Below, in pieces: positions 1-64,000 of a DNA stretch of 64,000 nucleotides. A model generated the notes under the pieces. The model did not search any database. It worked only from the letters and a program-made list of their open reading frames with translations, and was not told where the DNA came from. How positions within the stretch are numbered: the stretch's first letter is position 1; every line of letters begins with the position of its first letter. Made by a program: the position numbers and the translations under genes. This DNA comes from Agreia sp. VKM Ac-1783 (GTDB taxonomy: Bacteria > Actinomycetota > Actinomycetes > Actinomycetales > Microbacteriaceae), in NCBI RefSeq assembly GCF_900177765.1, contig NZ_FXWI01000002.1, forward strand, positions 930,001 to 994,000. Direction: 5' to 3'.

Positions 1-1373
1 CCTCGGCCCGAGGCTCGGTAGTCGAGCAGGCGACCGTGAATGGCCTCGATTGCTCCGACATCGACTCCCTGGGTCGGCTGCTCGGCGATGAGCAGCGGCG
101 CCTCGAACGACAACTCGCGGGCGATGACGACCTTCTGAGCGTTTCCGCCCGAGAGCGACCCGACAGGCTGCTTCTCGCCCGAGGTGCGGATGTCGTACGA
201 CGAGATCTGCTCGCTGGCGCGTCTGCGCGCCCCGGCCAGCGACATCCAGCCCCTGCCGAAGCCGTTCGGCCGGCCGATCGGCGGCTGTCTGTGGTGGCCG
301 AGCGAGAGATTCTCGGTGATCGACATGGTCACCGCGCTGCCCTCGCCCCGGCGGTCTTCGGGAATCACGGCCAGCCCGGCCGCGCGTCTCGCGGCAACGG
401 GTGCGCCGGTGACGTCGTCGCCACCGAGCCGGATGCGACCGGCCGAGACAGCGGTCGTGCCCAGGATCGCGGCGACGAGGTCGTGCTGCCCGTTGCCCGA
501 GACGCCGGCGATTCCGACGATCTCACCGCGTCGTACCGACAGCGAGACGTTGGACACGCGCTCCACCCGCGCCTCCGCGACAGAGACGCCCTCGACCTCG
601 AGAACGGTGTCGCCGAGCGAACCGGTGCCCGGGTTCGCGACGATCTCGACCTCGCGGCCGGTCATTGCTCGAACGAGTTCGGCCGACGTCGTCTCGGCGG
701 TGACGAACCGGCCCGAGACACGGCCGTCGCGCAGCACCGTGACCTCGCTCGACACGTCGAGCACTTCTTGGATCTTGTGCGTGACGAGAACCACCGTCGT
801 GCCCGCCTCTGCTGCCCGCCGGACCACGGTGAACAACGAGGTCACCTCCGAGGGGGTGAGCACGGCGGTCGGCTCGTCGAGAATGAGGATGCGTGCGTCG
901 CGGTGCAGCGCCTTGAGAATCTCGACGCGCTGACGTGCACCCGCCGAGAGATCTCCGACCCTGGCCTGCGGGTCGGTGTCGAGCCCGTAGCGCTCGGCCA
1001 GGTCGAGAACCCGGGCGGCCGCGGCTGCGCGATCGATGCGGCCACCGCGCGTCGGCTCCGCGCCGAAGACAACGTTCTCGGCGACGGTCATGGAGTCGAA
1101 GAGGCGAAAGTGCTGGTGCACCATGCCGAGGCCTGCAGCGATGGCGTCGAGAGGGCTCGAGAACGAGCGGGCTTCTCCCTCGACGATGATCTCGCCCGAA
1201 TCGGGGCGCACCAGGCCGAACAGAATCGACATGAGCGTCGATTTGCCCGCGCCGTTCTCGCCCATCACCGCGTGCACGGTGCCCCGGGCCAGCACGAGGT
1301 CGATGCCGTCGTTCGCCACGACGGCATCGAACCTCTTGCTGATTCCTCTCAGCTCTACCGCGGCAGTGCTCAT
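1..1373 (-). CDS. Sugar/nucleoside-type ABC importer ATPase (duplicated), 3' end outside window
   Basis: ATP-hydrolysing subunit of a BMP-dependent importer for nucleosides or simple sugars. About 457 codons are visible and the C-terminus runs off the window. Two fused nucleotide-binding domains are present: the first has Walker A GENGAGKST at residues 38-46 and signature LSAGARQRVEI; the second has signature LSGGNAQKVVIARE. Domain 2 lacks a canonical Walker A and keeps GVSGNGQ, as is usual for RbsA/YufO-type proteins. The ATG at 1373 overlaps the stop of the BMP lipoprotein gene (ATGA), so the two are translationally coupled. The cognate permeases are expected just outside the window. The family is confident; the substrate is not resolved. 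Confidence 0.93.
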   Translation of the reverse strand, partial: MSTAAVELRGISKRFDAVVANDGIDLVLARGTVHAVMGENGAGKSTLMSILFGLVRPDSGEIIVEGEARSFSSPLDAIAAGLGMVHQHFRLFDSMTVAENVVFGAEPTRGGRIDRAAAAARVLDLAERYGLDTDPQARVGDLSAGARQRVEILKALHRDARILILDEPTAVLTPSEVTSLFTVVRRAAEAGTTVVLVTHKIQEVLDVSSEVTVLRDGRVSGRFVTAETTSAELVRAMTGREVEIVANPGTGSLGDTVLEVEGVSVAEARVERVSNVSLSVRRGEIVGIAGVSGNGQHDLVAAILGTTAVSAGRIRLGGDDVTGAPVAARRAAGLAVIPEDRRGEGSAVTMSITENLSLGHHRQPPIGRPNGFGRGWMSLAGARRRASEQISSYDIRTSGEKQPVGSLSGGNAQKVVIARELSFEAPLLIAEQPTQGVDVGAIEAIHGRLLDYRASGR

Positions 1374-2413
1374 CCGGCGGTGAGGGGATCCTCGACGACG
1401 ATCTCGCCCGAGATGATCTGATCGCGAACGGCCTTGACCTTCTCGATCACGTCGGGGTGATCGGCGATCAGGCACTTCGACGACGCGACGTCGTCTTCGA
1501 GGCCGGTCACTCCGACGCCGCCCTCGGCGAGGCCGTACGACTTGAAGCCGCCTCCGTCGCCGGCGAAGATGTCCTTCACCGCGTTCTCGACCGCGATATC
1601 GACGCGCTTGATCGAGTTGTCGACCACGTTCCCGGGCGACTCGAGGCACTGGTTCGCGTCGACGCCGAATGCCTTGAAGCTGCCGGCGGCGGCGGCCTCG
1701 AACACGCCGAGGTTTCCGGCCGAAGCGGCCGCGTTCACGTAGTCGGCACCGGAGTCGGCGATGATCTGAGCCTGCGCCTTGGCGCGAGCCTGGTCTCCGA
1801 AGGGGTTGTCTCCGCCCACGTACTGCTGGGTGGTCTTCACATCGGGGTTCACACTCTTGGCGCCCGCGAAGTAGGGGTCGATCCAGCGGTGGATGAACGG
1901 AGTGTCGAGCGCGCCGATCGCGCCGATGCTGTTCGTCTGGGTGAGCAGGCCCGCCTCGACGCCGATGAGGTAATTCGACTCGTATTCCTTGAACACGGCG
2001 GCGGTGAGGTTGTCGGTGGGCTTCTCAGCCGAGGTGTCGATCAGCAGGAACTGCTGGTCGGGGTTGTCTGCGGCTGCGGAGGTGACCTGATCGAGCACGC
2101 TGAACGAGACGCCGATGATCACATCGGGTGCGGCGCGAACTGCCTCGTCGATGTTCTGCTGGATCGACGCCGGGTCCTTGCTCTCGTAGACGTCGACCTT
2201 GGCACCGTTCGCCTTGCCGGCCGCCTTCGCACCCTCGACGGCGAGCTTCAGGAAGTTGTTCGATCCGACGGCGGTCGGCGTGATCAGGATGATCGACTTG
2301 TCCCCCGCCGATTCGTCTGACGACGAGCCTGACGACGTCGAACACGCGGAGACGCCCGCGACGAGCGCGGCCGTGAGGGCGACGGCGCCGATGCGCCGGG
2401 TGAGAGTGGACAT
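1370..2413 (-). CDS. BMP-family substrate-binding lipoprotein
   Basis: Extracellular solute-binding lipoprotein (BmpA/PnrA/Med family, typically nucleosides) delivering substrate to the ABC importer whose ATPase follows. The 347-aa product begins with a lipoprotein signal peptide: basic MSTLTRR, a hydrophobic stretch, and the lipobox residues VSAC with Cys24 as the lipidation site, then a Ser-rich linker. An in-frame upstream ATG exists at 2449, but the start at 2413 is preceded by GGAG at 7 nt and gives a proper signal peptide. It overlaps the downstream ATPase gene by 4 nt. The gene has its own likely -10 box in the 101-nt gap after rsmA, so it starts a separate transcription unit. Confidence 0.93.
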   Translation of the reverse strand: MSTLTRRIGAVALTAALVAGVSACSTSSGSSSDESAGDKSIILITPTAVGSNNFLKLAVEGAKAAGKANGAKVDVYESKDPASIQQNIDEAVRAAPDVIIGVSFSVLDQVTSAAADNPDQQFLLIDTSAEKPTDNLTAAVFKEYESNYLIGVEAGLLTQTNSIGAIGALDTPFIHRWIDPYFAGAKSVNPDVKTTQQYVGGDNPFGDQARAKAQAQIIADSGADYVNAAASAGNLGVFEAAAAGSFKAFGVDANQCLESPGNVVDNSIKRVDIAVENAVKDIFAGDGGGFKSYGLAEGGVGVTGLEDDVASSKCLIADHPDVIEKVKAVRDQIISGEIVVEDPLTAG

Positions 2414-2453
2414 AGGTGTCTCCAGGGTTGCTGTCGGGAGGGAGTGCAATCCA

Positions 2454-2459
2454 ACGCTA
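2454..2459 (-). promoter_or_regulatory. Likely -10 box of the BMP transporter operon
   Basis: TAGCGT on the minus strand, 40 nt upstream of the lipoprotein start, leaving a short leader that contains the GGAG ribosome-binding site. No convincing -35 is visible. Confidence 0.4.
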
Positions 2460-2514
2460 GCAAGCGATCCGCCCGGCGATTTACCTCCGCGTCACGGGCG
2501 GTAATGACGAGTGC

Positions 2515-3396
2515 TCAGTCCGCGAGGGCGGCGCGACCGATGCGGTGGAAATCCTGCATCGTCAGCGCCTCACCGCGCATCGTGGGCTCGACGTCGGCGC
2601 GCTCCAACACCTCTTGTGCGCGTTGCGTGTCTCCGAAGACGGGGATGAGCGACTGCCGCAGCATCTTGCGGCGCTGTTGGAATGCCGCGTCGACGACGTC
2701 GAACGTGCGCACGCGCACCTCTTCGGTGTCGGGCAGCGTCTCGTGGCGATGGAACGAGACGAGCACGGAGTCGACGTTCGGCACGGGCCAGAACACCTGC
2801 CGGCTCACGTTGCCGCTCGTCTTCCAGTCGCCGTACCAGGCCGCCTTCACGCTCGGGCTGCCGTAGATCTTCGATCCGGGAACGGCGGCGAGCCGATGGC
2901 CGACCTCCGCCTGCACCATCACGACACCCGATTGGATAGAAGGAAAGTGCTCGAGGAAGTGCAGCAGAACCGGAACCGAGACGTTGTAGGGCAGGTTGGC
3001 GACGAGTCGCACGGGCTCGTCGGGCAGGCTCTGGATGCTCATGGCATCGTCGCGCACGACCGTCAGCGTGGCGTTCGGCTGCAGAGCGCGAACCGTGTCG
3101 GGCAGCTGAGCGGCGAGCCTCTTGTCGATCTCGACGGCGACGACCGACGCCCCGGTCTCGAGGATGCCGAGGGTCAGCGACCCGAGGCCGGGCCCGACCT
3201 CGACGACCGTCTCTCCTGGCTGCACTCCGGCCACGCGCACGATTCTGCGCACGGTGTTGCCGTCGATCACGAAGTTCTGGCCGAGCTTCTTCGTGGGTGT
3301 CAGGTCGAGCAGTTCCGCCAGGTCACGGATCTCCGCGGGGCCGAGGAGCTTGGAGTCGGGCTGCCCTCCGACAGACCCAGGGAGCGAGGTCGTCAT
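2515..3396 (-). CDS. rsmA: 16S rRNA dimethyladenosine transferase RsmA/KsgA
   Basis: SAM-dependent enzyme that dimethylates the two adjacent adenosines near the 3' end of 16S rRNA (A1518/A1519 in E. coli numbering) late in small-subunit assembly. The 293-aa product shows the family hallmarks: KKLGQNFV near the N-terminus, the SAM-binding EVGPGLGSLT, the acidic EID after the second strand, and the catalytic NLPYNVS. The ATG at 3396 overlaps the tatD stop by 4 nt, indicating an operon. In many actinobacteria rpfB lies between tatD and ksgA and ispE follows; neither is present here. Confidence 0.97.
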   Translation of the reverse strand: MTTSLPGSVGGQPDSKLLGPAEIRDLAELLDLTPTKKLGQNFVIDGNTVRRIVRVAGVQPGETVVEVGPGLGSLTLGILETGASVVAVEIDKRLAAQLPDTVRALQPNATLTVVRDDAMSIQSLPDEPVRLVANLPYNVSVPVLLHFLEHFPSIQSGVVMVQAEVGHRLAAVPGSKIYGSPSVKAAWYGDWKTSGNVSRQVFWPVPNVDSVLVSFHRHETLPDTEEVRVRTFDVVDAAFQQRRKMLRQSLIPVFGDTQRAQEVLERADVEPTMRGEALTMQDFHRIGRAALAD

Positions 3397-4289
3397 TCGG
3401 CCGTCACCGGCTCTGAATCCCAGGTGCCGTAGACGAGTTCGGTGTTCGAGGTGATCTGTGCGGCGAGCATCGACACGTCGGTGCCGAGATGCGACGCCAT
3501 GAACCGCAGGGTGTGCGGCAGCAGATACGGAGCGTTCGGCCGCCCGCGCAACGGTGTCGGCGTCAAGAACGGCGCATCCGTCTCGACGAGCAGCAGCTGA
3601 CGCGGGGCGACCTCGAGGGCGTCGCGCAGATTCTCGGCGTTCTTGAACGTCACGGTTCCGGCGAACGACATGTACCAGCCGTTGTCGGCGCAGATGCGGG
3701 CCATCGCGCCGTCGCCCGAGTAGCAATGGAAGACCGTGCGCTCCGGCGCGCCCACGCGGAGAAGGGTCTCGATGACGTCGTCGTGCGCGTCACGGTCGTG
3801 GATCTGGAGGGCCAGTCCGTTCGCCTTGGCGATCTCGATGTGCGCCTCGAACGACCTGAACTGGGCAGCACGTCCCTCTTCCGGTGTGCGGAAGAAGTCC
3901 AGGCCTGTCTCGCCGATCGCCCGCACCCGCGGGCGTGTGGCGAGCTCGGCGATCACGGCGAGGGCCTCATCGAGCCGGCCCGCCTCGTCGTAGCGCGGCG
4001 CCTCGTTCGGGTGGATGGCGACGGCAGCCAGCATCCGGGGCTCCCGAGCCGCCTGCTCGGCCGCCCAGATGCTCGACTCGATGTCGCCGCCGACCTGAAC
4101 GACTCCGCGCACGCCGACACTCGACGCGCGGTCGAGCTGCTCCAGGTAGTCGAGGACTTCGCGCTCGGACCCCTCGCTCTCCTCGTTGCCTGAGCCTGTC
4201 GAAGGGGGCGGATCGAGGTGCGTGTGGTTGTCGTACACGCCCACCACGAGGGGCTCGGGCAGCGGCGGGTAGCTGTGGTCGGTAGGCAC
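3393..4289 (-). CDS. tatD: TatD-family metal-dependent hydrolase
   Basis: TatD-type amidohydrolase-fold metallohydrolase (DNase/proofreading nuclease family). The 298-aa protein has the N-terminal metal motif DNHTHLD, a second motif AIHPNE, GETGLDFF, QIHDRDA, FHCYSG and the C-terminal ETDAPFL. A GTG at 4289 is chosen as start because it follows the metG stop by 2 nt; no strong ribosome-binding site is visible and a later GTG is possible. Residues just after DNHTHLD form a Pro/Ser/Gly/Glu-rich loop (around PPSTGSGNEE) that is encoded by a copy of a dispersed repeat also found at 47456. It lies in the metG-tatD-rsmA operon with minimal spacing. Confidence 0.94.
   Translation of the reverse strand: MPTDHSYPPLPEPLVVGVYDNHTHLDPPPSTGSGNEESEGSEREVLDYLEQLDRASSVGVRGVVQVGGDIESSIWAAEQAAREPRMLAAVAIHPNEAPRYDEAGRLDEALAVIAELATRPRVRAIGETGLDFFRTPEEGRAAQFRSFEAHIEIAKANGLALQIHDRDAHDDVIETLLRVGAPERTVFHCYSGDGAMARICADNGWYMSFAGTVTFKNAENLRDALEVAPRQLLLVETDAPFLTPTPLRGRPNAPYLLPHTLRFMASHLGTDVSMLAAQITSNTELVYGTWDSEPVTAE
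4182..4207 (-). repeat. Dispersed repeat S, copy 1, inside tatD
   Basis: On the minus strand this reads CCCTTCGACAGGCTCAGG followed by CAACGAGG. A second copy at 47456-47479 matches at nearly every position. The copy is translated in frame as a surface-type loop near the TatD N-terminus and causes no frameshift. Confidence 0.7.
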
Positions 4290-4291
4290 GA

Positions 4292-5869
4292 CTACGCAGC
4301 CGACCCGTCGGTCTCGCTCGTCTCGATGCGCGGGAAGAGCGGCTCGAGCGCGGAGACCGTCGTGCCCCCGGCCCAATCGAACGCCGAGCGGATGGGCTGG
4401 TCGGAGACCGCGCCCGCTCCGTTCAAGGCGGTCCAGAGCTTGCTCGAGGCCACGGGAACCACGGGCGAGAGCAGAACAGCGAGAGTTCCGATTCCGCGCA
4501 CCGCCGTGTTCAGCACGGTTCCGAGCCGCTCGCGGTTCGCCGGGTCTTTCGACAGCGCCCACGGTTCCTGCAGGGTGATGTAGCCGTTCAGCTCGTCGAC
4601 GAGCTGCCAGATCGCCGCGATGGCTTCGTGGATGGCGAGTCGCGAGATGGCCGCATCGGCGGCGGCCGTCACCCGCACCTCGGTGTCGCGGATCGCCTGG
4701 TCCGGCGCATCCAGAACCCCGGCATCGGGGATGACGCCGTCGAAGTAGCGCGTGACCATGGCGATCACGCGAGACGCGAGGTTGCCGAAGCCGTTCGCGA
4801 GCTCGGCCTGGTAGCGGGCCGACAGGTCCTCCCAGCTGAACGAGCCGTCTTGACCGAAGTTGATGGCACGCATGAAGTAGTAGCGGAAGGCGTCGGAACC
4901 GAAGGTGTCGGTGATCTGGTTCGGGGCGATGCCCGTGAGCTTCGACTTGGACATCTTCTCGCCGCCGACGAGCAGCCAGCCGTGGCCGAAGACCTGCTTC
5001 GGAACCTCGAGCCCGGCGGCCATGAGCATCGCGGGCCAGATCACGGCGTGGAAGCGCGCGATGTCTTTCCCGACGATGTGCGTGGCGGGCCAGCGGCGGG
5101 CGAACGCCTCGTCGTCGTGGCCGTAGCCCGCGGCGGTGATGTAGTTCAGCAGGGCGTCGAACCACACGTAGACCACGTGCGACTCGTCCCACGGCACTTT
5201 GATGCCCCAGTCGAAGGTCTGGCGCGAGATCGACAGATCGGTGAGCCCCCGGCGCACGAACGACACGATCTCGTTGCGCACGCTCTCGGGCTGAATGAAG
5301 TTCGGGTTCTCTTCATAGAGGTCGAGCAGCCGCTGGCTGAACTCGCTCATCTTGAAGAAGTAGTTGCGTTCCTTGAGCAGCTCGACGGGCTTCGAGTGGA
5401 TCGCGCAGACCTTCTGGCCCTCGTACTCGCCCGTTCCGTCGACGAGGTCACTGTCGGCCTTGTACTCTTCGCAGCCCACGCAGTAGTAGCCCTCGTACTC
5501 GCCGGTATAGATGTACCCGGCATCGAAGAGGCGCTGAAGGAAGAGCTGCACGTTGACCTCGTGGCGCTCGTCTGTCGTGCGGATGAAGTCGTCGTTCGAG
5601 ATGTCGATCGTCTTGAGCAGGGGCTGCCACGCGGTCTCGACGAGGCGGTCGGCCCACTCTTTGGGCGTGACGCCGTTGGCGGTAGCCGTGCGCAGGATCT
5701 TCTGCCCGTGCTCGTCGGTTCCGGTGAGGAACCAGGTGTCGTCGCCCGCCTGGCGGTGCCAGCGCGCGAGAACGTCGGCGGCCACCTCCGTGTAGGCGTG
5801 CCCGATGTGGGGCACGTCATTCACGTAGAAAATAGGCGTGGTGATATAAAACGAGGAGCCGTCGGACAT
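4292..5869 (-). CDS. metG: Methionyl-tRNA synthetase
   Basis: Class I aminoacyl-tRNA synthetase charging tRNA-Met. The 525-aa protein has the HIGH signature exactly at residues 21-24 and KMSKS at 305-309. A CxxC (CVGCEEY) followed by a CAIH motif marks the connective-peptide metal knuckle. It lacks the C-terminal tRNA-binding domain of long MetRS, as is usual in actinobacteria. ATG codons also occur at 5878 and 5881, but TATGAT at 5877-5882 with 7 nt to the ATG at 5869 fits a leaderless start there. It is the first gene of the metG-tatD-rsmA operon. Confidence 0.97.
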   Translation of the reverse strand: MSDGSSFYITTPIFYVNDVPHIGHAYTEVAADVLARWHRQAGDDTWFLTGTDEHGQKILRTATANGVTPKEWADRLVETAWQPLLKTIDISNDDFIRTTDERHEVNVQLFLQRLFDAGYIYTGEYEGYYCVGCEEYKADSDLVDGTGEYEGQKVCAIHSKPVELLKERNYFFKMSEFSQRLLDLYEENPNFIQPESVRNEIVSFVRRGLTDLSISRQTFDWGIKVPWDESHVVYVWFDALLNYITAAGYGHDDEAFARRWPATHIVGKDIARFHAVIWPAMLMAAGLEVPKQVFGHGWLLVGGEKMSKSKLTGIAPNQITDTFGSDAFRYYFMRAINFGQDGSFSWEDLSARYQAELANGFGNLASRVIAMVTRYFDGVIPDAGVLDAPDQAIRDTEVRVTAAADAAISRLAIHEAIAAIWQLVDELNGYITLQEPWALSKDPANRERLGTVLNTAVRGIGTLAVLLSPVVPVASSKLWTALNGAGAVSDQPIRSAFDWAGGTTVSALEPLFPRIETSETDGSAA

Positions 5870-5876
5870 GCTCCCC

Positions 5877-5882
5877 ATCATA
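5877..5882 (-). promoter_or_regulatory. Likely -10 box (TATGAT) of metG
   Basis: The minus-strand hexamer TATGAT matches TATAAT at 5 of 6 positions and ends 7 nt before the metG ATG, implying a leaderless mRNA. This decides the start against the in-frame ATGs that overlap the box. Confidence 0.45.
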
Positions 5883-5940
5883 AAGGCGCGACTCGGCCGC
5901 GCTTCCCCTGTTACACCCGCGCCCGTGACCCGCCCCGCGC

Positions 5941-5975
5941 TGGTCGAGTAGCGAGGAACGAGCGTATCGAGACCA
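5941..5975 (+). repeat. Dispersed repeat R, copy 1
   Basis: A 35-nt element in the 113-bp gap between rsmI and metG. The left arm TGGTCGAGTA and right arm GTATCGAGACCA are imperfect inverted repeats around the 13-nt core GCGAGGAACGAGC. Copies with the same arms occur at 30815 and 32306; copy 3 shares the identical core. Confidence 0.75.
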
Positions 5976-5982
5976 CCGACGC

Positions 5983-6843
5983 CTACAGACGCGGCAGCTG
6001 CGCCTGTTCGTTCGCGGGGGTACGCCCCGTGCGCTGCGCCAGCGCCGCTTCGTAGAGCTCGCGCCGCGAGAGGCCCGTGGCCTCGGCGATAGCGGCCGAC
6101 GCATCCTTCAGTCTCGTGCCGTCGGCGACGAGCTCGAGCACCTGGGTCACCCCGGTGGCCAGGTCGACCTCGAGCGGCTCGGCGCCGGCCACGACGATTA
6201 CGATCTCGCCCTTCACCCCGGCCTCGGCCCACTCCTGCACCTCGGATGCCGTGCCGCGTTTCACCTGCTCGTACATTTTCGTGAGCTCGCGGGCGACGGC
6301 CATGCGTCGGTCCGCGCCAAGCGCTGTGGCGATATCGGCAAGCGACGCTGCGATGCGGTTGGGCGATTCGAAGAAGACCATGGTGCGCGGTTCCCTGGCG
6401 AGAGCGCCCAGAACCTGCAACCTCTCGCCCTGCTTACGGGGAAGGAAGCCCTCGAAGGTGAACCGGTCTGTGGGCAGGCCCGAGACCGCGAGCGCCATGA
6501 GCACGGCGGATGGGCCGGGGATCGCGGTGACCTCGACACCCGCGGCCACGGCGGCGGCCACCAGGTGGAATCCGGGATCGGACACCGTCGGCATGCCGGC
6601 GTCGCTCATCACGACGAGGTCGGCGGTGCGGGCGAACTCCACGAGCTCCGCCGCCTTCTCCCTCTCGTTGTGATCGTGCAAGGCCACGAGGCGCGGGCGG
6701 TTCTCGAGATTGAGGGCGCGCAGCAGCTTGATGGCGACGCGGGTATCTTCGGCGGCGATGAGCTCGCAGGCCTCGAGCGTCTCGACGAGCCGCACCGACG
6801 CATCCTTCAGATTGCCGATGGGCGTGCCCGCGAGGATGATCAT
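5983..6843 (-). CDS. rsmI: 16S rRNA (cytidine-2'-O)-methyltransferase RsmI
   Basis: Tetrapyrrole-methylase-fold SAM enzyme that 2'-O-methylates C1402 of 16S rRNA in the decoding centre. The 286-aa product begins with the family's MIILAGTPIGNL, followed by AAEDTR, LHDHNE, SDAGMPTVSDPG, a loop around IPGPSAV, and FEGFLPRK. The C-terminal HTH-like segment (LKDASAAIAEATGLSRRELYEA) is typical. The start at 6843 is fixed by the conserved N-terminus and by TACGCT ending 6 nt upstream. It is divergent from gtrA/pmt, as rsmI is from pmt in other actinobacteria. Confidence 0.96.
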   Translation of the reverse strand: MIILAGTPIGNLKDASVRLVETLEACELIAAEDTRVAIKLLRALNLENRPRLVALHDHNEREKAAELVEFARTADLVVMSDAGMPTVSDPGFHLVAAAVAAGVEVTAIPGPSAVLMALAVSGLPTDRFTFEGFLPRKQGERLQVLGALAREPRTMVFFESPNRIAASLADIATALGADRRMAVARELTKMYEQVKRGTASEVQEWAEAGVKGEIVIVVAGAEPLEVDLATGVTQVLELVADGTRLKDASAAIAEATGLSRRELYEAALAQRTGRTPANEQAQLPRL

Positions 6844-6849
6844 TGCCTC

Positions 6850-6855
6850 AGCGTA
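6850..6855 (-). promoter_or_regulatory. Likely leaderless -10 box of rsmI
   Basis: TACGCT on the minus strand, 6 nt from the rsmI ATG; there is no room for a ribosome-binding site. Confidence 0.4.
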
Positions 6856-6886
6856 TCGACCGGCGGGGCTTCGCATCGCGGTCGGG

Positions 6887-6892
6887 TAGCAT
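6887..6892 (+). promoter_or_regulatory. Likely -10 box of gtrA
   Basis: TAGCAT, 28 nt upstream of the gtrA ATG. The intervening leader carries the AGGAGG ribosome-binding site at 6909-6914. Confidence 0.4.
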
Positions 6893-6920
6893 CGGGCGGC
6901 GGTGAGAGAGGAGGGCACGG

Positions 6921-7346
6921 ATGATGGAAACAGACCGACGCTCCCTCGCGAAGACACTGTGGCACAGCCCCGTGCTCCGCTTCGGCGCGATCGGCGGCCT
7001 CAACAATCTGCTGTCGTACGGCATCTTCGTGGCCCTGACCCGGGCGGGCATGCCGTCGATCGGCGCGGCCACGATCACGTACGCGACCGGCATGGTCGTC
7101 AGCTACCTGGCCAACCGCACCTTCACTTTTCGGCACTCGGGCAACACCCGTCGTTCAGTCCTGCAGTTCATCGTCGTGAACATCGCCGGCTATGCCCTGA
7201 ACGTCGCGATCCTCGCCCTGTTCGTGGAGCTGATCGGGTGGAACGCTCTCGTCGTGCAGCTGGGCGCCATCGTGATTGTCGCGACCGGAATCTACCTCGG
7301 GATGCGCTTCTGGGTCTTTCGAACGACGGGTGCCGCCGACGCATGA
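6921..7346 (+). CDS. GtrA-family membrane protein
   Basis: Small polytopic membrane protein of the GtrA/DPMS3 family, members of which help move or present polyprenyl-phosphate-linked sugars across the membrane for surface glycosylation. It has 141 aa and four predicted membrane segments. The family pattern RFGAIGGLNNLLSYG opens the first helix, SYLANRTFTF lies after the second, and RFWVFR is at the C-terminus. AGGAGG lies 6 nt before the ATG at 6921; a second ATG follows directly. Position next to the protein mannosyltransferase supports a role in lipid-linked mannose supply, but that is inference. Confidence 0.9.
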   Translation: MMETDRRSLAKTLWHSPVLRFGAIGGLNNLLSYGIFVALTRAGMPSIGAATITYATGMVVSYLANRTFTFRHSGNTRRSVLQFIVVNIAGYALNVAILALFVELIGWNALVVQLGAIVIVATGIYLGMRFWVFRTTGAADA

Positions 7347-7370
7347 TTCGGCGGCGTCGGCGGCGGCACC

Positions 7371-7376
7371 TACGAT
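7371..7376 (+). promoter_or_regulatory. Likely leaderless -10 box of pmt
   Basis: TACGAT followed 7 nt later by GTG at 7384, favouring that codon over the in-frame GTG at 7378. Confidence 0.4.
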
Positions 7377-7383
7377 TGTGCAG

Positions 7384-9027
7384 GTGACCGACCCCCGCAC
7401 CCCGATCGACTTCGACGAGACGCTGGCGGCGCAGACCGAGTTGCAAGCGGCGGCGCAGCCCGAGCCCATCGGCTCGCGACTCGACGAGTGGTGGGGCCGC
7501 ATGCTCTCCACGCCTGGCCGACAGCGGCTCTGGGCCTGGGGCGGACCGATCGCCGTCACCCTCCTTGCCGCCATCCTTCGCCTGGTCAATCTCGGGCATC
7601 CGCACTCGCTGGTCTTCGACGAGACGTTCTACGTCAAAGACGCGTATACGACTCTGCGCAACGGCTACGAGTCGACGTGGCCGGCCGACGCCGACGAAGC
7701 GTTCAACGCAGGCGACACAGACGGTTTTCTTCAGCAGGGCTCATTCGCCGTCCACCCGCCTCTCGGCAAATGGGTGATCGCGCTCGGCCTCGCCGTCTTC
7801 GGTGCCGATTCGAGCGTGGGCTGGCGCATCTCGGTTGCCGTGTGCGGCATCCTGCTCGTTCTGCTCACCACACTCGTGGCCAAGAAGCTGTTCCGCTCGA
7901 CCTTCCTCGCGACGGTCGCCGGTTTTCTCATCGCCATCGACGGCCACGCCATCGTCATGAGCCGGGTCGCGCTGCTCGACGGCATCTTCGCTCTCATCGC
8001 GCTCGCCGGAGTCGCCGCCGTTCTCATGGATCGCGAATGGCACGCGAGGCGGCTCGACGAGAAACTCATGACGGCCGAGAAGCACGGCCGCGTCGCGCGC
8101 TGGGGGCCCGCGCTCTGGTGGCGTCCCTGGGTGCTGGCCGCAGGCATCCTGTTCGGTCTGGCGTCGAGCGTCAAATGGTCGGGGCTGTACTTTCTCGCCG
8201 CGTTCGCCGTGTATCTCGTCGTCGTCGACGCGGTCGCTCGCCGCCGCGCGGGCCTGCCCTTATGGGCCGCCGGCGCGATCCTCAAGCAGGGCCCGGTCAC
8301 GTTCCTGCTCACCGTACCGATCGCGGTCGTCGTCTACCTCTCGACCTGGTCGGGCTGGTTCCTCACCTCGGGCGGAATGTACCGGCAGTGGGTGCAGACC
8401 TCGGGCGAGTACTGGACCGGCCCGCTGGCCTGGGTGCCCAACTGGGCGCAGAACTTCTGGCACCTCGAGGCGGCGGTCTACAACTACCACGTCAACGAGC
8501 ACACGCCCCACCCCTACCAGGCCAATCCGTTCTCGTGGCTGTTCCTCATCCGCCCCACGCAGATGTACATCAGAACCCTCGAGAATGGTCAGGGCGGCTG
8601 CGGCGCAGATACCTGCTACGAGAACATCACCTCGATCGCCAACCCCATCATCTGGTGGGCGGGAACGGCTGCACTGCTCTATCTCGTCTACCGCCTGATC
8701 CGCAAACGCGAGTGGGTCGTCGGGTTCATCCTCATGGGTATGGTCGCCGGCTACCTGCCGTGGCTGCTCTACGTGAACCGCACGATCTACCAGTTCTACA
8801 CGATCGCCTTCGAGCCCTATCTGATTCTCGGGCTGGTCTTCGTGATCGGCCTGGCGCTGGGCAAACGCACAGACCCACGGTGGATGCGTGTGGGCGGCGT
8901 GCGCGCCGTCATCGCATTCCTCATCATCTGCTCGGCCGTCACGGCGTTCTTCTATCCCGTGTGGACAGCGCAGGAGATTCCCGGCTGGCTGCTGTCACTG
9001 CACTACTGGCTGCCGACCTGGCGATGA
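7384..9027 (+). CDS. pmt: Polyprenyl-phosphate-mannose: protein mannosyltransferase (PMT/GT39)
   Basis: Integral-membrane O-mannosyltransferase that transfers mannose from polyprenyl-phosphate-mannose to Ser/Thr of exported proteins. It has 547 aa and a multi-spanning GT-C fold. The first extracytoplasmic loop carries the catalytic acidic motif in VFDETFYVKDAY, followed by HPPLGKW. SVKWSG, and YHVNEHTPHPY in the large loop, are also typical, as is the C-terminal HYWLPTW end. An upstream in-frame extension overlaps gtrA and is rejected because of the -10 box at 7371. Its stop overlaps the following gene by 4 nt. The enzyme corresponds to M. tuberculosis Rv1002c by family and neighbourhood. Confidence 0.95.
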   Translation: MTDPRTPIDFDETLAAQTELQAAAQPEPIGSRLDEWWGRMLSTPGRQRLWAWGGPIAVTLLAAILRLVNLGHPHSLVFDETFYVKDAYTTLRNGYESTWPADADEAFNAGDTDGFLQQGSFAVHPPLGKWVIALGLAVFGADSSVGWRISVAVCGILLVLLTTLVAKKLFRSTFLATVAGFLIAIDGHAIVMSRVALLDGIFALIALAGVAAVLMDREWHARRLDEKLMTAEKHGRVARWGPALWWRPWVLAAGILFGLASSVKWSGLYFLAAFAVYLVVVDAVARRRAGLPLWAAGAILKQGPVTFLLTVPIAVVVYLSTWSGWFLTSGGMYRQWVQTSGEYWTGPLAWVPNWAQNFWHLEAAVYNYHVNEHTPHPYQANPFSWLFLIRPTQMYIRTLENGQGGCGADTCYENITSIANPIIWWAGTAALLYLVYRLIRKREWVVGFILMGMVAGYLPWLLYVNRTIYQFYTIAFEPYLILGLVFVIGLALGKRTDPRWMRVGGVRAVIAFLIICSAVTAFFYPVWTAQEIPGWLLSLHYWLPTWR

Positions 9028-10037
9028 CGAGGCACACCCTTCCTGCCTGGGCTCCGGGCATGCTGGTTGCGGCGGGCGCCGCGGCAGTGGCGTTCCTGCT
9101 GCACCTCGCGTTTCCCGGTCTTCCCCTGCTCACGGTCTCCGTTGCGCTCGGCATGGTCGTCGCCCAGATTCCGGCGCTGCGCCCCCTACTCGACGGCCCG
9201 CTGAAGGCAGGACTCTCGCTCTCCGCTCGGCGACTGCTCCGCATCGGCATCGTTCTGCTCGGCCTCAAGCTGAGCCTCGTCGACATCGCCGGCCTCGGCA
9301 TGGTCACCATCATCGCCATCGTTCTCGTGGTGGTCCTCACCTTCGGCGTCACCCTTCTCCTCGGCCGGATGCTTGGTCTGCCCGGCTACCAGCCTCTGTT
9401 CATCGCCGCCGGGTTCTCGATCTGCGGTGCATCCGCCGTCGGAGCCATGAGCGCGGTCACGCGCGCGAAGGATTCCGAGAGCGCCACCCCCGTCGCTCTG
9501 GTCACGCTGTGCGGAACCCTCGCGATAGTGCTGCTTCCCCTCGCCCGCATACCCCTCGGCTTCGACGCCACGGAGTTCGGAACCTGGGTCGGGCTCAGCG
9601 TGCACGACGTGGGTCAAGTCGTGGCGACTGCCCAGATCGCTGGGCCGGTAGCGCTCGCCGCAGCCGTGGTCGTGAAGCTCACCCGCGTTCTCACGCTCGC
9701 CCCGATGGTCGCCATCGTGGGCGCGGTGGAGCGTCGCCGCGCCCCGCTCTCTTCCGACGAGGCGCCGTCAAAGCGCCCACCCATCGTTCCTCTGTTCGTG
9801 CTCGGATTCCTGGCGGCCGTGCTCGTGCGCACGTTCGTTCCGTTGCCCGCCGAGGTGCTAGAGGTGGCCGACGTGCTGCAGACGGCCCTGCTCGCGACGG
9901 CCCTCTTCGCACTCGGCACGGGCATCCGGTTCACCGAGCTCGCGCGCACGGGCTGGAAGGCCCTGATCGTGGGACTCGGCTCGTGGGTCTTCATCGCCGC
10001 GATGTCGGTCGTGGCTGTGTGGGTGACGACGCGCTGA
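9024..10037 (+). CDS. YeiH/UPF0324-family putative sulfate exporter
   Basis: Polytopic inner-membrane protein of the YeiH family (Pfam Cons_hypoth698), annotated as putative sulfate exporter on limited evidence. It has 337 aa and about ten hydrophobic segments. Conserved features include the paired RRLLRIGIVLLGLKLS helix, the SICGASAVGA re-entrant-like stretch and GLSVHDVGQVVATA. The ATG lies inside the pmt stop (ATGA), so it is co-translated with the mannosyltransferase, a pairing without an obvious functional explanation. The substrate is unproven. Confidence 0.88.
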   Translation: MTRHTLPAWAPGMLVAAGAAAVAFLLHLAFPGLPLLTVSVALGMVVAQIPALRPLLDGPLKAGLSLSARRLLRIGIVLLGLKLSLVDIAGLGMVTIIAIVLVVVLTFGVTLLLGRMLGLPGYQPLFIAAGFSICGASAVGAMSAVTRAKDSESATPVALVTLCGTLAIVLLPLARIPLGFDATEFGTWVGLSVHDVGQVVATAQIAGPVALAAAVVVKLTRVLTLAPMVAIVGAVERRRAPLSSDEAPSKRPPIVPLFVLGFLAAVLVRTFVPLPAEVLEVADVLQTALLATALFALGTGIRFTELARTGWKALIVGLGSWVFIAAMSVVAVWVTTR

Positions 10038-10039
10038 CC

Positions 10040-10354
10040 TCAGTGCAGCACCTTGAGTCCCACGACGCAGGCCACGATGCCGAGCACGAGAAGCAGCTTC
10101 ACCACAGAGACGCCCTCTCCCCCGAAGAACATCGCGTAGCCCACCGTCAACGCTGCGCCGATGCCGACCCACACGGCATACGACGTTCCGACGGGAATCT
10201 CGCGCATCGAGTAGGCGAGGCCGGCCATGCTCAGCACGAGCGCGCCGACGAAGATGATGCTCGGCCAGAGTCGCGTGAAGCCCTCCGACTTGCCGAGGGC
10301 TGTCGCCCACACGGCCTCGAGGATGCCGGAGATGACGAGGATGATCCAAGACAT
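10040..10354 (-). CDS. gdx: SMR-family guanidinium exporter (Gdx/SugE)
   Basis: Small multidrug-resistance-fold transporter of 104 aa with four helices. It carries the Gdx/SugE signature ILEAVWATALGKSEGFTRL, including Glu13, the shared proton/guanidinium site, and Trp16; quaternary-ammonium exporters such as EmrE differ here. A guanidine-III riboswitch directly upstream makes guanidinium the expected substrate, exported in exchange for protons. AAGGAG at 10365-10370 precedes the ATG by 10 nt and can be enclosed in a small CCACT/AGTGG stem, a likely point of translational control. The preceding gene on the plus strand ends 2 nt away (convergent). Confidence 0.95.
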   Translation of the reverse strand: MSWIILVISGILEAVWATALGKSEGFTRLWPSIIFVGALVLSMAGLAYSMREIPVGTSYAVWVGIGAALTVGYAMFFGGEGVSVVKLLLVLGIVACVVGLKVLH

Positions 10355-10379
10355 GACTGTTCCACTCCTTAGTGGTGGT

Positions 10380-10417
10380 CAGTCTTGTCGCGTTCCGGGT
10401 ACTGCGCCCTCGTCCGG
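10380..10417 (-). ncRNA. Guanidine-III riboswitch (ykkC-III)
   Basis: The minus-strand RNA reads CCGGACGAGG, GCGCAGUA, CCCGG, a short linker, then GACAAGACUG. This reproduces the ykkC-III consensus: CCGG paired with the downstream CCGG, the invariant ACGAGG and GACAAGAC, and CAGU/ACUG pairing that closes an H-type pseudoknot. It ends 25 nt before the gdx start. The downstream SD lies in a CCACT-AAGG-AGTGG hairpin, so ligand binding probably changes access to the ribosome-binding site. Confidence 0.9.
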
Positions 10418-10443
10418 TGGCATCCATCGGAAGCCATCGATTC

Positions 10444-10449
10444 AGCCTA
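10444..10449 (-). promoter_or_regulatory. Likely -10 box for the gdx riboswitch transcript
   Basis: TAGGCT on the minus strand, overlapping the stop codon of the XRE gene. Transcription would begin near 10437, about 20 nt before the riboswitch. Confidence 0.4.
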
Positions 10450-11283
10450 GGCGAAGGTCTGATTGCCCACCACTCGCAGAAGGGCCAGCTTCTCTGCCGC
10501 CTCGCTGCCCGGTGACGCCGTGAGCACGAGCAGCGTCTGCGACAGGTTCTCGGTGAACAGCGCCTGGCAGTCCACCTCGATCTCACCGATCTCCGGGTGC
10601 ACCAGCGTCTTGTGGTCATCGAAGCGATTGCGCACCTCGTGCAGTTCCCAGATCGTGGCGAACTCCTCGCTCGCCGAGAGCAGCTGGGAGACGATCGCGC
10701 GGCCGCGCTCGGAGTCTCCCGAGGCCGAGACGGATGCGCGCAGCGCGGCGACCTGGATGCGGCTCTGGTGATCGTGGTCGCGGTGGGGATACCGGCTGCG
10801 CGCCTCGGGGTCCGTGAACCACCGGTAGACGGCGCTCGCCGCCAGACCGGTGAACCGCGTCTCGTCTCCGAGCAGTGCGGTCGCCATGGCGTTCTGGGCC
10901 AGTGTCTCCGCGAGGTCTGAGAGAACGAGGGCCGGGGTGTCGTCGAGCCGGTCGAGCACGCGCATGAGCGCTGGCGATACGTGCTGAGCCGACAGTGTGC
11001 GCCGTGGCGCGTTGTGCCCGGTCAGGCGGAACAGGTGATCGCGCTCGTCGGGAGTCAGCCGCAGCCCTCGAGCGATCGCGGCCACCATCTGCTCCGATGG
11101 CTGCGGCCCACGCTGCTGTTCGAGCCGCGAGTAATAGTCGGTAGACATGCCCACGAGAAGAGCGACCTCCTCGCGCTTCAGACCGGGCGTGCGGCGCCTC
11201 GGACCATCGAGCAGCCCGACGTCGCGCGGCTGCAACGCCTCTCGACGGCGCCGGAGAAAATCTGCGAGTGCGGGTCTGTCCAT
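10447..11283 (-). CDS. XRE-family regulator with MmyB-like ligand-binding domain
   Basis: DNA-binding transcription factor of 278 aa. Residues 1-85 form a Cro/CI-type HTH with the family sequence RRRTPGLKREEVALL and GMSTDYYSRLEQ. The rest is the MmyB-like domain, whose members can bind fatty acids; LSDLAETLAQN and YRWFTDPEAR are typical. It is divergently paired with a short-chain dehydrogenase gene, an arrangement found repeatedly in actinobacteria, where the regulator is expected to repress both promoters. The start at 11283 follows CACGAT by 6 nt, a weak leaderless-type context. Confidence 0.92.
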   Translation of the reverse strand: MDRPALADFLRRRREALQPRDVGLLDGPRRRTPGLKREEVALLVGMSTDYYSRLEQQRGPQPSEQMVAAIARGLRLTPDERDHLFRLTGHNAPRRTLSAQHVSPALMRVLDRLDDTPALVLSDLAETLAQNAMATALLGDETRFTGLAASAVYRWFTDPEARSRYPHRDHDHQSRIQVAALRASVSASGDSERGRAIVSQLLSASEEFATIWELHEVRNRFDDHKTLVHPEIGEIEVDCQALFTENLSQTLLVLTASPGSEAAEKLALLRVVGNQTFA

Positions 11284-11324
11284 GTCACCATCGTGGCGGC
11301 GCGTGCCCGCGGCAACAAGGGACT

Positions 11325-11340
11325 GACAATCCATGGACAA
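11325..11340. promoter_or_regulatory. Candidate operator between XRE regulator and SDR gene
   Basis: Two direct GACAA half-sites start at 11325 and 11336, exactly 11 bp (one helical turn) apart, flanking CCATGG in the divergent promoter region. No experimental site is known for this regulator, so this is a pattern-based guess. Confidence 0.25.
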
Positions 11341-11383
11341 ACGATCCCTTCTGCGTCGTGCTCGATCGGTGTTGAGTCGAGTC

Positions 11384-12130
11384 ATGAACATCACCGGAAA
11401 CACCATCTTCATTCCCGGCGCCACGTCGGGACTCGGACTCGGCCTGGCCCTGCGCTTTCAGGCGGCCGGCAACCACGTGATCGTGGGAGGGCGACGCACC
11501 GAATTGCTCGACCAGATCGTTGCTGAGCATCCCGGAATCGACGCAGTGCAGATCGACACCGCAGATTCCTCCTCTATCGAACGGGCGACGACACAGGTCG
11601 TCGCCGAGTACCCCGACCTCGACACCGTGATCCTGATGGCCGGAATCATGGAGCTCGAAGACCTGCACACGGCCGACTTCCTCGAGACCGCCGAGCGCAC
11701 GATCGCCACGAACCTGCTCGGCCCGATCCGACTCATCGCTGCTCTCGTGCCGCATCTGGCAACGCGTCCGAGCTCCACGATCATGACCGTCTCCTCCGGC
11801 CTCGCCTTCGTGCCGCTGCCGGCCACGCCCACGTATAGCGCGACGAAGGCCGCCATCCATTCGTTCTCGCAGAGCCTGCGCGTGCAACTGGCCGACACGG
11901 CGATCGAGGTTCTCGAGCTCGCGCCGCCGGCGGTCGCCACGAGCCTCATGGGTCAGGAGGACGACCCGAACGCCATGCCCGTCGAGGAATTCCTCGACGA
12001 GACCATGTCGATCCTCGAAGCGAATCCGGATGCGTCGGAGATTCTCGTAGACCGCGTGCGGTTCCTGAGGTTCGCCGAAGCGGAGGGACGCACCGACGAC
12101 GTGCTCGCCCTGCTCAGCTCTCGCCACTGA
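11384..12130 (+). CDS. Short-chain dehydrogenase/reductase
   Basis: NAD(P)-dependent classical SDR of 248 aa. The dinucleotide-binding motif is GATSGLGLGLA near residue 12, the catalytic Ser is in SSGLAF, and the YxxxK pair is in YSATKAA. The MxGI after strand 4 reads LMAGIM rather than the usual NNAG, typical of the DltE-like subfamily usually paired with MmyB-type regulators. The ATG at 11384 is chosen because an upstream ATG at 11333 would extend into the promoter region. The substrate is unknown; XRE control suggests response to a small hydrophobic ligand. Confidence 0.9.
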   Translation: MNITGNTIFIPGATSGLGLGLALRFQAAGNHVIVGGRRTELLDQIVAEHPGIDAVQIDTADSSSIERATTQVVAEYPDLDTVILMAGIMELEDLHTADFLETAERTIATNLLGPIRLIAALVPHLATRPSSTIMTVSSGLAFVPLPATPTYSATKAAIHSFSQSLRVQLADTAIEVLELAPPAVATSLMGQEDDPNAMPVEEFLDETMSILEANPDASEILVDRVRFLRFAEAEGRTDDVLALLSSRH

Positions 12131-12143
12131 TCGACGGCGGCGT

Positions 12144-12149
12144 TACGCT
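12144..12149 (+). promoter_or_regulatory. Likely -10 box for a structured leader
   Basis: TACGCT just after the SDR stop, 7 nt before a GTG that opens a seven-codon ORF. Transcription would give a leader of about 160 nt ahead of the pentapeptide-repeat gene. Confidence 0.4.
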
Positions 12150-12156
12150 TGTCTCA

Positions 12157-12180
12157 GTGAAACTCTCTTTCTCTCTGTGA
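12157..12180 (+). CDS. Candidate leaderless leader peptide (7 codons)
   Basis: GTG AAA CTC TCT TTC TCT CTG TGA encodes MKLSFSL. It begins 7 nt after TACGCT, the same geometry as a dozen leaderless genes in this window, so a ribosome could start at the very 5' end of the transcript. It is followed by strong stem-loops and then the pentapeptide-repeat gene. Its TCTTTCT can also pair with AGAAAGA at 12302-12308, the only SD-like sequence of the downstream gene. It may be a cis-acting attenuator peptide; translation is not demonstrated. Confidence 0.4.
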   Translation: MKLSFSL

Positions 12181-12222
12181 CCCGGAGTCAATTCGTCGAC
12201 ATCCGTTCGCTCCTCTCGCGAG

Positions 12223-12283
12223 GGCCGGTGATTTCGTGTGGCCGGAAAGGGAGCTCCGTGTGGAGCTCCCCATCCCCCCGGCC
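12223..12283 (+). promoter_or_regulatory. Strong hairpin with alternative pairing in the leader
   Basis: A perfect 9-bp stem GGGAGCTCC / GGAGCTCCC with GTGT loop (12249-12270) sits inside an outer stem GGCCGG (12240-12245) / CCGGCC (12278-12283). An earlier GGCCGG at 12223-12228 can pair with the same CCGGCC, or with GGCC at 12240, giving mutually exclusive folds. No U-tract follows, so it is not a standard intrinsic terminator. Confidence 0.6.
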
Positions 12284-12318
12284 TTCCTCCGAAACCACCT
12301 CAGAAAGACCTCTCACTG

Positions 12319-13167
12319 ATGACATCCACCGACTCTTCCGACGCGCGCACAGACACTCGGTCGGCCCTTCGCGCTGACTGCGCGAACTGCTTCGCCCTCT
12401 GCTGCACCGCCTTCGGGTTCCAGAGATCCGCGGACTTTCCGCTCGACAAGCCCGCGGGAACCCCGTGCTCGAATCTCACCGAGGCATTCTCCTGCTCCAT
12501 CCACGACGCCTTGCGACCGCGAGGATTTCGCGGCTGCACTGTGTTCGACTGCTTCGGTGCGGGCCAATACGTGTCCCGCACCCTGTTCGGCGGCACGAGC
12601 TGGCGAGAACGCCCCGATACGAGCGCAGCCATGTTCGGCACCTTCGCCGTCGCGCGGCAACTGCACGAGATGCTCTGGTATCTCGTCGAAGCGGCCGAGC
12701 GCACGACCGCATCAGAGCACGACGAGCAGGTGAAGCAGCTCCGCGGCGACATTCGGCAGACGCTCGACGGCGATGCGTCGAGTGTCCTCGCGTTCGACGT
12801 CGAGCGTCTTCGCGCCGATGTTCGGCATCTGTTGATCGAGGTGAGCGAAGAAGTGCGCGGCGGATATGCCTCCCAAGACGTCCCCCGCGATCTGCACCCG
12901 TCGGCCGACCTGGTCGGTCGCGACCTGCGATCACGTCGCCTGTGCGGTGCTGACCTCCGCGGCGCTTACCTCATCGCCGCCGATCTCCGGCACGCCGATC
13001 TGACGAGCGTCGACCTGCTCGGTGCGGATCTGCGCGACGCGCGCCTCGACGGCGCAGACCTCTCGAGCGCTCTCTTTCTCACGCAGATGCAGGTCGATGC
13101 CGCTCAGGGCGACCGGTCGACCGCCTTGCCTAACTTTCTCCGGCGCCCGCAGCACTGGCCGGGCTAG
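12319..13167 (+). CDS. Cysteine-cluster and pentapeptide-repeat protein
   Basis: A 282-aa two-part protein of unknown function. The N-terminal half contains a dense cysteine cluster (CANCFALCC, then PCSNL, FSCSIH, GCTVFDC), suggesting metal or Fe-S binding. The middle is helical and charged. The C-terminal 70 residues are pentapeptide repeats of the A(D/N)LXX type (GADLRGAYL, AADLRHADL, GADLRDARL, GADLSSALF), which fold as a right-handed quadrilateral beta-helix. The ATG at 12319 is preferred over the longer frame that would run through the leader hairpin. Some pentapeptide proteins (MfpA, Qnr) protect gyrase, but nothing here shows that role. Confidence 0.85.
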   Translation: MTSTDSSDARTDTRSALRADCANCFALCCTAFGFQRSADFPLDKPAGTPCSNLTEAFSCSIHDALRPRGFRGCTVFDCFGAGQYVSRTLFGGTSWRERPDTSAAMFGTFAVARQLHEMLWYLVEAAERTTASEHDEQVKQLRGDIRQTLDGDASSVLAFDVERLRADVRHLLIEVSEEVRGGYASQDVPRDLHPSADLVGRDLRSRRLCGADLRGAYLIAADLRHADLTSVDLLGADLRDARLDGADLSSALFLTQMQVDAAQGDRSTALPNFLRRPQHWPG

Positions 13168-13179
13168 CCCCGAGCGTGC

Positions 13180-14634
13180 TCAGCGGTCGTTCTTGACGAC
13201 CGATAGCGGATTCGTGATGGTCTCGAGTGACTTGCGTTCGGCATCCACCCCGAAGATCAACGCGATGAGACCGCCCACGAGCATGATCGCGGCCCCCAAG
13301 AAGTAACCGAAGGTGAGGGGGCCGCGGTCGGTTCCGTCGCCGATGAGAATTCCGTAGAGCAGCGGGGCGACCGACCCGGCGATCTGGCCGAGCGCGAAGA
13401 AGTACGAGATCGCCTGGCTGCGGATCTCGAGCGGGAACGTCTCGCTGACGGTGAGATAGGCGCTGGATGCTCCGGCCGATGCGAAGAAGAACGACACGCA
13501 CCAGAAGATGGTCTGGGTCGTGGCGTTCAGCACGTCCATGCTGAAGAGCACAGCGGATGCCGCAAGCACGGCCGCCGAGACGCCGTACGTGAGGAAGATC
13601 ATCTTTCGCCGACCCCACACGTCGAAGAGGTGTCCGAGCAGCAGCGGGCCGAGCAGGTTGCCGATCGCGAACGGGAAGAAGAAGTACTGCGTCGACGACG
13701 GAGAGGTTCCGTAGAAGTTCTGCAGCACCAGCGCGTACGTGAAGAAGATGGCGTTGTAGAGAAAAGACTGGGTCACCATCATCGTGGCCCCGACGAGGGT
13801 GCGCTTCGGATAGAGCTTGAAGAGCACGTGCAGGATCGTTCTGAAGGGAACTCGCTCGGTCTTCGTGACCGTGATCGCCTTGCTCTCGTCGACGGGCTCG
13901 ATGTCGCCGCCCTGGTCGCGCACCGTCTTCTCGATGTCGTCGACGGTCGACTCGGCCTCCTGCTCGCGCCCGTGGGTCATCAGCCAGCGCGGGCTCTCGG
14001 GGATGTGTCGGCGCAGGTAGATGATCGCGAGTCCGAGCACCGGGCCGATGAAGAAGCCGATCCGCCAGCCGATGTTCTCAGTGAAGATGTCGGGGTTCAG
14101 CAGGAACAGGTTCGCGGCCGATCCGAGCGCCGCGCCACCCCAGTAGGTTCCGTTGATCGCGATGTCGACACGACCCCGGTACTTCGACGGGATGAGTTCG
14201 TCGATCGCGGAGTTGATGGCCGCGTACTCGCCGCCGATGCCCATGCCGGCGAAGAAGCGGAACACGAGCAGGAACCACATGTTCGGCGAGAGGCCCGCGA
14301 TGCCGCTGGCCACCAGATAGATCGCCAGAGTCAGGATGAAGAGCTTCTTGCGCCCGAGCTTGTCGGAGAGTCGGCCGAAGATGAGGGCGCCCGCGATCTG
14401 TCCGAAGAGATAGACGGTGCCGAGCAGGCCGACCTCGGCGGCGGACATCCCCAGGTCTTTCTGGAATCCCGCCGAGGCGACGATCTGGATCTCGAGCCCG
14501 TCGAGCACCCACGAGAAACCCAAGCCGACCACGATCGACCAATGGAATCTCGTCCACGGAAGCCTGTCCATGCGAGCCGGAACGAGGCTGCGGACGCCGC
14601 CGTCTTTGTCGCGGGCCGGTGCAGAAGACGACAT
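13180..14634 (-). CDS. MFS transporter, metabolite:proton symporter type
   Basis: Twelve-helix major facilitator of 484 aa. The cytoplasmic loop 2-3 motif appears as GRLSDKLGRKK and its counterpart in the second half as GHLFDVWGRRK. The acidic GLEIQIVASAGF in helix 1 and the ESPRWL after helix 6 place it near the sugar-porter / aromatic-acid / NiaP-like branches. AAGGAG precedes the ATG at 14634 by 7 nt; a longer in-frame extension is not supported. Convergent with the pentapeptide-repeat gene (12-bp gap). The substrate is unknown. Palindromes upstream (14663-14720) suggest regulation. Confidence 0.88.
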   Translation of the reverse strand: MSSSAPARDKDGGVRSLVPARMDRLPWTRFHWSIVVGLGFSWVLDGLEIQIVASAGFQKDLGMSAAEVGLLGTVYLFGQIAGALIFGRLSDKLGRKKLFILTLAIYLVASGIAGLSPNMWFLLVFRFFAGMGIGGEYAAINSAIDELIPSKYRGRVDIAINGTYWGGAALGSAANLFLLNPDIFTENIGWRIGFFIGPVLGLAIIYLRRHIPESPRWLMTHGREQEAESTVDDIEKTVRDQGGDIEPVDESKAITVTKTERVPFRTILHVLFKLYPKRTLVGATMMVTQSFLYNAIFFTYALVLQNFYGTSPSSTQYFFFPFAIGNLLGPLLLGHLFDVWGRRKMIFLTYGVSAAVLAASAVLFSMDVLNATTQTIFWCVSFFFASAGASSAYLTVSETFPLEIRSQAISYFFALGQIAGSVAPLLYGILIGDGTDRGPLTFGYFLGAAIMLVGGLIALIFGVDAERKSLETITNPLSVVKNDR

Positions 14635-14662
14635 CGTGAACTCCTTCGAACATCGAATCAGA

Positions 14663-14720
14663 TGACAAACGTCAACAGAGTAGTACTCCGAGAATTCACT
14701 GCCGAGGCGATGCGATCGCA
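14663..14720. promoter_or_regulatory. Three palindromes in the MFS/sdaA divergent region
   Basis: TGACaaacGTCA (14663-14674), GAGTAGTACTC (14678-14688) and TGCGATCGCA (14711-14720) lie in the 217-bp gap between the MFS and serine-deaminase starts. They are candidate operators; no known regulator site is matched. Apart from these and the sdaA -10 box I see nothing else in the gap. Confidence 0.3.
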
Positions 14721-14839
14721 CCGTCTCGAGGTCTAGAATCCGCACGCAGATTCATGCCATCCAGGGCGTTGAGGGCTCGATTTTTCGGCGGGCAGGGCCA
14801 GGATGTTGCGCCACGGGTGTGCACGCACCGTGGGGCGAT

Positions 14840-14845
14840 TAGGGT
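14840..14845 (+). promoter_or_regulatory. Likely leaderless -10 box of sdaA
   Basis: TAGGGT ends 6 nt before the GTG start at 14852. Confidence 0.45.
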
Positions 14846-14851
14846 CTGGGT

Positions 14852-16285
14852 GTGACCGCATACGTCTCTCTCTTCGACCTGTTCTCGGTGGGGATCGGTC
14901 CGTCGAGTTCGCACACCGTCGGCCCGATGCGCGCCGCGCTCGATTTCGTCGACCGTCTCCGCGCATCCGGAGCTCTCGACGACGTTCGCAGCGTCACCTG
15001 CTCGCTCTACGGCTCCCTCGGCGCAACCGGCCTCGGCCACGGCACCCCCGACGCCGTCGTCGCTGGGCTCCAAGGCCTCGACCCCGAGACCTGCGACCCC
15101 GCACTCGTGCACGGCGCCTGGTCCGGACTCGTTCGCGGTAGCTCCACGGCCCTGCGCGACGCCGGATTCCTCGAACTCGCCGCCGGGGGTAACCGCAACT
15201 CCATCGACCTCGGCGGCACCCATCCGATCGCCATGGAGCAATCGGACATCTCGTTCGAGGCGCACACGCGACTGCCCGCCCATCCCAACGCCCTGAGCCT
15301 CGTCGCCTGGGGCGATTCCGATGCTCTTCCGATTCTCAGCGAGACGTACTACTCGGTGGGTGGCGGGTTCATCCAGCGCGACGGAGAGGATTCATCGAGC
15401 ATTCCGTTGGTCGAGCATCCGCTGTCGTTCACGAGCGCGGATGCGTTGCTCGAGATCTGCGAGTCGACAGGCCTCAGCATTGCCGAGGTCGCCTGGCGCA
15501 TCGAGACCGAGCTGCACGGCGAGGACGCCGTGCGCGCGCAGCTCGATCGCATCTGGGATGCGATGGAGGCGTGTATCGACGCAGGCCTCACCGCAACGGG
15601 CACGCTACCCGGCGGACTCAACGTGCCCAGACGGGCGACCCGGCTCCGCGAGCGCCTCGAGCTCGAGCGCCAGACCGCGACCGGCGACCACGACACCTCC
15701 ACCGAGTGGCTGCACGCCTACGCCCTCGCGGTCAACGAGGAGAACGCGGCGGGCGGCCGCGTCGTCACAGCACCGACGAATGGCGCGGCGGGCATCGTTC
15801 CCGCGGTCGGCCGCTACTACCTCGACTTCGTACGCGGGGCGGATCGCGAGGGAATCCACCGCTACCTGCTGACGGCCACCGCCATCGGCTCGCTCTTCAA
15901 GTCGAACGCGTCGATCTCGGGCGCCGAGGCCGGATGCCAGGGTGAGGTCGGGTCGGCATGCGCCATGGCATGCGGCGCGCTCTGCGCCGTGCTGGGCGGC
16001 ACCCCTCGCCAGGTCGAGAACGCCGCAGAGATCGCGATGGAGCACCACCTCGGCCTGACCTGCGACCCGGTCGGCGGCCTGGTGCAGGTTCCGTGCATCG
16101 AGCGCAACGCGATCGCGTCGTCGACCGCCGTGAGCGCCGCCCGCCTCGCCATGAACGGTGACGGAACGCACTTGGTATCGCTCGACATGGTGATCGAGAC
16201 GATGCGTCAGACCGGGGTCGACATGTCGACCAAGTACAAGGAGACGAGCGAGGGCGGTCTCGCGGTGAACGTCATCGAGTGCTGA
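14852..16285 (+). CDS. sdaA: L-serine ammonia-lyase (single-chain, Fe-S)
   Basis: Deaminates L-serine to pyruvate and ammonia using a [4Fe-4S] cluster rather than PLP. This 477-aa single-chain form joins the beta domain ([15 protein letters not shown] near the N-terminus) to the alpha domain. The alpha domain holds [13 protein letters not shown], cluster cysteines Cys362, Cys370 or Cys374 ([14 protein letters not shown]), and [18 protein letters not shown]. The GTG start lies 6 nt after TAGGGT, so the mRNA is probably leaderless. It stands alone as a monocistronic unit, convergent with the MOSC gene 12 bp downstream. Confidence 0.97.
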
Positions 16286-16297
16286 TCGCCTGACGCC

Positions 16298-16867
16298 CTA
16301 GAACAGCCGGGCGTCGCCGTCATCGAGACGCACCGACGAACGCAGCAGAGCCGGCCCTCGCGTGAGTTCTCCGTTGCTCAGAGGCTCGCAGCGCAGCCCG
16401 CCTCGACCTCGAAGCGCCTTGTGCGCACCGGGCGCGAGCATCACGTCCATCCACGCGCACGGATTCGCCGGGCGGTGGGCGTGGAACAGCACCGGGCCCA
16501 GGCCCGAGTCGAGCGAGAAGTCGGCGCCCCGAAGCCGATCGACGTCGACGCCACGAATCAGGATGTTGCGGCGCGTGTCGAGCGGGTCGAGAGCGCTGGC
16601 GAGACCGAGGGCCCGTTCGACGTGCTCGACCGATTCGACGGCCATGATCGTCACCGAGGCCGTGCGATGAGCCGCCTTGCCGAAGTGCCGGTCACCGACG
16701 ATGCCGAGATGGGCTCGAATCCGCACGTGCTCGACATCCTCCGCGCCAACCGCGGGCCTCGGCCCATCAGACGGGCGGCCCTCGTAGCGATGGATGCTCG
16801 AGGCCAGCAGATGCTCGATGCGCACCCGATACTCGAACGCGAGATTCGATCCGGACTCTTCCTCCAC
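16298..16867 (-). CDS. MOSC-domain protein
   Basis: A 189-aa protein matching the MOSC (molybdenum cofactor sulfurase C-terminal) fold, a beta-rich domain that handles sulfur or N-hydroxylated substrates on Mo enzymes. Visible family features are the HAYEGRP-like start (IHRYEGRPSDGP), the AVESVEHVERALGL stretch, RRNILIRGVD, and the C-terminal CAWMDVMLAPG with RGRGGLRCEPLSNGEL. The conserved Cys in PCAWMD is present. The start is GTG at 16867. No molybdenum-enzyme gene is nearby, so the partner is unknown. Confidence 0.85.
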   Translation of the reverse strand: MEEESGSNLAFEYRVRIEHLLASSIHRYEGRPSDGPRPAVGAEDVEHVRIRAHLGIVGDRHFGKAAHRTASVTIMAVESVEHVERALGLASALDPLDTRRNILIRGVDVDRLRGADFSLDSGLGPVLFHAHRPANPCAWMDVMLAPGAHKALRGRGGLRCEPLSNGELTRGPALLRSSVRLDDGDARLF

Positions 16868-16935
16868 ACCGTTCAGGCTAGTCGGGCTTTATTACCCCCG
16901 CTTACGAGGGAGGCTGCGCTGTCGGTGGCTCGGGT

Positions 16936-16941
16936 TAGCGT
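16936..16941 (+). promoter_or_regulatory. Likely leaderless -10 box of the rhodanese-like gene
   Basis: TAGCGT ends 6 nt before GTG 16948, favouring it over the ATG at 16942 that abuts the box. Confidence 0.4.
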
Positions 16942-16947
16942 ATGCGT

Positions 16948-17316
16948 GTGAATACCGATACGTCGCTCGCGCCCGGGCCCTACCTGCCGTCGTCGACCGT
17001 GTCGACGCAGTGGCTCGCCGACCACCTCGGTGCAGACAATCTGGCGATAGTGAAGGCTGCGAACAGGGTGCGGCTGCTCTCGCTGCGCATCGACGCGATG
17101 GCGAGCACCATCGTCGTCTACGACGAGAGCGACAGTCTCTGTGCGGCCGGGTCGGCACGCAATCTGCGCGAGGCCGGCTTCGAGCGCGTCGCCGTTCTCA
17201 CCGGGGGTCGAGAGAAATGGCTCAGCGAACAGCGACCGATCGACCTCGACGAGCTCGCCTACCGCAATGGGCGGTCACCCCTCTACTCTGATTACCTCGA
17301 GCCCCGCCTCGCGTAG
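16948..17316 (+). CDS. Degenerate rhodanese-like protein, no catalytic cysteine
   Basis: A 122-aa protein resembling a single rhodanese domain. VSTQWLADHLGADNLAIV and STIVVYDESDSLCAAGSARNLREAGFE (shown here only as landmarks) followed by VLTGGREKWL match the N-terminal module of thiosulfate sulfurtransferases. The usual middle part with the HIPGA motif is missing, and no Cys-x4-Arg active-site loop is present. It is therefore probably not a sulfurtransferase; it may be regulatory or structural. Its last 42 nt overlap the convergent deoR-type gene. Confidence 0.6.
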   Translation: MNTDTSLAPGPYLPSSTVSTQWLADHLGADNLAIVKAANRVRLLSLRIDAMASTIVVYDESDSLCAAGSARNLREAGFERVAVLTGGREKWLSEQRPIDLDELAYRNGRSPLYSDYLEPRLA

Positions 17317-18081
17317 CCCGGCCAGCGGCGTGGCGCGGGCCGAGCTTCCGGTGATCACGCTGTCGATTCCCGCGACGGGTGACACTCGACCGAGGTGAAC
17401 CTGCCCGATCTTCGACCCGTCGGCCAGAACGATCCGTCGGGTCGCCGCCCCGAGCATCCGTCTCTTGATCTCGGCCTCGGGCAGGTTGATGTTCGTGATG
17501 CCGTGCTCCACGTCGACTCCGTTGCAGCCGATGAAGGCGATGTCGGCGTGCAGAGTGTCGAAGAGCCCATCGGCCATCGGATTGACCAGCGAGTGTTGCA
17601 GCGCCCTGAGGGTGCCGCCGGTGACGATCACGGTGAATCGGGGCAGGGCACTCTCGAGTTCGAGGGCGATCTTCAACCCGTTCGTGATGACCACCACGTC
17701 ATGCAGCTCGGCCCGATCGACGAGAGCACGGGCCAACGCCGCGGCTGTGGTTCCGACATCGATGATCACGGAGTCTCCAGACGAGACCAACGCCGCGGCG
17801 TGGGCGGCGATGCGCAGCTTCTCGTCCCAGAGAGAGCCGAGCGCCTCTTCGAAGGCCGGCTCGGTGCGCCGCGACGATGTCGATGTGACCGCTCCCCCGT
17901 GCACGCGATCGAGCCGGCCTTCGGATTCGAGCGAGTCGAGATCCGACCTGATCGTCACCTCGGAGACACCGAACACCGGGCTCAGCTCGGCGACCTTCAC
18001 GAATCCTGCGGTCGCCAGCAGCTCGAGAATGCGAGCACGCCGCACGGAAGCGGGGGCATTCACGAACTCGGTATCGGCCAT
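17275..18081 (-). CDS. DeoR/GlpR-family transcriptional regulator
   Basis: Sugar-phosphate-responsive repressor of 268 aa. Residues 13-70 hold the DeoR HTH (RRARILELLATAGFVKVAEL, then VSEVTIRSDLDSLE and RVHGGA). The DeoRC sensor domain follows with IDVGTTAAALA, ITNGLKIA, VTGGTLR, FIGCNGVD and the C-terminal ADGSKIGQVHLGRV. It is divergent from galT-galK, so it very likely controls galactose use. Its 3' end overlaps the convergent rhodanese-like gene. Confidence 0.93.
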   Translation of the reverse strand: MADTEFVNAPASVRRARILELLATAGFVKVAELSPVFGVSEVTIRSDLDSLESEGRLDRVHGGAVTSTSSRRTEPAFEEALGSLWDEKLRIAAHAAALVSSGDSVIIDVGTTAAALARALVDRAELHDVVVITNGLKIALELESALPRFTVIVTGGTLRALQHSLVNPMADGLFDTLHADIAFIGCNGVDVEHGITNINLPEAEIKRRMLGAATRRIVLADGSKIGQVHLGRVSPVAGIDSVITGSSARATPLAGLREAGLEVIRVEG

Positions 18082-18087
18082 GCTCTC

Positions 18088-18136
18088 ACTTTCGTTTATT
18101 TGCGATTGCTTGTCAATTCTTGCCGTGCAATACTGT
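18088..18136 (+). promoter_or_regulatory. gal promoter and candidate DeoR operator region
   Basis: An AT-rich island (TTTCGTTTATTTGCGATT begins near 18090) in the 105-bp gap between deoR and galT. A -35-like TTGT at 18110 is followed by -10 TACTGT at 18131-18136. TTTCG-type sequences are typical of DeoR/GlpR sites, so the island is the likely operator. Confidence 0.45.
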
Positions 18137-18186
18137 CGCCTGTTGTGCCGCCGAGTGTGACCCGCGCTCGCGAGAAAGGGCTCGCC

Positions 18187-19308
18187 ATGTCCACCATCGC
18201 CGTTCGAGAGACTGTGCTCGCAGACGGACGTCAGCTCATCTACTTCGATGACGCAGACACCACCCTGTCGCCCGAGCGACGGCCAGATGAGCGCGTGCTC
18301 GATCCTCGCCCAGCGACCGCGAGCATGAGGCAAGACGTCCTGACCGGCGAGTGGGTCTCCATCGCGGCCGCGCGCCAGAACCGAGTGTTCCTGCCGTCCG
18401 ACGACGCGGATCCGCTGGCACCCGCGACCCCGACGAACCCCTCCGAGATCCCCGACGTCTACGACGTGGCGGTCTTCGAGAACCGCTCCCCCTCGTTCGG
18501 GCCGCTGCTGGTCGACGACAACGCTCCGCGTGGCCTCGACGATCTCGCCGAACTCGGGCTCGAACGCACACGCACCTCGGTCGGTCGCTGCGAAGTCGTC
18601 TGCTTCAGCCCCGCCCACACCGGCTCCTTCGCATCGCAGACGCCATCGCGCGCTCGCACGATCGTCGAGGCGTGGGCCCAGCGCACCGCGGCGCTGTCGG
18701 CCATGCCGTCGATCGAGCAGGTCTTTCCGTTCGAGAACCGTGGTGCCGAGATCGGCGTCACCCTCAACCACCCGCACGGCCAGATCTACGCGTACCCCTA
18801 CGTGACACCTCGCACCACGAAGCTGCTCGACTCGATCGACAGGTTCGGTCCCGACATGTTCGCGCAGATCCTCGAGCGCGAACAGGCCTCCGAGCGCGTG
18901 CTGCTGCGTGGAGAGCACTTCACGGCGTTCGTGCCCTTCGCGGCCCGTTGGCCCATCGAGGTGCACATGCTGCCGCACCGGCACATCCCAGACCTCGCAG
19001 CGACGACGAGCGAAGAGCGCGACGAACTCGCCGTGCTCTACCTGCGTCTGCTGCGCGGCATCGACGCCCTGTACGACACCCCCACGCCCTATATCTCGGC
19101 CTGGCACCAGGCGCCGGTGAACAAAGGCCGCGACGACGTGCGTCTCATGCTGCAGGTCACGTCGCCCCGGCGAGCCGCGAACCGACTCAAGTACCTCGCC
19201 GGCTCCGAGGCCGCCATGGGCGCCTTCATCGGAGACGTGCCGCCGGAGACATCTGCCGCACTCGTTCGCGAGGCGATCGCCCGCGCTGACCAGGAGAACC
19301 CCGTATGA
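18187..19308 (+). CDS. galT: Galactose-1-phosphate uridylyltransferase
   Basis: Leloir-pathway enzyme exchanging UMP between UDP-glucose and galactose-1-phosphate. The 373-aa protein has the HIT-fold active site HPHGQ at residues 195-199, preceded by FENRGAEIGVTLNH, and the later motif WPIEVHMLPHRH. The N-terminal zinc-binding CxxC of E. coli GalT is replaced by a segment with no cysteine (LPSDDADPLAP). GAAAGG about 9 nt ahead of the ATG supports this start; an in-frame GTG at 18145 would add 14 residues. The stop overlaps galK by 4 nt. Confidence 0.95.
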   Translation: MSTIAVRETVLADGRQLIYFDDADTTLSPERRPDERVLDPRPATASMRQDVLTGEWVSIAAARQNRVFLPSDDADPLAPATPTNPSEIPDVYDVAVFENRSPSFGPLLVDDNAPRGLDDLAELGLERTRTSVGRCEVVCFSPAHTGSFASQTPSRARTIVEAWAQRTAALSAMPSIEQVFPFENRGAEIGVTLNHPHGQIYAYPYVTPRTTKLLDSIDRFGPDMFAQILEREQASERVLLRGEHFTAFVPFAARWPIEVHMLPHRHIPDLAATTSEERDELAVLYLRLLRGIDALYDTPTPYISAWHQAPVNKGRDDVRLMLQVTSPRRAANRLKYLAGSEAAMGAFIGDVPPETSAALVREAIARADQENPV

Positions 19309-20471
19309 CTCACGATGACATCGCCACCCAGGCTGCCACCGACTTCGAGGCCCAATTCGGTCGCCCGGCAGACGGGGTCTGGTCCTCACCGGGCCGCGTC
19401 AACCTGATCGGCGAGCACACCGACTACAACGAGGGCTTCGTGCTGCCGTTCGCGATCGACCGTCGCACCTGGGCCGCAGTCGGCCTGCGCGACGACAACG
19501 CGGCGCGTGTCACCAGCACGTTCAGTGACGAGGAGGTCGAGGTAGAGCTCTCCTCCGTCGGTCCCGACAATCTCGACGGATGGTCGGCGTACCCCCTCGG
19601 AATCGCATGGGCCCTCGGGCAGAACGGCGTCGATCTCGCCGAGCAGCGCGGCTTCGACGCACACCTCGACTCCACTGTCCCTGTCGGCGCCGGACTCTCG
19701 TCGTCGGCCGCCATTGAGGGCGCCATTGCTCTGGCCCTCGACGAACGCTGGCAGCTCGGATTCGACCGGCCGACACTGGCACGTGTCGGCCAGCTGGCCG
19801 AGAACGAAGCCGTGGGCGCCCCCACCGGCATCATGGATCAGTCTGCATCCCTCCTCGGTCGACGCGACTCAGCCGTGTTCCTCGACTGCCGCTCGCTGCG
19901 CTCAGAGATCGTCGACCTGGGCTTCGCCGACGCCGGACTCGCGATCGTCATCATCGACACCAAGGTGAGCCACTCCCACGCGACCGGCGGATATGCCGCC
20001 CGCCGGGCATCCTGCGAGGCCGGGGCCGCTGCTCTCGGCGTCGAGAGCCTGCGCGACGTCGGCGTGGCCGACCTCGACCGGGCGCGCGAGGTCATGGACG
20101 ACGAGACGTTCCGCCGCGTTCGGCACGTCGTCACCGAGAACGCGCGCGTGCTCGCCACCGTGCGCGCTCTACGCGAGAGCGGCCCGCTCGCCATCGGCGA
20201 GATTCTGGATGCGTCGCACGTCTCGATGAGAGACGATTTCGAGATCTCGGTGCCACAACTCGACCTCGCCGTCGTCGAAGCGCGCGAGGCCGGGGCCATC
20301 GGCGCCCGCATGACGGGTGGCGGCTTCGGCGGAGCGGCGATCGCCCTGACACCGATCGAGCTCGTCGACGAGGTCACGGCCCGAGTCAGCGACGCGTTCG
20401 AGAGGGCGGGATTCACCGCTCCGGAGATCTTCACCGTGACGCCGTCAGATGGGGCGAAGCGCGAGTTCTAA
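19305..20471 (+). CDS. galK: Galactokinase
   Basis: GHMP-family kinase phosphorylating galactose at C1, the entry step of the Leloir pathway. The 388-aa protein contains the substrate signature [19 protein letters not shown], the ATP loop [14 protein letters not shown], the catalytic Asp in GIMDQSAS, and the C-terminal [16 protein letters not shown]. The ATG overlaps the galT stop, so the two are translationally coupled. galE and a galactose transporter are not in the window. The last 27 nt overlap the convergent YyaL-type gene. Confidence 0.97.
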
Positions 20472-22301
20472 GTCGGCCGGATCCGTGAAGGGCAGCCTGC
20501 ACACGAAGTCGGTGCAGAGGTAGGCGGTGCTCTGACCGTTCGATGCCACGCGCCCCTCGAGCAGTCCGAATCCGGCCTCCGCCCACTCTCGGGCCTGCGC
20601 CTCGGTCACCACCACGGTCAGCGACTCGGTGTTCGGTCGCGCCACATCGACGAGCGGGTCGGATGCGACGGGCTCGGCTCCCGGCGTCACCACGACGAGT
20701 TGTTCGGTCGGCGCGAGCAGTCGCTGCACGAGCTCAAGCGTCGCACCGTAGCCGATGGGCCGAGGAAACGCCTCAGCGGCGACTCCGCCCACCGTGGTCG
20801 ACACGATCTCGCGGTAGCGAGCCTCGCCGGTGAGGTCGAACAGGGTGAGCGCGGCCGAACAGACCGCGCTGACTCCGGACGGGTACGCACCCTCCGCGGT
20901 GTCGACTGCGGCCGCAATGTTCTGAGCAGCCAACACCGCATCCCGCCCGCCCGGAGCCGCGAAACCTGCGTCGAGCACCGAGTCGATGAGCCGACGCGCA
21001 CTGCTGGCGTAATGCACGCGCCCGGTCACCGAGGCCAGAGCCAGCAGTCCCCCGGCGAAGGCGCCGTAGTCTTCGAGCGTCGCCGCCGCATCCGATCGCC
21101 GTGAACCGATGGATGCGCGCAGCAACGAGCCATCGTCTGCCACGTGCGACTCGAGCAAGTAGTCGGCGGCGCGCGTCGCCGCCGCGATCCAGTCGGCTCG
21201 ATCGAGCGCGAATCCTGCACGGGCGAGCCCAGCGATGGCCAGGCCGTTCCAGCCGGTGAGAACCTTGGCGTCGACGGCAGGAGGCGTCTCGGCGGCGCGA
21301 CCCGCGGCATCCAGGGCGTAGTAGCCGCCCTCGCTGCGCGAGCCGCCGATCACGCTCTCGGAGTCCTGCGCAGATCCGAAGCCGCCCTCAGGCTGCTGCA
21401 ACACGGCGGTGAGGAACGAGGCGATTCCCGTGGCGGTGTCACGCGCCTCTGCGGCCGAGTCATCGTCGCCCGAGGCGAGCCTGGCGTACTCGTCGAGCAG
21501 AAGCGCATTGTCATAGAGCATCCGTTCGTAGTGCGGATCGCTCCAGTCACGATTCACGCTGTAGCGAAAGAAGCCGCCTTCGAGCGGGTCGCGCAGCGGT
21601 GAACGGCTCATGGCCACGAGCGTGCGCGCCGCGAGGGGGCTGCCCCGCCGAAGCAGCATCGACAGCACGGGAGCGACAGGGAACTTCGGTGCGCCACCGA
21701 AGCCCCCGTAGGTCGTATCTTCGTAGGCCTCGAGCTCTCGAACCGCCTGCGTCAAGCGGCTTTCAGCGTCGGCGGGTAACGCGCCCCGGGGCGTGGCGGC
21801 TGCGGACTGCGCCAGCGCATCCGTTATCGCCTCGGCCGTCAGATCGACCTGGTCTCGTCTCGATCGCCATGCGTCGTCGACGGCGTCGAGCACCTGAGCG
21901 AACGACGGATGCCCCTGAATGGGCACCGGGGGCGAGTAGGTGCCGGCGAAGAACGCCTTGCCCTCGGGGGTGACGAAGACGTTCAGCGGCCAGCCCAGGC
22001 CCTGCGTGAACGCGGCAGCCGCGGCGAGATACACCGAGTCCACCTCGGGATGCTCCTCGCGGTCGACTTTGATCGCCACGAATCGGGAGTTGAGCTGCGC
22101 CGCGAGGTTCGGGTCGGAAAACGACTCTCGCGCCATGACGTGACACCAGTGACAGGTGGAGTACCCGATCGAGACGAGCACCGGCACGTCTCGGCGCTTC
22201 GCCTCGTCGAACGCCTCGGAGCCCCACGCGAACCAGTCCACCGGATTGTCCGCGTGGGAGCGCAGATAGGGACTGATCGCGTCGCGGAGCCTGTTCGCCA
22301 T
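20445..22301 (-). CDS. YyaL-type thioredoxin-fold / glycosidase-like protein (DUF255)
   Basis: A 618-aa cytosolic protein of the YyaL/SPATA20 family. The N-terminal DUF255 thioredoxin-like domain has the invariant [14 protein letters not shown] start and CHWCHVM with Cys50 and Cys53. The large C-terminal region is an (alpha/alpha)-barrel resembling N-acylglucosamine epimerases or glycosidases ([35 protein letters not shown] as landmarks). The biochemical role is not established. It is the last gene of the minus-strand operon that begins at 26948, 11 nt after the aldo/keto reductase. Confidence 0.92.
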
Positions 22302-22312
22302 GCCGCGCTCCG

Positions 22313-23149
22313 TCAGTTGACCTCGTCGGGGTGGCCGCCCACGCGACCGTCTTTCTCCAGCGCGGTGATGGAGGCCTGCTCGTCGTCGCTGAGCTCGAAA
22401 TCGAAGATGTTGAAGTTCTCTTCGATGCGCTCGCGGTTGTTCGACTTGGGGAAGATGATGTTGCCCTGCTGGATGTGCCAGCGCAGGATCACCTGTGCGA
22501 GTGACTTGCCGTGCGCCTCGGCGATCTCCTGCACGTTCGGCTCTTTCAGGAGCGCGCCCTGAGCGAGCGGGCTCCACGCCTCTGTAGCAATACCGTGCTC
22601 ACGGCCGAACGCGGTGATCTCGCGCTGCTGGAACTCGGGGTGCAGCTCGATCTGGTTCACGGCGGGAACGACGTCGGTTTCTCCGAGCAGTCGCGTGAGG
22701 TGCTCGACCGTGAAGTTCGAGACGCCGATCGACTTGGCACGACCCGACTCCCGAATCTTCTCGAGCGCCTTCCATGCGTCGACGTAGTTGTCGTTGGCCG
22801 GAGCGGGCCAGTGGATCAGGTACAGGTCGACGTAGTCGAGCTGCAGACGGCCGAGGCTCTTCTCGAAGGCCTCGAGACCCGATTCGTAGCCCTGATCGGC
22901 GTTCCACAGCTTCGTGGTGATGAACAGCTCGTCGCGGTCGATGCCGCTGGTCTTGATCGCGTGACCGACGCCCTCTTCGTTGCCGTAGATCTTGGCGGTG
23001 TCGATGTGCCGGTAGCCGACCTCGAATGCGTCCCTGACGATGCGCGACGTCTTGTCCGGGTCGACCTTGAAGACTCCGAAGCCGAGCTGGGGAATGGTGT
23101 TGCCATCGTTGAGGGTGACCAGGGGAACGGATGATTCAGAATTAGTCAT
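22313..23149 (-). CDS. Aldo/keto reductase (2,5-diketogluconate reductase type)
   Basis: NADPH-dependent reductase with a TIM-barrel fold, AKR5-like. The 278-aa protein has GFGVFKVDP, the catalytic Asp/Tyr pair in [14 protein letters not shown], Lys in TTKLWN, the catalytic His in LIHWPAP, GVSNF, and the NADPH-binding [13 protein letters not shown]. The ATG overlaps the stop of the lyase gene (ATGA). It resembles the stand-alone paralogue at 56058 but sits in a catabolic-looking operon, so it probably reduces a carbonyl product made by the upstream enzymes. Confidence 0.94.
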
Positions 23150-24570
23150 TGATCAATCGTGTCACGTCGACCGGCTAGCGCAACGGCCTTGACGGCATCG
23201 ATCACAAGGTCACGAGCGGTGTCGAGACGCCCGATTCGTTCCACCAACTCCGTGGCCAGCTGGCGCGTCCCGCGTCCGAGCCGAGGCGGCGAATCGATGC
23301 TGCGCACGAGCTGGGCGGCGTGCAGCGCCTCCACGGCGAAGATCTGACGGCAGAGCCCTATCTGCTGCTGCAACAGTCGCACGGCCAGGGGCGCGAACGA
23401 CGCCTGATCCTCGACCTGCGAGAGCGTGGTTCCGGATGTCGACACCGGGTTCGCGAGATGCCGCACCTCGGCGAGACTGGCCGCCGCCGCGTACCAACTG
23501 AGGCCCGGAACGGCATTGCTGCCCGAGCGGCGCAGAGGTGTGGCGAGGCCCGAGAGCACGGCGATGCGCCGCTCCGAGATGCCGGCTAGATGAGCGAGAG
23601 CCACGCGCAGGCTCTCGAAAGACAGCACCAGAGTGAGCGGCTCGAAGTTGCCGTTCGAGAGCATGACGTCGTCGCCGCCCAGCACCACGAGCGGGTTGTC
23701 CCCCGCGGTGTTGAGCTCGTCTTCGATAGCCGATGCCGCGAGCGCCGTGGCGTCTCGAACAGCACCGTGCACCTGTGGCACCGTTCGAAACGACAGCGGA
23801 TCCTGCACAGAGCCCTCGCGCTCAGGGGCATCCAAGAATCCGCCGGCGACTCGCGCGCGGATAGCCCGGGCCGTCTGCTGCTGACCCGGCGAGCGGCGAT
23901 GCCGGTGCACCCGGTCATCGAACGGAGAAAGCGAGCCGCCCCCTCCCATGGCTCCGAGCGCTTCGAGCGACAGCGCCGCCACCGCATCGGCCTCGGCCAC
24001 GAGCGCGCGCAGCTCTGCCACGGCGAGAGGACCGACCCCGATCGAATAGGAGTTCGCGCTGATGGCCGCGAGCGCCTCCCCCGCGGCGAAGGGCAGGCTC
24101 TGCCGAACGTGGGCGGCGACCTCGGCGAGCAGGGCGAGATCGGATGCGCCGACCGAGCCCGTGGCATAGACCTCGGGCAGCGGGCCGCCGTCGAGAAGCC
24201 GGCCGTAGGCATCCGCGAGCTCGGGGCGCACGCCCGAGCCGCCCAGCGAGAAGCCGACCACGCGGGCGAAGATGAGCGCGCGCACCTCGCGCTCGGCGAG
24301 CGGGTCGCCGATACTGCCGCGGTGGTTGTCGATGATCTGGTTCTGAAAGGCGGCGACCTCATCGGCCGCGACGCGCGTGTCGCGACCGGCACCCAGGTGG
24401 GTGTTCAGGCCGTAGACGGCCGATCCGGATGCCTGCACCGACTCGACGACGCAACGTGCGCGGGCGATCGTGCCCACGACACCCGGAGCCAGCTCGATCG
24501 ATGCGCCGTCGGCTACGGCGACGACGTCGTCGATCGTGATCGACTGCCCCTCGAGCCGGAGCACGCCCAT
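23146..24570 (-). CDS. Aromatic amino acid ammonia-lyase homologue with altered MIO triad
   Basis: A 474-aa member of the HAL/PAL/TAL superfamily. Landmarks are the catalytic tyrosine in VYGLNT (Tyr53), GGSGVRPEL, QDPLSFRTVPQVHG, EDELNTAGDNPLV, SNGNFEPL and EDQASF. The cofactor segment reads TGSVGASDLALLAEV where active lyases have GSVGASGDLAPLA. One glycine is absent, so the MIO-forming Ala-Ser-Gly becomes Ala142-Ser143-Asp144 (codons at 24139-24147). No other hut gene is nearby, so histidine degradation is unlikely. It could be an unusual lyase, an aminomutase, or a non-MIO enzyme. The start overlaps the monooxygenase stop (TGATG). Confidence 0.85.
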   Translation of the reverse strand: MGVLRLEGQSITIDDVVAVADGASIELAPGVVGTIARARCVVESVQASGSAVYGLNTHLGAGRDTRVAADEVAAFQNQIIDNHRGSIGDPLAEREVRALIFARVVGFSLGGSGVRPELADAYGRLLDGGPLPEVYATGSVGASDLALLAEVAAHVRQSLPFAAGEALAAISANSYSIGVGPLAVAELRALVAEADAVAALSLEALGAMGGGGSLSPFDDRVHRHRRSPGQQQTARAIRARVAGGFLDAPEREGSVQDPLSFRTVPQVHGAVRDATALAASAIEDELNTAGDNPLVVLGGDDVMLSNGNFEPLTLVLSFESLRVALAHLAGISERRIAVLSGLATPLRRSGSNAVPGLSWYAAAASLAEVRHLANPVSTSGTTLSQVEDQASFAPLAVRLLQQQIGLCRQIFAVEALHAAQLVRSIDSPPRLGRGTRQLATELVERIGRLDTARDLVIDAVKAVALAGRRDTIDQ

Positions 24571-25871
24571 CAGAAGTCCAAAAGGTTGCCGCGCAGCCCG
24601 CCGTCGCCGAACTCGCGACGAATCAGGCCGCGGCGACGCAGAACGGGAACCAGGGGGTCGAGGGTGCGGTGCACATTCGCGGGATGCACCTGGCCCGCGA
24701 AGAGAAAGCCGTCTCCCCCGCTGCCCTCGCCGAGCGCCTCGAGGTGATCGACGATCTCCTCCGCTGTGCCGATCACCGCGAGCCCGTCTCGATTCGCACG
24801 AACCTGCAGAATCTCCCGCAGCGTCGAACCGGGAGGTGCCGACTTCACGAAGTTGTCGAGGGTTCCCTGGTTGCTGTTGGTAGTGAGTTCGGGCAGCGGA
24901 GCGTCGAGGTCGAAGGCCTTGAAGTCGACGCCCGAGAGGTAGGAGATCGACTGCAACGCCTCGTCGATGGCCGCCCGGGTGAGGTCTGATCGATGCGCTT
25001 TGACGCTCGCCGTCTCCTCGGCGTTGGCGGTGACGATCGGCGTGACCGCGAAGAGCACCTTCACGTGATCCGGGTTGCGGCCCGCAGCCAGTGCGATCTG
25101 CCGGATGCTGTCGCGGAACTCGCGGTTGCGCTCGGGCGTCGACGAAAGAGCGATGATCACGTCTGAGTTCTGCCCGGCGAAGTCACGGCCTCGGCCGGAG
25201 GCGCCCGCCTGCACCATGACGGGTTCCTGCGGCATCGGCACGGTGTTGATCGGGCCTCGGACCTTGAAGAACTGCCCCTCGTGGTTGATCGGCGCCACCT
25301 TCGTGAAGTCGGCGAACACGCCGCGCTCGGCGTCTTCGAGCACCGAATCCGGCGCCCAGCTGCGCCAGAGTTTGCGGATGATGCTGACCCACTCGTCGGC
25401 GCGGTCGTAGCGCAGATCGTGCTCGATCTGCAAGGCGCGCCCGTAGTTCTGCGCCGCCAGATCGCTGCCACTGGTCACGACGTTCCAGCCGAGACGGCCG
25501 TCGGCGAAGTGCTGCAGCGTCGCAAGCAGACGGGCGGCCGTGAACGGTTCGTAGAACGACGCGCTGAGAGTCGGCACGATGCCGAGGTTCTCTGTCGCCG
25601 ACAGCAGATAGGGCACCAGCGGCAGGGGGTCGTGCTTCGGCGCGAAGCGCGCATTGGCGAGGTTGACCTCGCTCGTGCCGCCATAGGTGTCGGGAACGGT
25701 GACCCCGTCTTCGATGATCAGCAGGTCGAGGCCGCTGTGTTCGAACAGGCGCGCGGCGTCTTGGTAGACCTGCGGCTTCTTCCAGTCGTAACCGATGCCG
25801 TAGCTGGGGTCACCCCATCCCTGCACGCCGAAACCCGCGCCGAGAAACCATCCGAAATGAAGCAGAGCCAT
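24570..25871 (-). CDS. LLM-class flavin-dependent monooxygenase (NtaA/SnaA/DmoA family)
   Basis: FMNH2-dependent monooxygenase of 433 aa, TIM-barrel luciferase-like fold. The subfamily is clear from HFGWFLGAGFGVQGWG, ARLFEHSGLDLLIIED, RLGWNVVTSGSD, AQNYG, the hydrophobic linker, PQEPVMVQAGASGRGRDFA and the C-terminal GTAEEIVDHLEALGEGSG. Relatives act on NTA, dimethyl sulfide, dibenzothiophene sulfone or S-substituted cysteines, often breaking C-S or C-N bonds. The flavin reductase that would supply FMNH2 is not in the window. It lies 30 nt after a cysteine-synthase-like gene, which points to sulfur scavenging (inference). Confidence 0.93.
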   Translation of the reverse strand: MALLHFGWFLGAGFGVQGWGDPSYGIGYDWKKPQVYQDAARLFEHSGLDLLIIEDGVTVPDTYGGTSEVNLANARFAPKHDPLPLVPYLLSATENLGIVPTLSASFYEPFTAARLLATLQHFADGRLGWNVVTSGSDLAAQNYGRALQIEHDLRYDRADEWVSIIRKLWRSWAPDSVLEDAERGVFADFTKVAPINHEGQFFKVRGPINTVPMPQEPVMVQAGASGRGRDFAGQNSDVIIALSSTPERNREFRDSIRQIALAAGRNPDHVKVLFAVTPIVTANAEETASVKAHRSDLTRAAIDEALQSISYLSGVDFKAFDLDAPLPELTTNSNQGTLDNFVKSAPPGSTLREILQVRANRDGLAVIGTAEEIVDHLEALGEGSGGDGFLFAGQVHPANVHRTLDPLVPVLRRRGLIRREFGDGGLRGNLLDF

Positions 25872-25901
25872 AGCGATAAACCTTTGGGAAGTAGGCGTTG
25901 G

Positions 25902-26948
25902 TCAGATCGAATACGTGCCGACGCCGAGGTCGGTGAGCCACGCATCGTCGAACGCCTTAGTCAGATAGTTCGCACCGGTGTCGGGTGCGATCGCGACGAC
26001 GACCGAATCCTGCGGGGCTTTCGCAGCCACCCGCAGGGCCACGGCCACGGCGAGCGCAGACGAGGGGCCGAGCAGAAGGGCCTCCGACGCCGCGAGCGTG
26101 TGCACGGTGTCGTAGATCTCCTGATCCGACACCACGACGTACTCGTCGACGACCTCGTGGTGATAGGTCTGCGGCCAGTTCGCCTGCGTCCACCTGTTGC
26201 CGGCGCCCTCGACGTTGATCGGTCCCGCCGCGTTGCCGCTGTAGGTCGACCCGGTCGGGTCTGCGCCGATGACCCGGATGCGATCGGCCGAGACATCTTT
26301 GAGGTAACGGCCGGTTCCGCTGATCGTTCCGCCCGTGCCGACGGATGCCACGAGGTGCGTCACCTTCTGGGCCGTTTGGCGCCAGATCTCCGGACCGGTG
26401 GTCTGGTAGTGAGCTCCGGGGTTGCTCTCGTTCTCGTACTGCGACGGACGCCACGCGTTGGGCAGTTCGGCCGCGATGCGATCGGCGATGGCGCGAGCAT
26501 TGTTCGGGCTCTCGGGCGGAGCCTCCCAGTCGGCCTCGACCAGGCGGGCACCGTAGGCCTTGAGCACGGCCCGCTTCTCATCGGAGATGTACGCGCTGTG
26601 GATGATCACCACGGGGTGCCCCGTGAGCCGGCCGACGAGGGCCAGGCCGATGCCCGTGTTGCCCGAACTCGACTCCACGATGGTGGCGCCCGGCTTCAGC
26701 GCACCGCTCGCCTCGGCGGCACGGATCATATGCAGGGCGATCCGGTCCTTCGCCGATCCGCCGGCGTTGCGACTCTCGAGCTTCACGAGCACTCGCGCCG
26801 GAAGCCCCTTCGCGATCACGTTCAGTTCGATCAAGGGCGTGTTGCCGATCAGCGAGACGACCGAGGGGGTGATGTCTTCGACGAGGTCGGCACACGCCTC
26901 TTCTCCCGACGCCGGAGCGGCCAGGGGGCGAGTGTCGATGTTCGTCAT
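25902..26948 (-). CDS. PLP-dependent cysteine synthase / cystathionine beta-synthase-like enzyme
   Basis: Fold-type II PLP enzyme of 348 aa. Key features are the LIGNTPLIEL entry, the PLP lysine in ESRNAGGSAKDRIAL, the substrate-binding ESSSGNTGIGLA, the phosphate-binding GTGGTISGTGRYLK, and the late GPSSALAVA. It could condense O-acyl-serine with sulfide, or run beta-elimination. A 25-residue extension precedes the catalytic fold. The ATG lies 6 nt after TATTCT, indicating a leaderless promoter for the whole five-gene operon (25902 down to 20445). Its partners suggest assimilation of sulfur released from an organic compound. Confidence 0.92.
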   Translation of the reverse strand: MTNIDTRPLAAPASGEEACADLVEDITPSVVSLIGNTPLIELNVIAKGLPARVLVKLESRNAGGSAKDRIALHMIRAAEASGALKPGATIVESSSGNTGIGLALVGRLTGHPVVIIHSAYISDEKRAVLKAYGARLVEADWEAPPESPNNARAIADRIAAELPNAWRPSQYENESNPGAHYQTTGPEIWRQTAQKVTHLVASVGTGGTISGTGRYLKDVSADRIRVIGADPTGSTYSGNAAGPINVEGAGNRWTQANWPQTYHHEVVDEYVVVSDQEIYDTVHTLAASEALLLGPSSALAVAVALRVAAKAPQDSVVVAIAPDTGANYLTKAFDDAWLTDLGVGTYSI

Positions 26949-26954
26949 GAGCCG

Positions 26955-26960
26955 AGAATA
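26955..26960 (-). promoter_or_regulatory. Likely leaderless -10 box of the lyase/monooxygenase operon
   Basis: TATTCT on the minus strand ends 6 nt before the first ATG of the operon at 26948. Confidence 0.45.
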
Positions 26961-27040
26961 CGGCGACGAAGACGCTCCACACCGTCGTGTGTCGCCCTGT
27001 TACACAGCGGTCGTCGAGGCTCCTCCGAGGGCACCGGCGC

Positions 27041-27046
27041 TAGCAT
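27041..27046 (+). promoter_or_regulatory. Likely -10 box of the patatin gene
   Basis: TAGCAT, 40 nt upstream of the ATG. The leader includes GGAGG at 27075-27079, 7 nt from the start. Confidence 0.4.
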
Positions 27047-27086
27047 TGCTCGCGGTATTCGGAGTCAGTCAACTGGAGGTACTCGC

Positions 27087-27950
27087 ATGAGCCAAGGATC
27101 ACTCGTCTTCGCGGGCGGCGGCGTCGCCGGGATCGCGTGGGAAGTCGGCGTTATGCAGGGCCTCCTCGATGCAGATCCGCAGCTCGTCGAGAGGCTGCTC
27201 GCACCCGACACCCGCATCATCGGCACGTCCGCCGGATCTGCTGTCGGTGCTCAGCTGGCCGGTGCGACCGGAGTCGCCGAAGCGTTCGCGACACAGCTCG
27301 AGGAGGAGACCGCCGAGCTCGGAGCCGACATCGACGCGGTCGAGCTGCAGGCGAAGTTCGTGGCAGCCATCGACGGTGCCACATCCCCCGAAGACGCTCG
27401 GCGCCGCATCGGCAGACTCGCTCTTGAGACCCCATCGGTCGACGAGAGCGTTCGTATCGAGGTCATCCGCTCCCGGCTCGTCGACACCCAGTGGCCGCAG
27501 CGCGACCTCAAGGTGACCGCCGTCGAGGTCGAGTCCGGCGACTTCGTGGTCTTCGACCGCACGAGCGGGGTCGAGCTCGCCGACGCGGTCGCCGCGAGCT
27601 GCGCCGTTCCCGGCGTCTGGCCGCCGGTCACGATCAACGGCTCGCGTTATATGGATGGCGGGGTGAGGTCGGGCAGCAACGCCGATCTCGCGGCCGGCTC
27701 CGATTGGGTCGTCATCGTCACGCCTCTTCCCGGTGTGGGTGAGCCGGGCCTCGGCACGATCGCCACGGCCGAGCTCGACGCGCTCGGCGGCGTTCCGACG
27801 GCCATCATCTACGCCGACCAGGCTTCGATCACCGCCTTCGGCCCGAATCCTCTCGACCCCGCCACGCGCCGCGCGTCGGCCGAGGCGGGCCGCGCGGTCG
27901 GCCGCGCATCCGCGGAGCGTGTGGCCGCGATGCTCCCGGCGGCGCTCTAG
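27087..27950 (+). CDS. Patatin-like phospholipase
   Basis: Serine lipid acyl hydrolase using a Ser-Asp dyad. The 287-aa protein has the oxyanion-hole motif FAGGGVAGIAW at the N-terminus, the nucleophile elbow GTSAGS, and the catalytic Asp in YMDGGVRSGSNAD. It shows no signal peptide and is probably cytosolic or membrane-peripheral. GGAGG 7 nt upstream supports the ATG at 27087. It is followed after 2 nt by a beta-helix gene, so the two are an operon; a functional link is not evident. Confidence 0.93.
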   Translation: MSQGSLVFAGGGVAGIAWEVGVMQGLLDADPQLVERLLAPDTRIIGTSAGSAVGAQLAGATGVAEAFATQLEEETAELGADIDAVELQAKFVAAIDGATSPEDARRRIGRLALETPSVDESVRIEVIRSRLVDTQWPQRDLKVTAVEVESGDFVVFDRTSGVELADAVAASCAVPGVWPPVTINGSRYMDGGVRSGSNADLAAGSDWVVIVTPLPGVGEPGLGTIATAELDALGGVPTAIIYADQASITAFGPNPLDPATRRASAEAGRAVGRASAERVAAMLPAAL

Positions 27951-27952
27951 AG

Positions 27953-28549
27953 GTGCTGTACGAGAGCCGGGGCGCGCGTCCGCGTGTCGATCCGGATGCG
28001 CTGGTCGCGGCATCCGCTGTCGTCTCTGGTGATGTGACAATCGGGCCGGGCTCACGGGTCATGCACGGCGCCGTGCTGACCGCCGAGGACGGTCCAATCG
28101 TGATCGGCGCCAACGTCGTGGTGTTGGAGAACGCGGTGATTCGCGGGCGAGCGGGTCACGCCGCGATTATCGATGACGGGGTCATGGTCGGGCCGCACAC
28201 CCACGTCAACGGGTGCACGATCGGGACCGGTGCGTTTCTCGCGACCGGGGCATCTGTTTTTCCCGGCGCGGTCGTCGGCGAGGGTGCCGAGGTGCGCATC
28301 AACGCCGTCGTTCAGGTCAACACCCGACTCGCGGCGGGCGCCGTCGTTCCCATCTCCTGGGTAGCGGTCGGCGATCCGGCTCAGTTGTTCTCACCCGACC
28401 GACACGACGAGATCTGGGCTGTGCAGCGCACGCTCGATTTCGTGGGCACGGTCTACGGGGCAGGGGCCGACGCGACGATGAAGAACATCATGCGGTCTCA
28501 GTCGGAGTTCTACGGCGCGCACCGCGCCGACGTCGAACTGCTCGGCTGA
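27953..28549 (+). CDS. Left-handed beta-helix protein (gamma-carbonic-anhydrase-like)
   Basis: A 198-aa hexapeptide-repeat protein. Repeats with I/V/L at every sixth position run from residue 15 to 140 (VVSGDVTIGPGSRVMHGAVL, ANVVVLENAVIRGR, GVMVGPHTHVNGC, GTGAFLATGASVFPGAV as landmarks). Candidate metal ligands are His38, His69 and His82/84, but the canonical gamma-CA H-x4-H arrangement is only partly kept, so it may be an acyl/acetyltransferase-like scaffold instead. The GTG start is 2 nt after the patatin stop. Its last 40 nt overlap the convergent MFS gene. Confidence 0.78.
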   Translation: MLYESRGARPRVDPDALVAASAVVSGDVTIGPGSRVMHGAVLTAEDGPIVIGANVVVLENAVIRGRAGHAAIIDDGVMVGPHTHVNGCTIGTGAFLATGASVFPGAVVGEGAEVRINAVVQVNTRLAAGAVVPISWVAVGDPAQLFSPDRHDEIWAVQRTLDFVGTVYGAGADATMKNIMRSQSEFYGAHRADVELLG

Positions 28550-29739
28550 GGCCGGTCGCTTTCTCGCAGGAGCTGGCGTCGAAGCACCAGAGGTGCGAGC
28601 ACGCCGAACAGCGCGACAAGCACTGTGACACCGATCATCGAGCCGCGCAGCCCGACCGCGCTCGACAGCAGGCCGACGTAGACAGGGCCGAGGAGAAAGC
28701 CGATGTAGGCGGTCGTGGCGATTATCGACGTCGTGCTGCCGCGAACGTCGTCGTCGATGCCACGCACCGCCTGACTCAGCAGGGTGGGAAACAACACCGA
28801 CGTTCCGATCGCGGCCAGCGCAAGACCGAGGAGGGCGACGCCCACGTTCTCGGCCGCAGCCACGACCAGAGTGCCGATGACGGCAATGGCGGCACCGCCG
28901 ATGAGGAGAGCGACAGCGGGGATCCGTGGGGAGAAGCCCACGGCGAAGCGGGTGATCGCCGCGCAGGCCGCGAAGGTCGCCGGAGCGATGGCGGCCAGAG
29001 CCGGCGACGCCTTCAGCTCGTCGACGAGGTAGATGGCGCCCCAGCTCTGGTGAGCGTTCTCTGCGGCAAAGCCGAGCGCCCCGACCAAGCCCACGATGAT
29101 GAACGGCAGAAGCAGGGTCTGCCTGCTGCGCATGGTGTTCGTTGTGCGGCCGGTTCCGGATGCGGCTCGGGTTCCGGTTCTCGCATGGGTTCCGGTTGTC
29201 GTACGGGTTCCGCGGGCGAACACCACGACGCCGCTTGTGAGGATCACGAGGCCTGAGACGAGGAAAATCAGGGGCGCCCCACCGCCGCTGGCGAAGATCG
29301 CACCCGCTCCGAGACTGCCCACCACGACGAACGAAGAGAAGACGGCGTGTGCGAGCGTGATGATTCGACGGCCCGATCGGGCCTCCTCCCCGCCTGCGAG
29401 GGCGTTTGCGGCGACGTCGGATGCCCCCGATGTCGCGCCGACCAGAAGCATGCCGACGCACACGGCCACGATGTCGCGGGCAAATGCGGCCACGATGATG
29501 CCCGCTACCGCGAGGGTGACGAGGAGTAGACCGGTAATCCTGGTTCCGAATCGATCGACGGCTCGACCCGTGAACAGCATCGCCGGCAGCGCCCCGAGGC
29601 CGACGCAGAGCAGAGCGCCGCCGAGCTGAGCGTCTGACACCCCCGCCGTCTGTCTCAGCGCGGGCAGGGCCGCGCCCCACACACCCCAGAAGATGCCGAA
29701 CCCGGCGAAGGCGACGAACGAGAGCGGAAGTCGATTCAC
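28510..29739 (-). CDS. MFS transporter (YbjJ/FucP-like)
   Basis: Twelve-helix major facilitator of 409 aa. It begins VNRLPLSFVAFAGFGIFWGVWGA-like (GTG at 29739), with TGRAVDRFGTR in loop 2-3 and repeated DVAANAL typical of the YbjJ branch. The GTG lies 7 nt after TATCGT, so the mRNA is likely leaderless, and the spacer is half of a LacI-type operator. The cytoplasmic loop between helices 6 and 7 is a four-unit hexapeptide repeat (GTRTTT, GTHART, GTRAAS, GTGRTT). It is divergent from its presumed LacI regulator. The substrate is unknown. Confidence 0.87.
   Translation of the reverse strand: MNRLPLSFVAFAGFGIFWGVWGAALPALRQTAGVSDAQLGGALLCVGLGALPAMLFTGRAVDRFGTRITGLLLVTLAVAGIIVAAFARDIVAVCVGMLLVGATSGASDVAANALAGGEEARSGRRIITLAHAVFSSFVVVGSLGAGAIFASGGGAPLIFLVSGLVILTSGVVVFARGTRTTTGTHARTGTRAASGTGRTTNTMRSRQTLLLPFIIVGLVGALGFAAENAHQSWGAIYLVDELKASPALAAIAPATFAACAAITRFAVGFSPRIPAVALLIGGAAIAVIGTLVVAAAENVGVALLGLALAAIGTSVLFPTLLSQAVRGIDDDVRGSTTSIIATTAYIGFLLGPVYVGLLSSAVGLRGSMIGVTVLVALFGVLAPLVLRRQLLRESDRPQPSSSTSARCAP
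29148..29219 (+). repeat. 18-bp tandem repeat, four units, within the MFS gene
   Basis: GGTTCC anchors recur at exactly 29152, 29170, 29188 and 29206, an 18-bp period. The repeat is in frame and encodes the Thr/Gly/Arg-rich hexapeptides of the central cytoplasmic loop, so copy-number change would leave the reading frame intact. Confidence 0.8.
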
Positions 29740-29757
29740 TTGTGTAACGATACACAA
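29740..29757. promoter_or_regulatory. LacI-type operator between MFS and regulator genes
   Basis: TTGTGTAACGATACACAA is an 18-bp pseudo-palindrome with perfect TTGTGTA/TACACAA arms and a central CG, the LacI-family pattern. It covers the TATCGT -10 box (29747-29752) and the spacer up to the GTG of the MFS gene. It lies 10 bp from the -10 box of the regulator gene. Confidence 0.75.
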
Positions 29758-29766
29758 CAGCAGCGG

Positions 29767-29772
29767 TAGGGT
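29767..29772 (+). promoter_or_regulatory. Likely leaderless -10 box of the lacI-type gene
   Basis: TAGGGT ends 6 nt before the ATG at 29779. Confidence 0.45.
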
Positions 29773-29778
29773 GGTGTC

Positions 29779-30771
29779 ATGGCTTTGCAACGCGTCACGA
29801 TGAGGCAGGTCGCCGCCCAGGCCGGCGTCGCCCCCATGACCGTGAGCTACACGTACACCCGGCCCGAGCGCGTCGCACCCGACACCCGCGCCCGAGTGCT
29901 CGCCGCCGCTCAGCACCTCGGCTACGCGGGTCCCGACCCGGTCGCGCGCTCTCTACGCAGCGGAGCGACCGGCAATCTCGGCGTGGTGTTAGGCGAGCAT
30001 CTCAGCTACGCCTTCGAAGACCCCCAGGCCGCCCGATTCCTGGCCGGCGTATCGAGCGTCTGCGTCGAGAAGCAGCTCGGGCTCGTTCTCATTCCCAGCG
30101 CCGGAGCAGCCGACGACGTCGACCGCGTGCGCGAGGCTGCTGTCGATGGCTTTGTCCTCTGGACGACCGACGTTTCAGACCCCGTACTCGCGGCGGTCGC
30201 AAGAACGGGCCGCCCCGCGGCCATCCAGGGCGGTCCCTCCGCCCCGGGAGTCTCCGTCGTCTCCCCCGACGACCGGAGCGCGGCGCGGGCCATTGCGTCG
30301 CACATGCTCGCTGAAGCCACCTCACCGCTGATCCTGTCGTTTCCCCTCGACCGCGAGCGGAGGGCGGGCATCCGGCTCGGGCCTGATACGTCGGTGGGCT
30401 TTCCGATCACGCGAGCACGACTCGAGGGGTACCGAGACGCGATCGACGAGTCTGGAAGGGCATGGAGCGACACACCCATCGCCGTGGTGGGTCGAAACAC
30501 CCGCGACGATGGTCGAGGGGCCATCCGCGATGCGCTCGTGCGCGCGCGCCCCGATGTCGTCATCGCGATGAGTGACCAACTCGCCGCCGGAGCCATCGAC
30601 ATCCTGGGGTCGAGCGCCGCCGTCAGCGGGTGGGACGACAGCGACCTCGCCCAGACGCTCGGGTTCTCGAGCGTGAGCCAGTCGCTCTACGATCAGGGCG
30701 TCATGTGCGCTCGCATCGCTTCCGGGTCCGCCAGCCCCGAGTCCCCCGCCTGGAGCCTGACGCTGCGCTGA
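29779..30771 (+). CDS. LacI-family transcriptional regulator
   Basis: Repressor of 330 aa. The N-terminal LacI HTH is MRQVAAQAGVAPMTVSYTYTRP-like (residues 8-30), with the hinge around RARVLAAAQHLGYAGPDPVARSLR. The rest is a periplasmic-binding-protein-like effector domain (LGVVLGEHLSY, VDGFVLW, SHMLAE, VVIAMSDQLAAGAIDIL). The hinge is followed directly by SGATGNLGVV. It is divergent from an MFS carrier across a shared operator, so it most likely represses that carrier and itself. The inducer is unknown. Confidence 0.93.
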   Translation: MALQRVTMRQVAAQAGVAPMTVSYTYTRPERVAPDTRARVLAAAQHLGYAGPDPVARSLRSGATGNLGVVLGEHLSYAFEDPQAARFLAGVSSVCVEKQLGLVLIPSAGAADDVDRVREAAVDGFVLWTTDVSDPVLAAVARTGRPAAIQGGPSAPGVSVVSPDDRSAARAIASHMLAEATSPLILSFPLDRERRAGIRLGPDTSVGFPITRARLEGYRDAIDESGRAWSDTPIAVVGRNTRDDGRGAIRDALVRARPDVVIAMSDQLAAGAIDILGSSAAVSGWDDSDLAQTLGFSSVSQSLYDQGVMCARIASGSASPESPAWSLTLR

Positions 30772-30814
30772 CCGTTCGCCGCGTTCGGCGTCGGTGCGCA
30801 CCCCTCGTCGGCGT

Positions 30815-30849
30815 TGGTCGAATAGGCCGCCCGCGGCCGTATCGAGACC
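30815..30849 (+). repeat. Dispersed repeat R, copy 2
   Basis: TGGTCGAATA and GTATCGAGACC arms as in copy 1, but the core is the GC-rich palindrome GGCCGCCCGCGGCC. It lies 44 bp after the lacI stop, in the 205-bp gap before the HNH gene. The remainder of that gap (about 30890-30945) is unusually AT-rich and probably holds the HNH promoter. Confidence 0.7.
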
Positions 30850-30976
30850 CCATCCGGCGTCGCGACTGCTCCTTCACAGGGCACGCCTTCGGATCGTTAT
30901 CTACAGATTTATTACCTGATCAACTAGCAAATGCCGGTTACTACTCGGTGTCGGTGGGTGCTGATTGACTGCTCAT

Positions 30977-32284
30977 ATGACATCAACGATCCCGCTCCTC
31001 GAGCCCGACCCGTACGTGGCCGCGCTCGAGCAGGTCGCCGCCCTCGATCAACAGATAGCTGCGCTGTCTGCGGTCAGGGCCAGACGCGTCAGCGACGCGA
31101 GAAACCACCTCCATCGGCAAGCACCGTCAGATACCTCTACAGGCGGGCCTGTGTGGTCGACGGCCCGCGTTGAACGGGTCGAGCTCGTCTCCGAGCTCGC
31201 CCTCCTGACCCGCCGCACCGAACACCGCACCGCCACGCTGGTCGACACGAGCACGGCCCTCGTTGATCGGCTCCCAGCAACCCTCGCCGCGGTCACCTCC
31301 GGTGCGGTGTCGTGGGAGCACGCCGAGATGGTCGCGAAACACGCGGACGGCCTCGAAGGCGAGGCCCTTGCCACGTACGACGCGAAGCTGGCTTCTCTGG
31401 CCGTCGAGATGAATCCTCGGCAACTCGAGAAGAAGGCCCGGCACGAAGTCGAACTCGTCCGACCATCGACCGCGGTGGAGCGCGCCGAGAAGGCAGCAGC
31501 TACCCGGCGCATCTACGTCGACCCGGCTGCGGATGGCATGGCCTGCCTCACCCTGTTCGCCCCCGCCCCTGAGATCCACGCGATCGCAGACAGGGCGGTC
31601 AGGCTCGCCGCCGGATTGAAGCAGGGTGGTGACCCGCGCAGCATGGGGCACCTGAAGGTCGACGTCCTCACCGACCTGCTCCTCAACGGTGAGACCTCGA
31701 TACCCGGCGCGACCCGGGGTATTCGCGGCAGGGTGCACGTGATGGTCCCCGCGATGACACTGCTCGGCGTGGGTGACGAGGCCGCGATCCTCCGCGGCTA
31801 TGGGCCGATCGACCCGGCGACCGCCGCGCAGTTGACGGCGGAGGCGACGTCGTGGCGACGCATTCTCACCGACCCGATAAGCGGGTGCATCCTGACAACC
31901 GACCCACGGGACTACCGACCGACTGCGCGCATGATCGATCACGCAAGGCTCGTGCACCCGACGTGTGTGTTCCCGGGGTGCACGGTCCCGGCGGAACAGG
32001 CGGATATGGACCACACCGAGCATCATGCCTACGGCGGCGACACAATCCCTGAGAACCTCGCCCCGCTGAGCACGGAGCACCATCGCGTGAAGCACCACAC
32101 CAGATGGCAGTTCATCCAGAACGTCGACGACACTCTCACCGCGACGTCACCGGCGGGTCACGCGTATCTCGTCCGCCCGCAAGGACAGATGAAACCTGCG
32201 CCCCGGCAACTCGTCGCCCTGGTCGCCGCCACGGCGGCTGCCGCCACCACCCCAGAAGAGGAGCTCGGAGACTGCCCCTTCTAA
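30977..32284 (+). CDS. DUF222 / HNH endonuclease-domain protein (13E12-like)
   Basis: A 435-aa member of the actinobacterial DUF222-HNH family, which includes the mycobacterial 13E12 repeat proteins. The N-terminal DUF222 domain spans about residues 20-300. The C-terminal HNH nuclease motif has paired cysteines (CVFPGC), then DMDHTEHHAYGG, PENLAPLSTEHHRVKHH, keeping the His and Asn residues of a beta-beta-alpha-metal site. An ATG at 30977 and an in-frame TTG at 30965 are both possible; no good ribosome-binding site is seen. The gene is bracketed by two copies of dispersed repeat R (30815 and 32306). Its biological role is not established for the family. Confidence 0.93.
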   Translation: MTSTIPLLEPDPYVAALEQVAALDQQIAALSAVRARRVSDARNHLHRQAPSDTSTGGPVWSTARVERVELVSELALLTRRTEHRTATLVDTSTALVDRLPATLAAVTSGAVSWEHAEMVAKHADGLEGEALATYDAKLASLAVEMNPRQLEKKARHEVELVRPSTAVERAEKAAATRRIYVDPAADGMACLTLFAPAPEIHAIADRAVRLAAGLKQGGDPRSMGHLKVDVLTDLLLNGETSIPGATRGIRGRVHVMVPAMTLLGVGDEAAILRGYGPIDPATAAQLTAEATSWRRILTDPISGCILTTDPRDYRPTARMIDHARLVHPTCVFPGCTVPAEQADMDHTEHHAYGGDTIPENLAPLSTEHHRVKHHTRWQFIQNVDDTLTATSPAGHAYLVRPQGQMKPAPRQLVALVAATAAAATTPEEELGDCPF

Positions 32285-32305
32285 CGCCCTATAGATATCT
32301 GCGCC

Positions 32306-32348
32306 GATCGAGTAGCGGCGCGAGGAACGAGCCCCGCATATCGAGATC
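32306..32348 (+). repeat. Dispersed repeat R, copy 3
   Basis: GATCGAGTA and ATATCGAGATC arms around GCGGC, the 13-nt core GCGAGGAACGAGC (identical to copy 1) and CCCGC. The extra GCGG/CCGC bases extend the stem. It lies 21 bp after the HNH stop, in the 113-bp gap before the SRPBCC gene. Confidence 0.75.
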
Positions 32349-32397
32349 ACCGGAGCTGGTCTCGCCGCTCGTCTCACGCCGCTGGCAGACTGACGCT

Positions 32398-32820
32398 ATG
32401 CACAGCCGTCACGTCAGCCGCGTCATTTCGGCGAGCCCGGAATCCGTCTACGAATTCGCAGCGAACCCCGACAACCTGCCGAAGTGGGCGTCGGGCCTAG
32501 CGCAGTCCGAGGTGACCCGCGAGGGCGACACCCTGTGGGTCGAGTCGCCGATGGGCCGTGTCTCCGTGCGATTTGTTGCGCCCAACGAGTTCGGCATTCT
32601 CGACCACGACGTGACACTTCCGTCGGGCGTGACCGTAACCAACCCTGTTCGAGTGATCGCGCACCCCGACGGCGCCGAGATCGTTTTCACCGTTCGGCAG
32701 CTCGATCTCGACGACGACGAATTCGAACGCGATGCGACCACCGTCGGGGAGGACCTCGATCGCTTGCGTCGGCTCGTCGAAGACGTCCGCGCCTCAACTG
32801 GCGGACCCACCGCCTCCTAG
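32398..32820 (+). CDS. SRPBCC (START-like) family protein
   Basis: A 140-aa helix-grip protein of the polyketide cyclase/dehydrase superfamily, which binds hydrophobic ligands in a deep cavity. It starts with the typical HVSRVISASPESVYEFAANP, continues with NLPKWASG and RVSVRFVAPNEFGILDHDV-like strands, and ends with a long amphipathic helix (FERDATTVGEDLDRLRRLVE). CAGACT ends 6 nt before the ATG, a near-match to the leaderless pattern. The specific ligand or reaction is unknown. Confidence 0.85.
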   Translation: MHSRHVSRVISASPESVYEFAANPDNLPKWASGLAQSEVTREGDTLWVESPMGRVSVRFVAPNEFGILDHDVTLPSGVTVTNPVRVIAHPDGAEIVFTVRQLDLDDDEFERDATTVGEDLDRLRRLVEDVRASTGGPTAS

Positions 32821-32823
32821 GCT
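32818..32823 (+). promoter_or_regulatory. Likely -10 box of the metallophosphatase gene
   Basis: TAGGCT overlaps the SRPBCC stop codon and lies about 30 nt before the TTG start; GGAG at 32845-32848 is 5 nt from that start. Confidence 0.35.
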
Positions 32824-32853
32824 GAGTGGGGTAAACCGTCGAACGGAGCATCC

Positions 32854-33594
32854 TTGCCTGTTATCGCCCACCTCAGCGACCCGCATCTGGACCTGTCTCC
32901 GGAACGATCGCGAAGACTCATCGCCGTCCTCGATCTGGTTCGAGATCTGTCTTTTGTCGACGGACTCCTCGTGACCGGTGACCTCGCTGACCATGGCGCT
33001 GCGGCAGAGTACGCGGAGTTCTTCGCGGCTCTTCCGGTCGGGCTCCCCACGCTCGTGGTGCCAGGCAACCACGATCTCTCGGCACCTTTCTTGGCCGCAC
33101 TCTCCCACGCCGGCCACGAGCAGACACTCAGCGGCACCCTCGATCTCGGCGGCGTGCGAATCGTGGGGATGGATACCCACATCGATAGCCGTGACGATGG
33201 CTTCCTCACTCCGGAGTCGATGGCCTCCGCCCGCGAACGAATAGCCAGCGCCCCGGGGCACGTCGTGCTGGCGATGCACCACCCGCCGGTCCCCGTCGGG
33301 CACGATCTGGCCGACAGCCTGTACCGGCTCACGAATCCAGAAGCGCTCGCGGCGCTCGTTGCGGAGCACGAGCAGATCATCGGCCTCTTCACCGGTCACG
33401 TGCACGCCGGGTTGGCTACGACCTTCTCGGGTGTGCCGCTACTCGGAGCACCCGGGATCGTCTCGACGATGAGACTGGGAAGCAAGATCGATCCGATCGC
33501 CGACACGACAGCCATGCCGGGACTTGCGCTGCACACCATCGACTCGGCTCAGATCCGGACCGTTTTTCATCACCTCAGCCCGTCGGCCTTGTGA
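32854..33594 (+). CDS. Calcineurin-like metallophosphoesterase (CpdA-like)
   Basis: Dinuclear metal phosphoesterase of 246 aa. The five signature blocks are visible: HLSDPHLDL, VTGDLADHG, VPGNHD, MHHPP and TGHVHA. The order and spacing match class III cyclic-nucleotide phosphodiesterases such as CpdA and Rv0805, but the substrate cannot be read from sequence. The start is TTG at 32854, supported by GGAG 5 nt upstream and by the conserved MPVIAHLSDPH beginning. The stop overlaps the start of a 35-codon ORF (GTGA). Confidence 0.92.
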   Translation: MPVIAHLSDPHLDLSPERSRRLIAVLDLVRDLSFVDGLLVTGDLADHGAAAEYAEFFAALPVGLPTLVVPGNHDLSAPFLAALSHAGHEQTLSGTLDLGGVRIVGMDTHIDSRDDGFLTPESMASARERIASAPGHVVLAMHHPPVPVGHDLADSLYRLTNPEALAALVAEHEQIIGLFTGHVHAGLATTFSGVPLLGAPGIVSTMRLGSKIDPIADTTAMPGLALHTIDSAQIRTVFHHLSPSAL

Positions 33595-33698
33595 ACCCCG
33601 CGCTGACGTCCGCCAGAGCCAGGGGCATCCTCGCCATGACGACCTCGGCGATCCTCATCTACCTCGGCGTCGATCTCGCCATCAGTTCTTTTCGCTGA
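33591..33698 (+). CDS. Possible small membrane protein (35 aa)
   Basis: GTG at 33591 overlaps the phosphoesterase stop (GTGA), the same coupling used by confirmed operons here. The product MNPALTSARARGILAM followed by TTSAILIYLGVDLAI has a basic N-terminus and one hydrophobic helix. The last 17 nt overlap the convergent GNAT gene. There is no family match I recognise; it could be a chance ORF. Confidence 0.4.
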   Translation: MNPALTSARARGILAMTTSAILIYLGVDLAISSFR

Positions 33699-34212
33699 GA
33701 ATCCGATACTTGAACCCGACGTGCGACGCCTCGAAACCGAGCCGCTCGTAGAAGCGGTGCGCATCCACCCGCGCAGCGTCTGACGTCAGCTGCACCAGCG
33801 GCACGCCAGCGGTACGAGCGTCCTCGATAGCCCAGCGCATCATGGCTGCGCCGATCCCTCGGTTGCGCTGACTCGACGAGACCCGCACCGCCTCGATCTG
33901 CAGACGCGAGGCCCCGCGCCTGGCGAGGCCAGGAATCACGGTGAGCTGCATGGTCGCGATGACAGTGCCGGCGCCATCCGAATCGCTCGACCCGTCTGAG
34001 TCGACGACTACCAGCAGACGCTGAGCCGGATCGCGGTCAATTGCAGCGAACGCTGCTTCATATGCCTCACGATCGCCGGCATCGGCCGAGTCGCCGCGCG
34101 CCGCACTGATCGGGTCGTCGGCGAGCAGGTCGATGATCGTGGGGAGATCCTCGATCGTGGCGCGTCGCAGCAGTGCGGATCCGGCGGGGAGCTCAAGGTT
34201 CATGTCATTCAT
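33682..34212 (-). CDS. GNAT-family N-acetyltransferase
   Basis: Acetyl-CoA-dependent acyltransferase of 176 aa. Motif A is visible as LQIEAVRVSSSQRNRGIGAAMM (R-x-x-R-G-I-G-A pyrophosphate loop), followed by VPLVQLTSDAARVDAHRFYERLGFEASHVGFKY in shortened form, typical of the family's C-terminus. An acidic Ser/Asp-rich insertion (DSDGSSDSDGAG) lies between strands 2 and 3. TATCGT at 34220-34225 with 7 nt to the ATG at 34212 supports that start over the ATG at 34203. The substrate is unknown. Confidence 0.92.
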   Translation of the reverse strand: MNDMNLELPAGSALLRRATIEDLPTIIDLLADDPISAARGDSADAGDREAYEAAFAAIDRDPAQRLLVVVDSDGSSDSDGAGTVIATMQLTVIPGLARRGASRLQIEAVRVSSSQRNRGIGAAMMRWAIEDARTAGVPLVQLTSDAARVDAHRFYERLGFEASHVGFKYRILSEKN

Positions 34213-34219
34213 CCGCTCC

Positions 34220-34225
34220 ACGATA
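34220..34225 (-). promoter_or_regulatory. Likely leaderless -10 box of the GNAT gene
   Basis: TATCGT on the minus strand, 7 nt from ATG 34212. Confidence 0.4.
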
Positions 34226-34308
34226 CCGACGGAACAACGTGGTCCGAACCCAGGATCGGGCACCACGCCATCGAACTCCTGCGACTACCGACCTACCGAG
34301 CGGACGCA

Positions 34309-34314
34309 TAGACT
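34309..34314 (+). promoter_or_regulatory. Likely -10 box of the FtsX/ABC operon
   Basis: TAGACT about 54 nt before the GTG start of the first permease. This 155-bp gap holds the divergent GNAT promoter as well; nothing else is evident. Confidence 0.35.
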
Positions 34315-34367
34315 CACATCGAGCTCCTGTAACGAGGCGGGCGCAACACAGTGGGAGTTGTTGGTCG

Positions 34368-37300
34368 GTGTCGAGACTTCGTGAGAGCGCTCTCACTCTG
34401 GCGGCGATCGCACTCGTGGCGGCGGTCGTCTGCGCTTTCTCCGTCGCCACCTCCGCATACATCGATCAGCAGGCCACGGCGGGACTTCGTGCCGAGCTCT
34501 CCGCTCAGGCCGGCGAGGATCTCGCACTCCGGGCCTCTCTCGACAGCGTCGAAGACGCCGATCAACAGGATGCGGAAGTCAGGCGAGCGATCGCGAAGAC
34601 GCTCGGTGCCGTCGAGGTGACGTTCGACACCACTCGCACGCTCGAGGCCGGCGCCATTTTCTCGACCGGAGATCAGTCGGGTCCCGCTGAGACGCTCACC
34701 GTTCCTGACCTCGAGACACGCGCTGTCTTCGAGACAGGAGCGGCACCCACCGTGGCCGACCAGGTCGCAGTGCAGGCGAATGCCGCCGCCGCCCTGGGGC
34801 TCAGCGCCGGCGACCAGGTCTCTCTCAATCAGGTTGTCTTCACGGTTTCCGGCACATGGCGCCCGAAAGACCCGCTCGACCCCCGCTGGTACGGCGACGA
34901 GGCCGTCGAAACGGGTGGGTCGGATCGACGAGGTCCTTTCGTCATCACCGAGGATGCGTGGGATCGCTTCGACCTTCAGCCAAAAGCAGTATGGACGGTG
35001 GTTCCGACATCGATCGACGACTTCACCTCGAGTAACAGCAGTTCCGTGGGCTCGGCGTGGGCCACGGTGCAACGAGCCTGGCGCGGTGAGGTATCCGGTT
35101 TCGATTCGCTGCAGATCCAGAGCCAACTCGCCCGTACCCTCGATGACTTCGATCAACGAGTCGAGGGACTACGCGCGATCGAACCGGTCGCCGCGGCACT
35201 CATTGCGGGCAGCGCTCTGGTTGCGCTCTGGCAACTCGTTCAGGTACTGGTCGCCAGCCGTGAACGGGATACCCTCCTGTTCTGGGCCCGTGGTCGATCC
35301 ACGGCGGCGATCGCCTCGCGGGTGGCGGGTGAGGTTGCGAGCGCCACGGTGCTCGGCGCGGCAGTCGGCGTGTCCGCTGTCGTTATCGCACTCTCCGTGG
35401 CGCCAATTGCGGGTCAATCTCTCGTTCTTCGCCCCAGCGCTTTCGTCGTCCCGACGCTCGTGGCGATCGCTGCGAGCCTTATCGCCGCGGCGTCGTCCTA
35501 CCGGTCGACGACCAGCGTCACACAATCGACGCGGGGCGGACGCGGCGACAGTAGGGCACGCCGCGTCGCCGCGCCCGGAGCGGTTCTTCTCGTCGCCATC
35601 GGGGCGGCGCTTTCGGTGTGGCAACTGCGGCGGTACGGATCGCCGCTCACGACCAACGCAGACGGGTCAACCGGCATCGATCCCCTCGTGGTCGTCGCCC
35701 CAGCCCTCGCTCTCATCGCAGTCGTGCTCGCCGCACTCGCTGCCTTTCCCGCCGTAGTCGGGCTGCACTCCGGGCGAATCCGTGGTTCCGGTGTACGTAT
35801 TCACCTCGCCGCTCGCACGCTCGCTCGCCAGACAGCGCGCGTGGCCGCACCTCTCGTCATCGTCGCCCTCGCGGTGGGCTCCGGCACGATGGCAGCGACG
35901 TTCTCGGCCACGTGGTCGCATCTCTATGCCCAGAATGCAGCGCTTCATGTGGGCGCAGACGTGCGTGTCTCGTCGCCGCTGGCGCCCCTGTCGGCAGCGC
36001 AACGCGACGCTGTCGCCGCGACCGACAACGTCGTCGACGTTGTTCCGATCGACGTGCAGACGCTGTCGCTCGGCACCGTCACTGCATCGGTGGTTGCTGC
36101 GACCCCTGAGGCCCTGCGACAGGTCGCACACGACGCGGGCGGAGTCTTCGCTCCCGACGAGGCGGCAGACGACATCCAGATGGATGACCCCGGCCCGATC
36201 CTTCCGGACGGAGCGGATACCCTGACGCTTCGCGTCGAGGCGCTCGGATTCGACGCACCACCAGCCTTGAGCGCATGGATTGCCGATCGGCTCGGGAGCG
36301 TACGCTCCGTGACCTTCGCCAGCCCGACAGTCGAGGCGGATGGCGTTCTGGCGTACACCGTCGCCGTCGCCGCCGGAGAACACGCTGCGCCAGGGTCGCT
36401 CATCTCGATCGATATCTCGTTCGCGGATCAATCGTTCGATGTGATTCGACCCAGTTTTCGACTGGTGAGTCTCGACGCAGACGTCGGAGGCGCAGCCGAG
36501 ACCGTACCGCTGGGCCAGTATTGGAGCCTCGACACCCTGAGCGACTTCGCCCTGCCCCCCGAGGGCAACGCTGGCGGCGATGGTTTTGCGCTGGATGCCG
36601 GACTCCCGTTTCTGCGGATGACATCGGCCAGTGACGGCTCAGCCAGCGAATATCTGCGACCGAGGGTTGTCATTTCCGCGCCACTGGCACGCGCCCTCGA
36701 CCTACGGATCGGAGATCTCATCGCGCTGAGCCTGCGCGATGTCCTCGGCGATGCCAACGCCGTGGTCACGGCGATCGTGCCAGCGATTCCTGGCGCCGAC
36801 AGCGACATGGCCTTGCTGATGGATCTCTCCGCGATCAACCATTTTCACCAACGAACGAGCAACCTCCCCGCCGAATCCACTGATCTGTGGATGACGACCG
36901 TCGACCAGCAGCAGCAGCAGGTGCGCGACTCCGTGCGCGGGGTTGTGCCCGCAAATGCTCAGATCGAGCTTCGCGACAACCCCGAGTCCAGGAAGGTTTT
37001 AGGCGCGGCGTCGATCGCGTTGTGGGCCTCCGCCGCGGCGTGCCTGCTGTTCGCTTTCATCGCCATGGGTTCTGCATCGAGTTCACGAATTCGATGGGGC
37101 CGCAACGATATCGCAGCGCTTCGAGCCCTGGGAATGCGACCCGCTGAGCAGTCGGCCGTCGTGATGCGAGAGATGCTATTCGTGCTCGCGGCATCGCTTG
37201 TCGCGGGTGCGGCCGCCGGCGCGCTCGTCGGCGCACTGACGGTGCCGCAACTCGCCCGCGCCGCCGTAGACCGTGGCTATCTGTCGTCCTCCGCGTCTCT

Positions 37301-37433
37301 TGCGGTGGACTGGACAGGGCTCGGCCTGCTGCTAGGCGCGCTGGTCGTGGGAATCGCAGTTATCCTCGTCGATCTGAGCAGACGGGTCAGATCGCTCGCC
37401 TCGCGGCTTCTGCCGGGTGAGGGGCACGAATGA
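34368..37433 (+). CDS. FtsX-like ABC permease, large (1021 aa)
   Basis: Membrane subunit of a MacB/LolE-type mechanotransmission ABC system. It has an N-terminal helix (TLAAIALVAAVVCAFSV region), a large extracytoplasmic domain to about residue 270, a first FtsX helix bundle (GLRAIEPVAAALIAGSALVALW onward), then a second extracytoplasmic domain and a C-terminal bundle with the FtsX signature ALRALGMRPAEQSAVVMREM. A poly-Gln tract occurs near 36906. The start is GTG 34368. Such proteins export or remodel envelope components, for example lipoproteins, toxins or antimicrobial peptides. It is first of four genes with 4-nt overlaps. Confidence 0.9.
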   Translation: MSRLRESALTLAAIALVAAVVCAFSVATSAYIDQQATAGLRAELSAQAGEDLALRASLDSVEDADQQDAEVRRAIAKTLGAVEVTFDTTRTLEAGAIFSTGDQSGPAETLTVPDLETRAVFETGAAPTVADQVAVQANAAAALGLSAGDQVSLNQVVFTVSGTWRPKDPLDPRWYGDEAVETGGSDRRGPFVITEDAWDRFDLQPKAVWTVVPTSIDDFTSSNSSSVGSAWATVQRAWRGEVSGFDSLQIQSQLARTLDDFDQRVEGLRAIEPVAAALIAGSALVALWQLVQVLVASRERDTLLFWARGRSTAAIASRVAGEVASATVLGAAVGVSAVVIALSVAPIAGQSLVLRPSAFVVPTLVAIAASLIAAASSYRSTTSVTQSTRGGRGDSRARRVAAPGAVLLVAIGAALSVWQLRRYGSPLTTNADGSTGIDPLVVVAPALALIAVVLAALAAFPAVVGLHSGRIRGSGVRIHLAARTLARQTARVAAPLVIVALAVGSGTMAATFSATWSHLYAQNAALHVGADVRVSSPLAPLSAAQRDAVAATDNVVDVVPIDVQTLSLGTVTASVVAATPEALRQVAHDAGGVFAPDEAADDIQMDDPGPILPDGADTLTLRVEALGFDAPPALSAWIADRLGSVRSVTFASPTVEADGVLAYTVAVAAGEHAAPGSLISIDISFADQSFDVIRPSFRLVSLDADVGGAAETVPLGQYWSLDTLSDFALPPEGNAGGDGFALDAGLPFLRMTSASDGSASEYLRPRVVISAPLARALDLRIGDLIALSLRDVLGDANAVVTAIVPAIPGADSDMALLMDLSAINHFHQRTSNLPAESTDLWMTTVDQQQQQVRDSVRGVVPANAQIELRDNPESRKVLGAASIALWASAAACLLFAFIAMGSASSSRIRWGRNDIAALRALGMRPAEQSAVVMREMLFVLAASLVAGAAAGALVGALTVPQLARAAVDRGYLSSSASLAVDWTGLGLLLGALVVGIAVILVDLSRRVRSLASRLLPGEGHE

Positions 37434-40108
37434 ACGACTTCACCTCGTCGGTGCGCCTGCTCGCCGATCACCTGCGGGCAGGGTTTCGGGCATCCCTTCT
37501 CGTAGCCGTTCTTGTCACGGCGACGGTCTTCGTCGCCGCCATCGTGCCGCGCGCTGTCGCCGCGGTGGCCACTGCAGAACTGAGCTTCGAGCTCGGCAAC
37601 GAAAGCCCTCGCCGTCTGGATCTGAGCGGAGAGGGCCGCATCGGCCTGCCCTCGTCGAGTGTGGGGACGAGCGCCCAGGGCATGCTCGGTGAGACCGACA
37701 GCGCGATCGCTCAGGTTCCGTCGACGCTCCCTCATCCCCTCGCCGACGGTCTCGGTGCCGCTGTGTGGGTTGCCAAGAGCTCGACAGGGCAGAGCTCGAG
37801 TAGTGCTGACGAGGGTGTGGATCTCTCGCTACGTCTCGCCATAGACCTAGCATTCGACGAACGACTGCATTACGTGTCGGGCGAAGCACCGCGGCCGTGG
37901 ACCTTCGAAGACGGTACCCCCGCAGTGGAGAATCCGATCGAGATAGCCATCTCGCAGAAGTCGGCGACCGAGATGAAACTCGCGGTCGGCGACGTCGTTC
38001 CGTATTCATCTGCGGCCCTGAGGATCGCGGGGGTCTACGAACCCGACGATCCCGAGAGTGCTTATTGGACTCACGCTTACGACCTCGAACACCCCTTGAT
38101 CATCCGAGAGACCGGCAGGGCTCCGATAATCCAAGCGAGCGTGTACGTCGCGCCCGACTCGATAGCCTCGTTGCGCGAACCGTTCGCAGCGGGCGTTCTC
38201 GTCGCGTGGATCACGGTCGACCCGGACGCGTATTCCTTCGCGGATCGGGAACAGCTGGCGACGCAAATTCGCAAGGCGTCCGCGACGCCGGTTGCGCTTC
38301 CCTATTCCGGCTCCCTCACTCTCAAGACGTTTTTCGCCGATGTGATAGAGAACACCGCGGTGAAGGTCGCTGCAACGGTTGCGCTCGTCGCACTGTCACT
38401 ATCCGGTCTTCTCGGCGTGCTCCTGGCGACATATGCTCTGAGCCTTCAGACCCTCGTTCGCCGCAGGCGCTTCTCGCTGAGTCTCGCGTCGGCTCGAGGT
38501 GCCTCGATGGGTCAGCTTCGCGGCGTGATGGTCATCGAGGCGGCGGCGATCTCGATCCCCGGCTCGATCGCAGCCCTCTCGGCCGCCGCGATGGTATTGC
38601 CTGAGAGGGTCGGAGTCGATGGAGTGCTCGCGCCGGTAGCGCTGGCCCTGAGCCCGATCGTGCTCGCGGCGATTCTGGTCTCGCCCGGCGGCCTTCGCGA
38701 TTCGCGCAACGACATCTCGGTGCGTTCGAGGTCTCGCATCCGGTGGGTTCTCGAGGCAGCGCTCATAGGCGCCGCAATCGTCGCCCTGGTGCTTCTGCAG
38801 CGTCGCGGACTCGTCTCCTCGGGTGACGTCTTCGGCGTCGATCCGCTGCTCGCCGCGACCCCTCTGCTTCTGGCGGCATCTGTCGGCCTTGTGGGGTTGA
38901 GGGTGTTCCCCATTCCCCTGCGTGCAGTGCGTGCCGTTGTTCGCCGGCGGATGGCGCCGGTGGCCGAGGTGGGTTCGGCACGAGCCATCCGTGACCCCGC
39001 AATCGGTGCAATCGCGGCGCTGGCGCTCATCGTCGGCGTGTCCATGGTCATGTTTTCAACGATCATGATCAGCACCGTCGATGTGAGCCAGCAGCGCGCG
39101 GCGACCGAGAGCGTCGGCGCCGACGCCCGCGTCGACGCTCACGATCTGCCCGACACGCTGCTCGACGACATCCGGCACATGCCCGGGGTCGACGCTGCCG
39201 CCGCACTGACGGTGCAGGAGAACGTGACCCTGACAGACGAAGCCGGAACCACCCGACTCGACGTGCTGCTCGTCGACCCGACCGCGCTCGCGGCGGTGCG
39301 CGGCGACCTGCCCGAGCTCGGGTCGGCGAACGAATCGCCGCACCCGGTGCTGGTGTCCCAGTCGTTGGCAGACCTTCTCGTGGGCACGGACATCCGGCTG
39401 GGTGACATCTCGATTCAGCCCACCGGCGTCGTCGCCGACTCCGCTGTCCCGGGGATGCCCGACGTCTGGCTGATCATCGATGACAATACGGCGGCCGAAC
39501 TGGGCGTCAGCGAGCAGGGGCCGCGCAGCGTTCTCATCGGCCTCGACCAGAACTATGGCCCTGCCAGCATCGATGCGATTCGCAATGCGGTGTTGAGGGT
39601 GCAGCCCGACCAGTACGTCGAGTCCGCGGGCATCTACGACGTGCACTCCGAACTTCGCCAGAGAGAGGCCTCCCCCGCGACCTCCGCGATAGAGATCGCT
39701 CTTGTGCTCACTGCGGGGGCCACGTTGATCTTCACGATGCTCATCATCGCGCTGGCAGCCATGGCATCGGCGGCATCTCGAAATCGAGTGGTGGCAGTGA
39801 TGCGAATCATCGGTATGACGCCGCCCCAGGTTCGCGCCCTCGTGGCCTGGGAGTTCGGGCCGGTCGCGATCTCTGCGCTGCTGGTGGGGGCGGGTGTCGG
39901 AATAGTCCTGCCCTATATCGTCACCGCGGTGCTCGACCTTCGCGGGTTCTTCGGCGGCACTACGCTGCCTACTCCGTCGATCGATCCGCTTTGGATCGCT
40001 GGCGCGCTCGGCATCTACGCGGTGACGATCGTGGCGGCTGTTCTTATCGCGGCGGCACTCGGAAAACGATTCGCCCCCGCATCCACCCTCAAGATGGGAG
40101 AGTCATGA
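37430..40108 (+). CDS. FtsX-like ABC permease, second (892 aa)
   Basis: Second large permease of the same operon, 892 aa, similar in layout but not identical to its neighbour: N-terminal helix (RASLLVAVLVTATVFVAAIVP), extracytoplasmic domain, a four-helix bundle with RRRRFSLSLASARGASMGQL, a second extracytoplasmic domain, and a C-terminal bundle with VVAVMRIIGMTPPQVRALVAWE. These RG-type loops contact the ATPase. The ATG overlaps the preceding stop by 4 nt. The pair probably forms a heterodimeric channel or mechanotransmission complex. Confidence 0.9.
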   Translation: MNDFTSSVRLLADHLRAGFRASLLVAVLVTATVFVAAIVPRAVAAVATAELSFELGNESPRRLDLSGEGRIGLPSSSVGTSAQGMLGETDSAIAQVPSTLPHPLADGLGAAVWVAKSSTGQSSSSADEGVDLSLRLAIDLAFDERLHYVSGEAPRPWTFEDGTPAVENPIEIAISQKSATEMKLAVGDVVPYSSAALRIAGVYEPDDPESAYWTHAYDLEHPLIIRETGRAPIIQASVYVAPDSIASLREPFAAGVLVAWITVDPDAYSFADREQLATQIRKASATPVALPYSGSLTLKTFFADVIENTAVKVAATVALVALSLSGLLGVLLATYALSLQTLVRRRRFSLSLASARGASMGQLRGVMVIEAAAISIPGSIAALSAAAMVLPERVGVDGVLAPVALALSPIVLAAILVSPGGLRDSRNDISVRSRSRIRWVLEAALIGAAIVALVLLQRRGLVSSGDVFGVDPLLAATPLLLAASVGLVGLRVFPIPLRAVRAVVRRRMAPVAEVGSARAIRDPAIGAIAALALIVGVSMVMFSTIMISTVDVSQQRAATESVGADARVDAHDLPDTLLDDIRHMPGVDAAAALTVQENVTLTDEAGTTRLDVLLVDPTALAAVRGDLPELGSANESPHPVLVSQSLADLLVGTDIRLGDISIQPTGVVADSAVPGMPDVWLIIDDNTAAELGVSEQGPRSVLIGLDQNYGPASIDAIRNAVLRVQPDQYVESAGIYDVHSELRQREASPATSAIEIALVLTAGATLIFTMLIIALAAMASAASRNRVVAVMRIIGMTPPQVRALVAWEFGPVAISALLVGAGVGIVLPYIVTAVLDLRGFFGGTTLPTPSIDPLWIAGALGIYAVTIVAAVLIAAALGKRFAPASTLKMGES

Positions 40109-41004
40109 CGCGTCAGATCGAATGCGCCGACTTGGTCAAGATCTTCTCGACAGACGAGGTGGAGGTGCAGGCGCTGCAGGGGCTCACGCTCGAGGTCGAC
40201 CAAGGCGAGCTGATCGCCATCGTCGGCGCTTCAGGCTCGGGCAAGTCGACACTGCTCGCCGTTCTCACGGGTCTCGAGGTTCCTACGGCGGGTCGGGCGA
40301 TCGTCGCCGGTCACGACCTTCTCACCATGACCTCGGCGCAGCGAACAAAGTACCGGCGCCACACTGTCGGCTTCGTCTGGCAGCAGACCTCCCGCAACCT
40401 CCTGCCGTATTACACGGCGCGCCAGAACATCGCGATGCCGCTGGTCCTCGCGGGAATGCCCCGCGCACAACGGGCGAACCGCATTGACCAGCTCGTCGAA
40501 CTGCTCGGTATGGGCGAGTTCGCCGGCCGACGGCCTTCGCAGCTCTCGGGTGGCCAACAGCAGCGCGTGTCGATCGCCGTAGCACTCGCCAACGAACCGG
40601 AGGTTCTCTTCGCCGATGAGCCGACGGGCGAACTCGACGACATCAATTCGCAGCTCGTTCTCGACGCTCTGGGCCACGTGAACCGCGAGCTGGGCGTCAC
40701 CATTCTCATCGTGACCCACGACGAGGATGTGTCGGCGAAGGTGCGTAGGACCGTTCAGATCAGAGACGGGCGCCTCTCGACCGAAGTGCACCGCAGAACC
40801 GAGACCAACGAGTTCGGCGAGGAGCAGCACCGATCGCAGGAGTTCGTTGTGCTCGACCGGGTGGGGCGCCTCCAGCTTCCGCAGGAGTATGTGCGCAGCC
40901 TGGGCCTGAGCGGACTCGTTCGCGTGGAACTGGCCGATACCCACGCGCAAGTGCATCCGACCGAGCAGCCGGCCGCGAGCGAGACAGAGGACGACGAGAG
41001 ATGA
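40105..41004 (+). CDS. ABC ATPase with AbrB-like C-terminal tail
   Basis: LolD/MacB-type nucleotide-binding protein of 299 aa. The ABC core (to about residue 225) has Walker A GASGSGKST, Q-loop FVWQQTSRN, signature [12 protein letters not shown], Walker B VLFADEPTGELDD and the H-switch THDED. It ends with a 70-residue extension. Residues 247-285 (VVLDRVGRLQLPQEYVRSLGL and RVELADTHAQVHP) resemble a swapped-hairpin AbrB/SpoVT domain, normally a DNA-binding or dimerisation module. The ATG overlaps the permease stop by 4 nt. Confidence 0.92.
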   Translation: MTRQIECADLVKIFSTDEVEVQALQGLTLEVDQGELIAIVGASGSGKSTLLAVLTGLEVPTAGRAIVAGHDLLTMTSAQRTKYRRHTVGFVWQQTSRNLLPYYTARQNIAMPLVLAGMPRAQRANRIDQLVELLGMGEFAGRRPSQLSGGQQQRVSIAVALANEPEVLFADEPTGELDDINSQLVLDALGHVNRELGVTILIVTHDEDVSAKVRRTVQIRDGRLSTEVHRRTETNEFGEEQHRSQEFVVLDRVGRLQLPQEYVRSLGLSGLVRVELADTHAQVHPTEQPAASETEDDER

Positions 41005-41720
41005 ACGACGACGTGGTGCTGCGCTCCCAGGGCCTGACTCGCACCTATGGCAGTGGCGCAACAGAAGTGCGGGCCCTTGTCGACGCGACTCTCGACGTTC
41101 GCGCCGGCGAACTCGTGGTGCTGCGCGGGCCGTCGGGTTCGGGCAAGACCACGCTGCTCAACCTTCTCGGAGGTCTGGATATCCCGACCTCGGGCACGGT
41201 CTGGCTGGGGTCACGGCAGGTGACCGGCGCGAGCGATCGCGATCTGGTCGATATGAGACGGCGAGAGATCGGCTACATCTTTCAGACCTTCGCGCTGCTC
41301 TCGGCACTCACCGCAGCGGAGAATGTCGAGCTGCCGATGAGACTCGTCGGGGCCGACGCAGACGAACGAGCCGCACGGGTCGACGAGCTGCTCTCGGTCG
41401 TGGGTCTGGCAGAGCACGCGCAGCAAAGGCCGAACGAACTCTCCGGCGGCCAGCAGCAGCGGCTCGGAATCGCACGAGCTCTCTCCAATAACCCCCGACT
41501 GATCATTGCCGATGAGCCGACCGGACAACTCGACAGCCTCAACGCCGAGACGATGATGTCGTTGATCTCGACCCTGGTGCACGAGCGCGATGTCGCCGCG
41601 ATCGTTTCGACTCACGATCCGAGAATGGCGGCTCACGCAGACCGCATCCTCGAGATCCGCGACGGTCGCCTGAGCGCACGACGCGGGCGCCACGCGGGAG
41701 CTCTGCGCGAAGGAATCTAG
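41001..41720 (+). CDS. ABC ATPase, LolD/MacB type
   Basis: Second nucleotide-binding subunit, 239 aa. It has the [11 protein letters not shown] beginning, Walker [11 protein letters not shown]-loop [20 protein letters not shown], signature [15 protein letters not shown], Walker [14 protein letters not shown] and the H-switch STHDPRMA. It has no C-terminal extension, unlike its partner. Overlap of 4 nt with the preceding gene completes a strictly coupled four-gene unit, which implies a complex with two different permeases and two different ATPases. The transported substrate is unknown. Confidence 0.93.
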
Positions 41721-41726
41721 AATGGA

Positions 41727-44700
41727 ATGCCCATGGATCCCATCCTGAACATCACCTTTCCGCCTGAACTCCCGGTCAGCCAGCGTCGCGATGACATCGC
41801 GCGCGCGATCGCCGAGAACCAGGTGGTCATCGTCGCAGGCGCGACGGGCTCGGGAAAGACCACGCAGCTTCCGAAGATCTGCCTCGAACTCGGTCGCGAG
41901 TCGATCGGTCACACGCAGCCCCGCCGGCTCGCAGCGCGCACGATCGCGGAGCGCATCGCCGAAGAGCTCGGCCAGGAGGTCGGCGGCGTGGTCGGCTACC
42001 AGGTGCGCTTCACGGACAAGGCGTCGAAAGACACCCGCATCAAGCTGATGACCGACGGAATCCTGCTCAACGAGATGCACCACGACCGCATGCTCTCGAA
42101 GTACGACACGATCATCATCGACGAGGCGCATGAGCGCAGCCTCAACATCGACTTCCTGCTCGGCTACCTCAAGCAGCTGCTACCGAAGCGGCCCGATCTC
42201 AAGCTGATCATCACCTCGGCCACGATCGACCCGCAGAGCTTTTCACGGCACTTCGACGACGCACCGATCGTCGAGGTGTCCGGTCGCACGTTCCCTGTCG
42301 AGATCCGCTACCGGCCGCTCGTCGCGGAGACGAAGCTGACCGCAGATGGCGAGCGCGCAGACAGCGACACCGATGTCGACACCGATGACAAGGCTCCGAG
42401 CACACCCGACCGCGACGTCTTCGAGGCCATCGGCGAGGCGGTCGACGAGCTGGGACGCGAGAGCGACGGCGACATCCTGGTCTTCCTCTCGGGAGAGAAC
42501 GAGATCCGCGACGCGGAGGAGTCCCTCAAGGGCAAGTTCGCAAACCGCAGTTCGGCGGGCGGCGTCACCGAGATCCTTCCCCTCTACGGTCGCCTCTCGA
42601 GCGCCGACCAGCACCGCGTCTTCCAGCGCAGCAGCACGCCCGGCGTGCGCCGACGCATCGTGTTGGCGACCAACGTGGCCGAGACCAGCCTCACGGTGCC
42701 CGGCATCAAGTACGTGATCGACTCGGGAACCGCGCGTATCAGCCGCTACAGCGTGCGCTCCAAGGTGCAGCGGCTGCCGATCGAGGCGATCTCGCAGGCG
42801 TCGGCCAACCAGCGCTCGGGCCGTTCGGGCCGAACCAGCGATGGAATCGCCATCCGGCTGTATTCGCAGCAGGATTTCGAGAAGCGACCCGAGTTCACCG
42901 AACCCGAGATCCTGCGCACCAATCTCGCGGCGGTCATCCTGCAGATGATCTCGCTGGGCCTGGGTGACATCGCCTCCTTCCCGTTCCTGCAGCCGCCGGA
43001 GTCTCGCGGCATCAAAGACGGCCTCGACCTGCTCACCGAGCTGGGCGCGCTGCGCACGCCGGCAGACAAAAATGCAAAGACACCGGATGCCCAGCCACGG
43101 CTGACGAGGATCGGTCGCGACCTCGCGCGCCTGCCCATCGAGCCGCGCTTCGCCCGCATGGTGATCGAGTCCAAAGAGACGGCCACGAGCCGCGAGGTGA
43201 TGCTCATCGTCGCGGGACTCACGATTCAGGATCCCCGCGAGCGCCCGCTCGAGAAGCGCCAGCGAGCCGATGAACTGCACGGTCGCTTCACTGACCCCAC
43301 GAGCGACTTCCTCACTCTGCTCAACCTCTACAACTACCTCGAAGAGAAGCAGGCGGAGCTGTCGTCGAGTGCGTTCCGCCGCCTCTGCAAGAACGAGTTC
43401 CTCAACTACCTGCGCATCCGCGAGTGGCAAGACGTGTACCGCCAGCTGAAGCAACTGTCGAGGCCGCTGGGGCTCACGATCGGCGAGCGCGCGGTGAACC
43501 CCGACGGAATCCACCGCTCGATCCTCTCGGGTCTGCTCTCGCACATCGGGCTCAAAGACGCGGTCAAGAAAGACTATGTGGGAGCACGCCAGACCCGCTT
43601 CAGCATCTTCCCCGGGTCGGTGCTGGGCAAGAAGCAGCCCGCCGCGGTCATGAGCGCCGAGCTCGTCGAGACCAGCCGACTCTTCGCACGCATGAACGCG
43701 GCGATCGATCCCGCGTGGGCCGAGAAGCTGGCCGGCGACCTGGTCAAGCGAAGCTACTCCGAGCCGCGATGGGAGAAGAAGCAGGGCTCCGTCGTCGCCT
43801 ACGAGCGCGTCACGCTGTTCGGGGTTCCCATCATCGAGAAACGGCGCATCCAGTTCTCGAGAGTCGACCCGTCGTATGCGCGCGAGCTGTTCATCCGACA
43901 CGCGCTGGTCGAGGGCGACTGGGAGTCGCAGCAGGCGTTCGACCGGGCGAACCGCGCATTCCGCAAGGAGCTCGAGCAGATCGAGGAGCGCAGCCGGCGC
44001 CGCGATCTATTGACCGACGACGAGGCCGTCTTCGACTTCTACAACGAACGCATCCCCCGCGATGTGTTCTCGCAGCGCACCTTCGAGGGGTGGTGGAAGA
44101 CCGCGAAGCACGACACCCCCGACCTTCTCACCATGACCATCGACGCCCTGGTGCCCGAGGGCGCGCCGGAGATCGACGAGAACGAGTACCCGACGACGTG
44201 GCAGCAGGAAGATCAGCGTCTGGGCCTGAGCTACCGCTTCGAGCCCGGCACCGAAGACGACGGAGTCACGGCGACCGTTCCTCTCGCGCTGTTGCCGAGA
44301 CTGAAACCCGAATCGTTCGAATATCAGGTGCCGGGCCTGCGCGTCGAACTCGTGACGGCGCTCATCAAGTCGCTGCCCAAGAACATCCGTCGCAACTTCG
44401 TGCCCTCCACCGACTGGGCGGTGCGCCTGGTCGCCGAGACGCCAGAAGGCGGCGGTGACGAGGGGTATCTCGCTGCCCTCGCCACGACCATGTCGCGTCT
44501 CGGTCACGTCTCGGTGAGCGCGTCCGACTTCGACCGCGAGCGCCTGCCGTCTCATCTGCGTATGTCGTTCAGGGTCGTCGACGAGCGAGGCAAGACGCTG
44601 TCCGTCTCGAAAGACCTGCCCGCTCTGCAGCAGAAGCACCGCGGTGCCGCGCGCGAGTCCGTGGCGAAGGCCACGACCCGCGTGTCGAGCGATCTCGAGC

Positions 44701-45569
44701 GCACGGGGCTCACCTCGTGGAGCTTCGGCGAGCTGCCCAAGCTCGTCGACACCAAGCAGCATGGCGGCGTGATCCGGGCCTACCCGGCGCTCGTCGACGA
44801 GGGCTCTTCCGTCGCGCTGAGGTTGATGACCTCGCCTGACGAGCAGGCGCTCCAGACCCCTGACGGCATCGTGCGCCTGCTGCTGCTCGCCGTGCCGTCG
44901 CCTCTGTCGTACGTTCGCGAGCACCTTTCGCAGAACGAGAAGCTGATGCTCGCGACCAGCCCGTACCAGAACGTGCAGGCACTCTTCGACGACTGCCTGC
45001 GGGCGGTCGCGCAGCGCGTGCTGTTCGAGGTGACCCCGGATGGCATGCTCTGGAACGAGGCCGCGTTCTCCACGGCCCGAGACCGTCTCTCGGCGACGGT
45101 CATGGACGAGCTCTACGCGACAGTCGGAGTCGTCACCACGATTCTCTCGGCCGCGCGCGATGCCGAGAAAGCTCTGAAGGGCGTCACGAGCATGGCGCTC
45201 CTCGCGGCCCTCGGCGATGCCCGAGAGCAGTTGAAGGGTCTGATCTACCCCGGCTTCGTCTCTGCGACGGGCACGACGCAGCTTCGCCAGCTGCCGCGTT
45301 ACCTCAAGGCGCTCACTCAGAGGCTCGACAAGTTGGCCGAGAACGCTGCTCGCGATCGGGCCTGGATGACCGAGGTGCAGACGGCGACGAAGCGCTACAC
45401 CGACGCGGGCGGCCGCATCCCCCTCGCCCATCATTCGCCGCCGAATATCGTGCGCGCGCGCTGGCTCCTCGAGGAATTCAGAGTGAGCCTGTTTGCACAA
45501 TCGCTCGGAACGGCGGAGCCTGTCTCTATGCAACGTATTCAGAAGGCACTTGTACCGGCTGGACGGTAG
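41727..45569 (+). CDS. hrpA: ATP-dependent RNA helicase HrpA
   Basis: DEAH-box helicase of 1280 aa, close to the 1300 aa of E. coli HrpA. Walker A GATGSGKTT is at residues 38-46 and DEAH at 132-135. SATID, the NVAETSLTVPG block and QRSGRSGR (motif VI) follow. After the helicase core come the HA2/OB regions and the long DUF3418 C-terminal domain characteristic of HrpA. HrpA acts on stalled ribosomes and RNA processing in E. coli. ATG codons at 41727 and 41733 are both possible; 41727 is used, 6 nt after the last ABC gene. Confidence 0.95.
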   Translation: MPMDPILNITFPPELPVSQRRDDIARAIAENQVVIVAGATGSGKTTQLPKICLELGRESIGHTQPRRLAARTIAERIAEELGQEVGGVVGYQVRFTDKASKDTRIKLMTDGILLNEMHHDRMLSKYDTIIIDEAHERSLNIDFLLGYLKQLLPKRPDLKLIITSATIDPQSFSRHFDDAPIVEVSGRTFPVEIRYRPLVAETKLTADGERADSDTDVDTDDKAPSTPDRDVFEAIGEAVDELGRESDGDILVFLSGENEIRDAEESLKGKFANRSSAGGVTEILPLYGRLSSADQHRVFQRSSTPGVRRRIVLATNVAETSLTVPGIKYVIDSGTARISRYSVRSKVQRLPIEAISQASANQRSGRSGRTSDGIAIRLYSQQDFEKRPEFTEPEILRTNLAAVILQMISLGLGDIASFPFLQPPESRGIKDGLDLLTELGALRTPADKNAKTPDAQPRLTRIGRDLARLPIEPRFARMVIESKETATSREVMLIVAGLTIQDPRERPLEKRQRADELHGRFTDPTSDFLTLLNLYNYLEEKQAELSSSAFRRLCKNEFLNYLRIREWQDVYRQLKQLSRPLGLTIGERAVNPDGIHRSILSGLLSHIGLKDAVKKDYVGARQTRFSIFPGSVLGKKQPAAVMSAELVETSRLFARMNAAIDPAWAEKLAGDLVKRSYSEPRWEKKQGSVVAYERVTLFGVPIIEKRRIQFSRVDPSYARELFIRHALVEGDWESQQAFDRANRAFRKELEQIEERSRRRDLLTDDEAVFDFYNERIPRDVFSQRTFEGWWKTAKHDTPDLLTMTIDALVPEGAPEIDENEYPTTWQQEDQRLGLSYRFEPGTEDDGVTATVPLALLPRLKPESFEYQVPGLRVELVTALIKSLPKNIRRNFVPSTDWAVRLVAETPEGGGDEGYLAALATTMSRLGHVSVSASDFDRERLPSHLRMSFRVVDERGKTLSVSKDLPALQQKHRGAARESVAKATTRVSSDLERTGLTSWSFGELPKLVDTKQHGGVIRAYPALVDEGSSVALRLMTSPDEQALQTPDGIVRLLLLAVPSPLSYVREHLSQNEKLMLATSPYQNVQALFDDCLRAVAQRVLFEVTPDGMLWNEAAFSTARDRLSATVMDELYATVGVVTTILSAARDAEKALKGVTSMALLAALGDAREQLKGLIYPGFVSATGTTQLRQLPRYLKALTQRLDKLAENAARDRAWMTEVQTATKRYTDAGGRIPLAHHSPPNIVRARWLLEEFRVSLFAQSLGTAEPVSMQRIQKALVPAGR

Positions 45570-45581
45570 AGTGGAGAGGTT

Positions 45582-46793
45582 GTGAACAGCTACTCGAGTC
45601 TCCTCAAAACCCGCGGCGTCGCCCGCATCATCGCCGCGCAGCTGACCGCACGCTTCCCCTTCGGAATGCTGTCGCTGGCCTTCCTGCTGCATATCGAGAA
45701 GGTCCACGACTCCTACGGCTCAGCCGGTCTCGTTCTCGCAGCCCTCAGCATCGGCCAGGCCATCGCCGGGCCCCTCACGTCACGGCTGATGGGCGTCTGG
45801 GGCATGCGTCAGGTGATCACGCTCACCATGATCATCTGCGCGTTCGCCATCACGGCCATCGCACTCCTGCCGCTCACGATCCCCGCGGCCATGGGAGTCG
45901 CCCTCGTCGCCGGCCTCACGATGCCGCCGATCCAGCCGGCCGTCCGCACCATCTACCCGAAGATGGTCAACTCGAAGCAGCTGACCCCGCTGTTTTCGCT
46001 CGACGCCTCCGCCCAAGAGATCATCTGGGTGGTCGGCCCGGTCGTCACCACGTTCGTGGCCACGCAGATCAGCACCGTCTGGGGAATCCTGCTCGCGGCC
46101 ATCTTCCTCGTCGGCGGAGGCATCTGGTTCATCGCGAGCCCCGAGCTCGGTCGCGTGCGCATCCCCCGCTCCCGCCGCAAGCTCGGTGCGGTGCTCACGA
46201 AGCCGCCTGTGCTGCTCGCCACGGTCGTCGGTTTTCTCCTGATCGCCACCTGCGCTGCCATCGAGGCGGGCGTCGTCGCATCGTTCGGCCACGACGGGCT
46301 CGAGGCGGGCGTCGTGCTCGCCGTCTTCGCGATCGGCTCCTTGGTCGGCGGGCTTGCGCTGGGTCACGTTCCCATCGGACCGTGGGCGTTGGCGCGTCGC
46401 CTGCTCATCGTGCTCGTCGGCACTGCCCTGGCCGCCTTCTCGCTGAACATCTGGTGGCTCAGTGTCACCCTGTTCCTCGCAGGCGTCGGCATCGCGCCCG
46501 CTCTCGCCGTGATGTTCTCTATCGTGTCGGCGAGCGTGCGCTTCAGTGATACGGCCGAGGCCTACGGGTGGGCGGGCACCGGGCAGCTCATCGGCGCCGC
46601 AGTGGGTTCCGCGGTCGCGGGCTTCATGATCGACAGCCGCGGGGCGTCCGGCGCCTTCGTCGTCGCGGGTGGCCTCGCCCTGCTCGGCTTCATCGTGGCC
46701 TTCGTCGGCAAGCGCTGGCACCCCGATCTCCGCGGCAAAGACGCGAGCCCCATTCCCGACACCGAGCCCGTTCAGACGGTCAGCGGGCTCTGA
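45582..46793 (+). CDS. MFS transporter
   Basis: Major facilitator of 403 aa with twelve hydrophobic segments and weak canonical loop motifs (SRLMGVWGMRQ in loop 2-3). It belongs to the drug-efflux-like MFS branch common in actinobacteria (ARFPFGMLSLAFLLHI start; DASAQEIIWVVGP in helix 5). GTG at 45582 is preceded by GGAGAG, with TAGAGT straddling the hrpA stop as a likely -10 box. It is followed after 2 nt by the PNPOx-like gene, so the two form an operon. The substrate is unknown. Confidence 0.87.
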   Translation: MNSYSSLLKTRGVARIIAAQLTARFPFGMLSLAFLLHIEKVHDSYGSAGLVLAALSIGQAIAGPLTSRLMGVWGMRQVITLTMIICAFAITAIALLPLTIPAAMGVALVAGLTMPPIQPAVRTIYPKMVNSKQLTPLFSLDASAQEIIWVVGPVVTTFVATQISTVWGILLAAIFLVGGGIWFIASPELGRVRIPRSRRKLGAVLTKPPVLLATVVGFLLIATCAAIEAGVVASFGHDGLEAGVVLAVFAIGSLVGGLALGHVPIGPWALARRLLIVLVGTALAAFSLNIWWLSVTLFLAGVGIAPALAVMFSIVSASVRFSDTAEAYGWAGTGQLIGAAVGSAVAGFMIDSRGASGAFVVAGGLALLGFIVAFVGKRWHPDLRGKDASPIPDTEPVQTVSGL

Positions 46794-46795
46794 TC

Positions 46796-47449
46796 GTGCA
46801 ACCACTTCGAGACAGTCTCCGTCCGCTCAAGAGCCTCACGGGCACTCCCCCGCCATTCGATCCGTCCGCGGCCCCCGACAACCCGCTCGACCTCTTCGTT
46901 GAGTGGTTTACGCATGCGGTCGAGGCGGGCCAGGTCGAGCCGCACGCCATGACGCTGTCTACCGTCGACGCCGACGGCGTTCCGGATGCGCGGGTCCTGA
47001 TCCTGAAAGACCTCACCGACGACGGCTGGTGGTTCGCGAGCAGCTCCGCGAGCGCGAAAGGCGTCGAGCTGACCGCTAACCCGGTTGCCGCCCTCACCTT
47101 CTACTGGCCCGCGGTCGGCCGCTCCGTGCGCGTGCGCGGCACAGTCAGCCGGGGTTCAGAAGACGAGAACGCGCGCGACTTCTCTCGCCGCGGCATCGGC
47201 GCACGCGCCGTCGCCCTCGGCAGCCCGCAGAGTCAGCCGCTCGGCAGCCACGACGAGAGCGAGGCCGCCATCGAGCTCGCCGCGCGCGAACTCGACGCGC
47301 ATCCGGAACTCGTGTCACCCACCTGGACCCTCTGGTGCGTGCGGCCCGAGTCGGTCGAATTCTGGCAGTCGGATGCCGAGCGCAAGCACCAGAGACTGCG
47401 TTACGGCCGTCAGGGCCAGAGCTGGTCGACGACACTGCTCTGGCCCTGA
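46796..47449 (+). CDS. PNPOx-like FMN flavoprotein (PdxH type)
   Basis: Pyridoxamine 5'-phosphate oxidase-like protein of 217 aa, which in its true form makes PLP from PNP/PMP with FMN. Family features are MTLSTVDADGVPDARVLILKDL, the FMN-binding FASSSASAKGVELTANP, RSVRVRGTVSR, and the C-terminal RHQRLRYGR-type end (KHQRLRYG and LLWP). The start is GTG at 46796, 2 nt after the MFS stop. It could equally be a PhzG-like oxidase, since the C-terminal Arg-His pattern is not exact. Its neighbour MFS is functionally unassigned. Confidence 0.8.
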   Translation: MQPLRDSLRPLKSLTGTPPPFDPSAAPDNPLDLFVEWFTHAVEAGQVEPHAMTLSTVDADGVPDARVLILKDLTDDGWWFASSSASAKGVELTANPVAALTFYWPAVGRSVRVRGTVSRGSEDENARDFSRRGIGARAVALGSPQSQPLGSHDESEAAIELAARELDAHPELVSPTWTLWCVRPESVEFWQSDAERKHQRLRYGRQGQSWSTTLLWP

Positions 47450-47455
47450 CTCCGG

Positions 47456-47479
47456 CCCTTCGACAGACTCAGAGAACGA
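47456..47479 (+). repeat. Dispersed repeat S, copy 2, at the GH1 3' end
   Basis: CCCTTCGACAGACTCAGA then GAACGAG, matching copy 1 (4182-4207). It lies in the 19-bp gap between convergent genes and extends into the GH1 gene, supplying its TGA stop and last residues (LVL). Confidence 0.7.
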
Positions 47480-48647
47480 GCCCGTTGGCCTTCGCGACCT
47501 CTCCGTACCAGCTCGCGCTCGGCTTGGGGGTTCGCTCGAAGGTCTGCTTGTCCCAGGCGATGAGCCCGAAGGTCGGCGCGAAGCCCGAGGCCCACTCGTA
47601 GTTGTCGAGCGCCGACCAGTGCTGATATCCCAGCAGTGTGATGCCGTCTTCGATGCAGGAGTGCAGGCCCTCGAGGGCACCACGGGTGTAGTCGATGCGG
47701 CGGCTGTCGTCCTGGGTCGCGATACCGTTCTCGGTGACCATGACCGGAGTGTGGTCGCTGAGCTCCCACGCGGCGCGAACGCCGATTCCGGCTGCGGGAG
47801 GGAAGTACTCCCACTCGGTGAGCGTCTTCTCGACGTGGGCGGCGGGCGGGCGAATGCCTTCCGGTCCCACGATGTTGCGCGTGTAGGCCTGCACGCCGAT
47901 GAAGTCGTCGCCCGCAGCGTTCTCGAGATACCAGTCTTCAGCCGGGTAGGCGATCTCGCGCTTCTTCTCTTCCGAGCCGGGCTCGTCGGCAGCCTCGAAG
48001 GCCTGCGTCGCTATGGTCCAGCCCGTCTTGAGCCCCGAGACCTGCGACAGCACCTCGCGCGAGCGCCGGTGCGACTCGAGCAGAGCATCGGCGACGCCGA
48101 GGTCGGGCTTCGGAAGGCCGTACGCGACGAGGTTCGACGCGTCTTCTCCTCCGGCCAGCATCGCCGCGATGTTGGGCTCGTTGATGGTGCAGACGTAGTT
48201 CACGCCCTCGGCCACGACGGGCAGAGCGAGCTCGGTGTAGCGGGCAAAGAGATCAGCAGCGTCAGACGCACGCCAGAAGCCGTCGTTCTCGAACCAGCGG
48301 GGCACCGTGAAGTGCATCAGCGTCACGATGGGCTCGATACCGAACTCATGGCAGGTGTCGACCATGCGGCGGTAGTGGTCGACGGATGCGCGTGAGTAGA
48401 GCCCGCGCTCCGGTTCGATGCGTGACCACTCGATGCTGAACCGGTAGGAGTTCAGCCCGAGCTCCGCGAGCAGGCGGATGTCCTCCCGGTAGCGGTGGTA
48501 GCTGTCGGCCGCATCTCCGGAGGGCTCCACGATCGTGGTGCCCGGCTCGTTCTCGTGAACCCACCAGTTGCTGTTGACGTTGTTTCCCTCGATCTGGTGG
48601 GCGGCGGTGGCCGCACCCCACAGAAAGCCGTCGGGGAAGGTGAGCAT
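47469..48647 (-). CDS. GH1 beta-glucosidase
   Basis: Family-1 glycoside hydrolase, 392 aa, retaining mechanism. The acid/base Glu157 is in CTINEPN and the nucleophile Glu306 in VTENGIA. The N-terminal FPDGFLWGAATAAHQIEG, SIEWSRIEP and the late YQHWSALDNYEW block are standard. There is no signal peptide, so it cleaves imported oligosaccharides in the cytosol. It is last in a LacI-controlled operon with an ABC importer; the ATG overlaps the hydrolase stop (TGATG). The natural substrate is probably a beta-glucoside or related disaccharide. Confidence 0.95.
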   Translation of the reverse strand: MLTFPDGFLWGAATAAHQIEGNNVNSNWWVHENEPGTTIVEPSGDAADSYHRYREDIRLLAELGLNSYRFSIEWSRIEPERGLYSRASVDHYRRMVDTCHEFGIEPIVTLMHFTVPRWFENDGFWRASDAADLFARYTELALPVVAEGVNYVCTINEPNIAAMLAGGEDASNLVAYGLPKPDLGVADALLESHRRSREVLSQVSGLKTGWTIATQAFEAADEPGSEEKKREIAYPAEDWYLENAAGDDFIGVQAYTRNIVGPEGIRPPAAHVEKTLTEWEYFPPAAGIGVRAAWELSDHTPVMVTENGIATQDDSRRIDYTRGALEGLHSCIEDGITLLGYQHWSALDNYEWASGFAPTFGLIAWDKQTFERTPKPSASWYGEVAKANGLVL

Positions 48648-49495
48648 CAGGATTCTCCTTTGTCGTTGTGCGTTGGTCGGAGGCCCGGTCGCTGCGACCA
48701 GAAGCTGTCGAGCAGCTCAGTCGTGTATTCCGGGTTGTCTATGTTCGGCAAATGCCCGGCGTTCGGGATGATCTCGTAGCGGGCGCCGACGCGGCGGGCC
48801 ATCGCGAGCTGATCGGCGATCGGCCATGCGTCGTCGGCATCGCCATGCGCCACGAGCACGGGAAGCCCGGTGTCGCGCAGCGCGTCGCCGGAGTCAGGAG
48901 TGTCGCGCAGGATGGCGGCCATCGCCAGGAAGTTGTCGTCGCTCGAGGCTGCGGCACGCTCGCGAACGAAGACCTCGTCGTCGTTTCTCGCACCGAGCGG
49001 GTTGTTGTGCTCCCACCACGCAAGCGTGCCGTGTCTAGCCACGAACGCCGCGTCGTCGCGATGATGCTCCGTTCCCTGCCCTCCCGGCCCCGAGCACAGC
49101 ATCGTGAGATCGGCGAAGACCGACGGGCGCAGGATGGCCGCCGCTCGGGCGACGAGCCCACCGAGGCTGTGGCCCACCAGGTGCACGGGGCGACCTCCGG
49201 CGACTCTCTCTGCCACGGCGACCGCGTCGGCCGCGAGCGTGTCGAGAGAGTACTCGTCGATGCCGTGCGGTGCGATCGAATCGGCCTGGCCTCGTTGACT
49301 GTAGGAGTAGGCCTCCCACCCTCGACCCGCGGCGAGGTCGACGAGAAAGCGGTGGTCTTCCTTCGATCCGGTGAATCCCGGAACGAAGAGCACGACTCCC
49401 CGCTCGGGGCCGTGCGGCATGGCGCTGAATGCGGTCAGGCCGTCGATCGAGAAGACGGTGAGCGATTCGGGCAGCGCGAGCCCGCCGAACGTCAC
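48647..49495 (-). CDS. Alpha/beta hydrolase
   Basis: Serine hydrolase of 282 aa. The oxyanion-hole region is LFVPGFTGSKEDHR, the nucleophile elbow GHSLGG, the acid VAHGDADDAWP and the histidine NAGHLPNID. The start is GTG 49495, overlapping the ABC ATPase stop (GTGA); the stop overlaps the GH1 ATG. Being embedded between importer and glucosidase, it may remove acyl or aryl ester groups from imported sugars (inference). There is no signal peptide. Confidence 0.9.
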   Translation of the reverse strand: MTFGGLALPESLTVFSIDGLTAFSAMPHGPERGVVLFVPGFTGSKEDHRFLVDLAAGRGWEAYSYSQRGQADSIAPHGIDEYSLDTLAADAVAVAERVAGGRPVHLVGHSLGGLVARAAAILRPSVFADLTMLCSGPGGQGTEHHRDDAAFVARHGTLAWWEHNNPLGARNDDEVFVRERAAASSDDNFLAMAAILRDTPDSGDALRDTGLPVLVAHGDADDAWPIADQLAMARRVGARYEIIPNAGHLPNIDNPEYTTELLDSFWSQRPGLRPTHNDKGES

Positions 49496-51138
49496 GCGAC
49501 GTCCCGTCGGCCGGGGTTCGGAATCGCGTCGAGGAGGCGGATCGTGTACTCGTCGCTCGGGTTGCGGAGCACCTCGGCGGTGTTGCCCCGCTCCACCACC
49601 CGACCGCCGTTCAACACCATGATGTTGTCGGTCACCACGCGTGCCGACAGCAGGTCGTGGGTGATGTAGAGCAGCGAGACGCCCCACTGCTCGCGCAGGT
49701 CTTCGAGCAGGGCCAGCACGCCGGCACGCAGCGACACGTCGAGCATCGATACGGGCTCGTCGGCGATGATCACCTGCGGGTTGCTGGCGAGGGCTCGGGC
49801 GATCACCACGCGTTGGCGCTGCCCACCCGAGAGCTGATGCGGAAGCTTCGCTGCGAACTCCTCGACCGGCGACAGCCCCACCGTGTCGAGCAACTCGAGA
49901 ACCCGGCGCCGAGCATCCAGGCCCTTCAGCCCGGTGAAGTTCACCACGGGCCTCGTGAGCGTGTACTCGACGGTGTGCAGCGGGTTCAGTGCCGCGTAGG
50001 GATCTTGGAACACCATCTGCACATCGCGGTGCAGCTGGCGGAACTGCCCTCGGCGCAGCGCACCCACATCGAGGTCGCCGAAACGAACGCTGCCGGCCGA
50101 CGGCTTCTCGACCGCGGTGATCAGTTTCGCCAGCGTCGACTTGCCGCTTCCGGATGCACCGACGAGCGCGAGCGATTGGCCCGGCTCGAGCGTGAACGAG
50201 ACGTCGTCGACCGCGGTCACCTGCGGCTCGCCCCGACGAGGCGCCGGGTACACCTTCGAGACATGGTCGACGACGATGGCCTTCTGATCCTGTCGCCGTG
50301 TGCGCGACGACACCGTCGGAGTGCGGGCCTCGAAGCCCGGCAGCTCCACGACCTCCGCTCGGGGGTCCGCATAGTGCGACAGCAGCATCCGGGTGTAGTC
50401 GTCGCGCGGGTTCTCGAGGATCTGCCGTGACGGAGCATCCTCGACGATCTCGCCCTCGTGCATCACCAGCACCCGCTCTGCCGATTCGAGCACGATGCCC
50501 AGGTCGTGGCTGATCAGAAGCGCTGTGAAGTTCTCTTTCTTCTGCAGCTCGATGATGGTGTCCATCACCGCGTGCTGCACGAGAACGTCGAGGGCGGTCG
50601 TCGGCTCATCGAAGACCATGAGCTTCGGCTCGAGCGACAGGGCGAGCGCGATCGACACGCGCTGGCGCATTCCTCCCGAGAGCTCGCCGGGATAGCGGTC
50701 GAGAACACTCGAGGGCAGCTCGACCTTGGCGGCGAGTTCTTCGGCACGCGAGCTCCAGTCCGCGCGATCGATGTGGCCGTGGGCGCGGAAGATGTCGACG
50801 AAGTGGTTGCGGATGCTCCGAACGGGGTTCAGCGCGTTCATTCCTGACTGCAGCACCATGGCGACACCGCCGTGGCGCTGCTCGCGCAGATCGCCCTGCG
50901 ACAGGCTCGCGATGTCGATGCCATCGAGCAGGATGCTGCCGCCGACGACGTGGGCGGGCGGCTTCGAGAGACCGGTCACCGCGAAGCCCAGGGTGGACTT
51001 GCCGGAGCCCGATTCGCCGACGAGTCCGACGAACTCCCCGTGCTCGAGGGCGAACGACACATGGTTTACAGCGTGAGTGCTTCCGGCACCCTCTCCGTAG
51101 TCGACAGAGAGATCTGTGATCTCGAGCAAGGTGGTCAT
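49492..51138 (-). CDS. Peptide/oligosaccharide ABC importer ATPase (DppD-DppF fusion)
   Basis: Fused pair of nucleotide-binding domains, 548 aa, powering the Opp/Dpp-type importer. Domain 1 has GESGSGKST and LSGGMRQRVSIALAL with VFDEPTTALD; domain 2 has GASGSGKST and LSGGQRQRVVIARAL with IADEPVSMLD. An oligopeptide-type C-terminal segment (DYTRMLL near 255 and EYTIRLLDAIPNP at the end) follows each half. The ATG overlaps the permease stop by 4 nt. Confidence 0.94.
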   Translation of the reverse strand: MTTLLEITDLSVDYGEGAGSTHAVNHVSFALEHGEFVGLVGESGSGKSTLGFAVTGLSKPPAHVVGGSILLDGIDIASLSQGDLREQRHGGVAMVLQSGMNALNPVRSIRNHFVDIFRAHGHIDRADWSSRAEELAAKVELPSSVLDRYPGELSGGMRQRVSIALALSLEPKLMVFDEPTTALDVLVQHAVMDTIIELQKKENFTALLISHDLGIVLESAERVLVMHEGEIVEDAPSRQILENPRDDYTRMLLSHYADPRAEVVELPGFEARTPTVSSRTRRQDQKAIVVDHVSKVYPAPRRGEPQVTAVDDVSFTLEPGQSLALVGASGSGKSTLAKLITAVEKPSAGSVRFGDLDVGALRRGQFRQLHRDVQMVFQDPYAALNPLHTVEYTLTRPVVNFTGLKGLDARRRVLELLDTVGLSPVEEFAAKLPHQLSGGQRQRVVIARALASNPQVIIADEPVSMLDVSLRAGVLALLEDLREQWGVSLLYITHDLLSARVVTDNIMVLNGGRVVERGNTAEVLRNPSDEYTIRLLDAIPNPGRRDVA

Positions 51139-52073
51139 CGCTTACTTCCTTCCCGGAGGCGCGGATTGGAGATCCCGTCGACGCCGAAGTTGATGAGGGT
51201 GAGGCTCGTGGCGAGCAGGGCGATGCAGAGACCGGGTGCGAACAGCAGTGCCCACTGACCGGTGAGGAGGGCGTTGGAGTTCTGTGCCCAGAAGAGCATC
51301 GTTCCCCAGCTGACCACCGTCGTGTCTCCGAGGCCGAGATACTCGAGTCCGGCTTCGGCCAGAATCGCGGCGGTGGCGGCTCCGAAGAAGTTGCCCACGA
51401 TGAGCGAGGTCATGTTCGGCAGGATCTCGCGGAACACGATGCGGAACGGACGCTCGCCGCTGAAGACAGCAGCGGTGACGAAGTCACGAGAGCGCAGCGA
51501 CTGCGTCTGGCTGCGCAAGACGCGCGCACCCCACGCCCATCCGGTGATCACGACGACCACGATGATCATGCCGATGCCGCCACCCGAGAGGTACGCGGCG
51601 ATCACGATCATCAACGGCAGACCGGGAATCACGAGGAACAGGTTGACGATGAAGTTGATCACATCGGCGCCGAAGCCTCGCACGTATCCCCAGCTGAGTC
51701 CGACGAGAACCGCGATCACCGTCGAGAGCAGGCCGGCGACGAGTCCGACGAAGATGCTGATCTGCGCGCCCCAGATGAGCTGCGACAGAACGTCTTCGCC
51801 CGCCGCTGTCGTGCCGAGCCAGTGTGCGGCCGAGGCATCCGCAGAGCGGTCGAAGCCGTTCTGCCTCGCGCCGTACGGAGCCAGCAGCGGCGCGAAGACC
51901 GCGATCAGGATCATCAGTCCGAGGATGATGATGCCGATGCGGGCCTTGCCGTTCGACCACACGGTGGATGCGACGCGCAGCACGACCTTGAGCGGGCTGG
52001 GCGCGGGTGCGATGGATGCTTCCTCGATGGCGCGCACTGCGCGGGTCGAGGGAGGAATGCTCTGGGTGCTCAT
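51135..52073 (-). CDS. ABC importer permease (DppC type)
   Basis: Inner-membrane permease, 312 aa, six helices after a long N-terminal cytoplasmic tail. The DppC-type features are the HWLGTTAAGEDVLSQLIWGAQIS block in the first periplasmic loop and the EAA motif VLRSQTQSLRSRDFVTAAVFSGERPFRI region. The LEYLGLGDTTVVSWGTML-like end is typical of oligopeptide and oligosaccharide systems. Start and stop each overlap neighbours by 4 nt. Confidence 0.94.
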   Translation of the reverse strand: MSTQSIPPSTRAVRAIEEASIAPAPSPLKVVLRVASTVWSNGKARIGIIILGLMILIAVFAPLLAPYGARQNGFDRSADASAAHWLGTTAAGEDVLSQLIWGAQISIFVGLVAGLLSTVIAVLVGLSWGYVRGFGADVINFIVNLFLVIPGLPLMIVIAAYLSGGGIGMIIVVVVITGWAWGARVLRSQTQSLRSRDFVTAAVFSGERPFRIVFREILPNMTSLIVGNFFGAATAAILAEAGLEYLGLGDTTVVSWGTMLFWAQNSNALLTGQWALLFAPGLCIALLATSLTLINFGVDGISNPRLREGSKR

Positions 52074-53131
52074 CGGCGGGTCCTCGGGTCAAGCACGCCG
52101 TACAAGATGTCGACGAGGAAGTTGGCGATGAGCACGCTCACGGTGATCATCAGGAACAGGGCCTGCATCAACGGGTAGTCCTGGTTGGTGACCGCGTTGA
52201 ACAGCAGGTAGCCGATGCCCGGGTATCCGAACACCCGCTCGACGAGGATCGATCCGCCGACCACGCCGCCGAGCGCGAGCCCGAACGAGGTGAGGTTCGG
52301 GAGGATCGCGTTGCGGGCGGCGTAGCGCAGGGCGACGGTGCGCGGCTTCAGACCGTTGGCCTCGGCGAAGGTCACGTAGTCGTCGCCAATGGTCGAGATC
52401 ATCGTGTTGCGCATGCCGAGAATCCAGCCGCCCAGCGAGGTGATGAGAATCGTCAGCGCCGGAAGAGCGGCGTGATAGATAGCGTCCCCCAGGAATCCGA
52501 TCGTGAACTGCGGCGATGCCGTCGGCCCGTATGCGCCAGAGGTGGGGAACAGCCTGCCGACGTAACCGGCGAAGAACAGCAGCAGCAGCGCCGTCCAGAA
52601 GTACGGAAACGCGCTGGCGAACGATCCCGCCAGGGTGGGCAGCGTGTCGAGCCAGGTGCCCCGCTTCCACGCGGCGAGCACACCGAGCAGGGTGCCGAGC
52701 ACGAACGCGATGATCGTCACGACGCCGACCAGCACGAGCGTGTACGGCAGCGCGGTGCTGACCAGCTCCGAGACGCTCTGCGGATAGAACGTGTACGAGA
52801 CGCCGAAGTCGAGAGTGATGACCTGGTGCAGGTACGCCACATACTGCTCGAGGATGTTGCCGGTCGGCACACCCAATTGGGCCTCGATGGCAGCCTTGGT
52901 CCCCTCGCTCACCGGCCCGTTCTGGGCCAGCTTCGCCAGGGCTGCATCCGCGGGGGAACCGGGCATCAGCCGGGGAAGGATGAAGTTGAGCGTGATGGCC
53001 GCCCACAACGTGAGCAGCAGCAGTCCGGCCTTGCGGGCGACGTAGCCCCACGCCCTTCCTCTGCCTGATCCTGCTATTCGGGGCGCGGCAGAGATGTCTG
53101 CGCTGCCGGGCGCGATCGTGACGCTAGTCAT
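52070..53131 (-). CDS. ABC importer permease (DppB type)
   Basis: Inner-membrane permease, 353 aa. It has an N-terminal helix (KAGLLLLTLWAAITLNFILPRLMPG, DppB-like), a long periplasmic loop, and the EAA motif around MISTIGDDYVTFAEANGLKPRTV. VERVFGYPGIGYLLFNAV is a DppB hallmark. The start overlaps the binding-protein stop by 8 nt. It forms the heterodimeric channel with the DppC-type subunit. Confidence 0.94.
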   Translation of the reverse strand: MTSVTIAPGSADISAAPRIAGSGRGRAWGYVARKAGLLLLTLWAAITLNFILPRLMPGSPADAALAKLAQNGPVSEGTKAAIEAQLGVPTGNILEQYVAYLHQVITLDFGVSYTFYPQSVSELVSTALPYTLVLVGVVTIIAFVLGTLLGVLAAWKRGTWLDTLPTLAGSFASAFPYFWTALLLLFFAGYVGRLFPTSGAYGPTASPQFTIGFLGDAIYHAALPALTILITSLGGWILGMRNTMISTIGDDYVTFAEANGLKPRTVALRYAARNAILPNLTSFGLALGGVVGGSILVERVFGYPGIGYLLFNAVTNQDYPLMQALFLMITVSVLIANFLVDILYGVLDPRTRR

Positions 53132-54776
53132 CGTTGACCTTCTTCAGATGGGTGAGAACGAGCAGGGGGGTGGATTCGTAGGTCTTGGGCGAGGCGTACG
53201 GGTCGGCCTCACTGGGCCAGCCGGTGAACTTCGCATCGCTCATGAGGCCCCACGATCCGCCGTAGTACAGGCTGAGCACGGGCAGATCGTTGTAGACGAC
53301 GTTCTGCAGCTGATACCCGAGCTGCTTCTGCTTCTCGGGATCGATGGTGAGCTTGTACTGGCTCAGCAGCTCGTCGGCTTCGGGGTTGTCGTAGCGCTCG
53401 TAGTTGAACACCGCCTCCTCTCCGACCGGCTTCAGGTAGTCGCTCGAGAGCAGCTGATTGAAGTCACGGAAGATCGAGCCGGTTCCGCCCGTTCCGCCCA
53501 TGGCGAGGTCGTACTCGCCGTTGCGCAGGGCCAGTTGGTAGGCAGCGGGTTGCGGGCTGGACACCTTCACGTCGATGCCGATGGCGCCCCACTGCTTCTG
53601 CACCTCCTGCACACCCTTGAGCCAGTCGTTGTAGCCGTTCGCGGTGGTGATGGTGAAGCTGAGCTGGGTGCCTGAGGCGTCGACGAGCTTGCCGCCCTGC
53701 TGGGTGTAACCGGCCTGGGCGAAGTACTCGAGCGCCTTCTGCTGGTTCTGGGCCACGAGTCCCGAGTCGGGGATCGAGGGGTCGAGCAGGTTCTGCTGAT
53801 ACGGCAGCAGGATGTTGGTCTGACCTGCCACGTCCATATAGCCCTCCGCGGCGGAGTCGCCCACGGCCTTGCGATCGAGCGCGAGCGAGAGTCCCTGTCG
53901 CACGTTCAGGTCGTTGAAGGGCGCCTTGGTCAGATTGGGGAAGAGAGCCACCGTTCCTCCCGGCGGGAACCAGTAGGTGTTCTTGTTGCCCGCGCCGACC
54001 CACGCACCGTCGACGTCGGAGATGAACGAGTACGCCCAGTCGTAGCCCTTGGTGGCCACGTCGAGCTGCGTGTTGGTGGCCGGCAGGATGATGTGCTCGG
54101 CGGCGACCTTGTCTGCCTGCCAATAGGTCGGGTTCTTGTCGATCGTGTACTGCTGCGCGGCGAAGTTGCCGAGGGTGTACGGACCGGTGCCGACCGGGTC
54201 AGGGTTGCGGAACGTCGACGGGTCGGGCACGTCCTTCCAGATGTGCTCGGGCACGATGAGAGTCGTCGCGATGAGCTGCGCGGCCGGAACATCCGGCGCC
54301 TTGAGGTGCACGGTCACCGTCGTATCGCTCGTCTCGACCGTGTCGATGTACGTCCAGATGCCCTGCAGGTCGAAGGTGGGGTACTTCTTGAGCAGATCGA
54401 AGCTGAAGGCCACATCTTTCGGAGTGAACGGCTTGCCGTCGGACCACTTCACTCCGTCGCGAATGGTGAACACCACGGTCGACGGATCGGGCAGCGCGTA
54501 GCCCGTTGCGAGCCACGGGTGCTCTTCGCCCGTCACGTTGTCGAGAACCACGAGCGGCTCGTACATGTACCAGGCCGCCGTGCGCTTGTTGGTCATGTAC
54601 GGGTTGAAATTGCGCTCGAACAGCGGAGAGCCGTTGTCGGCCGCCACCAGCATCGTGTCCTTCGGAATCGAGGGATCGGGTGCGCTCTCGATCTGGATAC
54701 TGCAAGCCGCGAGCCCCGTGGTCAGCATGACCGCTGACACGAGTGCGCCCAGCCGGCGCCTTGTTGGGTGCTTCAT
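53124..54776 (-). CDS. Extracellular solute-binding lipoprotein (SBP family 5)
   Basis: Substrate-capturing lipoprotein of 550 aa. The signal peptide MKHPTRRR plus a hydrophobic stretch ends at the lipobox LAAC with Cys25. SBP_bac_5 features are WYMYEPLVVLDN, FTIRDGVKWSDGKPFTPKDVAFSF in the N-domain, VGTGPYTLGNF and LDRKAVGDSA. Family-5 proteins bind peptides, but several bind cello- or xylo-oligosaccharides, which fits the GH1 enzyme in this operon. The upstream in-frame ATG at 54842 would abolish the signal peptide. Confidence 0.94.
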   Translation of the reverse strand: MKHPTRRRLGALVSAVMLTTGLAACSIQIESAPDPSIPKDTMLVAADNGSPLFERNFNPYMTNKRTAAWYMYEPLVVLDNVTGEEHPWLATGYALPDPSTVVFTIRDGVKWSDGKPFTPKDVAFSFDLLKKYPTFDLQGIWTYIDTVETSDTTVTVHLKAPDVPAAQLIATTLIVPEHIWKDVPDPSTFRNPDPVGTGPYTLGNFAAQQYTIDKNPTYWQADKVAAEHIILPATNTQLDVATKGYDWAYSFISDVDGAWVGAGNKNTYWFPPGGTVALFPNLTKAPFNDLNVRQGLSLALDRKAVGDSAAEGYMDVAGQTNILLPYQQNLLDPSIPDSGLVAQNQQKALEYFAQAGYTQQGGKLVDASGTQLSFTITTANGYNDWLKGVQEVQKQWGAIGIDVKVSSPQPAAYQLALRNGEYDLAMGGTGGTGSIFRDFNQLLSSDYLKPVGEEAVFNYERYDNPEADELLSQYKLTIDPEKQKQLGYQLQNVVYNDLPVLSLYYGGSWGLMSDAKFTGWPSEADPYASPKTYESTPLLVLTHLKKVNDD

Positions 54777-54840
54777 TGAAACCGCTTTTCTCAGGTCGAC
54801 GATGAACTGACGTGTTTGGTCGTGACGTGCACGTTCCCAC

Positions 54841-54871
54841 AACTGTATGCGCTTACAGTTTGCAAGCGCAA
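54841..54871 (-). promoter_or_regulatory. Promoter and LacI-type operator of the oligosaccharide operon
   Basis: AACTGTATGCGCTTACAGTT (54841-54860) is a 20-bp palindrome broken at only two positions around a central GCGC, a LacI-family operator. On the minus strand TTGCGC (-35, 54866-54871), an 18-bp spacer and TACAGT (-10, 54842-54847) form a good promoter whose -10 lies inside the operator. An adjacent TTGCAAGCGCAA may be a second half-site. This is the main content of the 143-bp gap between lacI and the binding-protein gene. Confidence 0.75.
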
Positions 54872-54919
54872 GCCCGCGACGTGCAGCTTCGCGAACCTTC
54901 GGCGAACCCGAAGCGAACC

Positions 54920-55984
54920 CTACGGACAGCTCTCTCGCAGCACGACCTGCACTGGAAGCACGAGCGAGCGAGCGTCCATCGAGGGGTCATCGAGACGAGC
55001 GGTGAGCGCCTGAATGGCGGCACGGCCGAGCTCCACCATCGGCTGGTGCACGGTGGTGAGGCGCGGCGACGAGTGCCTCCCCGCCGTGATCCCGTCGAAT
55101 CCGGTGACCATCACGTCGTCCGGAACGCCGATAGACCGGCGCCCCATCGCATCCAGGACGCCCAGCGCCGTCTGGTCGTTCGAGCAGACGATCGCGTCGG
55201 GAAGCGGGTCGATGCCCAACGCGATCTCGCGCCCCCTGGCCCTGCTGAAGTCGCCGCGGATGAGTTCGACGGTCACGCCGGCTACCCCGTCGACGGCCGC
55301 TCTGAATCCCTGAAGTCGCTCGGCATCGTCGGGCGAGTCCTCGGGGCCGGCGATGTACAGCAGGCGCCTGGCCCCCGCGCCCAGAACGTGCTCGGTCATC
55401 GCGCGCATCCCTGGAGCGTTGTTGACACTCACGTGATCGAACTCGTCCGTTCCGCGCGTCGCCGCGAGGACGACAACGGGGATGCGCCGGGCCACATGCG
55501 TGAGCAGCTCGTCGGGCACGGTGCGCGCGAGCACGGCCAGACCGTCGACCCGCCCGGCGATGTCGTTGACGATCGCCTCGCGCGACGCCCCACGACCGGC
55601 AGCCACCATCAGCGCGAATCCTCGTCGCCAGGCCTCGATCTCTGCTCCGCGCAGCACCTCGTCGAAGTAGAAGTTGTTCGTCTCGGGTTCTGTCGTCGGG
55701 TCGTCACGCACGGTCGTGACCCCACCGGATGCCGCGACAAGCTGGCCCTCGGATCCCGCCACGTCGTCGTGGCCGGGAAAAAACAGCCCGATCACGTTCG
55801 TTCGCCGGGCCGCGAGCCCGCGCGCATTCGCGCTGGGAACGTAGCCGAGGTGACGCACGGCCTCGAGCACACGCTCTCTGGTCTGCTCCTTGACCGAATC
55901 GGGGCTGCGTAGAACCCGCGACACGCTGGCGATCGATACGCCCGCGCGCTCGGCCACGTCATAGACGGTAGGCGCTTTGGCCAT
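54920..55984 (-). CDS. LacI-family transcriptional regulator of the oligosaccharide operon
   Basis: Repressor of 354 aa. The HTH is TVYDVAERAGVSIASVSRVLRSP (residues 5-27), with the hinge ARGLAARRTNVIGLFFPG. The ligand domain follows with VDGLAVLARTV, VSVNNAPGMRAMTEHVL and IVCSNDQTALGVLDAMG. An AGGGAGG ribosome-binding site lies 9 nt before the ATG at 55984; the longer upstream frame is rejected. It lies upstream of, and in the same direction as, the importer operon and most likely binds the operator at 54841-54860, released by an imported sugar. Confidence 0.94.
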   Translation of the reverse strand: MAKAPTVYDVAERAGVSIASVSRVLRSPDSVKEQTRERVLEAVRHLGYVPSANARGLAARRTNVIGLFFPGHDDVAGSEGQLVAASGGVTTVRDDPTTEPETNNFYFDEVLRGAEIEAWRRGFALMVAAGRGASREAIVNDIAGRVDGLAVLARTVPDELLTHVARRIPVVVLAATRGTDEFDHVSVNNAPGMRAMTEHVLGAGARRLLYIAGPEDSPDDAERLQGFRAAVDGVAGVTVELIRGDFSRARGREIALGIDPLPDAIVCSNDQTALGVLDAMGRRSIGVPDDVMVTGFDGITAGRHSSPRLTTVHQPMVELGRAAIQALTARLDDPSMDARSLVLPVQVVLRESCP

Positions 55985-56045
55985 TCTCGCTTCCCTCCCT
56001 CGTCGCCCTCTAGTCTGCACGACGGGCGCGCAGACGACCGTCGTC

Positions 56046-56051
56046 GATAAT
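56046..56051 (+). promoter_or_regulatory. Likely leaderless -10 box of the aldo/keto reductase gene
   Basis: GATAAT, 5 of 6 matches to TATAAT, ends 6 nt before ATG 56058. Confidence 0.4.
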
Positions 56052-56057
56052 GGTCGA

Positions 56058-56882
56058 ATGCCCACTTCTCCCCTTGTGACCCTGTCCGACGGCCGCGCCA
56101 TCCCTCAGCTCGGGTTGGGCGTGTACAAGGTGTCAGACGCCGAGGCGACGGATGCCGTGGCTCACGCCCTCGAGGCCGGTTACCGACACATCGACACGGC
56201 CGCGTTCTACGAGAACGAGGTCGGCGTCGGGCAGGCGGTGCGAGCCGGTGACGTTCCGAGGCACGAGGTCTTCGTCACGTCGAAGGTGTGGCAGAACGAC
56301 CACGGATACGACGAGACCCGTCGTGCGTTCGACACGAGCCTCGAGAAACTCGGCTTCGACTACCTCGATCTCTATCTGATCCACTGGCCCGCACCGCGGC
56401 AGAACCGCTACGTCGAGACCTGGCGGGCGCTCGAGAGTCTGAAGGCCGACGGAGTCGTGCGCTCGATCGGCGTATCGAACTTCCACCCGCACCACCTCGA
56501 GAGGCTCGCCCGGGAGGGCGGAGAGACGCCCGTGATCAACCAGGTAGAGCTGCATCCGTGGCTTCAGCAGGCAGGCGTGCGCGAGTACGACGCCGCGCAC
56601 TCGATCGCGACCGAGGCGTGGTCGCCGTTGGCCCGGGGGCGCATCCTCGACGACCCCACGCTGGCCGCGCTGGCCGCGAAGCACGACCGCTCAGCGGCGC
56701 AGATCGTGCTGCGCTGGCAGCTCGACCTCGGCAACATCGTCATTCCGAAATCGATCACGCCCGAACGAATCCGCGAGAACATCGACGTCTTCGATTTCGC
56801 GCTCGACGATGACGACCGCGCTCGCATCGCTGCGCTCGACAGCGGGCAGCGCACCGGAAAAGACCCCGACGACCTCGGCTGA
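56058..56882 (+). CDS. Aldo/keto reductase (2,5-diketogluconate reductase type)
   Basis: NADPH-dependent carbonyl reductase of 274 aa, AKR5-like TIM barrel. Catalytic Asp/Tyr lie in [14 protein letters not shown], Lys in TSKVWQND, His in LIHWPAPR, with GVSNFHPHHLE and the cofactor site IPKSITPERIREN. It is paralogous to the operon member at 22313 but stands alone, divergent from the lacI gene. The start is fixed by GATAAT 6 nt upstream and by the standard N-terminus. The physiological substrate is unknown. Confidence 0.94.
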   Translation: MPTSPLVTLSDGRAIPQLGLGVYKVSDAEATDAVAHALEAGYRHIDTAAFYENEVGVGQAVRAGDVPRHEVFVTSKVWQNDHGYDETRRAFDTSLEKLGFDYLDLYLIHWPAPRQNRYVETWRALESLKADGVVRSIGVSNFHPHHLERLAREGGETPVINQVELHPWLQQAGVREYDAAHSIATEAWSPLARGRILDDPTLAALAAKHDRSAAQIVLRWQLDLGNIVIPKSITPERIRENIDVFDFALDDDDRARIAALDSGQRTGKDPDDLG

Positions 56883-56890
56883 CGCTCGGA

Positions 56891-58201
56891 TCAGGTCAGG
56901 TCGTCGACGTGCAGATGGGTGCAGGTGTCGGCGAAGTCGTGGAAGTTCGCGAAATCGGGCTCATCTCCGGAATTGATGCGGCACTGGCGCTGACCGAGGC
57001 CTGAGCCGGAGGGCATCACCTGGTCGAGCACCGCGATCAGGCGCAGCGAATTGTCGTCTGCTCCCGAGAGGCCCTGACCGGCGAGCGCGTTGAAGTCCAC
57101 AGCGTGGCCTCCCCCGCCCACGTAGTGCGCCGAATAGATGCCGGCGCCCTCGATCTGGCCGGTGCACTTGCGGTTGATGTCGCTCACACCGGCTGAGCCG
57201 AAGGTACGCACGGCCACGACGATCGCCGCGAGGATCTGCGTGTCGATGCCGCAGTTCTGCACGGAATCGCCGGCTGCGATCCACTCGATCTCCTGGAGGT
57301 GGTCGGGCTGGGCGCCCGTCAGACGACCGGCTTGGATGTCTCCGACCAGTTCCAGCGCGAGCGTGCGTGCGTCGTCCGAGATGGGCGCTCCCGGCGCGGA
57401 ACCGGCCTGCGCGGCTGCTGCCGCTGCCGCGGCTGCCGCGGCCTCCGCGGCCGCGATGCCTGCCTGGTAGTCGGCCTCCGTGGTCGCGACGTTCTGGGTG
57501 AGCGAGGCGAGTTGCGCTTGCAGCTCGGACTCGTGGGCCGACTGCGCGTTCACCGCACTGACCGCGGCCTTCTGGGCAGCGAGGGCGTCGGCGAGCGACG
57601 TCGACGCCGTATTCGCCAGCGCCGTCAATGCGTCCTTCGCGACCTGGGCCTGGTCACTCATCGCGGCAGCGTCGTTGCTCTGCGTCTTCGCAGTGGCATA
57701 GACACCGGAGACGGTCTCGCTGAGCTTGCTCAACGACCCCAGCTTGCCCAGCAGGTCGTCGCTCTCACCCGAGGAGCTGGTCAGCAGCATCGACGAGACG
57801 TCTTCGCCACCGCCGAGCCGGGCGAATTGCGCCGCGAGCTGCGCGGCCTGCTTCTTCGACGCATCCGCCGACGCCTGTAGACCGGCTGCGCGATCGGCCA
57901 GCGAATCGGCCGTCTTCTGACCGTCTTCGAGAGCCTTCTGAGCCTTCTCGTTGAGCGTCCATTTCTCGTTGGCCTGCTGCTCGGCCGCGGACGCCTCGTC
58001 TTTCAGCTGCGCGAGCAGCTGGGTGATCTGATCGACCTCCGCCTGCTTCGCCGATTCGCTGGCCTTCGCAGCCTGCACGTCGTCCCACGAAGGGTAGTCG
58101 TCGGCCCGTGCGGCTGCGCCGCCCGACAGTGTGGTCGCGCCGACAATCGCGGCGACGACCAGGGCCGTGATCGTGTTGTTCGTACGACGTGCTCTACTCA
58201 C
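56891..58201 (-). CDS. Secreted coiled-coil protein with M15-like C-terminal domain
   Basis: Exported 436-aa protein. A basic N-terminus and hydrophobic helix (ITALVVAAIVGATTLSGGAAARA) form a signal peptide cleaved near residue 33. Residues 40-290 are Ala/Gln/Lys/Glu-rich heptads predicted as coiled coil, including an alanine run around 57410-57470. The C-terminal 140 residues resemble a D,D-carboxypeptidase-like M15 domain: SAHYVGGGGHAVDF with His and Asp, and THLHVD near the end, carry possible zinc ligands. The start is GTG 58201. A role in cell-wall remodelling is likely but unproven. Confidence 0.75.
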   Translation of the reverse strand: MSRARRTNNTITALVVAAIVGATTLSGGAAARADDYPSWDDVQAAKASESAKQAEVDQITQLLAQLKDEASAAEQQANEKWTLNEKAQKALEDGQKTADSLADRAAGLQASADASKKQAAQLAAQFARLGGGEDVSSMLLTSSSGESDDLLGKLGSLSKLSETVSGVYATAKTQSNDAAAMSDQAQVAKDALTALANTASTSLADALAAQKAAVSAVNAQSAHESELQAQLASLTQNVATTEADYQAGIAAAEAAAAAAAAAAAQAGSAPGAPISDDARTLALELVGDIQAGRLTGAQPDHLQEIEWIAAGDSVQNCGIDTQILAAIVVAVRTFGSAGVSDINRKCTGQIEGAGIYSAHYVGGGGHAVDFNALAGQGLSGADDNSLRLIAVLDQVMPSGSGLGQRQCRINSGDEPDFANFHDFADTCTHLHVDDLT

Positions 58202-58299
58202 CGATGTCCTCGTTCTGTTGGGCCGCCTACGAAAGTAGCCCCGAGGTCGCGAGCATCGACGCAGCAACACGCCACCGGCGCGTCACCCACGGCAACTTG

Positions 58300-59283
58300 T
58301 CACCAGCGCCCGTGCACGGCCTCGCGGAAGTATCGGTCGTAGATGTCGTTCACGCCGTCTTCGAAGGCCTCGCCGAGGAAGCCGACCGACCCGGCCGCGG
58401 CGTTCGCTCGTGCCTGGGCCACGCTGCGGGCGCCCGGGATGACCGAGCTGACCCCGGGCCGCGAGGCGACCCATGCCAACGCGGCGGCGGCGGGGGTCGT
58501 TCCATCGGGAACGAGCGCGGCGAACTCGCGAGCAGCTGCCACACCGGCCTCGAAATCGACGCCGGAGAAGGTCTCGCCCACGTCGAAGGCGCTGCCATCG
58601 CGGTTGTAGTTGCGGTGGTCGTCTGCCGCGAACACGGTGTCGGCCGAGTACCGGCCGCTGAGCAGACCGGATGCCAGCGGAACCCGCGCGATGATGCCCA
58701 CGCCGGCCTCGATGGCCGCGGGAAGCACGGCGTCGAGCGGCTTCAGGCGGAACGCGTTGAGGATGATCTGCACTGTCGCGGTGCCCGGCCGAGCGATGGC
58801 CGCGAGCGCTTCGTCGCACGTCTCGACGCTGACCCCGTAGTTGGCGATGACCCCGTCGTCGATGAGGGTGTCGAGCGCGTCGTACACGGCGTCCGAGCTG
58901 AACACCGCAGTCGGCGGGCAGTGCAGCTGCACCAGGTCGAGCGTCTGCACGTTCAGGTTGCGCCTCGATCGGTCGGTCCACTCCCGGAACTTCTCGAGCG
59001 TGAAGTTCGCGGGGTCCTGCGCCTCCCGCCGACCCATCTTCGTGGCGACCGTGACCTCGCTGTCGGGATGCGCCTCGAGGTACTCGCCGATCAGCTGTTC
59101 GCTTCGTCCGTCTCCGTAGACATCAGCGGTATCGAAGAAGGTGACGCCCGACTCCACTGCAGCGTCGAGAACCGCGTGGGCCTCGGCGGCGCTCACGTCA
59201 CCCCAATCCGCTCCGAGCTGCCAGGTGCCGAGTCCGATGCTCGATACGGTTCGTCCAGTGCGTCCGAGGGTGCGGTATTCCAT
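58300..59283 (-). CDS. Aldo/keto reductase (YccK/Tas-like)
   Basis: NADPH-dependent reductase of 327 aa, a different AKR subfamily from the enzyme at 56058. It begins MEYRTLGRTGRTVSSIGLGTWQLG; catalytic Asp/Tyr are in FFDTADVYGDGRSE and Lys in ATKMGRR. The usual LLHWP is LVQLHCPP, then SVIPGARSVAQARAN gives the cofactor site. TAGGCT ends 6 nt before the ATG, so the mRNA is probably leaderless. Monocistronic; the substrate is unknown. Confidence 0.94.
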   Translation of the reverse strand: MEYRTLGRTGRTVSSIGLGTWQLGADWGDVSAAEAHAVLDAAVESGVTFFDTADVYGDGRSEQLIGEYLEAHPDSEVTVATKMGRREAQDPANFTLEKFREWTDRSRRNLNVQTLDLVQLHCPPTAVFSSDAVYDALDTLIDDGVIANYGVSVETCDEALAAIARPGTATVQIILNAFRLKPLDAVLPAAIEAGVGIIARVPLASGLLSGRYSADTVFAADDHRNYNRDGSAFDVGETFSGVDFEAGVAAAREFAALVPDGTTPAAAALAWVASRPGVSSVIPGARSVAQARANAAAGSVGFLGEAFEDGVNDIYDRYFREAVHGRW

Positions 59284-59289
59284 GCCTCG

Positions 59290-59295
59290 AGCCTA
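59290..59295 (-). promoter_or_regulatory. Likely leaderless -10 box of the second AKR gene
   Basis: TAGGCT on the minus strand, 6 nt before ATG 59283. Confidence 0.4.
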
Positions 59296-59385
59296 GGCGC
59301 TCGGCCTGAGGTGAGAACCGTAACGACGCGATAACGAGACAGTAACCATCGCATCTCGCTCACTCTGCTCGCAGCCAACCGTCCC

Positions 59386-59391
59386 TAGCGT
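59386..59391 (+). promoter_or_regulatory. Likely leaderless -10 box of the DUF4349 gene
   Basis: TAGCGT, 7 nt before ATG 59399, which supports this start over the overlapping GTG at 59390. Confidence 0.4.
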
Positions 59392-59398
59392 GAGCGTC

Positions 59399-60256
59399 AT
59401 GAAGAGATACGCGCTCACCGTCGTCGCGACCGCCGCCGCCGTCCTGCTGCTCGCGGGGTGCTCGAGTTCGTCGGGAGCGTCGTCTCCCTCAGAGGGAGGA
59501 CGGCCAGCGCCGATAGCTCCGCAACAGGAGAAGTCGGCGCCGGGCGGGGCCGAAGACAGCGCTGTATCGGCAGACGCGCAGGTCGTGACCACAGGCTGGG
59601 TCTCTCTCAGCGTGGACGACCCGAGCGCGGCGAGCGCATCGGCAGTGGCCGTCGTCGAGAAGCACGGCGGGCACGTCGACAATCGATCAGAGTGGGCTGG
59701 AACGGATTCCGAGTCCGCCAGCGCCGAACTCACGATCCGCGTTCCCGAAGACAAGATCACGGCGGCCCTCGACGATCTGAAGAAACTCGGCACCGTCGAT
59801 TCCGCGTCGATCTCGTCGACAGACGTCACGGCCCAGACCACCGATCTGGATGCCCGCATCACGGCCATGCAGGGATCGGTCGACCGCCTGCTCGACCTGA
59901 TGGCCGCAGCAACCGACATCGATGACCTGATCACGCTCGAGTCCGCGATCTCCACCCGTCAGGCCGACTTGGATTCCCTGAAGTCGCAACGCGACCTGCT
60001 GGGCGACCAGGTCGCCTACTCGACGATCGATCTGCAGTTGCACACTGCCGGGTCGATTCGTCCGGGTGCGCCGAAGGACTTCTGGGGCGGACTCGTCGTC
60101 GGCTGGAACTCGCTCGTCGCCGCCCTCAACGGCTCGCTCGTGGCACTCGGGGTCGCCCTGCCCTGGCTGCTCGTGCTGGCGGTGCTTGCGGTGATCACGC
60201 TCGTGATCGTTCGCACGGCCACCCGACGCAAGGCGCCCACCCCTCCGGCCTCCTGA
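59399..60256 (+). CDS. DUF4349 lipoprotein
   Basis: A 285-aa envelope protein. The lipobox LLLAGC places Cys21 as the lipidated residue, followed by a Ser/Gly linker. The DUF4349 core (residues 60-215) contains alternating strands and a two-helix coiled coil (LDARITAMQGSVDRLLDLM and LESAISTRQADLDSLKSQRDLL as landmarks). A C-terminal membrane helix (LPWLLVLAVLAVITLVIV) ends in a basic RTATRRK tail. DUF4349 proteins are of unknown function, found in many actinobacteria and firmicutes. Confidence 0.88.
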   Translation: MKRYALTVVATAAAVLLLAGCSSSSGASSPSEGGRPAPIAPQQEKSAPGGAEDSAVSADAQVVTTGWVSLSVDDPSAASASAVAVVEKHGGHVDNRSEWAGTDSESASAELTIRVPEDKITAALDDLKKLGTVDSASISSTDVTAQTTDLDARITAMQGSVDRLLDLMAAATDIDDLITLESAISTRQADLDSLKSQRDLLGDQVAYSTIDLQLHTAGSIRPGAPKDFWGGLVVGWNSLVAALNGSLVALGVALPWLLVLAVLAVITLVIVRTATRRKAPTPPAS

Positions 60257-60274
60257 TTCATCACCGGGGTTCGA

Positions 60275-60280
60275 TAGCAT
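60275..60280 (+). promoter_or_regulatory. Likely -10 box of the citrate synthase gene
   Basis: TAGCAT, 53 nt before GTG 60334. The leader carries AAGGAG at 60321-60326, 7 nt from the start. Confidence 0.4.
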
Positions 60281-60333
60281 GGCGACCGCGCCCCCGTTCG
60301 GGAGGGCGCCGCCTCATGCGAAGGAGCCCGCCC

Positions 60334-61470
60334 GTGTCTGATTCGTCCGCGATCGTCGAAGAACCTCGCATCCACAAGGGTCTGGCCGGTGTCGTCGTCG
60401 ACACGACGGCCATCTCCAAGGTCAACCCCGAGACCAACTCGCTGCTCTATCGTGGCTACCCGGTTCAGGAGCTGGCCGCGCTGTGCTCCTTCGAGCAGGT
60501 CGCGTACCTCCTGTGGCACGGCGAACTGCCCACCGACGAGCAGCTCGCGGAGTTCGAGCGCGTGGAACGCGCGCAGCGTGCTCTGCCCGTCGCCGTTCGT
60601 CGCATCATCGACGATTTGCCTCTCACGGCGCATCCGATGGACGTGCTGCGCACGGCCGTGAGCGTCATCGGCGCGAGCGACCCCCGGGCATCCGATGATT
60701 CGCCCGAGGCCGACCTCGAGAAGGCGATCGGGCTCTACGCGAGAATCCCCGCGATCGTGGCGTACGACCAGAGGCGCCGTCATGGCGACGACGTCGTCGA
60801 GCCGCGCGACGACCTGGGCTACTCGGCGAACTTCCTCCACATGACCTTCGGCGATGTTCCCGAGTTGGTCGTGGTCGATGCGTTCGACGTCTCGATGATC
60901 CTGTACGCGGAACACTCCTTCAATGCATCGACCTTCACGACCCGGGTCATCACCTCGACCCTCGCCGATCTGTACTCGGCCGTCGTCGGAGGAATCGGGG
61001 CACTGAAGGGCCCCCTGCACGGCGGTGCCAACGAGGCCGTGATGCACACGTTCGACGAGGTCGGCAGGGCCGATAAGGCTGCGGCGTGGCTCGACACAGC
61101 ACTCGCCGAAAAGCGCAAGATCATGGGGTTCGGCCACCGTGTCTACAAACATGGCGACTCGCGAGTGCCCACGATGAAGACCAGTCTCGACGCCCTCCTC
61201 GAGCACTACGACCGCCCCGATCTCGGCGCCCTCTACGACGCACTCGAGACCGCCATGACGGCGCGCAAGAACATTCTGCCGAACCTCGACTACCCGTCGG
61301 GTCCGGCCTATCACCTCATGGGCTTCGACACCGAGACGTTCACGCCGCTCTTCGTCGCGAGTCGCATCGTGGGCTGGACCGCGCACATCATGGAGCAGCG
61401 CGCCTCGAACTCATTGATCAGGCCGCTGAGCACCTACTCCGGTCACGACGAGCGGCACGTCGAGGGCTGA
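60334..61470 (+). CDS. Citrate / 2-methylcitrate synthase
   Basis: Condenses oxaloacetate with acetyl- or propionyl-CoA. The 378-aa size fits the short type II/methylcitrate synthase group. Catalytic His residues lie in GALKGPLHGGANE and GFGHRVYKHGDSR, with the catalytic Asp in LDYPSGPAYHLMGF, and RPLSTYSG near the end. Start GTG 60334 is chosen because AAGGAG is 7 nt upstream; an upstream ATG at 60316 would have no ribosome-binding site. No prpB or prpD is nearby, so the main substrate is undecided. Its 3' end is 1 bp from the convergent GH3 gene. Confidence 0.93.
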   Translation: MSDSSAIVEEPRIHKGLAGVVVDTTAISKVNPETNSLLYRGYPVQELAALCSFEQVAYLLWHGELPTDEQLAEFERVERAQRALPVAVRRIIDDLPLTAHPMDVLRTAVSVIGASDPRASDDSPEADLEKAIGLYARIPAIVAYDQRRRHGDDVVEPRDDLGYSANFLHMTFGDVPELVVVDAFDVSMILYAEHSFNASTFTTRVITSTLADLYSAVVGGIGALKGPLHGGANEAVMHTFDEVGRADKAAAWLDTALAEKRKIMGFGHRVYKHGDSRVPTMKTSLDALLEHYDRPDLGALYDALETAMTARKNILPNLDYPSGPAYHLMGFDTETFTPLFVASRIVGWTAHIMEQRASNSLIRPLSTYSGHDERHVEG

Positions 61471-61471
61471 T

Positions 61472-62653
61472 TCAGAACGCGACGTCTGGATGCTGCCGCA
61501 GCCAGAGTGTTCGTCGCAGCTCGAGATCCCGGGTCACCCCGTCGTCGACGACGGCGGGGTCGATCCGGCCTGACTCCACGGCGCCGACGACGGCGGAGAT
61601 CGTCGCGTCGATGTTGCCCGGCGTCACGTAGAGGAGCAGGTCGTTGCCCGCCGCCACTGCCCGGATGGCGTTCTCGTCGGGATTCGCGTATTCGGGAAGA
61701 CCCGTCGCCTCGAGCATGCCCATGTCGTCGGTCACCGTCACGCCGGTGAAACCCAGTTCGTCGCGCAGGATCGAGTGCCAGGTCGAGGACAGACTCGCCG
61801 GCTGCGGGTCGACGGGGGTGTAGGCCAGATGACCGAACATCACGAGTTCGGCGCCGGCATCGATGCCGGCCTGAAATGACGGGGCATCCCTGGCACGCCA
61901 TTGGGTCTGATCGATGTCGATCTGCGGCACGCTGATGTGCGAATCATCCGCCGACTCTCCATGCCCCGGAAAGTGCTTGAGGGTGCTGAAGACCCGCGCC
62001 TTCTCGCCGGCAACCGCCGCCGCGACCTTCGGTGATGCCGACGCGGCATCCGGTCCGAGCACACGGTCGAAGATGAAGGAGTCAGGGTCTGGCGTCACAT
62101 CGGCCACGATGCCGAAGTTGATCGAGATCCCGACCTGGTCCAGCAGCGTCGATCTTCCGGTGAAGGCGTCGCGCGTCGCAGACTCGGGCTCCGCAGCGAG
62201 GCTGTCAGCGCCGGCGAAACCGTCGTAGGGAAGCCGGGTCACGTCGCCACCCTCTTCGTCGACCGCGATCAGCGGGGCGAGGCCGTCGCCCGAGGCGACC
62301 CCACCTGTCAGCGCGGCGAGCTCCTCGGGCGTCGCCGGGATGTTGTCGCCCATGAGGATCAGTCCACCGAGGCCTCGTGACGTCACCGTCGTCTGCCATG
62401 CTGCACCGTCGAGACCGGGCGCCCGAACGATGAACATCGAGGCGACCTTCTGCTCGAGTGTCATGGTGTGGAGGCGAACCGAGGCGTACTGCGCCGTCAT
62501 CTCCTCGACGGAGGGCGGCGGAGCCGGCGTCGCTTCTGCGGTCTCGGTCGGGGTGGGAGCCGGTGCCGCCTGCTCGGCATCAGACGCGGCGCACGATGTC
62601 AGGAGCAGGCTGAGGCAGACGATCGCGCAAGAAGCCGCGCGTCTACGACGCAC
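61472..62653 (-). CDS. nagZ: GH3 beta-N-acetylhexosaminidase-like lipoprotein
   Basis: Peptidoglycan-recycling-type glycoside hydrolase of 393 aa, predicted outer-face lipoprotein. The signal peptide ends at LLTSC with Cys21, followed by a Pro/Thr linker. The NagZ signature KHFPGHGESADDSH (226-239) provides the Asp-His acid/base dyad, and VTDDMGM the nucleophile Asp (309 or 310). The upstream acidic EEGGDVTR is also conserved. The start GTG at 62653 overlaps the preceding gene by 11 nt. A long in-frame upstream extension is not used, since it would bury the signal peptide. Confidence 0.92.
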   Translation of the reverse strand: MRRRRAASCAIVCLSLLLTSCAASDAEQAAPAPTPTETAEATPAPPPSVEEMTAQYASVRLHTMTLEQKVASMFIVRAPGLDGAAWQTTVTSRGLGGLILMGDNIPATPEELAALTGGVASGDGLAPLIAVDEEGGDVTRLPYDGFAGADSLAAEPESATRDAFTGRSTLLDQVGISINFGIVADVTPDPDSFIFDRVLGPDAASASPKVAAAVAGEKARVFSTLKHFPGHGESADDSHISVPQIDIDQTQWRARDAPSFQAGIDAGAELVMFGHLAYTPVDPQPASLSSTWHSILRDELGFTGVTVTDDMGMLEATGLPEYANPDENAIRAVAAGNDLLLYVTPGNIDATISAVVGAVESGRIDPAVVDDGVTRDLELRRTLWLRQHPDVAF

Positions 62654-63152
62654 GGTAGGCCCGCGACAGCGCCACGTAGTTGCTTCCGTTCGCTCGAATG
62701 CCCTCACGCTCGTCGGCGGAGAGTTCGCGTCGAACCTTCGCCGGCACCCCCGCCGCGAGCGATCCGTCTGGGATGACGGTGCCCTCGAGCACGACTGCTC
62801 CAGCGGCGATGAGGCAGTTCGATCCGACCACGGCTCCGTTCAAGACCGTGGCATTCATACCCACGAGGCTGTCATCTCCGATCGTGCACCCGTGCAGAAC
62901 GGCTCCGTGGCCCACGCTCACTCCGTGCCCGACCCTGGTCGGAAAATCCGGGTCGGCGTGCACGACGACGTTGTCCTGCAGATTGCTGCGCTGCCCCAGC
63001 GAGATCTCCGAGGAGTCGCCCCTCACAACGGCCCCGAAGAACACGCTGCTCTCGGCACCGACCGTCACTCTCCCGATGAGCGTGCTGGTCGGAGCTATCC
63101 AGGCACTGTCCGCCACTCGCGGAGAGTGCTCACCGAAGGTGATGATGCTCAC
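62643..63152 (-). CDS. Gamma-carbonic-anhydrase-like hexapeptide-repeat protein
   Basis: Left-handed beta-helix protein of 169 aa, similar to YrdA/CaiE/gamma-CA. Metal-ligand positions appear in VVHADPDFPTRVGHGVSVGHGAVLHGC (three His), with the conserved Arg in VVRGDSSEI and Gln/Asn in QRSNLQDN. The ATG overlaps the acyl-CoA dehydrogenase stop by 4 nt; the stop lies inside the GH3 start region. Gamma-CA-like proteins bound to acyl-CoA dehydrogenases are seen elsewhere, but whether this is an active carbonic anhydrase is open. Confidence 0.88.
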   Translation of the reverse strand: MSIITFGEHSPRVADSAWIAPTSTLIGRVTVGAESSVFFGAVVRGDSSEISLGQRSNLQDNVVVHADPDFPTRVGHGVSVGHGAVLHGCTIGDDSLVGMNATVLNGAVVGSNCLIAAGAVVLEGTVIPDGSLAAGVPAKVRRELSADEREGIRANGSNYVALSRAYRAS

Positions 63153-64000
63153 TGGGCTACCGGGCCGAGAAGGGAGTTCGCGACGGTGGAGTGGGCGGAT
63201 TCGTCGTCTGACGGGTGGAACATACCCGCCAGTACATCACGGTAGAGGCGCCCGAGCTCGCTGGAGTTCGACATCGCCGAGCCGCCGGTGACCCTGATCG
63301 CCTGATCGACGACGACCCGCGCCGTCTCCGTCGCACGCACCTTGAGCCCGACCAGCTTCGCGAACCAGCGGGCGCCGTGGTCGACGACCCCGTCGACGTC
63401 GCGCGCCATCCGATCGATCTGCGGCTCGAGCGCGTCGAGCGCGATGCCGGCCTCGGCGACCCTGCGCCGAATGTCGGGGTCGGATGCATAGGGTCGGCCG
63501 CCCGACTTCAGGCTCGTTCTGCGGTGGGCCGCCTCCACCGCGAGCTCGAGGGCTCGGTCGGCGATGCCTGCGTAGACGGACGCGACGAGGATCTCGAAGT
63601 TCGCGAAGATCGCAAAGACCAGCGGGTCGGCGCTCGGCCCCGGAGCGATGCGCCGGAACACCCGGTCGGCCGGCGCCGTGACCCCCTCGAGGATCGTGGT
63701 GTGGCTCTGCGTCGCGCGCATTCCGAGCGTGTCCCAATCGTCTTCTATTCGGTAGCCGTCAGCCGCGCGGTCGATGAAGGCGTGAACGAGCTGGGGCGCA
63801 TCCGCGCTCGAGTCGTCGCGACCGAAGACGCCGAGCCGGGTCCACACCGGCGACAGCGAGGTGAAGATCTTGCGGCCTGTGAAGGAGTACGAGCCGTCGG
63901 AATGCCCGTCTGCTCGAGTGCGGGAGTCGAGCAGCACGAGGTCGTTGCCCGCCTCGCTGTTTCCGAAAGCGAAGATCTCACCGGCGGCTGCCTCGTCGAG
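63149..64000 (-). CDS. Acyl-CoA dehydrogenase family protein, 5' end outside window
   Basis: FAD-dependent acyl-CoA dehydrogenase; 283 residues of the C-terminal two thirds are visible and the start lies beyond the window. GEIFAFGNSEAGND is the middle-domain FAD-binding region, GRKIFTSLSPVWTRLGVFG and MRATQSHTTILEGV follow, and the C-terminal helical domain carries QAIRVTGGSAMSNSSELGRLYRDVLAG. The usual catalytic Glu position falls in the C-terminal domain but cannot be assigned with certainty. The stop overlaps the gamma-CA gene by 4 nt. Confidence 0.93.
   Translation of the reverse strand, partial: LDEAAAGEIFAFGNSEAGNDLVLLDSRTRADGHSDGSYSFTGRKIFTSLSPVWTRLGVFGRDDSSADAPQLVHAFIDRAADGYRIEDDWDTLGMRATQSHTTILEGVTAPADRVFRRIAPGPSADPLVFAIFANFEILVASVYAGIADRALELAVEAAHRRTSLKSGGRPYASDPDIRRRVAEAGIALDALEPQIDRMARDVDGVVDHGARWFAKLVGLKVRATETARVVVDQAIRVTGGSAMSNSSELGRLYRDVLAGMFHPSDDESAHSTVANSLLGPVAQ

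Follow-up and report, generated by a model that had tools for sequence, protein, structure and literature searches.

The window analysed here is a 64,000-nucleotide stretch of the Agreia sp. VKM Ac-1783 genome (contig NZ_FXWI01000002.1), and coordinates are counted from its first letter. A short-chain dehydrogenase gene ends at 12130, and the stretch from there to the next start codon, ATG 12319, holds the hexamer TACGCT, a short open reading frame (here called the uORF) and then a GC-rich segment. The gene starting at this ATG, which encodes a protein with a cysteine cluster and pentapeptide repeats, is preceded by a structured, conserved leader of 162 nt (Table 1). A first-pass annotation of the region had described a -10 box, a GTG ORF in leaderless position (encoding MKLSFSL), two GGCCGG copies (12223 and 12240) and one CCGGCC (12278), a perfect 9-bp stem (GGGAGCTCC/GGAGCTCCC, at 12249/12262) and complementary TCTTTCT and AGAAAGA segments, all of which we found where it had placed them. 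The spacing of the -10 box suggests the first base of GTG 12157 as the 5' end of the transcript.

Table 1. Features of the leader and of the gene downstream. Counts of two-sided changes come from a set of 61 leaders.
Feature	Position	Strand	Remarks
-10 box TACGCT	12144-12149	+	7 nt ahead of GTG
uORF, GTG AAA CTC TCT TTC TCT CTG TGA	12157-12180	+	seven codons and stop; leaderless-type
P0 5' arm, outer part GTGA	12157-12160	+	partner TCAC 12313-12316
P0 5' arm, inner part TCTTTCT	12166-12172	+	partner AGAAAGA 12302-12308
P1 hairpin CTCTG-TGACC-CGGAG	12173-12187	+	uORF stop inside loop
P2, alternative hairpin	12195-12211	+	bases in common with P3; 94.5% of cells paired (22 leaders)
P3 hairpin	12208-12227	+	two-sided changes at 4/5 pairs
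P4 5' arm, conserved core GGUGAUUUCG	12228-12236	+	two-sided changes at 5/9 P4 pairs
P4 3' arm	12290-12298	+	adjoins SD on its 5' side; covariation
P5, arms 12240-12244 and 12278-12282	12240-12282	+	encloses P6; two-sided changes at 1/3 pairs
P6 hairpin	12248-12271	+	includes the perfect 9-bp stem; two-sided changes at 7/10 pairs, 89.1% of cells paired
Shine-Dalgarno-like (SD) AGAAAGA	12302-12308	+	predicted sequestered within P0 (fold and accessibility prediction)
Regulated gene (predicted target), 282 aa	12319-13167	+	N-terminal Cys cluster, helical middle, C-terminal pentapeptide repeats

The gene product carries the motifs CxxC(F/Y/V)xLCC and DCxGAGQ in its Cys-rich N-terminus, and its AlphaFold model has a pLDDT of 86.4. 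The best sequence and fold matches are pentapeptide proteins; Pfam returns pentapeptide models only at E <= 0.001, and NCBIfam matches lie far under their cut-offs. We saw no named counterpart of the Cys part in the sequence and fold searches. A possible likeness to CxxCxxCC proteins that chelate Zn or Fe is not borne out by Pfam. Among the matches listed, the gene family spans Bacillales to Streptomyces. Inspection by eye of the ORFs at 15 loci revealed no shared neighbour gene; the neighbours vary.

Conservation of the seven-codon uORF

We scanned 207 upstream stretches for a TANNNT box, an ATG, GTG or TTG start and a stop at codon 8, and 70 matched. One match (L234, a TTG in Metasolibacillus) was left out as chance, L071 and the stop-less L024 were added to give 71 leaders, and removal of 7 identical ones left 64 non-identical leaders. 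All 64 start with GTG, though the scan also permitted ATG and TTG. Exactly seven codons and then a stop are found in 63 of them (61 TGA and 2 TAG, with CGA in L024), and the GTG follows a TANNNT box, itself a demand of the search and hence present in 64/64, at a spacing of 7 nt in 43 leaders and 8 nt in 21. Leader length ranges from 144 to 182 nt while the length of the ORF stays fixed. Recurring in 63/64 leaders, the box, GTG, seven codons and stop seen in the window form an arrangement beyond chance.

The demand for a box and a codon-8 stop could bias this count. For the bias check we used the first 22 leaders, which had been chosen by eye, and the pattern GTGA plus TG(T/C)GACCC with a free distance (15-24 nt) and no box required. 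The distance between the two motifs was identical in 22/22, a stop was present in 21/22 and a box in 22/22. A search with model R2 of the 136 fetched loci that had no detected uORF, which could miss very diverged leaders, found one additional leader only (L114, E 2.7e-37). L114 (G1004, C69) is an intact-looking RNA before a second, decayed gene fragment (a partial match with 1 TAA), and its start is GCG, not GTG.

The 64 leaders encode 44 different seven-residue peptides, and codon differences between similar leaders number 648 replacement vs. 46 silent; the uORF peptide is therefore not conserved. The parallel drawn earlier with polycysteine ORFs is a loose one. The spacing from the -10 box agrees with a start codon at the transcript 5' end; one Cys occurs in just 9/64 peptides and two in none. 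P1 is reduced to at most three of its five pairs in 15 of the 64 leaders; all 15 retain the stop, two of them as TAG (L032 and L092), an argument that the ORF is translated and its length fixed. Comparison of the leaders shows the geometry of the uORF to be conserved, and from these sequences we infer that it is translated in leaderless fashion.

The uORF and the main start lie in one frame in 48/64 leaders (the majority in 24/31 clusters), and 16 leaders are out of frame. In L024 (family genome G374; leader 2335-2499, - strand), the uORF TGA has become CGA and a second in-frame UGA, in the core, has become UUA. With both in-frame UGAs lost, the leaderless GTG ORF and the main ORF are joined in a single reading frame; this naturally occurring fusion may circumvent the switch proposed below. 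L096 and L174 each repeat a CTCTTTGACCCGGA-like segment around the uORF stop, and so have two copies of the stop motif.

Distribution and history of the leader

Of the 8 genomes of the genus, 6 have a protein match, five at full length and one weakly, by its repeats; further matches were found in 83 of 398 genomes of the family and in 45 of 325 of a second family, Micrococcaceae. The leader is shared by 22 of the first 30 family loci, and L032 also has the uORF. Among 567 loci in named genomes, the best 80 include 17 with a full-length model match on the gene's strand, 16 with E < 0.01 and one (L177) with E 0.18.

The protein tree comprises 128 proteins; it leaves out four loci that yielded none and, for their shortness, the stretches of 491 bases (L098-L164). 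The leader accompanies 61 of the 65 proteins that fall to one side of a supported branch (96/90), in Microbacteriaceae, Micrococcaceae, Rhodococcus and Speluncibacter, and none of the 63 on the other side, which includes Streptomyces, Bacillales and others. Within the clade it is missing at L013 and L085 (at both of which the SD end alone remains), at L080, and at L079 (where the contig ends), with no R2 match at any of them. Homologues that lack both uORF and stems, envisaged earlier as counter-evidence, thus do exist outside one clade (63/63 proteins), but inside it there are only three apparent losses. The simplest reading would be one origin, three losses, and exchange among the four leader-bearing groups. 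At L098 (G1011) the leader is also missing, with no R2 match. Only 6 nt separate a TANNNT box from the main ATG there, which would make the gene itself leaderless.

The covariance search of the family matched 22 of 398 genomes, once each and always at the pentapeptide gene; the same 22 had built the model, and L032 (G050) was missed. Such searches apply stricter filters over more than 40 genomes and lose weak matches. The order search matched 10 of 396 genomes: two already in the model, five new at the gene (G402, G503, G555, G678 and, at E 0.008, G705), and three weak matches elsewhere (E 0.001-0.006) that were taken as chance. In the class search 3 of 226 matched, two at the pentapeptide gene and one as a 41-base fragment. 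The covariance models found no other genes under the leader RNA in the family, order and class searches.

Folding, covariation and access to the Shine-Dalgarno sequence

Folded from 12157, the window RNA reaches -65.3 kcal/mol (z -3.7), and 0/200 shuffles were as good. The outermost predicted helix of this copy joins GTGA+TCTTTCT to AGAAAGA+TCAC and so brings uORF and SD together in the predicted fold. The minimum-energy fold of the window copy lacks P1, which is present in most of the 22 folded relatives.

An alignment of leaders had been suggested as a check on uORF and stems. Run here, it gives the uORF in 63/64 leaders, as above, and two-sided changes at 25/40 pairs in a final covariation set of 61 leaders (the 64 minus the near copies L020, L023 and L174). 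The corresponding count is 14-22 when partners are slid; 127 cells carry two-sided changes vs. 45 shuffled and 39-79 slid, and 80.3% of cells are paired vs. 37-52% slid, comparisons in which the structure is favoured over slid versions because it was derived from the same alignment on which it is tested. On every one of the five measures, 0/500 shuffles were as good as the true structure. In the first 22 leaders 11/47 pairs had changed on both sides (0/500 shuffles), a structure slid by +1 also gave 11 such pairs, and further pair types were no better than shuffled (419/500).

Helix by helix, two-sided changes affect 4/5 pairs of P1, which reads for example GTCCG/CGGAC in Rhodococcus triatomae (L179), and the fractions in Table 1 for P3 to P6. 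Core bases are conserved across families: GGUGAUU, followed by GUGCGCC or GUGUGCC. Conservation of the helices is thus shown by comparison; the covariation supports P1-P6 and, less strongly, a pairing between the uORF and the SD region.

The mutually exclusive hairpins of the first-pass annotation, in which two GGCCGG copies would compete for one CCGGCC, had to be rejected; both copies occur in 1/64 leaders. P2 and P3, at leader positions 39-43/51-55 and 52-59/64-71 (window 12195-12227), share bases, and both cannot form fully. In the window, P2 contains a mismatch and a G-U pair, one of each, and among the 22 leaders a single P2 pair shows a two-sided change, a compensatory A-U to C-G. Given this change and the overlap, a real alternative hairpin pair may exist there, and P2/P3 may be the alternative hairpins in place of the GGCCGG-based ones.

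Of all the helices P0 is the weakest. In the 61 leaders 4/8 of its pairs changed on both sides, but the paired cells amount to 70.1%, in part because its pairing register shifts between lineages; L025 has no good P0 duplex. A leader's own uORF/RBS duplex beats swapped ones, with 2808 of 362880 permutations as good across 9 genera. By clusters, the permutations as good per 100000 were 161 (31 clusters), 1083 (23), 7086 (14) and 26884 (9), and with single-linkage clusters the test shows nothing (67946/200000). The segment at nt 60-75 yields a z similar to that of P0, which we ascribe to P4. As the swap effect fades with coarser clusters and the paired fraction is low, we regard the P0 pairing as likely and not proven.

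In silico, the mean unpaired fraction of the SD in the 64 leaders is 0.14 when the RNA is free, 0.42 with nt 1-16 blocked and 0.48 with nt 1-36 blocked. The gain exceeds 0.2 in 39/64 and 42/64 leaders, respectively, and is 0.2 or less in 25/64 for the nt 1-16 block. Controls gave 0.17 (nt 50-65 blocked) and 0.30 (nt 4-16 shuffled). An RBS in a stem that a uORF ribosome could open is thus predicted, with moderate covariation. The first-pass annotation had held that ribosome position on the uORF controls access to the SD, and this stands in part: the 5' part of the uORF can pair with the SD, a capacity kept over several families that makes such control plausible, and blocking it opens the SD in silico, but the GGCCGG switching that went with the idea (1/64) falls away.

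A proposed switch, its rivals and known systems

On this comparative basis we consider it somewhat probable that the leader is a cis-acting translational on-switch operated by occupancy of the uORF. Transcription from the G of GTG 12157 would give an mRNA that opens with a start codon, where a 70S ribosome could load with no need of an SD. Leaderless transcripts are described as common in mycobacteria, in which a 5'-end ATG or GTG is enough for leaderless initiation and CTG and TTG are poor (PMC4633059), so a GTG at the putative +1 should load ribosomes. With no ribosome on the uORF, GUGA and codons 4-6 would pair with the SD and the bases just ahead of AUG 12319 (P0), and P0 would close the multibranch P1-P6 fold, holding the gene in the off state. 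Since a ribosome anywhere on the 24-nt ORF would cover the 5' arm of P0, loading of the uORF would free the SD, and the gene would be translated. Both P0 as the off state and the direction of control are inferred.

The start, length and stop of the uORF would count here, and its peptide would not. A ribosome at the fixed stop would also open P1; the rigid length may serve to position the terminating ribosome for this, or to hold the ORF within one footprint. Two natural variants, L114 (GCG start, decayed gene) and L098 (leader gone), may be cited in favour of the switch. A plain occupancy switch requires neither the strongly conserved core GGUGAUU nor exactly seven codons, and it leaves the P4/P5 core unexplained; this core would govern how fast the RNA refolds, or act as an input by binding a ligand or a protein. 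With a uORF of fixed length and free sequence, kept in four families, the position of the ribosome can be told apart from the identity of the peptide. The leader thus offers a compact, testable system for 5'-end 70S initiation controlling an SD-led gene, and a lead on the control of a pentapeptide gene family with no assigned function.

The conserved core would also suit an orphan riboswitch or protein-binding leader, with P2-P6 as aptamer, P0 as expression platform and a leaderless uORF that merely tunes the read-out. Riboswitches have a conserved structured core, as does this leader, whose multibranch fold has highly conserved bases across families; no genome has more than one model match, each of them before this gene, and M. 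tuberculosis ppe2 is reported to combine a riboswitch with a required uORF (PMC11260477). We nevertheless think this explanation rather unlikely: Rfam 15 covariance models gave no match at E <= 1 over the leader (window 11900-12700 and 8 relatives), and an aptamer alone leaves the exact seven-codon ORF unexplained. Attachment to one gene family only offers no metabolic clue to a ligand. It is improbable that the uORF is untranslated and that GTG, 24-nt spacing and TGA belong to the RNA motif alone. GTGA is indeed part of P0, TGA sits in the P1 loop, and the codon changes have no silent-site excess, yet where P1 is broken the stop persists all the same (15/15 leaders, in two of them as TAG), and GTG is invariant (64/64) though its partner bases vary.

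Attenuation by stalling on the uORF, caused by low aminoacyl-tRNA, a drug or the nascent peptide, would account for an architecture resembling leader-peptide attenuators, and mycobacterial polycysteine leaderless ORFs are said to act in this way (Canestrari 2020, via PMC9031893). With no codon run and no conserved peptide, and with the frequent Ser at codon 6 (41/64) and Leu at codon 7 (53/64) falling on P1 bases, we hold it to be quite improbable; a stalling peptide and Cys codons were set aside, neither being conserved over the 64 leaders. A transcription attenuator was likewise rejected, there being 0 terminator-like sites in 12050-12400 (window only), and thus no intrinsic terminator. That the leader is coding, through read-through or an upstream start that extends the N-terminus, seems scarcely credible. 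The frame shared with the main start in 48/64 leaders, a main frame open back to the core in 57/61 and the fused ORF of L024 would agree with it, against which stand the 16/64 leaders out of frame (the majority in 7/31 clusters), the open stretch of L016 with no ATG, GTG or TTG codon, and the compensatory changes in stems.

Set against the rivals, the occupancy switch has partial counterparts among known systems. In nascent-peptide translational attenuators of the erm/cat type, a uORF ribosome opens an RBS-holding stem and the arrest peptide is conserved; here replacement changes dominate and the peptides number 44 in 64 leaders. Where a review treats short leaderless ORFs that act on a downstream gene, it names two kinds only (PMC9031893). 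The mycobacterial polycysteine ORFs (Canestrari 2020, via PMC9031893) resemble our case as actinobacterial ORFs, leaderless (putatively so here), before a regulated gene, but here there is no Cys run, the peptide varies and no link to an amino acid appears. The ilvB-II uORF motif of Corynebacterium is likewise an actinobacterial structured leader with a uORF, described with enrichment in Ile/Leu/Val codons and a terminator stem (PMC11109978), neither of which was found in our leader. The odc1 motif, with uORF-25-1, shares a conserved RNA, an RBS enclosed by a stem (predicted here) and a uORF whose length does not vary; its conserved 11-residue peptide, two adjacent UUG starts and occurrence in alphaproteobacteria, as described in PMC8632094, are unlike what we see.

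The B12 riboswitches of M. tuberculosis ppe2 and metE also pair a structured leader with a translated uORF (putatively translated here) in an actinomycete, and that of ppe2 needs the uORF. The ppe2 uORF is described as having its own SD and overlapping the gene start (PMC11260477), whereas ours has no SD, ends more than 110 nt upstream and comes with no known ligand. An M. tuberculosis Mbox that controls a uORF is reported as another such combination (PMC12810186). In E. coli ptrB, an AUG at the very 5' end helps the 30S subunit to bind the SD-led start; uORF translation is in its authors' view not needed for this, and a start-stop mutant kept 40% (PMC4965119). Our leader may resemble ptrB in effect; both have a 5' start codon (putative here), a short ORF and an SD-led gene downstream. 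The E. coli uAUG mRNAs have varied peptide lengths, and no conserved fold is noted in the account of them (PMC4965119); here we find, across several families, GTG, seven fixed codons, a conserved fold and predicted uORF-SD pairing.

The first-pass annotation knew of no element of this form ahead of a pentapeptide-repeat gene, and we agree: beyond the Rfam 15 result, no published description was found in the open PMC literature, with a listing in supplementary files possible, and neither PMC8632094 nor PMC11109978 uses the word 'pentapeptide' in its main text (0 occurrences each). Because it has no Cys run, known ligand, Rfam match or conserved peptide, we assign the leader to none of these systems, and the switch appears undescribed. 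Tentatively, it may represent a regulatory RNA of a new class: a 5'-terminal start codon would be at once the ribosome entry site and part of the strand that locks the SD, a uORF of about one footprint (seven codons, sequence free) would let the RNA sense leaderless (70S) initiation or termination at a fixed stop, and the P4/P5 core would provide a second input.
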